From the IMG/VR virus record IMGVR_UViG_3300030333_008157, positions 412 through 21,076 of that record: DNA of 20,665 nt. One strand, written 5' to 3'. Shown piece by piece: positions 1 through 20,665 of the stretch. The number at the start of each line of letters is the position of its first letter. Position 1 is the first letter of the stretch. Position numbers and translations under genes: made by a program. Below the pieces are notes generated by a model. The model was not told the origin of the DNA and did not search any database. It worked only from the letters and a program-made list of their open reading frames with translations. This stretch comes from a virus.

Positions 1-3000
1 CCAGCATAGCTCGATCCAATAGCTATTCCTCCCGCTACATCTAATTTATTGGAAATGGAGGAAGTTCCGATACCAACATTACCAGCATTATCAATACGCA
101 TCCTTTCAGATGTTCCATTGATATCTATAACGAAGTTGCCATCTCCGATTAGCATATTATCGGAGGTATCAATCTTAACCATTTGGAAATTGCCACCTCC
201 ATTGGTTTCACCTAGTAAAGATTTAGCATTATCTAATCTTATATCACCACCTCCGACATGAAGTAATGATTCTGGACCACTTACCCCTATACCTACTTTG
301 CCATCCTCTTGGATACGCATGAGTTCAGTCCCAGCGTCAACTGTGCTATCTTTCCTAAACCTATAGCTTGATGAGGTAGAGCTATTGTCACAATCAATTT
401 GGAAAATCATTGAGTCGGCGGTAATTAATCTCCCGCCAGCAACTCCATCTTCTCCTATTTTTACTGTGCTATACAGTCCCGTGACTCCAGAGATGTGCGG
501 TCCCGTGGAAATTATGGAAGTTGTAGTTGTATTCCCATTGTCACAAACGTTTTGAAGATTTTGTGTCTCCGCAGGAGAATCGCCTGAAAGGAGATAAGGA
601 ACACCATTGTTCGTTATACGGTTTCCAACACCTGTGCCTAAGAAGCTGCCTGAACCAGAGATGTCGCCAATAACTTGTAACTCTGCGGTTGGATTAGTTA
701 TGCCGATACCTACTCCATTTACCCCTCCACCAAAGTCGGCATCAACAATGGTCATTTTGGTGGCATCGTCTATATTAAATCTAATATAATTATTTCCTAC
801 AGCATTAAAACGGTTGTGAGCCATTTCCATGTAGTAAGAAGAATTATAAGAGTTTCTTATTCCGTAGGTGTCAGCGCCATTTGTTGATACATCAAGTTTT
901 CTAGCTGGAGAAGAGGTTCCTATACCAACATCACCCTCTTTGATAATCATATCAAGAGTGCCAGCCTCATCTACTCCGTTTCTGGCAAATGTTATAGTAT
1001 CATTAGATCCACCATTATCTGAATCATAATTAATAAACAGAGAGCCTTTTGCGTTTATAGCAGAAGTATTAGAACCTAAGAAATCAATTTGTTGTCTTGA
1101 AGCTCCTCTATTAGTTATTTCAACTCCATCTGTCCCATCCCAGAATTTGGCGATACTATTAGTCCCATAGGCAACTGTTCCAACTTCAAATTTAGAAGTC
1201 GGGCTGGTTGTTCCAACACCAACTTTTCCGTAAGAGGGATTTAATAATAAAGTATAATTAGTGTTGCTACCAGTATGACGAGATTCAATGTAAGAGGCAC
1301 TTGATGCTCTATCTACACCCATCTCTAATGCCATCGCTCCATTTGCGCTGTCGGTGACAATCAAACCGCTTGGATTGGTCTGACCGCGATTCATGGGAGT
1401 ATCTACAACAAGTCTTGTTATAGGTGCAGTTGTCCCTATACCTACATTTCCATCAGATGCAAATCTTACTAATTCAGTGCTAGAATTAACGAAAGTAATA
1501 TCAGTTGACGCACTACTAGCTCTTATCTGTGCTTGGTTTCCAGCAAAATAAAATTCTCTACTGTTCCCATCTATTCTTACATTACCATCAACCGTAAGTT
1601 TTTCAGATGGATTAGTTGTTCCTATACCAACATTTTTAGTAGAATCTTGGATTGTAATTGCAGCAGCACTATCTCCTGCACTCGCTGTGCCATCAACTAT
1701 TCTTAAATCATTATATCCATATTGGCCAATAAACCAATTAGTGTTAAGATCAAGACCATTGTAAGTTGCAGTAGCTGAATTTGTTCTAAAGTAAGCTCCA
1801 GCGGTTTGGCTTGTAACTTTAATACTTGCATCGTTACGCTCTCTAACTGCATTTATAACATCACTATTTCCAGATCCAAAAACGTAAAGATCGGCAGCAG
1901 GTGTAGTGGCTGCGCTACCGCTTATAATTGTTCCATTTGCTACTTCTATAGATGTTGTTGTGGTGTTCCCGCGAGTCGTAACAGTCTGTAAAGTATCAGC
2001 TTCTGCTGGGTTATTCTCACCAGTTAAAACTGGAACACCACTTACATGCAATCCCTGTCCGAAATATCCAATCGAGGGAACATGAAGACCGCTAGCATAA
2101 TCTAAAGTTATAGTATGCTTACCACTTGAAGTATGGATTCTATCTTGACCATCTGCCAAAACAGCAGCGCCATTGTATCCTGATGGAATCTCTGCTTTGT
2201 TTCCTACTGCGAAACCATACCAGCCACTAATTTTATTTGAATTTCCACCCGCAATAGCAGATTGATCTCCTGAAATCTCATTACCAACTCCCCCCGCAAT
2301 AACAGCCCCCTGTCCAGCATGGATTATATTTGTTCCACCTGCACCAATAAATGAAAAAGTAGAATAAACTTGGTTTTGTGTTCCTCCTGCAATAGCACTA
2401 GAGCTATAGTTACCACTTATAGTGTTCTCAAAACCTCCACCAATAAAACTTTGGGTTGTAGTGTGAAGGTTGTTTTGATACCCCCCTCCTATAACACCTC
2501 CTTGACCTTCTTTAATTTTATTTTGATATCCACCCCCAATAAGAGATTGGTCACTTTTTAGAATATCATTATTAAATCCTCCAATACTTGAAGAATATTG
2601 ACTTCCTGTAATATCAATACCTGATCCACCTCCAATAAAATTAAAGTTTCCACCAGAAATATTACCTAACACTCCCCCTGCGATAACATCGAAGTCTCCG
2701 CTAACTACATGTCCAGATCCTCCAAGTATAGCTACACCTGTTGAATAGGCATTTGAATCAATAGCTCCTATTCTAGATTTTTCTTTTGTAGATATACCAT
2801 ATCCATCATTTGTCCCCAAACTTGTGACACTCTTATCTCCAATAATAATTAGTTTTTGTTCACTTCCTGGGTCTGTGCCAATACCAACATTTCCAGCTAA
2901 TTTAGCTTGTTGCGAAGAATCAACGGTTAGTGCTTCGCTTCCTGCGGTTCTTAATTCGAAACTATCGTTGCCATTGAAACCAAAATAAGTATCAGTATCT

Positions 3001-4766
3001 CCGTAATGAGTGATGTAATCATTAACCTTTATCCCTCCAGCAGTTACTTCTATACCTTGATTTGTAGTATTTCCTTCAGTAGTAACTTCTTGAAGGTTTT
3101 GACTTCCTCCTCCTGCTGCATCTCCAGAGAGCAAGTAAGGTAAATCACTAGGACCAGTTAATCTTCCTCCCTCGCCTGTTCCACAAGCATTACCATACAC
3201 CTCAAGCTTGCAATCTCCATCGGGGATGGTCCCTATTCCAACACTTCCATCTTTTGTATGAATAGTATTAGGATAATCGGAGCTTGGAGGTCCAATAGTT
3301 AAACAGTTGCCTGTCATATACCCAGATTCATTCCCGCTAACAACCAGATTACCGTGAATTGATTGGTTACCTACATTAAATAAAGTGTCTATTCCTAGTT
3401 GGACGCTCTCTACAATTTTTACTCTAGAGGCTACTGGCAACGCATCTGTTCCTAAAGGACTTTCAAAATTAACTCCAGCGGGGTTTTCAATTATATATTT
3501 AATATTTTGATATCTATTCCCCGAAACCCCATCTCCTTTAGTAAAAGTAAATGTTTGCCCCCCCTGAATCGGCTCTAGGGGATAACTACCAATTAGAAAA
3601 TCTTCTGTTGTTTGATAATTTCCAGCAGAGCTATAGGTTAAATTTCCGTCACCAGCCGCAAAAAAACTAATTCTTGCATTACTGTAGTCAGTATAAGCGG
3701 GATCATTATCAAAATGAAATTGAAACGAGACTTGATCTTTAACACCAGAACCGCTTACTCCACTTACTGGTTGGTTATTGAAGTATCTCCTAGCTTCAAT
3801 TCTATCTGCTTCCGAGGTAATGCTAGAGGTGTCAGGTAATCCGTGATCTTCGAAAGCTTCATTTAACCTAATTTGCTCTCCATCTTGGACATAAACTCTT
3901 TCTACAGAGATCGGGTTTGAATACAAGTAGAAGAAACTCTTTTTTTCGGTTCCGTCATTGTTAACCGTGTCTATCTGTAGACCGAAATTTCTAGTTAAAC
4001 TTCCAAATACATTAATATTATCTTGCTCAGTAAAAGTAAAAACAGAATCCTGTGTAGTCCTATAGTTTAAGTAAACCATATTACCATCTGAGTCCAGAAT
4101 GCTAATCCTCTGTTCGGTAAGAAAAGGGTTTTCCTGAAATTCTGCGGCACTTGAGACTCGTCCTCCCCCTTGGTCTGTAATACCAAAAGAGAGAGTTAGA
4201 TCACCACCCCCATAAACACCACTTCCAGTGGTCCATAAAGTTAAATCACTTGTATCAGTCTCAAAATCTAAATCAAATTCATGAATATTTTTTGTTTTAA
4301 AATAGCCTTTAAAGTAACTACCTCCTGGGTTTGTTGTTCCAACACCCACCATTCCCGTCCACCTATCTGTAGCTGTAGTTCCTATTCCTACAGCATACAA
4401 AGCCCCAGACATAAAAGTATTCTTAGGGAGGTCCGTAACTGCTCCTGTATTCCAATATGATCCTTCAATAAATCCAGTGGGATCTATTCTAAGATCTCCA
4501 TTTGGAGTTGCTCCCCCTATAACTGTAACACCAGATGAAATATAATGGTCAGAAGCAGGAACATAATATCCCGTAGGAAGAGCACTTCCCCCTGACGGCA
4601 CTGCCACATGCAAAAACTCCAATGAAGTCCAAGATCCACTAACAGCACGTTCTCTAAAGTATCCCCCTACCCCTGTAGCGCCAGTAACATAATCTCTAGC
4701 CCCTGAACAGTATACTGCTGCTCCTTGGTTCTTGGTAACGGTTAGAGGATTATAATAAAGAGGCAT
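1..4766 (-). CDS. Giant repeat-rich phage tail fibre, C-terminus beyond the left edge
   Basis: This is an open frame of 1588 codons, starting at ATG 4766 and still open at position 1. It directly follows the J-like gene, with one base between the TAA at 4770-4768 and this ATG, so it is probably a receptor-binding side or tip fibre. The N-terminal ~130 residues have few repeats and may attach to the virion. Then come about ten copies of a short motif of type VGIGTxxPxxKLxV, between residue ~125 and ~1565. Three longer units of type PYLLSGDxxAxxQNLQxVTxxGNTTTTSI begin near residues ~550, ~910 and ~1390. A central array (residues ~677-865) repeats IxGGxxNxIxGxxS. Such repeats are typical of trimeric, beta-rich phage fibres and YadA-like adhesins, which is family knowledge. 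Trimerisation and receptor binding are inferred. Any C-terminal chaperone or peptidase domain would lie outside the window. No clear Shine-Dalgarno sequence is present, so translation may be coupled to J. Confidence 0.88.
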   Translation of the reverse strand, partial: MPLYYNPLTVTKNQGAAVYCSGARDYVTGATGVGGYFRERAVSGSWTSLEFLHVAVPSGGSALPTGYYVPASDHYISSGVTVIGGATPNGDLRIDPTGFIEGSYWNTGAVTDLPKNTFMSGALYAVGIGTTATDRWTGMVGVGTTNPGGSYFKGYFKTKNIHEFDLDFETDTSDLTLWTTGSGVYGGGDLTLSFGITDQGGGRVSSAAEFQENPFLTEQRISILDSDGNMVYLNYRTTQDSVFTFTEQDNINVFGSLTRNFGLQIDTVNNDGTEKKSFFYLYSNPISVERVYVQDGEQIRLNEAFEDHGLPDTSSITSEADRIEARRYFNNQPVSGVSGSGVKDQVSFQFHFDNDPAYTDYSNARISFFAAGDGNLTYSSAGNYQTTEDFLIGSYPLEPIQGGQTFTFTKGDGVSGNRYQNIKYIIENPAGVNFESPLGTDALPVASRVKIVESVQLGIDTLFNVGNQSIHGNLVVSGNESGYMTGNCLTIGPPSSDYPNTIHTKDGSVGIGTIPDGDCKLEVYGNACGTGEGGRLTGPSDLPYLLSGDAAGGGSQNLQEVTTEGNTTNQGIEVTAGGIKVNDYITHYGDTDTYFGFNGNDSFELRTAGSEALTVDSSQQAKLAGNVGIGTDPGSEQKLIIIGDKSVTSLGTNDGYGISTKEKSRIGAIDSNAYSTGVAILGGSGHVVSGDFDVIAGGVLGNISGGNFNFIGGGSGIDITGSQYSSSIGGFNNDILKSDQSLIGGGYQNKIKEGQGGVIGGGYQNNLHTTTQSFIGGGFENTISGNYSSSAIAGGTQNQVYSTFSFIGAGGTNIIHAGQGAVIAGGVGNEISGDQSAIAGGNSNKISGWYGFAVGNKAEIPSGYNGAAVLADGQDRIHTSSGKHTITLDYASGLHVPSIGYFGQGLHVSGVPVLTGENNPAEADTLQTVTTRGNTTTTSIEVANGTIISGSAATTPAADLYVFGSGNSDVINAVRERNDASIKVTSQTAGAYFRTNSATATYNGLDLNTNWFIGQYGYNDLRIVDGTASAGDSAAAITIQDSTKNVGIGTTNPSEKLTVDGNVRIDGNSREFYFAGNQAQIRASSASTDITFVNSSTELVRFASDGNVGIGTTAPITRLVVDTPMNRGQTNPSGLIVTDSANGAMALEMGVDRASSASYIESRHTGSNTNYTLLLNPSYGKVGVGTTSPTSKFEVGTVAYGTNSIAKFWDGTDGVEITNRGASRQQIDFLGSNTSAINAKGSLFINYDSDNGGSNDTITFARNGVDEAGTLDMIIKEGDVGIGTSSPARKLDVSTNGADTYGIRNSYNSSYYMEMAHNRFNAVGNNYIRFNIDDATKMTIVDADFGGGVNGVGIGITNPTAELQVIGDISGSGSFLGTGVGNRITNNGVPYLLSGDSPAETQNLQNVCDNGNTTTTSIISTGPHISGVTGLYSTVKIGEDGVAGGRLITADSMIFQIDCDNSSTSSSYRFRKDSTVDAGTELMRIQEDGKVGIGVSGPESLLHVGGGDIRLDNAKSLLGETNGGGNFQMVKIDTSDNMLIGDGNFVIDINGTSERMRIDNAGNVGIGTSSISNKLDVAGGIAIGSSYA
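40..4400 (-). repeat. Dispersed VGIGT and GNTTT repeat motifs of the fibre
   Basis: VGIGT-type units (VGIGTTNPSEKLTV, VGVGTTSPTSKFEV, VGIGTSSPARKLDV and others) are scattered from about 4390 down to about 70. Three long units carrying LQ-x-V-xx-x-GNTTT lie at about 3130-3040, 2040-1940 and 615-500, each preceded by a P-x-L-x-G-(D/E) segment. Their spacing of roughly 1.1 and 1.4 kb divides the fibre into three modules, which suggests growth by internal duplication. Confidence 0.7.
2170..2740 (-). repeat. Tandem ~15-16-residue protein repeats, IxGGxxNxIxGxxS, in the fibre
   Basis: About eleven to twelve successive units lie within the fibre frame. Examples are LIGGGYQNKIKEGQGG, VIGGGYQNNLHTTTQS, FIGGGFENTISG, AIAGGTQNQV, VIAGGVGNEISGDQS and AIAGGNSNKISG. 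The glycine pair and the Asn keep fixed spacing while the other positions vary. The pattern resembles the left-handed beta-roll repeats of YadA and Hep_Hag-type adhesin heads. That structural reading is inference. Confidence 0.75.
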
Positions 4767-4767
4767 T

Positions 4768-7700
4768 TTATAAAATAGTTATTTGATTTAAAAATGAAGT
4801 GCTATGAGTTAAAAGTTCATTATAAACAACAAAAATACCTGATGTATCATATTGAGAATCAAAAAAAGCATTTTGGGTATTGTTACCCCCCTTATTACCT
4901 AGTGCGTTCACACTATAGTTAAATACACCTACCTGTGCCAATCCTGTAAATGCATGTTCAGTGTCTGTAACTGACTCATCTTGTATTTGACCATTTGGAT
5001 ATGTTAAAATAACATTATATCCTGTGCTATTACTTACAGCCCCCCATTGACCTGTTATATTAAAAGTTTGATCAACGGCATTAGGGATACCTGTTGTGAC
5101 TGAAGTTATTACTGGCGTATCAAGAGTTGTGTAAGTTGTCCCATTGACCGTTTGAGAGGATTGATAGCTAAAAGTATTAGTCAAAGGTTCTATACTTATA
5201 TCTTCCTCAATTAATTTAAATTTACCTGTTTCATATTTAGTAGCACTGACTAGATATTCGTTTGGAGCTTCCTCTTTTAAAGATACGACTTTGTAAATAA
5301 ATGGACTTGCATCTTTTATTTCAAATTTAGCAGCACTACCTAATTTTAAAAATGGTAGTAATTCAGGTTTATCAACTCCAGAAACTAAAGTTCCATAGTT
5401 GTTTAAGCCTGTAGCCGCCAACTCAGCAGGAGTGCTCATTATGTTTCCTGTTATGTTCAGAACCGCCATTTGATCAGGACCAATGGCTTGAGGTAAATTC
5501 TTACCCTCAAAACCATAATATGGACCAACCATACCTGCTTCATCAATACCAGAAAAGAAGGCTACTTTATCAGTATCAGTGGACCTTTTATCTGGGGCAG
5601 TCATATCGACAACTGATATTTTGCCAGTCAATAAGTCTGCGAAACTTTGCATTCCCGTCCATTGAGATATAAAAGTTCCAGAATATAAGTTGCGAGCATT
5701 TCCAGATCCAAAAACCCATCCTGTTACACCAGTTTCAAAATAAATATATGGGTAATCTGTGATAGAGGGGTTTCCTGTGTATAATGCATATTCTTGATAA
5801 CGAGTTTCTGAATTATTATCTTCGCGAGTAGCATCTGCATAACCATCTATATATCCAGAGAACCCATAATCTCCTGTGAACATGGTATTACCTGATACCC
5901 ACATATCTTTGGGGGTAGAATCTTTTCCTGTAATAGTGAAAGACTCATACCTTTCCCTGTTTATCTGCGCTCCGCTTTCAATATCACTTAACGCATTTCT
6001 TCCTGTTGGATTATAAACGGTCAATATTCCGTTCATATCAGAATCAACAAAAGTATTAGTTAATCGAATTGTTTCAGCCTCCAAATCAACAGCTAAAACC
6101 TTACCAAAGTTTGCTTTGTTTGTTTTTAGCTCATCCTCAATAGTTATCAAATCCCCAGGCTGACACAACAAACTCTCTAACCCAGCGGTAAAAGCTACAG
6201 TTTGGTTCTCTGTAATTCTAGAAAATATTTCATGCTGGCCTACCCGTCTAGCCATGGCGCGAGAAGTAATTCCTACTCCTTCAATTTTTTTCTTAAAAAT
6301 ACCTCTCTCTCGGATATCTTCTTCGTTTTCAATAACTTCTATCTTGGGGGCGAAATTATCAAAGCGGTCTTTGAATCCCACCTCAATGCAATTGTATTGC
6401 TCATCTCTCCTATAGTTGCCATAGAAAAACATCCCATCCTTTACTGTTTCATTAGTAAACAAATTGAGGGGTGTTCTTGGTCTATCGTCAACAAAAGTTA
6501 TTTCTGAGTTAGCAAAGAAAGCTCTACCTCTAAAGATATTAGCTATTGTGTTAATCGCATCATATATTTTTTGTCCTTGGTCGAAAACTATGTTGCAAGA
6601 AAAACGAGGCTCTAATCCTCCTCTTCCATCTGTAACTCCCTTAAAGTAGCCGTCATCATCGACTGCATCACAAAACTTTCCTATTTCATAAAGCTGCCAT
6701 ATGTTTATAGAATCCACATCTATGTGAGAACCCATTCCATAGCGTTGATTAACTAATAAATCATATAAAATCCAAGCTGGGTTATCAGTCCATCTCAGTT
6801 CATCGTGGAAGGTGCCATCCCAATCTCCATCATAGATAAGCTTAGAGTCTTTGGGGCATGAGTTATATTTTGCCTGTGTCTCCCAATATCTTTTATCAAT
6901 TCCATCAACGACAGGAAAATAATTACTTGGAAGCCTAACTTTTTTTAATTTACAATCAAAACTCCTTGCAGGTATTGACCCAAAAGCTCTGGAGTCTAAC
7001 TTTGTTCCCACTATAGCTGAAAACGGATAAGGTAAATCTACAGGTATAATTTCAGTTACCTTGTCTAGTGAAACATCTTTATTCAATAATACAGAATGAG
7101 ACTCAAAAGATAACTTTGTTACTCTTATATATCTTTTTTCTACAGAGTCTTGATCAATACTGTCGGCTTGAAAGCCTATCTCGCCTGTAGAGTTTAGACT
7201 CTCAACATTAGATCTTCTTACTCTGGGCAAAGGAAAAGGTTCACTTAAAGTATTTGCTCCATCCAACCTGACCACAAATTGCTTTGACGACTCTCCTTTG
7301 TAATCAGGGTTACCTATATCAATTAAAGTAGACCCTTCAATTAAAGCAACAATTCTATAAGTGAAAGTTTTGAAAGGAAGCTCACTACCCTTTTCACCTA
7401 CCCTACCCGTTTCGACCTGTATGTTTAAAACCGTAGGAAATTTAGTTCCTATTTTTAAATCATTATTACTGTTAGTTGACCCCCCTACATTATCGACCTC
7501 TTTAATCAAAGTGTCGTTTAAGCTCGCGATATTAAGGGTAATGAAACAACTAGTTACATTGGGATTGTAAACATAATGTGTTGTGGGAAGGGCTATCTCA
7601 TCCCAGTTAACTAGGGAGTCCTTGGCCCAAGATCCATAATCTCTTGTTGCATTATCTGCACCAGTTCTCTCGTCATCACTACCCTCACCTTTAGGCAGAC

Positions 7701-9552
7701 CGTCCGATCCCACTTCTAAATTATAGTTGTTTGCTCTACCCTTTTGCAAAACTTCCGCTCGGGTAAGCATGGATGGATTTTGTAGAATTCTTTGAGGTGG
7801 ACCACCTCCGTCTACACCTCCCTTTGAAGTGAAGGGACCAAAAAGTTGAGATCCATATTTATGGTCAATAAATACAGCCTTAAAGAAATTAAATGGACCT
7901 TGGTTTTCTGAGCCATCTCTAAATTCCGCTAAGACATTAGAGTAATTATATTTTTGGTTTGTCGTTTGAAATCCGTTCTCGCTCAAAGGAATCATTTCTT
8001 TCGCATATTGAAAACAATCTAAATCAGCAAATAAATCTTTTACTTTTTTAGGTATCGCAAAATTTATTCCCCACCCCCACCTATCACCACTACATCTTAA
8101 AGCATCTCTTCGAACAAGCGGCTCAAACTGAAAAAGAAGAAATCCAAACATTTTTCCAGTGGCGACTATTTCGTCACCTCTTTTTTCAACGACAGGACAA
8201 GTAACATCAGCTATTCTTATCCCCGCTTCTTTCATCTTAAAATAAAGATTCCATCCATTAGTAAGCCCATAAGGATAGGTAAACATGCTTTCTAATTGAC
8301 CTTCCGCATTGAATAAGCTTTTACCTTCTAAGAGTGGGTTGTTCTCTTCTACTTTAACTATGCATGTCCAATTTTTCTCTCTTGAGTTGGATGATTTTTT
8401 CTGCCAATCTCTAATTAATGCTACTGCACCGTTTTGAGAGCCATTAAAAGGGTGATTGGGGTTCCAACCTAAAGTCCCTAAAGCTTTAGAGGCGAGTTGC
8501 CTCTGGATAAGAAGAGCATCAGGATCTAAATTCCCTTCACTATTATTTTGATTAAATAAATTTAAAATAGACTTTAAAGCTCTGACATTTGTGTTGTCAT
8601 GTTTTGCGGCACTTAAACCTCCTCCACTGCCAGAAAAACCGTTTGCTACTCTTCCTATATCCCAATAGGTATTATGCCAAAGCCTTTTACCACTACTCAC
8701 ATAACCCATACTGTCACCACCGAATCCGATGTAGAATTTAACAGTTTGACTAGTTTCCCCTGCGGGAAATCCATTATCTCTATGGTAAGTAGCACAATCT
8801 GCCCAACCAACCCTATCAATATCACCATATGGTTCAGTTGAGCTTCTAAAAACAGCGTTATTGTTACTATTAAATTCAGACCTTACATTTCCGTTCTTCC
8901 AAAAGAAAAATCTTTTTTCTAAACTTCCTGTCCCTTCTTTTTCTTTTTTTATGTATGCTCGATAATATACACCCCTGAGATTTTTATTTCTCGGATGTCT
9001 ATCGAAACATTTGTTAATTGAATTTCTTTCCCTCAACATTATCATGTTGACATGTGGAGAAGTTACAACTTCCCCGTCCAGAATTGGCCCACTGACTCCA
9101 TCTTTCCTAAGAGCGGTAATCCTTCCTGCTGACGACCTATCCTTCTGTTGATTGACGGCTTTAAAAAACAGTTGGCAGTTTTTTATTCCAGATCCTTCTG
9201 AGTCAGCCAATTTGCTGGGCTGAACCTCTACCGTTTCCGCTATAACATTAGCGTCAAAATTAGTTTCACTACCGACCTTAGGGCAGCGTTTATTTTTCTG
9301 TTGAGTAACAGCTACAGGGGTATCGTCTAAATATATTCCTTGTAGTATATCGAGACCATCAACAACCTCTCCAAATCGGTTTACGATCCCCTCGATTGGT
9401 CCATCGCTAATTAAATCAAGGATCTCTGAGTAACTAAAGGAAGCCCCATACTGCAACTCTCCCATAACGGGAGGTTTATAAACTGGAGGTTTAGGCTCAT
9501 TTCGCCTTTTACCTCCTCCAGCAATCTGCATCTTTTTTAAAATATGACTCAT
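4768..9552 (-). CDS. J-like central tail-tip (host specificity) protein
   Basis: This 1594-residue protein is the likely central fibre or tip attachment protein, the equivalent of lambda J. Lambda J is about 1130 residues, so this one is some 460 longer. Near the N-terminus (residues ~40-57), SYSEILDLISDGPIEG is the typical start of the J family. At about residues 910-950, NPAWILYDLLVNQRYGMG followed by a WQLYEIGKFCDAV segment matches the conserved tail-hub region of J proteins. The C-terminal ~90 residues (about 1480-1565) read as a fibronectin type III-like domain, from LDTPVITSVT to the FNYSVNALGNKGG strand. Residues ~100-640 are a large insert without a family I recognise. The start codon overlaps the TGA of the I-like gene (ATGA). 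In lambda, J ends the L-K-I-J run, and the same order is kept here. Receptor contact is inferred from the family. Confidence 0.9.
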   Translation of the reverse strand: MSHILKKMQIAGGGKRRNEPKPPVYKPPVMGELQYGASFSYSEILDLISDGPIEGIVNRFGEVVDGLDILQGIYLDDTPVAVTQQKNKRCPKVGSETNFDANVIAETVEVQPSKLADSEGSGIKNCQLFFKAVNQQKDRSSAGRITALRKDGVSGPILDGEVVTSPHVNMIMLRERNSINKCFDRHPRNKNLRGVYYRAYIKKEKEGTGSLEKRFFFWKNGNVRSEFNSNNNAVFRSSTEPYGDIDRVGWADCATYHRDNGFPAGETSQTVKFYIGFGGDSMGYVSSGKRLWHNTYWDIGRVANGFSGSGGGLSAAKHDNTNVRALKSILNLFNQNNSEGNLDPDALLIQRQLASKALGTLGWNPNHPFNGSQNGAVALIRDWQKKSSNSREKNWTCIVKVEENNPLLEGKSLFNAEGQLESMFTYPYGLTNGWNLYFKMKEAGIRIADVTCPVVEKRGDEIVATGKMFGFLLFQFEPLVRRDALRCSGDRWGWGINFAIPKKVKDLFADLDCFQYAKEMIPLSENGFQTTNQKYNYSNVLAEFRDGSENQGPFNFFKAVFIDHKYGSQLFGPFTSKGGVDGGGPPQRILQNPSMLTRAEVLQKGRANNYNLEVGSDGLPKGEGSDDERTGADNATRDYGSWAKDSLVNWDEIALPTTHYVYNPNVTSCFITLNIASLNDTLIKEVDNVGGSTNSNNDLKIGTKFPTVLNIQVETGRVGEKGSELPFKTFTYRIVALIEGSTLIDIGNPDYKGESSKQFVVRLDGANTLSEPFPLPRVRRSNVESLNSTGEIGFQADSIDQDSVEKRYIRVTKLSFESHSVLLNKDVSLDKVTEIIPVDLPYPFSAIVGTKLDSRAFGSIPARSFDCKLKKVRLPSNYFPVVDGIDKRYWETQAKYNSCPKDSKLIYDGDWDGTFHDELRWTDNPAWILYDLLVNQRYGMGSHIDVDSINIWQLYEIGKFCDAVDDDGYFKGVTDGRGGLEPRFSCNIVFDQGQKIYDAINTIANIFRGRAFFANSEITFVDDRPRTPLNLFTNETVKDGMFFYGNYRRDEQYNCIEVGFKDRFDNFAPKIEVIENEEDIRERGIFKKKIEGVGITSRAMARRVGQHEIFSRITENQTVAFTAGLESLLCQPGDLITIEDELKTNKANFGKVLAVDLEAETIRLTNTFVDSDMNGILTVYNPTGRNALSDIESGAQINRERYESFTITGKDSTPKDMWVSGNTMFTGDYGFSGYIDGYADATREDNNSETRYQEYALYTGNPSITDYPYIYFETGVTGWVFGSGNARNLYSGTFISQWTGMQSFADLLTGKISVVDMTAPDKRSTDTDKVAFFSGIDEAGMVGPYYGFEGKNLPQAIGPDQMAVLNITGNIMSTPAELAATGLNNYGTLVSGVDKPELLPFLKLGSAAKFEIKDASPFIYKVVSLKEEAPNEYLVSATKYETGKFKLIEEDISIEPLTNTFSYQSSQTVNGTTYTTLDTPVITSVTTGIPNAVDQTFNITGQWGAVSNSTGYNVILTYPNGQIQDESVTDTEHAFTGLAQVGVFNYSVNALGNKGGNNTQNAFFDSQYDTSGIFVVYNELLTHSTSFLNQITIL

Positions 9553-10178
9553 GAATCTCTCTGGTCTGATGCCTTACTTGTTTGCATTATGGGGGCAAAT
9601 CTACCATAACGAGAATTAGAACCTGCTCTTGCAGCTTCACCCACTAACGCATCTCTTTGCAATTGATGTTGTGGGTAAGATTTGATTGTTGCTTGAATAA
9701 CTTGAGATCCGACCTTAAGCCTTCCAAACCCCACAGGTAGAGGGGCTCCCTGACTAGCTACATTAGCTACGTTTGAAAAAATTAAAGACTCTCTCCCAGC
9801 GTCAGCGGTCAACTCTAGAGCCTCGGGTTCTGGAGGTTTTGGGGCTAAAGCAAAAGAAATAGCCGCAAACAACAAAGCTTTACCGATGTTCAAAAAGATC
9901 GCCCCTAAAGATATAGGTCCGTTACCTGTTATAGCTGGAACCAAATCAATTCTTTCGGGGTTTTTGAGTGAATCAATCTGGTATTCGTGAGTGATTCTAG
10001 TTTTATTGATTATTAAATCATAAGGCAAACCCTCTTTGTGAAGTTCAATTAACCTTCTAATAAAACCTTTTTTATTACAATCAATAGCATGAAGGGTATT
10101 TTTTGGGTTTGTAATAGCCAAAGTAAAAGTATCTCCATACTCTTGAGCTAAAATTCCATGTAGTCTTACTAAAGTCAT
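9549..10178 (-). CDS. Lambda I-like tail assembly protein
   Basis: In lambda the I protein helps assemble the tail tip and is not itself a major virion part. The frame is open back to 10286, but ATG 10178 is preferred. It gives ATGA overlap with the K-like gene and has GGAAG about 4 nt upstream, and the product (209 aa) is close to the family length. The upstream residues are Lys/Arg-rich read-through of the neighbouring gene. The N-terminal ~80 residues (MTLVRLHGILAQEYG onward) fit the ubiquitin-like fold of Lambda_tail_I. In the middle, a hydrophobic Gly/Ala stretch (GAIFLNIGKALLFAAISFAL) resembles a membrane helix, as is usual in this family. The C-terminal part has the common ASQGAPLPVGFGRLKVGSQVI segment. 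Position between K and J supports the call. Confidence 0.88.
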   Translation of the reverse strand: MTLVRLHGILAQEYGDTFTLAITNPKNTLHAIDCNKKGFIRRLIELHKEGLPYDLIINKTRITHEYQIDSLKNPERIDLVPAITGNGPISLGAIFLNIGKALLFAAISFALAPKPPEPEALELTADAGRESLIFSNVANVASQGAPLPVGFGRLKVGSQVIQATIKSYPQHQLQRDALVGEAARAGSNSRYGRFAPIMQTSKASDQRDS

Positions 10179-10594
10179 ATTACTTCCTTCACCCTTTCTA
10201 ATATATTTACATCTCCTTCTACATTTTTGGGTGTATAAATATTTATTTTTTTTGTGTTTAGGCTGTAAATTAAAAATGCCTGACAACAGGTCTCAGCCAT
10301 TTTTACGTCAAATTCAGATTCCTTCTCATCTCCCAAGACATGACTATGGAAAACAGCAACCATGTCATAGTCATCTTTAAAAAGTAGATAGTTCAAAGGG
10401 TTTATCAAGAAATGTGATTCTGGCTCTGGAGAGATATTTTTCTCCTCCTGCACTAAATATTCATTTGATTCATGGTCATAACCCAAAAACCCGCAAAGCT
10501 CCCTTCTAAAAGAAGATTTACAAATATTTATTATAGAGGATAAAGCCTCCTCTACATCCTTAAATCGAAGTGTTTCTTCCATAGCTAAATCCAT
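10175..10594 (-). CDS. JAMM/MPN-domain tail protein, N-terminal half of lambda K
   Basis: This is a stand-alone JAB1/MPN metalloprotease-like protein. With the ATG at 10594 it has 139 residues. It shows the full zinc motif: Glu32 in RRELCGFLG, then His83-Ser-His85, Ser93 and Asp96, the H-x-H-x7-S-x2-D signature. Lambda K carries a JAMM domain followed by an NlpC/P60 peptidase domain. The second domain is absent here, and the next gene follows at once. The frame is open upstream to a TTG at 10615. ATG 10594 is chosen because AGGAA lies about 4 nt before it. Either start lies inside the L gene, giving an overlap of 35-56 nt. The substrate is unknown. The catalytic residues look intact, so proteolysis during tail-tip assembly or at DNA entry is possible but inferred. 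Confidence 0.87.
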   Translation of the reverse strand: MDLAMEETLRFKDVEEALSSIINICKSSFRRELCGFLGYDHESNEYLVQEEKNISPEPESHFLINPLNYLLFKDDYDMVAVFHSHVLGDEKESEFDVKMAETCCQAFLIYSLNTKKINIYTPKNVEGDVNILERVKEVI

Positions 10595-12788
10595 CAGTTC
10601 CTGGGAATCCACCAAACCGTGGATTGTTAGGTGTAGGGTTGGGTATTCTTGTTGGATTACCTTCGTAATAACCTCGGTTAAAACCTGAGAAACTACCGCT
10701 TCCCGTCAGATGATAACCTCCAGTGTGAATATCAACTAATCCATTACTAATACTTGCGTCTCCTGTAGTTCCATCCCACCAAGCGATTAAGCTGTGTTGA
10801 CCATAAAGCAAAGGAGGACTCCCCTCAGGAAGACCTTTTCCTGTTCCACCTGTGAGGGGAGACATCAATCCCGTGCATTCCTCGTATGTTCTGGGGACTA
10901 TGTTAACAGTGTTTATGTTAAGATCGTTAGATACTGGAACAACTCTCAAAAAATCAATTTCCTCTTGGGACAAAACTCTGTTCCAGAGAGCCCACGTAGC
11001 AATATGACCATTTATACATGAAACAGTGGCTCTATCTTGGTGCTCGTAAGACAGTGAGTCGTGACCGTAATACTCAACCCCCCCAATCATAAATGCATTA
11101 GGCAGGGGTCCATAGGGTGGTCCCGCAGGGTCAGAAGATGCTGGCCATCCCGCCGTCGCAGCTTTTCTTTCTGCAAGGCTCCCGAAATTACCAAGAAAGC
11201 GACGATTTAAAATATCTGCACCTCTCACTCTATTGCTACCTTGTTTGGGGCGAGTTGGTTCTCCTTGTTGTTCTCCATTAACATAAAAATTAATTTGTGT
11301 TACTTCATTTTCTCCTTCTCCATTGATAATTTCTTGTTGGCTAGCAGTTAACCCATTTTCTAATCCTCTACCATGCGTTATAACATATTGATTCCATACC
11401 TCAAAGTCATCTTCCGTTAGTGTTTGTAAAGAAGCTAAACCTTGGCGCTGATATATATTATTTCTACTACTATTGGTGGTTGGACTAATTCTATAACCAA
11501 GGTATTCTGCTTCTATTCCACGATTCATGCCTATGCCCATATTAACGTATCTTGCCGATGGCCATACTCCGACATCTGCTTGTTTGGAGCTAGAAAAAAT
11601 ACCTGCTCGGTTAGGACTTGTAGATCTTACATTAGCAAATCCCATTAAAGTAAAGTTGCCAGTAAGCTTTCCAGTTAATTCGTTTGAGTGAAAGAATCCT
11701 GTATTTGTAGCATATCTAAGTGGAGCACTTGATGTTCCTGCAACAAATCTTACTTGGGATTGACTTCTAGTAGAACCAAGAGTCCTTCCTGAAATTCTAA
11801 CCGATGGAAAAGTTTTGTTTGTAACAGTTCCCCCTATAAATTCTATGTGAGAGTTAGCATTAAACCTTTTCCTACATGCCCCTAGCTTTTTACTACATCC
11901 GTCTTTTTGCCAATAACTAGGATTATTTGCTGGAGATTTACCAGAATTTGTAGCACCACCGTCTCCTGAAACTGCGACATATACAGTTTTTAAAGGGTAT
12001 ACTGTGTCATCGTTAGGATTAAAATCCACTGGAGGAACATTGATTGTAGGGCTTTTTACCCATACGATATCTCCTTTAAAATAACCAGAATTAGGTGTCC
12101 ACTCTGCGTAATTAGAATGGAAAAAATCTACAGGAGTAGGACTGTTAAACTGTGGAACTACAGATACCCCATCTGCATCCTTAAAAGGGTATCCATCATC
12201 TTTTTCAACGGGAAAACCTGCATATCTACAACCCTCTCCCCGATATTGGAAACCACAAAATTTAGCAACTACATTTCTAGAATTAACGCTAAAGTTTTCT
12301 AAATCTAGAGGTGAGTTTAATTCAAACTCTACAAATATCTTAGACTCTTGGGTCTTTCTGCCCATAATCCAAGTTTCATTAGTTAATTCAGCTTTAGAAT
12401 CAGCGGCACCAAAAGGATTCCCTCCTTGGAAATTTGAATCATCTAAAAATTTTACTTGGACCCTTTTCCTTACAAACTTAGCATTAATTAAATCTTTATA
12501 GTTTTGTAGGAAGTTAGTAATGATATTGTTTTTATTAGCTACTTTAATTTTTGGTCTAGCTAATTTACCATCACCGAGTATGTCAAACCCCTCTGTTTCT
12601 ATAGCTAAAGGCAAGTAGTCTACACCTTGCCAAGTAATAGATTTATCAAAATTACTACCCCCATGAAACCCCAAGAAAAGATTTGGTAGGTTAACCCTAT
12701 CAGGGAAAACCCTAAACAGTTCTAGCACAGCAGTTGGCTGCAAGTCCAACAAACTCTGAGCTACTTTATTTTTTCCTTCTGCCGCCAT
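10560..12788 (-). CDS. L-like tail-tip protein with carbohydrate-binding insert and lectin-like domain
   Basis: This 742-residue protein is much longer than lambda L (about 232 aa). Residues 1-190 match phage minor tail protein L, including NLFLGFHGGSNFDKSITWQG and FCGFQYRGEGCRYAGFP. Four cysteines, C178, C187, C298 and C305, keep the C-x8-C and C-x6-C spacing of the lambda L iron-sulphur ligands, but 110 residues separate the pairs. The insert (about 215-295) has YAEWTPNSGYFKGDIVWVK, YVAVSG and a final NNPSYWQKD, which is the aromatic and spacing pattern of family 5/12 carbohydrate-binding modules. Residues ~365-615 look like a LamG/concanavalin A-type jelly-roll, with FTLMGFANV, INFYVNGEQQ and the closing ATWALWNRVLSQEEIDFL. 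The tail is Pro/Gly-rich. This is the first gene of the leftward operon, with a promoter-like octamer 6 nt before ATG 12788. Glycan binding is inferred. Confidence 0.88.
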   Translation of the reverse strand: MAAEGKNKVAQSLLDLQPTAVLELFRVFPDRVNLPNLFLGFHGGSNFDKSITWQGVDYLPLAIETEGFDILGDGKLARPKIKVANKNNIITNFLQNYKDLINAKFVRKRVQVKFLDDSNFQGGNPFGAADSKAELTNETWIMGRKTQESKIFVEFELNSPLDLENFSVNSRNVVAKFCGFQYRGEGCRYAGFPVEKDDGYPFKDADGVSVVPQFNSPTPVDFFHSNYAEWTPNSGYFKGDIVWVKSPTINVPPVDFNPNDDTVYPLKTVYVAVSGDGGATNSGKSPANNPSYWQKDGCSKKLGACRKRFNANSHIEFIGGTVTNKTFPSVRISGRTLGSTRSQSQVRFVAGTSSAPLRYATNTGFFHSNELTGKLTGNFTLMGFANVRSTSPNRAGIFSSSKQADVGVWPSARYVNMGIGMNRGIEAEYLGYRISPTTNSSRNNIYQRQGLASLQTLTEDDFEVWNQYVITHGRGLENGLTASQQEIINGEGENEVTQINFYVNGEQQGEPTRPKQGSNRVRGADILNRRFLGNFGSLAERKAATAGWPASSDPAGPPYGPLPNAFMIGGVEYYGHDSLSYEHQDRATVSCINGHIATWALWNRVLSQEEIDFLRVVPVSNDLNINTVNIVPRTYEECTGLMSPLTGGTGKGLPEGSPPLLYGQHSLIAWWDGTTGDASISNGLVDIHTGGYHLTGSGSFSGFNRGYYEGNPTRIPNPTPNNPRFGGFPGTDGFSYGRNTSI

Positions 12789-12794
12789 GTTTAG

Positions 12795-12802
12795 ATTTAC
12801 AC
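12795..12802 (-). promoter_or_regulatory. GTGTAAAT late-promoter-like motif for the tail operon
   Basis: Read on the minus strand, GTGTAAAT ends 6 nt before the ATG of the L-like gene (CTAAAC between). The same octamer in the same arrangement precedes the holin gene and the 60-aa TM gene. A conventional TATAAT also lies on this strand at 12814-12809, with a poor TTTTCA 16 nt upstream, so sigma70-type initiation is an alternative. Confidence 0.5.
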
Positions 12803-12823
12803 TTTTTAATTATATAATATAAT
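12796..12823 (+). promoter_or_regulatory. Sigma70-like promoter of the rightward 12830 operon
   Basis: TTTACA (12796-12801) and TATAAT (12818-12823) are 16 nt apart, and the -10 box ends 6 nt before the GTG start at 12830. Initiation would fall at or next to the start codon, giving a leaderless message. The -35 box is the complement of the GTGTAAAT motif on the other strand, so the divergent signals overlap. Confidence 0.55.
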
Positions 12824-12829
12824 AAAGAT

Positions 12830-13543
12830 GTGAAAATTACACAGTTAAAAGAACCTAACGACGAGTTATGGCAACATTTTTGGGATTTCTTTATATCATC
12901 TAAGCCTTATGACTTGGGAGGAATCCGTTCCCCTTATTTAAAAAGAAAAAAAATACAGGATTTGTATGATTATTATTTTGAAAATTGCATTGTTTATATA
13001 GCAAAAGAAAATGATAAATTAAAAACAGCCATTTTCCTGCATGAAGAAGAATCTTTTTTTGATGTGACTTTCATCTTTGGGGTCTCCAAAAATTTTACCA
13101 GTGCTTCACTGATCTCGACAGTGCATGATATTTTTGATTTAGCACTTAAAGAATATAATAAAAATTATATTAAAAGTGAAATCAGACGCAAACATAAGGT
13201 GAAATCCTATAAAAAATGGATTGAAAGATACGATAAACGAGCAATAATATTCAATGACCCACCAAATACAGTAGTTTGGTGTAAAAGTAATCGGATGAAA
13301 GCTCAATTCAAAGTAGTAGGAACCAATCAAGCCACAGAACATTTAATGGGGCAGACTGCCTCTTTGACTCAAACATTCATTGGATCAATGAGAGAACTCA
13401 CTTTTGGTGAAAAAAAATACTTTTTTGATGAAAAGAGTGTTGACTTTTTACCTTCATGTGTTGTAGTCAATGGATTCCTGTCCGACGACAAAGAGAACGT
13501 AGGCAGGGTAGCACTTGAATTCATACCACAAAATGAAAAGTAA
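12830..13543 (+). CDS. Unknown 237-aa protein, possible acetyltransferase-like fold
   Basis: I do not recognise this protein with certainty. It starts at GTG 12830. An ATG two bases earlier is followed at once by TGA and cannot serve. Residues ~55-150 alternate strand-like stretches (IVYIAKENDKLKTAIFLHE, FFDVTFIFGVSKNF) with a helix and a basic KSEIRRKHKVKSYKKWIERY segment. That layout recalls GNAT acyltransferases, but no clear acetyl-CoA loop is visible. The C-terminal ~75 residues (QFKVVG to the end) seem to be a separate beta-rich part. It is the first gene of a coupled operon with the spanin-like pair and the deaminase, and lies opposite the tail operon. Its role could be structural or modifying; the sequence does not decide. 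Confidence 0.8.
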   Translation: MKITQLKEPNDELWQHFWDFFISSKPYDLGGIRSPYLKRKKIQDLYDYYFENCIVYIAKENDKLKTAIFLHEEESFFDVTFIFGVSKNFTSASLISTVHDIFDLALKEYNKNYIKSEIRRKHKVKSYKKWIERYDKRAIIFNDPPNTVVWCKSNRMKAQFKVVGTNQATEHLMGQTASLTQTFIGSMRELTFGEKKYFFDEKSVDFLPSCVVVNGFLSDDKENVGRVALEFIPQNEK

Positions 13544-13733
13544 ACCTGTTCTATACAGAGTATATAACCGCAAGGGAGAGTATCATCACGCTTACAGCGC
13601 AACCTTAAAGGGTTCTTTGCTTTGGGCTATTGATTGCGCCAAGACTGTTCACGGATCAGTTAAAGAGGTCTATGAAGATAAAACCGAAAAAGAAATCTTT
13701 ACTTCCAAGAAAGACGCAAAATGTTCTCTCTAA
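13533..13733 (+). CDS. Small unknown protein, 66 aa
   Basis: This starts at ATG 13533, inside the last codons of the upstream gene (11-nt overlap), which fits translational coupling. An in-frame ATG at 13515 would add six residues but deepen the overlap. The protein begins MKSKPVLYRVYNRKGEYHHA and contains ALLWAID-like hydrophobic and charged segments, with no signal peptide or TM helix. The lysine-rich C-terminus (SKKDAK) ends inside the next gene. It resembles small phage proteins of unknown function in size and placement only. Confidence 0.7.
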   Translation: MKSKPVLYRVYNRKGEYHHAYSATLKGSLLWAIDCAKTVHGSVKEVYEDKTEKEIFTSKKDAKCSL

Positions 13734-13969
13734 TCAAATCTGTTTTAAAATCCTTAGAATTATTTCTAAGTCTTAAAAATAAAAAATTTTATTATGATTT
13801 ACATAAAGACCACAATGATAGAGAATTTGCAATTGTTGAAGCAATTGAGCAACTTAGGCAAACTGGCAATAGCAATGATGCTGATAGGGCTGACCTCTTG
13901 CGCGAGCGTCTCAACGCAGAGCGTAAGCGATTTGAACATTTATCAGCCTTCTACACTAAGACTAAGTAA
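13721..13969 (+). CDS. Putative Rz-like inner-membrane spanin partner, 82 aa
   Basis: The frame overlaps the preceding gene by 13 nt, with ATG 13721 shortly after an AAGAAAG purine run. Residues 1-20 (MFSLIKSVLKSLELFLSLKN) are hydrophobic but interrupted by two lysines, so they look amphipathic rather than a clean TM helix. Residues ~24-75 are strongly helical and charged, with a DRADLLRERLNAERKR segment suited to a coiled coil. The lipoprotein gene begins inside it in the +1 frame, which is the classical embedded Rz/Rz1 arrangement. The spanin call therefore rests on architecture more than on the protein itself. An alternative is a small membrane-associated protein unrelated to lysis. Confidence 0.55.
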   Translation: MFSLIKSVLKSLELFLSLKNKKFYYDLHKDHNDREFAIVEAIEQLRQTGNSNDADRADLLRERLNAERKRFEHLSAFYTKTK

Positions 13970-14078
13970 AAGTATCCCTGTTCAAACCCGAGATGGGATA
14001 TATACTCCCCAGACCGACGAGGTATGGCACTCAGATGCTCGTTATCGTAGGCTTGAAAGAGAAATTTACTCTAAATGA
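13815..14078 (+). CDS. Rz1-like outer-membrane spanin lipoprotein
   Basis: The product has a type II signal peptide: basic residues, then AIAMMLIGLTSC, whose LTSC is a lipobox with the cysteine as mature residue 1. The mature part is about 59 residues, is probably anchored in the outer membrane and faces the periplasm. It ends with DEVWHSDARYRRLEREIY, a helical segment. ATG 13815 is chosen for a normal 29-residue signal peptide; ATG 13794 would add seven residues. The first 155 nt lie inside the Rz-like gene in another frame, and the stop overlaps the next start (ATGA). In known phages the Rz/Rz1 pair fuses the two membranes at the last step of lysis of Gram-negative cells. Confidence 0.72.
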   Translation: MIENLQLLKQLSNLGKLAIAMMLIGLTSCASVSTQSVSDLNIYQPSTLRLSKSIPVQTRDGIYTPQTDEVWHSDARYRRLEREIYSK

Positions 14079-14482
14079 GGGTTCCTTGGGAGAAATACGC
14101 ATTAGATTTAGCTAAAACTGCATCTCAACGGAGTGAAGATCCCCACATGAAGGTGGGGGCTTGTGCTTTAAATGAGCATAATATGGTTTTAGCCTTGGGC
14201 TACAACGGTTTAGCACCAAGAAAAGAAGTTGATGATTCGTTTTGGGAAGACAGAAATCGCCGTAGACCTTACATGATTCATGCCGAAGCTAATTGTTTAA
14301 GCCTTGTAAAAAGGGGAGAAGTAAAACTTTTAGCTGTAACTCTTTTGCCATGTTCATCTTGCGCCACGTTGATAGCATCCTATGACATTCCGAAGGTTGT
14401 CTATGGGGAGATATATGAACGGGACATGAAGTCTCTGGAGATTTTTGACTTTTATAACATAGAATGTGTAAAATTGAGTTGA
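14075..14482 (+). CDS. dCMP deaminase-like zinc enzyme
   Basis: This 135-residue protein belongs to the cytidine/deoxycytidylate deaminase superfamily. It has the zinc site in full: His69-Ala-Glu71, where Glu is the proton shuttle, and Pro92-Cys93-x2-Cys96. DPHMKVGACALNEHNMVLALGYNG is the characteristic N-terminal core; the two glycines of GYNG bind near the pyrimidine. The usual reaction is dCMP to dUMP plus ammonia, feeding dTTP synthesis. At 135 residues it is a little shorter than many phage dCMP deaminases (about 150-190), so substrate could differ. The start overlaps the stop of the lipoprotein gene. Its TGA lies inside the -35 box of the next gene's promoter. A nucleotide enzyme between lysis genes is a slightly odd setting. 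Confidence 0.85.
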   Translation: MRVPWEKYALDLAKTASQRSEDPHMKVGACALNEHNMVLALGYNGLAPRKEVDDSFWEDRNRRRPYMIHAEANCLSLVKRGEVKLLAVTLLPCSSCATLIASYDIPKVVYGEIYERDMKSLEIFDFYNIECVKLS

Positions 14483-14508
14483 CAAAGATTAAAATTCTGT
14501 AATAATAC
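14479..14508 (+). promoter_or_regulatory. Sigma70-type promoter of the outer-membrane protein gene
   Basis: A perfect TTGACA (14479-14484) is followed after 18 nt by TAATAC (14503-14508); TAATAA at 14500 with a 15-nt spacer is the alternative. The start codon is at 14515, so initiation would fall at or within a few bases of ATG. The -35 box overlaps the stop codon of the deaminase gene. Confidence 0.68.
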
Positions 14509-14514
14509 AAAAAT

Positions 14515-15198
14515 ATGAAGACACTATTGTTTAGTCTTATGACCATGTTGGGCATTGCTTTTAGCATTGCGGGTTCTCAAGCTACCACTCTTGCAACAGA
14601 TTTATCTGTTGAAGGTGGGGCATCAATCTCAAACTTTAGCACCGATAGGGGTCTAGCAACTAGGGAAGATTCCATTGGAGCTTCTGTTGCCTTGACTACC
14701 CCACTGTCACTAGGGCATTTGTCTTTCGGAGCATCTCTGTTCGATACTGATGGAGGTGGAGAGATGGATTTTGGAGCTAGCTACAGTATCGACTCTAACC
14801 TGTTTGGGCAAAAAGTCGGTCTTACGGCAGCACTAAAAGACACCGAATCTGTCTTCGGAGATAGGGAGGAATTTTCCCTTACTGCCGATTGCACTTATAT
14901 CGCAGACTTCTCTGTTGGTCTTTGGTATGAGGATAATAATGATTGGTTTGGGGTAGAGCTTGGGGTTTCTTATGACTTTGAAACACCTGTCAAAAACCTG
15001 ACACTAAGCCCTTTTGTTACAGTCAACCTTGCAGAAGAATACGAAGCTCTTGAGCTTGGTGTGAAAGCAGATTACGTGCTAACAGAAGATATTTCAATCA
15101 TTGGTAAGATTTCTTATAACGATAACGACTTTGAAGGTTCCTCTTTCGAGGTAGATAAAGAGTGGGTTGTTGGAGCAGGATTATCTTACAGCTTCTAA
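14515..15198 (+). CDS. Phage-encoded outer-membrane beta-barrel protein
   Basis: This 227-residue protein has a Sec signal peptide (MKTLLFSLMTMLGIAFSIAG, likely cut after SQA at residue 23). It continues as alternating polar and hydrophobic strands separated by Asp/Gly/Asn turns, and ends VGAGLSYSF. A C-terminal Phe at the end of an amphipathic strand is the recognition signal for outer-membrane barrel assembly. Some 8-10 strands seem possible. The middle resembles proteins with a Gcw_chp/TIGR02001-type pattern, but that is weak. It stands alone between its own promoter and a strong terminator and appears by eye richer in G+C than its neighbours, so it looks like a moron. Possible roles are receptor masking, superinfection exclusion or host surface change; all are inference. 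Confidence 0.82.
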   Translation: MKTLLFSLMTMLGIAFSIAGSQATTLATDLSVEGGASISNFSTDRGLATREDSIGASVALTTPLSLGHLSFGASLFDTDGGGEMDFGASYSIDSNLFGQKVGLTAALKDTESVFGDREEFSLTADCTYIADFSVGLWYEDNNDWFGVELGVSYDFETPVKNLTLSPFVTVNLAEEYEALELGVKADYVLTEDISIIGKISYNDNDFEGSSFEVDKEWVVGAGLSYSF

Positions 15199-15228
15199 TA
15201 ATTTAAGGTTTTTAAAAAAATAAAAGAA

Positions 15229-15255
15229 AAGCCTCCCGTAAGGGGGGCTTTTTTT
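15229..15255 (+). terminator. Rho-independent terminator after the outer-membrane protein gene
   Basis: The arms AAGCCTCCC (15229-15237) and GGGGGGCTT (15242-15250) form a 9-bp stem with one G-U pair and a GTAA loop. The T run continues to 15255. It insulates the outer-membrane protein unit from the lysis genes. Confidence 0.9.
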
Positions 15256-15262
15256 GTATCGA

Positions 15263-15270
15263 GTGTAAAT
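15263..15270 (+). promoter_or_regulatory. GTGTAAAT late-promoter-like motif for the lysis cassette
   Basis: GTGTAAAT is followed by AAATAAAC and then ATG 15279, 8 nt later. It directly follows the terminator, so the lysis genes need a start signal here. No good -35 box is seen. The 11-mer GTGTAAATAAA is identical to that before the 60-aa TM gene at 17888. Confidence 0.5.
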
Positions 15271-15278
15271 AAATAAAC

Positions 15279-15596
15279 ATGGAGCCTGAAAAGTCTATTT
15301 TAAAAGAGTTTTTAAACGGAGGATGGTTGGTGCCGCTTGTGGGTGCCGCCGCCATGTTTGCTAGATTGTTATCGGGAAACAGTGGGCTGTCTTTAAAACA
15401 ACAGTTTAAAAGAGTAATCACCGCCGCAATTGCGGCTGGTATTGCATGGTTTGTGTTAGAGCAAACAGATGTATCCTCTCTTACAAAAGCGATCACTTAT
15501 GGTATCATTGGTGTAATTAGTCCAGAAGTAATTAGCGGTATCGTGCGATTAGGAGAAAAATTCGCTAAGAACCCAGAAAAATTTATTAAAAAATGA
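15279..15596 (+). CDS. Holin-like small membrane protein
   Basis: This 105-residue protein has three hydrophobic stretches: about 14-31 (GGWLVPLVGAAAMFARLL), 46-62 (VITAAIAAGIAWFVLEQ) and 68-90 (LTKAITYGIIGVISPEVISG). A basic C-terminus (KFAKNPEKFIKK) follows. Size, three TM segments and a charged tail fit a class I holin, which forms holes in the inner membrane at the programmed time and lets the endolysin out. It is the first gene of the cassette that holds the endolysin, which supports the call. Its stop overlaps the next start (ATGA). It could instead belong to the LydA/phage_holin_3 group; I cannot separate these by eye. Confidence 0.75.
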   Translation: MEPEKSILKEFLNGGWLVPLVGAAAMFARLLSGNSGLSLKQQFKRVITAAIAAGIAWFVLEQTDVSSLTKAITYGIIGVISPEVISGIVRLGEKFAKNPEKFIKK

Positions 15597-16198
15597 GACC
15601 TAAGTTTATTGTTTATTGTTTAGCAGCTATCTGTTTAGCGTTTGCGTGGAAAGGATTGATTCTTACAGAGGATATTGAATCTACTCTAGAGGAAAATGCT
15701 AGGCAATCAGAGTCATCTATCATGGAAATAGGGATGTGTTTTGATTGGTATGGAGTTATTATAGTTAATTCTGTTGTTAAAACTTCTCATGGCTCTATAA
15801 CTCCTGCTGAAATGGTGGACATTTTAGAAGAGGAGAGAGGCTACAAGGATGAATATCTAGAGGGATATAAGAAAGATATTACTCCAGACGAAATAGAATA
15901 TGCTGAGTTTGTATTCGCGCAAGAAAAGAAAATAAATCTTTATGTTGATGAGTTAATAGACTGGGCAAATAAAGGAGATATAGAGATGATAAAAGCCTCT
16001 ATTCCTCGCATGTATGACATGACTGACCCTACAATTGACGCGATCAATAATATCATGGATACGAAGATGTATTACAATGAAGCCCAAGCGGAGATTTTAA
16101 ATGCAAAAATATTATTTTATAGAGACTTCATGATCTTAACTATCGTCTTATGTATTGTGATGTCTATCTGCGCTGGTTTTAGTAGAAAGTGTGCATAA
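15593..16198 (+). CDS. Two-TM protein with chemoreceptor-like four-helix periplasmic domain; candidate lysis regulator
   Basis: This 201-residue protein has a TM helix at about 5-24, an acidic helical domain at about 25-178 and a second TM helix at about 179-196, then a short basic tail. That is the layout of the ligand-binding part of a methyl-accepting chemotaxis protein. The segment ELIDWANKGDIEMIKASI with the later DPTIDAINNIMD recalls the four-helix-bundle MCP sensor domain, where Gly-Asp and Asn residues are conserved. No HAMP or signalling domain follows. It overlaps the holin gene (ATGA) and shares its stop with the endolysin start (TAATG). Its place suggests an antiholin or lysis-timing sensor, as a periplasmic domain can control holin in T4 (RI), but that role is inferred. 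Superinfection exclusion is an alternative. Confidence 0.8.
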   Translation: MRPKFIVYCLAAICLAFAWKGLILTEDIESTLEENARQSESSIMEIGMCFDWYGVIIVNSVVKTSHGSITPAEMVDILEEERGYKDEYLEGYKKDITPDEIEYAEFVFAQEKKINLYVDELIDWANKGDIEMIKASIPRMYDMTDPTIDAINNIMDTKMYYNEAQAEILNAKILFYRDFMILTIVLCIVMSICAGFSRKCA

Positions 16199-16818
16199 TG
16201 AATTTTAAGGGAAAAAAAGAAGTAGTAAGAGCGGTGCAGAAACTCCTTGGGGTATCTGCTGACGGTGCTGACGGACCTGTTACTTGGAATGCTATCTTAG
16301 CTAAACTCTCAACTAAGGACGCTCCCGCAATCAATGGGAGTATACCACAAAAAATGGTTTCTTTAGCTAGAGAGGAAATAGGAGTATCCGAAGTAGACGG
16401 TAGTAATTGTGGACCAAGAGTTGATGAATACAAAGCAGCTACATGGCTAGATGCTGATAAAGGTTGGCCATGGTGTGCCGCTTTTATTTGTTGGTTAGTA
16501 AGGGAAGCTATCGAGCAAGAGGATGTAAACTTTAAAAGACCTAGAACCGCTGGAGCTTGGGACTTTGAAAACTGGGCCAAGCAAGAATCAAATAGAGGAA
16601 TTGAATTGCGTAAACCTACAAACGAAGACATTAAAGCTGGTGATATTGTTGTGTTTACCTTTTCCCATATTGGTTTAGCAGTTAAAGACGTAGACTCAAG
16701 TGGTTATGTTGTTACTATAGAAGGCAATACAAATGGAGCAGGAAGTCGTGAAGGAGGATCGGTTTTAGAAAAGAAGAGGCACGTTTCAAAAATTCGCAGT
16801 AGGATAAGAATTCTGTAG
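16198..16818 (+). CDS. CHAP-type endolysin
   Basis: This 206-residue cell-wall hydrolase starts at ATG 16198, chosen because it shares its A with the preceding TAA; the upstream ATG at 16189 adds only three residues. Residues ~5-40 (VVRAVQKLLGVSADGADGPVTW) form a half peptidoglycan-binding-like helix unit. The NlpC/P60-superfamily CHAP domain follows, with Cys93 in WPWCAAF, His157 in FSHIGLAV and Glu175/Asn177 in TIEGNTN as the catalytic set. Such enzymes cut amide or peptide bonds in peptidoglycan. It has no signal peptide, so release would need the holin encoded two genes upstream. Confidence 0.9.
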   Translation: MNFKGKKEVVRAVQKLLGVSADGADGPVTWNAILAKLSTKDAPAINGSIPQKMVSLAREEIGVSEVDGSNCGPRVDEYKAATWLDADKGWPWCAAFICWLVREAIEQEDVNFKRPRTAGAWDFENWAKQESNRGIELRKPTNEDIKAGDIVVFTFSHIGLAVKDVDSSGYVVTIEGNTNGAGSREGGSVLEKKRHVSKIRSRIRIL

Positions 16819-16837
16819 ATTAACTTAGTCTTCCCGT

Positions 16838-16843
16838 TATAAT
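16838..16843 (+). promoter_or_regulatory. -10 element of the pyrophosphatase operon
   Basis: TATAAT ends 7 nt before ATG 16851. No good -35 box lies 16-18 nt upstream (TGTAGA at best). AAGGGG lies only a few bases from the ATG, too close for a normal Shine-Dalgarno sequence. Confidence 0.45.
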
Positions 16844-16850
16844 AAGGGGA

Positions 16851-17141
16851 ATGGAAAAAGTTAATATCCAAGTCAACAGCAACGATATCTTTAATTACGT
16901 TGTGGGAAACTCTGTGTTTGACCCTATCGAAAGATGGGTTGACCCCACAAGATACGAAGTCTTAGATGGTTTTATCTATGATTCCGAAACAAAAGAAAAG
17001 ATTACTCAAAGTAGCGAGTATCAAAGATTTTGTTGGGAAGTAACTAAACTTAAACAGTTAACAGATAAAATGCAGCGACGAGAAATCGAAAGTGTTTGCG
17101 AGGAAATTGCTGAGATCGCACCAACTTATGTTCTTATTTAG
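16851..17141 (+). CDS. Unknown 96-aa protein preceding the pyrophosphatase
   Basis: I do not recognise this protein. It begins MEKVNIQVNSNDIFNYVVGN and ends with a charged, probably helical segment (about 55-90, KLKQLTDKMQRREIESVCEE). It has one Trp-Val-Asp-Pro turn near residue 30, no signal peptide and no TM helix. The C-terminal helix could be a dimerisation or coiled-coil segment. The stop is 2 nt before the next ATG, so it probably shares a message with the basic 48-aa protein and the pyrophosphatase. A TATAAT lies 7 nt before its start. Confidence 0.75.
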   Translation: MEKVNIQVNSNDIFNYVVGNSVFDPIERWVDPTRYEVLDGFIYDSETKEKITQSSEYQRFCWEVTKLKQLTDKMQRREIESVCEEIAEIAPTYVLI

Positions 17142-17143
17142 TC

Positions 17144-17290
17144 ATGGCCAAAAAAACATCACTCCAATCTAAGTATTCCCTTAAGAAAAAAGTTAAAAAT
17201 AAGGGAGTCCACGCTAGAAGTAAAACTTCTAATCATAAACAGAGTAAACTCTATAAGAAAAAATATCGAGGGCAGGGCAAGAAAAGATGA
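17144..17290 (+). CDS. Very basic 48-aa protein, MAKKTSLQSKY...YRGQGKKR
   Basis: This short gene (ATG 17144) encodes 48 residues, about 20 of them Lys or Arg, with only scattered hydrophobics. It begins MAKKTSLQSKY and ends KKYRGQGKKR, a pattern I recall from short basic proteins of environmental phages and some bacteria. No function is known to me. The sequence could bind nucleic acid or other polyanions, by charge. The start is 2 nt after the upstream stop, and its own stop overlaps the pyrophosphatase start (ATGA). It lies in frame with a purine-rich stretch that may serve as the ribosome-binding site for the pyrophosphatase. Confidence 0.78.
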   Translation: MAKKTSLQSKYSLKKKVKNKGVHARSKTSNHKQSKLYKKKYRGQGKKR

Positions 17291-17886
17291 ATTTAGTAAA
17301 TGATATTCCCATTACAGAAGATGATTACAAGCACATCAATTGTATTGTCGAAATTCCTAAGGGAACCAATACAAAATACGAATACGACGAGAATTTAAAT
17401 ATATTTAAATTAGATAGATGCCTTGTTTCTTCTTTACAATACCCGATTAATTATGGTTTTGTTCCGCAAAGTTTAGCTTTAGATAATGATCCTTTAGATG
17501 TGTTGATCTTTAATCATGACCCTATTGATAGGGGAAGCATGGTGAGTTGCAGGGTCTTGGGGGTATTAGGTTTTGTTGATGGGGGAGAGGTCGATAACAA
17601 AATTATTGCGGTTCCTCATTGGTCTCCACCAGAAAAATACAAAACAGTTCATGATATTGAGTCTGCTCATCTTAAAATATACCGCCAATTTTTCAAGATT
17701 TACAAAATAGATAGGGATTCTAAGACTAAAGTGGGGGACTGGAGATCTCGTCACGTAGCAATGCAAATAACAAAAGATTCCCATGAACGTTGGAAACAAG
17801 CTAATAAAGAGAGATTTCACGAACAGTGGGCAGATAAAGTTTTTTGGAAAAAAATGAGAAACTCGGGTTTCGTTCAGCCCGATTAA
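17287..17886 (+). CDS. ppa: Family I inorganic pyrophosphatase
   Basis: This soluble enzyme hydrolyses pyrophosphate to two phosphates, which pulls nucleotide polymerisation forward. The 199 residues are slightly longer than the 175 of E. coli Ppa. The polar active-site residues are all recognisable by alignment to the E. coli enzyme: Glu22, Lys30, Glu32, Arg44, Tyr56, Asp66, Asp68, Asp71, Asp98, Asp103, Lys105, Tyr139 and Lys140. DNDPLDVL (66-73) is the family signature and DGGEVDNKIIAVP the second metal loop. The C-terminal ~25 residues beyond the fold are aromatic and basic (WADKVFWKKM). Translation starts inside the upstream stop (ATGA). A role in supporting phage DNA synthesis or host energy balance is inferred. 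Confidence 0.93.
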   Translation: MNLVNDIPITEDDYKHINCIVEIPKGTNTKYEYDENLNIFKLDRCLVSSLQYPINYGFVPQSLALDNDPLDVLIFNHDPIDRGSMVSCRVLGVLGFVDGGEVDNKIIAVPHWSPPEKYKTVHDIESAHLKIYRQFFKIYKIDRDSKTKVGDWRSRHVAMQITKDSHERWKQANKERFHEQWADKVFWKKMRNSGFVQPD

Positions 17887-17887
17887 T

Positions 17888-17895
17888 GTGTAAAT
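17888..17895 (+). promoter_or_regulatory. GTGTAAAT motif before the 60-aa TM gene
   Basis: GTGTAAAT is followed by AAAGAT and ATG 17902. It begins 2 nt after the pyrophosphatase stop. The flanking AAA is also shared with the holin copy. No clear -35 box is visible. Confidence 0.45.
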
Positions 17896-17901
17896 AAAGA
17901 T

Positions 17902-18084
17902 ATGGATACTATTCTACAACTAGTTCAGGATAACCCTTGGTTTGGAGTTGTGACAGCCGCAATTGCTTTTGCTTCTGCTATCGCCGCCGCAACACCCACC
18001 CCCAAAGAGGGGACTTTCCTGTCCAAGATTTACAAAGTTATTGATTGGGCAGCTTTAAACATTGGGAAAGCCAAGCAGAAGTAA
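17902..18084 (+). CDS. Small one-TM protein, 60 aa
   Basis: The protein has one hydrophobic helix at about 12-30 (WFGVVTAAIAFASAIAAA), then a PTPKEGTF turn and a helical C-terminus (LSKIYKVIDWAALNIGKAK). I recall proteins of this layout as hypothetical neighbours of phage lysis genes. The function is unknown: a holin-like or accessory lysis protein is possible, a tail or virion membrane protein less so. It lies between the GTGTAAAT motif and a strong terminator, so it could be a short unit of its own or the end of the pyrophosphatase message. Confidence 0.72.
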   Translation: MDTILQLVQDNPWFGVVTAAIAFASAIAAATPTPKEGTFLSKIYKVIDWAALNIGKAKQK

Positions 18085-18093
18085 GTCTACAGG

Positions 18094-18109
18094 TTAGTCT
18101 AAGGACTAA
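18094..18109. promoter_or_regulatory. Small inverted repeat upstream of the terminator
   Basis: TTAGTC (18094-18099) and GACTAA (18104-18109) form a 6-bp hairpin with a TAAG loop, between the 60-aa gene and the terminator. It may be part of the 3' end or an operator. No T-loop or acceptor stem is present, so it is not a tRNA. Confidence 0.3.
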
Positions 18110-18119
18110 ACTCTAGGCA

Positions 18120-18145
18120 CCTCCATCCTGTGGGTGGGGGTTTTT
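18120..18145 (+). terminator. Rho-independent terminator after the 60-aa gene
   Basis: CCTCCATCC (18120-18128) pairs with GGGTGGGGG (18132-18140) around TGT, with two G-U pairs. A TTTTT run follows at 18141-18145. It closes the block from the lysis cassette through the 60-aa gene. Confidence 0.85.
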
Positions 18146-18192
18146 GCTCTATATACTTGAACAAATCGTGCGTTGGAGTATCATATACTCAT

Positions 18193-18726
18193 ATGATCTC
18201 AGATAAAGCTAAAGGTCTCTCAGGATTAAGCCATGTAGCTCACACAAAGAAGCTCATGGACGAGTCCACTAAGCGTTACCATCATTCTTGTTTATCTGCT
18301 GGTCTAACAATTAAAAAGACTGGTAAAACTCAAGATATTGGGCATGTAGACTTTGTTGTAAACGGAGAGACTGTTGATTTAAAAGGATTAAAAAATTCAA
18401 CCAGAGAGGGTAAAATTCTTTTAGAGTTCCTTAATGTTAATGGAAAAACAGGTTGGTGTAATGAAAATGGAACACCTCTTTGGGTAGCTTTTGATTTCGG
18501 AGCATTCTTTCTTCATGCTAAAAACGTTGATTTATATAACCTCGCAAAACAAAAATGCAATCTAAGAGAGACTGTCGATAAGGTAGATCAGTGTCTATAT
18601 AAAGGTTATCGACGCAAAGGTAGAAAAGATATGATGTCTATGGTCTTGTTGAAAGATGTATTAAATGATTGCGAGCATTGGTTTTTGCCTTACTCAGAAT
18701 ATGAAATACCTATGGACAAAGTTTAA
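18193..18726 (+). CDS. Possible PD-(D/E)XK-fold protein, 177 aa
   Basis: The frame is open back to 18130, but that part covers the terminator's end, so ATG 18193 is preferred. The centre has HVDFVVNGETVDLKGLK (about 51-67), where Asp62-x-Lys64 after a strand could be the D-x-K of a restriction-endonuclease fold. Next come LLEFLNVNGKTGW (77-88) and a strand PLWVAFDF. This order recalls phage proteins with a nuclease-like core (an EFKNVxGxxGW type pattern). Catalysis cannot be asserted. A TATACT lies 3 nt before ATG, and TTGAAC further up has too long a spacer. Its stop overlaps the stop of the opposing 94-aa gene by four bases. A structural role is an alternative. Confidence 0.72.
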   Translation: MISDKAKGLSGLSHVAHTKKLMDESTKRYHHSCLSAGLTIKKTGKTQDIGHVDFVVNGETVDLKGLKNSTREGKILLEFLNVNGKTGWCNENGTPLWVAFDFGAFFLHAKNVDLYNLAKQKCNLRETVDKVDQCLYKGYRRKGRKDMMSMVLLKDVLNDCEHWFLPYSEYEIPMDKV

Positions 18727-19007
18727 GGGTAATCTCTAAAATCTCCTGTTCCCTCGTAGCTGTATCCTGCATTGTAAGGATCAATAAATAATCCTGTGGT
18801 TACAGGTGCTTCTCCAGTCCAAGATTTATACAGATTGCTGACGTTCCTGTTGTATTCTCTAATTAAATGCTGGTTATACCACGGCATGGGACCACTCAAT
18901 CCACCACTTAAGAGATACATTCCTGTAACTTCTTCTCTAAATGTTCTCCAATCACCCGATGCTACTCCAGTGCTAGAATGAATTTCTCCTAATAAATCTA
19001 GTGGCAT
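18723..19007 (-). CDS. 94-aa minus-strand protein of unknown function
   Basis: The frame runs from ATG 19007 to TAA at 18725-18723 and is the only long one in this 360-nt stretch. A GTGTAATT motif lies 8 nt before the start, in the same position as before three other genes. The product begins MPLDLLGEIHSSTGVASGDW and is rich in Gly, Tyr, Asn, Thr and Ser (GLFIDPYNAGYSYEGTGDF). There is no signal peptide or TM helix. The composition resembles parts of the fibre and tail-tip proteins, so a minor virion or tail protein is possible. It points toward the 18193 gene and shares the TTAA overlap with its stop. An opposing frame (18796-18981, plus) looks like its shadow. Confidence 0.6.
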   Translation of the reverse strand: MPLDLLGEIHSSTGVASGDWRTFREEVTGMYLLSGGLSGPMPWYNQHLIREYNRNVSNLYKSWTGEAPVTTGLFIDPYNAGYSYEGTGDFRDYP

Positions 19008-19015
19008 ACTATCTT

Positions 19016-19023
19016 AATTACAC
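19016..19023 (-). promoter_or_regulatory. GTGTAATT motif for the 94-aa minus gene
   Basis: On the minus strand GTGTAATT lies 8 nt before ATG 19007 (AAGATAGT between). It differs at one position from the GTGTAAAT copies. Like the copy before the L gene, it follows AAAAA. Confidence 0.4.
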
Positions 19024-19050
19024 TTTTTTCAGAATTCTTGAAAAATTCTC

Positions 19051-19078
19051 TTGACTGCCTCTAAATACTGTATATAAT
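19051..19078 (+). promoter_or_regulatory. Sigma70-type promoter of the right-end small-protein operon
   Basis: TTGACT (19051-19056) and TATAAT (19073-19078) are 16 nt apart, and ATG 19087 follows 8 nt after the -10 box. The upstream sequence has an AGAATTCT palindrome (19031-19038) and the partly repeated ATTCTTGA/ATTCTCTTGA, which could be an operator; that is only a suggestion. Confidence 0.7.
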
Positions 19079-19086
19079 CGAAGTCC

Positions 19087-19209
19087 ATGCTACTATGGAT
19101 ATTTATTGTCATCGCCTGGATAGCGTTTGTATTATTTATTTGCCGTTGTATGGGAATTAATTCAGAACAAGAACGCTACATTGAGCGCAAACAGAAAGAA
19201 AAAAAATGA
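19087..19209 (+). CDS. 40-aa membrane peptide, first gene of the right operon
   Basis: The peptide begins MLLWIFIVIAWIAFVLFICR, one TM helix (about 2-19). It is followed by a short polar, lysine-rich tail (QERYIERKQKEKK). The start lies 8 nt after a good -10 box, and the stop overlaps the next start (ATGA). The function is unknown. A single-TM peptide with a basic cytoplasmic tail could be an inner-membrane anchor or modulator. Confidence 0.72.
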   Translation: MLLWIFIVIAWIAFVLFICRCMGINSEQERYIERKQKEKK

Positions 19210-19439
19210 AACAACAGTTATATGAAATGCTGCGATCTCAAGCCATCGCAGAACAAAAGAAAGCCCTTCTTTCTTTAGACCTGCTTGTGGATCACCCCGC
19301 AGGTATCGGAGACCACTCTACAGAGGATTACTGGAAGAATGCCAACGAAGCTTTAGAGCTTTTGGTTGATGCAGATGATAAGCTTGCGTGTTTGGAAAAA
19401 TATTTTCCCGATGAGCATGTGTCGAGAGTGACGACATGA
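19206..19439 (+). CDS. 77-aa helical protein with HPAGIGDHSTEDYW motif
   Basis: This soluble, charged and probably all-helical protein contains LLVDHPAGIGDHSTEDYWKN (about 26-45) followed by ALELLVDADDKLACLEKYF. I recall small phage proteins of unknown function with this GIGDH...A.ELLVDAD pattern, mostly from marine myoviruses; that is memory, not a search. The start overlaps the stop of the 40-aa gene, and the stop (TGA 19437-19439) overlaps an alternative ATG at 19436. No catalytic motif is visible. Confidence 0.78.
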   Translation: MKQQLYEMLRSQAIAEQKKALLSLDLLVDHPAGIGDHSTEDYWKNANEALELLVDADDKLACLEKYFPDEHVSRVTT

Positions 19440-19446
19440 CTGTAAT

Positions 19447-19479
19447 ACATGTCGAAGAATTCACCCTAAATCGACATGT
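19447..19479. promoter_or_regulatory. 9-bp inverted repeat covering a start codon
   Basis: ACATGTCGA (19447-19455) and TCGACATGT (19471-19479) are perfect inverted copies with a 15-nt loop. The right arm contains the ATG at 19476. A partial third copy, GACATG, lies at 19433-19438. In the mRNA the hairpin could hide the start codon of the 26-aa peptide. A protein-binding site is the alternative. Confidence 0.45.
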
Positions 19480-19556
19480 CCAGACTAGAAGCTTTCATTT
19501 ATTTGTTATTTTTTATTTTTGCATTTATAATGCTAACGAGTTTGTTTATTAAATAA
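19476..19556 (+). CDS. 26-aa hydrophobic peptide
   Basis: This very short frame begins MSRLEAFIYLLFFIFAFIML and is one TM helix with a short tail. Its TAA shares the A with the next ATG (TAATG), which favours expression by coupling. The start codon lies in a 9-bp hairpin. The alternative frame from 19436 (38 codons, coupled by ATGA to the 77-aa gene) overlaps the same stretch and is also hydrophobic, so at most one is likely to be real. Confidence 0.4.
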   Translation: MSRLEAFIYLLFFIFAFIMLTSLFIK

Positions 19557-19921
19557 TGTCTACTTACATTAAGGTAATTCATATTTTTATTTCTATTGTT
19601 GCAGCTTTGACAGTTGGTGTCTTACTTGCTGTGTTCATAGGTGTCGCAACCATGATTGATTCATTCTTAAAATTTCCAGTGCAGGTATATATGAACTTGC
19701 GGGAACAGGAAAGGATACGCAGATTGACTCAAGCCTTCACCCCTTATCATGAGAATGATGAGGAACAAATAGAAGAGGGAATCTGGGATAAGCATATCCG
19801 CAGGATGGAAGAAAAAAAAAAGAGAAACGAGAAACTTAAACAACAAATAGAAGCTAACAGTCCCTACAACGATGGGTGGACTAAAGACTTCTACCAAAAA
19901 CAAATAGACGAAGATGAATAA
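19556..19921 (+). CDS. 121-aa membrane-anchored protein with charged helical tail
   Basis: The N-terminal hydrophobic stretch (about 6-34, VIHIFISIVAALTVGVLLAV) is long enough for a TM helix. It is followed by a highly charged tail of about 85 residues with heptad-like runs (DKHIRRMEEKKKRNEKLKQQ) that could form a coiled coil. There is no lipobox. The tail is probably cytoplasmic. Neighbours overlap at both ends (TAATG before, 8 nt after). No family is recognised. Confidence 0.78.
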   Translation: MSTYIKVIHIFISIVAALTVGVLLAVFIGVATMIDSFLKFPVQVYMNLREQERIRRLTQAFTPYHENDEEQIEEGIWDKHIRRMEEKKKRNEKLKQQIEANSPYNDGWTKDFYQKQIDEDE

Positions 19922-20399
19922 AAAAGATTTAATAAAAGCATTGGGGGCAGGTTTACTGTTTGGTTTGATAGTATTTGTATGTATGCAGATATTTATTTAC
20001 TTCATAGACGAGCATACCGTGGAGTATGATGATATTTTTAAAACTGTTGTTGAAGAGGCTACACCCCCGATGCAACCTCCCATTGACCCCGACAATCCCA
20101 AGGCTGACCTAGCTATGGTTACATTTAAATATGAGATTAGAATCCAGAACGCATATGATGACCAACAGTTAGAACTTTTACCTACAATTGAAGATGTGCT
20201 TGACTACTTCGCTGAGTATACTAGATTCCATGAAGACTTGTATGTTTATGACATGGAAACAAGAGACTTGGTTTTAGATTCTAAAACCTACAATCAAGTA
20301 AGACAGGAATTAGCAAGCAAAGAAGAATTACTAATTAAAGCCTCCAGAAACCCCGAAGCATTTACTGACGAAGAAATTTTTAACTTACTAGTAGACTAA
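19914..20399 (+). CDS. 161-aa protein with N-terminal TM helix and acidic soluble domain
   Basis: The sequence has a short basic N-terminus, a TM helix at about 9-31 (ALGAGLLFGLIVFVCMQIFI) and an acidic domain of about 125 residues. The first part is Pro-rich (EATPPMQPPIDPDNPK), the rest mostly helical (ELLPTIEDVLDYFAEYTRFH). The basic N-terminus suggests N-in topology with a periplasmic domain; this is prediction by eye. The start overlaps the upstream gene by 8 nt and the stop is shared with the next start (TAATG). No family is recognised. Confidence 0.8.
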   Translation: MNKKDLIKALGAGLLFGLIVFVCMQIFIYFIDEHTVEYDDIFKTVVEEATPPMQPPIDPDNPKADLAMVTFKYEIRIQNAYDDQQLELLPTIEDVLDYFAEYTRFHEDLYVYDMETRDLVLDSKTYNQVRQELASKEELLIKASRNPEAFTDEEIFNLLVD

Positions 20400-20665
20400 T
20401 GAAACAAATAATTATTATTGGATGCATTGTTTTTTTGATTACCACTTTGGGATCGCTCCATTTTGGTAAGGAGCAGGTTGTTGTTGATGAAATAACAGTC
20501 ACCTACGAGAATAAAAAACAAAAACAAATACCAGTGACGGTCACTCTGACCAAGTATCAACTGTGCAAAATGCTAGAAACACTTGAGGAAGAGAGAGGCT
20601 ATGGTCGTCCTGCTGACCCACAAGACAGCTTCACCTACACCTCAATTGCCAAAGGTAATCAACAC
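20399..20665 (+). CDS. N-terminal part of a membrane or exported protein, right edge
   Basis: The frame starts at ATG 20399 (sharing A with the preceding TAA) and stays open for 89 codons to the window end. It begins MKQIIIIGCIVFLITTLGSL, a signal anchor or signal peptide. The Cys at residue 9 is not in a convincing lipobox. The next part is polar (QVVVDEITVTYENKKQ) and then helical (MLETLEEERGYGRP). It appears to continue the chain of coupled membrane genes. The rest is not available. Confidence 0.72.
   Translation, partial: MKQIIIIGCIVFLITTLGSLHFGKEQVVVDEITVTYENKKQKQIPVTVTLTKYQLCKMLETLEEERGYGRPADPQDSFTYTSIAKGNQH

Follow-up and report, generated by a model that had tools for sequence, protein, structure and literature searches.

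GTGTAAWW, a strict word that uncultured phages of one group carry 6–8 nt ahead of start codons, is in our judgment probably a phage-specific promoter element, one that would most likely be read by a phage-encoded sigma factor and would give rise to leaderless mRNAs. The word was recognized in a window of 20,665 nucleotides, the whole stretch of DNA that was analyzed, which belongs to a virus record of 21,076 bases. It was then followed through related contigs, and from the patterns described below we infer promoter activity, a start site, a timing of expression, and the sigma factor that reads the word. The core of the motif is GTGTAA followed by A/T-rich bases, which refines the octamer as it was first described. 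No published use of GTGTAAAT in connection with a phage was found in the literature searched.

The initial annotation of the window had placed four octamers ahead of four genes, with gaps to the ATG of 6, 8, 6, and 8 nt, and their places, strands, and spacings were all confirmed in the sequence (Table 1). The same holds for the 11 bases (GTGTAAATAAA) common to the holin and 60-aa copies and for the hexamer TTTACA at 12796-12801(+), which is the complement of the L-gene copy and resembles the −35 box of a sigma-70-type promoter that overlaps this octamer on the opposite strand. The layout at the holin gene, a hairpin and then the octamer, is also found in relatives. The gene directly 5′ of the 60-aa gene (17287-17886) encodes an inorganic pyrophosphatase (PF00719, E 5e-46), an unusual cargo for a phage, and a scan for close cellular relatives of this enzyme found none.

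Table 1. Features of the window that bear on the GTGTAAWW element
Feature	Position	Strand	Context and basis
Candidate late-promoter octamer GTGTAAAT	12795..12802	-	6 nt upstream of L-like tail gene ATG; from sequence
Candidate late-promoter octamer GTGTAAAT	15263..15270	+	8 nt upstream of holin-like gene ATG; from sequence
Candidate late-promoter octamer GTGTAAAT	17888..17895	+	6 nt upstream of 60-aa gene ATG; from sequence
Candidate late-promoter octamer GTGTAATT	19016..19023	-	8 nt upstream of 94-aa gene ATG; from sequence
742-aa minor tail protein with lambda L-like N-terminus, heads tail-tip unit	10560..12788	-	phrog_18 minor tail protein, E 3e-49
Terminator-like GC hairpin and T run GCCTCCCGTAAGGGGGGCTTTTTTT	15231..15256	+	Immediately 5′ of holin-gene octamer; from sequence
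105-aa holin-like gene	15279..15596	+	phrog_6384 holin, E 9e-4 (weak)
60-aa gene, function unknown	17902..18084	+	phrog_9685, E 1e-8 (family of unknown function)
94-aa gene, function unknown	18723..19007	-	ORF; homologues (MPNDLL.../MPLDLL...) also with motif
Sigma-70-like promoter TTTACA-16-TATAAT	12796..12823	+	Serves divergent gene (GTG 12830); TATAAT at 12818-12823; from sequence
Sigma-70-like promoter TTGACA-16-AATAAT	14479..14506	+	8 nt ahead of ATG 14515 (beta-barrel-like protein); sequence and homologues
Sigma-70-like promoter TTGACT-16-TATAAT	19051..19078	+	8 nt ahead of ATG 19087; divergent from 94-aa gene octamer

GTGTAAWT occurs six times in the window compared with 2.0 expected from shuffled sequence, and at least six copies were obtained in 2 of 100 shuffles. 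This count is only mildly raised, and thus it is the position of the octamers, not their raw number, that carries the argument. The two copies beyond the four, at 12842-12835(-) within the initial part of the divergent gene and at 15511-15518(+) within the holin gene, were rejected as promoter sites since no start lies at a gap of 6–9 nt. GTGTAA was found 6–8 nt ahead of five called starts, where 0.01 would be expected. One of these, GTGTAAAA at 13279-13286 ahead of the in-frame ATG 13295, was also rejected as a promoter, since many homologues carry a synonymous TGC that destroys the motif and the site is therefore a by-product of coding. In a related contig, the C-terminal 84 amino acids of this 237-aa gene (L125:6995-7011, compared with window 12830-13543) form a short gene of their own, with GTGTAAAA positioned 8 nt ahead of its ATG, as if the N-terminal part had been lost and the internal ATG had taken over.

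No close DNA match to the window was found among phage records, and isolated relatives gave only distant protein matches. Two scans of genome contigs aimed at the host, using a metabolic gene or a sigma factor as the query, returned no relatives. When IMG/VR was scanned, the L-like tail protein recovered 52 loci and the endolysin 80, on contigs of up to 109 kb. The octamer with GTGTAA is positioned 6 nt ahead of the start in all 46 homologues of the L-like gene with the start in view, at protein identities of 45–99%. Among distinct homologous upstream sequences, GTGTAA is kept in 26 of 29 for the holin-like gene, 21 of 25 for the 60-aa gene, and 7 of 7 for the 94-aa gene, and the word also recurs ahead of further genes in the relatives.

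Enrichment near starts in fuller genomes had been suggested as the test of the element, and it was found. The window and five long contigs (G001, G002, G003, G005, and G008) provided 554 genes, the starts of which rest on a simple gene caller. In this set, GTGTAA[A/T] was found at a gap of 6–9 nt before 39 starts compared with 0.38 expected, an enrichment of about 100-fold, with gaps of 6, 7, and 8 nt represented 17, 10, and 12 times and none at 0–5 or 9 nt. The pattern ranks first of 90 permutations of its letters, and the runners-up, AGTGTA and AAGTGT, overlap it. Each of the six sequences is significant singly (P of 1e-9 to 1e-18), but these values overstate independence because the six are related, and the fairer measure is the number of gene families. 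The motif precedes about 23 non-orthologous families (24 with one representative each, minus the rejected internal ATG 13295). Among the 285 genes with upstream room, GTGTAA was found 43 times compared with 1.97 expected; 17 of its 18 one-base variants were absent at gaps of 6–8 nt, and the other, GTGTAT, was found five times. In 18 contigs, two counts of the pattern and the reversed pattern gave 60 versus 6 and 52 versus 6. The absence of a shared −35 box, noted from the window, extends to the larger set, where the upstream positions carry no more than 0.37 bit each when one representative per family is used.

The genes served include those for the L-like tail protein, the holin-like protein, the tape-measure protein, PhoH, and the small subunit of ribonucleotide reductase, together with many unknowns. 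The designation of the element as late suits the main part of this regulon, the structural and lysis genes, but it is too narrow since the site is also found ahead of the genes for PhoH and ribonucleotide reductase. In nearer relatives, the tape-measure gene has the motif 19 nt from its start with AAAGG in between, and this was counted against the explanation that we favor. Between the ribonucleotide reductase and replication genes of contig G002 there is a run of genes (L136:19273 to L137:10238; G002:C1:39273-50238) that resembles a sugar-nucleotide or carbohydrate pathway, as judged from N-terminal sequences alone.

The initial annotation had also called for a phage sigma factor gene, and two proteins with a sigma fold, here called A and B, were found in the relatives. 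Neither is present in the record that contains the window, so that their occurrence in this phage is presumed from its relatives. Together with the enrichment, the conservation before homologous genes, and the lack of a −35 box, they support the interpretation of the octamer as a candidate phage-specific promoter. Protein A (about 234 aa) is encoded near PhoH and terminase and matches Pfam Sigma70_r2 with E values of up to 5e-10. Protein B (about 202 aa) adjoins ssb; it was reached through a weaker Sigma70_r2 match and matches the RNA polymerase sigma factor family phrog_351 (E 3e-4). The predicted models have a mean pLDDT of 69 and a pTM of 0.37 for A, and 79 and 0.47 for B. The top Foldseek neighbors of the B model are sigma factors or RNA polymerase complexes. 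Residues 12-112 of B align with region 2 of Escherichia coli sigma-E with the −10 strand bound (Z 10.8, rmsd 2.5, 94 residues), and residues 131-202 align with region 4 of the same protein (Z 9.0, rmsd 2.7, 67 residues). The solved-structure neighbors of A are also nearly all sigma factors or RNA polymerase complexes, with a weaker fit than for B (Z about 8), and residues 154-225 fall on SigD region 4 at a borderline Z of 8.0. Both proteins possess a sigma-70 family region 2 in fold and in sequence, and the models predict a region 4 helix-turn-helix in both, borderline in A. A search with Pfam Sigma70_r4 gave nothing over the cutoff, although the predicted folds contain a region-4-like domain, and a profile comparison of A with B gave nothing significant.

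Of 18 contigs, which may be incomplete, 17 were found to have protein B and 11 to have protein A. Two motif-bearing contigs in which B was detected without A carry the word ahead of the L-like gene in both cases and ahead of two other gene families. By this association, B is the likelier reader, but A may be too diverged for detection in these contigs. The same element could instead be used by another machine, either sigma A or a host sigma factor aided or modified by a phage factor, and we regard this as somewhat unlikely. Sigma A has the better Pfam region 2 score and a region 2 segment that is almost invariant; however, its gene lies downstream of a gene with a motif of its own, and there are motif-bearing contigs in which B was detected and A was not. 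For the host sigma factor, TGTAAW resembles a poor extended −10 element, but the strict GTG is no feature of sigma-70 promoters, and these phages have host-type promoters of a different appearance. Sigma B as the reader also has a point counted against it, since it possesses region 4, the usual reader of a −35 box, and no such box is seen.

Several other features of these sigma genes were noted. Four contigs (G009, G010, G011, and G012) belong to a more distant group in which sigma B shows about 50% identity and sigma A was not detected; the motif AGTGTAA is present in the two contigs that were read, and TATAAT and GTGTAT are also enriched ahead of the starts of this group. The gene before sigma A (L135:3900-4254) encodes a small zinc-ribbon-like protein (CHSCG...CGKCG) with TATATAAATATATAATG upstream, possibly a partner of sigma A. 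In two contigs (G003:C1:103755-104405 and G006:C1:74887-75537), there is one in-frame TGA within the match to sigma A. The long leader upstream of sigma B, the start codon of which is GTG or TTG, contains the conserved ACGTTTTATAAATATATTATAAAT with repeated AACGTAA words (for example, in L249:2926-3000 and L265:2926-3000) and has the appearance of a regulatory region.

The distance from the octamer to the ATG predicts leaderless mRNAs. With the A of the ATG as +1 and a gap of 6 nt, the octamer occupies about −14 to −7, which would place the start of transcription no more than about 2 nt from this A. The sigma-70-like promoters of the same phages peak 6–7 nt before the start codon, and they precede beta-barrel, small, and other genes as well as sigma B; only 2 of 42 genes are shared by the two classes. 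As both classes are found at a similar short distance from starts, both look built for leaderless mRNA.

A gap of 6–8 nt is also the spacing of a Shine-Dalgarno sequence, and a Shine-Dalgarno-like sequence precedes just 1 of the 44 motif genes, as would be expected if GTGTAAWW were a substitute signal for the initiation of translation. Genes within operons (defined as overlapping the preceding gene or lying no more than 4 nt from it) must be translated as well, and a signal for ribosome binding would have to accompany genes of either kind, yet the motif was found at 1 of 265 operon-internal genes compared with 43 of the 285 with upstream room (Fisher P 5e-12). This distribution argues for a signal in transcription. 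In addition, the holin-gene octamer comes directly after a hairpin that resembles a terminator, the motif is found at divergent starts (15 of 50), and sigma-70-type −10 boxes are positioned at an equal distance ahead of other genes. A role in translation initiation is thus improbable.

A short, strict motif without a −35 box might also suggest transcription by a single-subunit (T7-like) RNA polymerase of the phage. The promoters of these enzymes exceed 8 bp in length, and sigma-fold proteins are present in these phages instead; RNA_pol (PF00940) had no match in eight contigs, a weak result as the controls were silent too, and we consider this polymerase a very improbable reader. The probability that the word reflects chance or, at the L-like gene, a by-product of the divergent promoter is negligible, for although the window count is mildly high at best and the opposite-strand TTTACA looks like a −35 box, the enrichment was obtained out of sample, no divergent promoter is present at most motif genes, and several L homologues carry GTGTAATT, in which the first T of the divergent −35 box is lost but the W seen at other genes is matched.

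We therefore return to GTGTAAWW as a phage-specific element. In the mechanism that we propose, it would act as the −10-type element of a class of promoters for structural, lysis, and some other genes, and it would be read by the host RNA polymerase with a phage-encoded sigma factor, probably B and alternatively A, with no contact to a −35 box. Transcription would begin at or close to the A of the ATG to produce leaderless messages, and the host sigma-70-type promoters (TTGACA/TATAAT, about 6-7 nt before the ATG) would serve another set of genes. In contig G008, gene B is found behind a host-type promoter, TTGACA-17-TATAAT, so B could turn on the GTGTAA class after a host-type phase. The fullest form of this proposal, in which a phage sigma factor with regions 2 and 4 controls an entire regulon through an 8-bp element without a −35 box and essentially all late mRNAs are leaderless, is quite possible, and we advance it tentatively. 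For an uncultured group of phages of roughly 100 kb, the strict word supplies a readable regulatory code, since it marks phage-specific transcription units that can be separated from host-type promoters and for which a candidate sigma factor can be named. Promoter specificity without a −35 box and late gene expression from leaderless messages in a phage are thereby made testable.

The Prochlorococcus siphovirus P-SS2 has a genome of 107.5 kb in which one sigma gene lies near terL and a second adjoins ssb (PMC2784084), and P-SS2 thus offers the precedent of a large ocean siphovirus of the same size class with two phage sigma genes in comparable neighborhoods. It differs in that its sigma factors match the A and B profiles only marginally, a description of its second promoter class was not found in the parts of the publication consulted, and, as a negative control, none of the 77 genes called across 72 kb of P-SS2 has GTGTAA at a gap of 6–8 nt.

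The late promoters of Aeromonas phage Aeh1 have the sequence CTAAATA (PMC1524935). In Aeh1, as here, the bases at −13/−12 are altered and TAAATA is retained, but the leading bases are different, and Aeh1 is a T4-type phage with an identified gp55.

The initial annotation had likened the octamer to the late element of T4, where promoters with TATAAATA are used with gp55, the coactivator gp33, and the sliding clamp gp45 (PMC2988020, PMC1524935). The likeness in function, a −10-only element with a phage sigma factor, stands; sequence and profile comparisons of A and B with gp55 gave no significant match. The relation to the T4-type late system is one of analogy. In the search for a counterpart of the gp45 clamp, a clamp-loader-like gene was found, and neither PF02768 nor PF02916 was matched (PF02916 in a search that had no working positive control). 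In our reading, both systems have a short −10-type element without a −35 box on both strands, a phage-encoded protein of the sigma-70 family, and structural and lysis genes among those served. With the A of the ATG as +1 and a gap of 6 nt, T-11 A-10 A-9 W-8 W-7 would be in register with TAAAT of T4, whereas GTG is found at −14 to −12 where T4 has TA at −13/−12; the right half of the word is A/T-rich, no −35 box is conserved, and TATAAATA is replaced by GTGTAAWW. The GTGTAAWW phages also differ in their predicted leaderless mRNAs, in their lambda-like tail-tip genes and bacterial-type polymerase, and in a candidate sigma factor that unites regions 2 and 4 in a single chain, compared with the domain-2-like gp55 and the split region 4 of gp33. 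A review of T4 transcription asks why no fused sigma factor for late transcription exists (PMC2988020). If our fullest proposal is true, a sigma factor with both regions at the head of this regulon would be the fused answer to the gp55/gp33 split. The proposed mechanism extends the late logic of T4 to phages that are not of the T4 type, in which the word is another one, the mRNAs are predicted to be leaderless, and the candidate sigma factor carries both DNA-binding regions.
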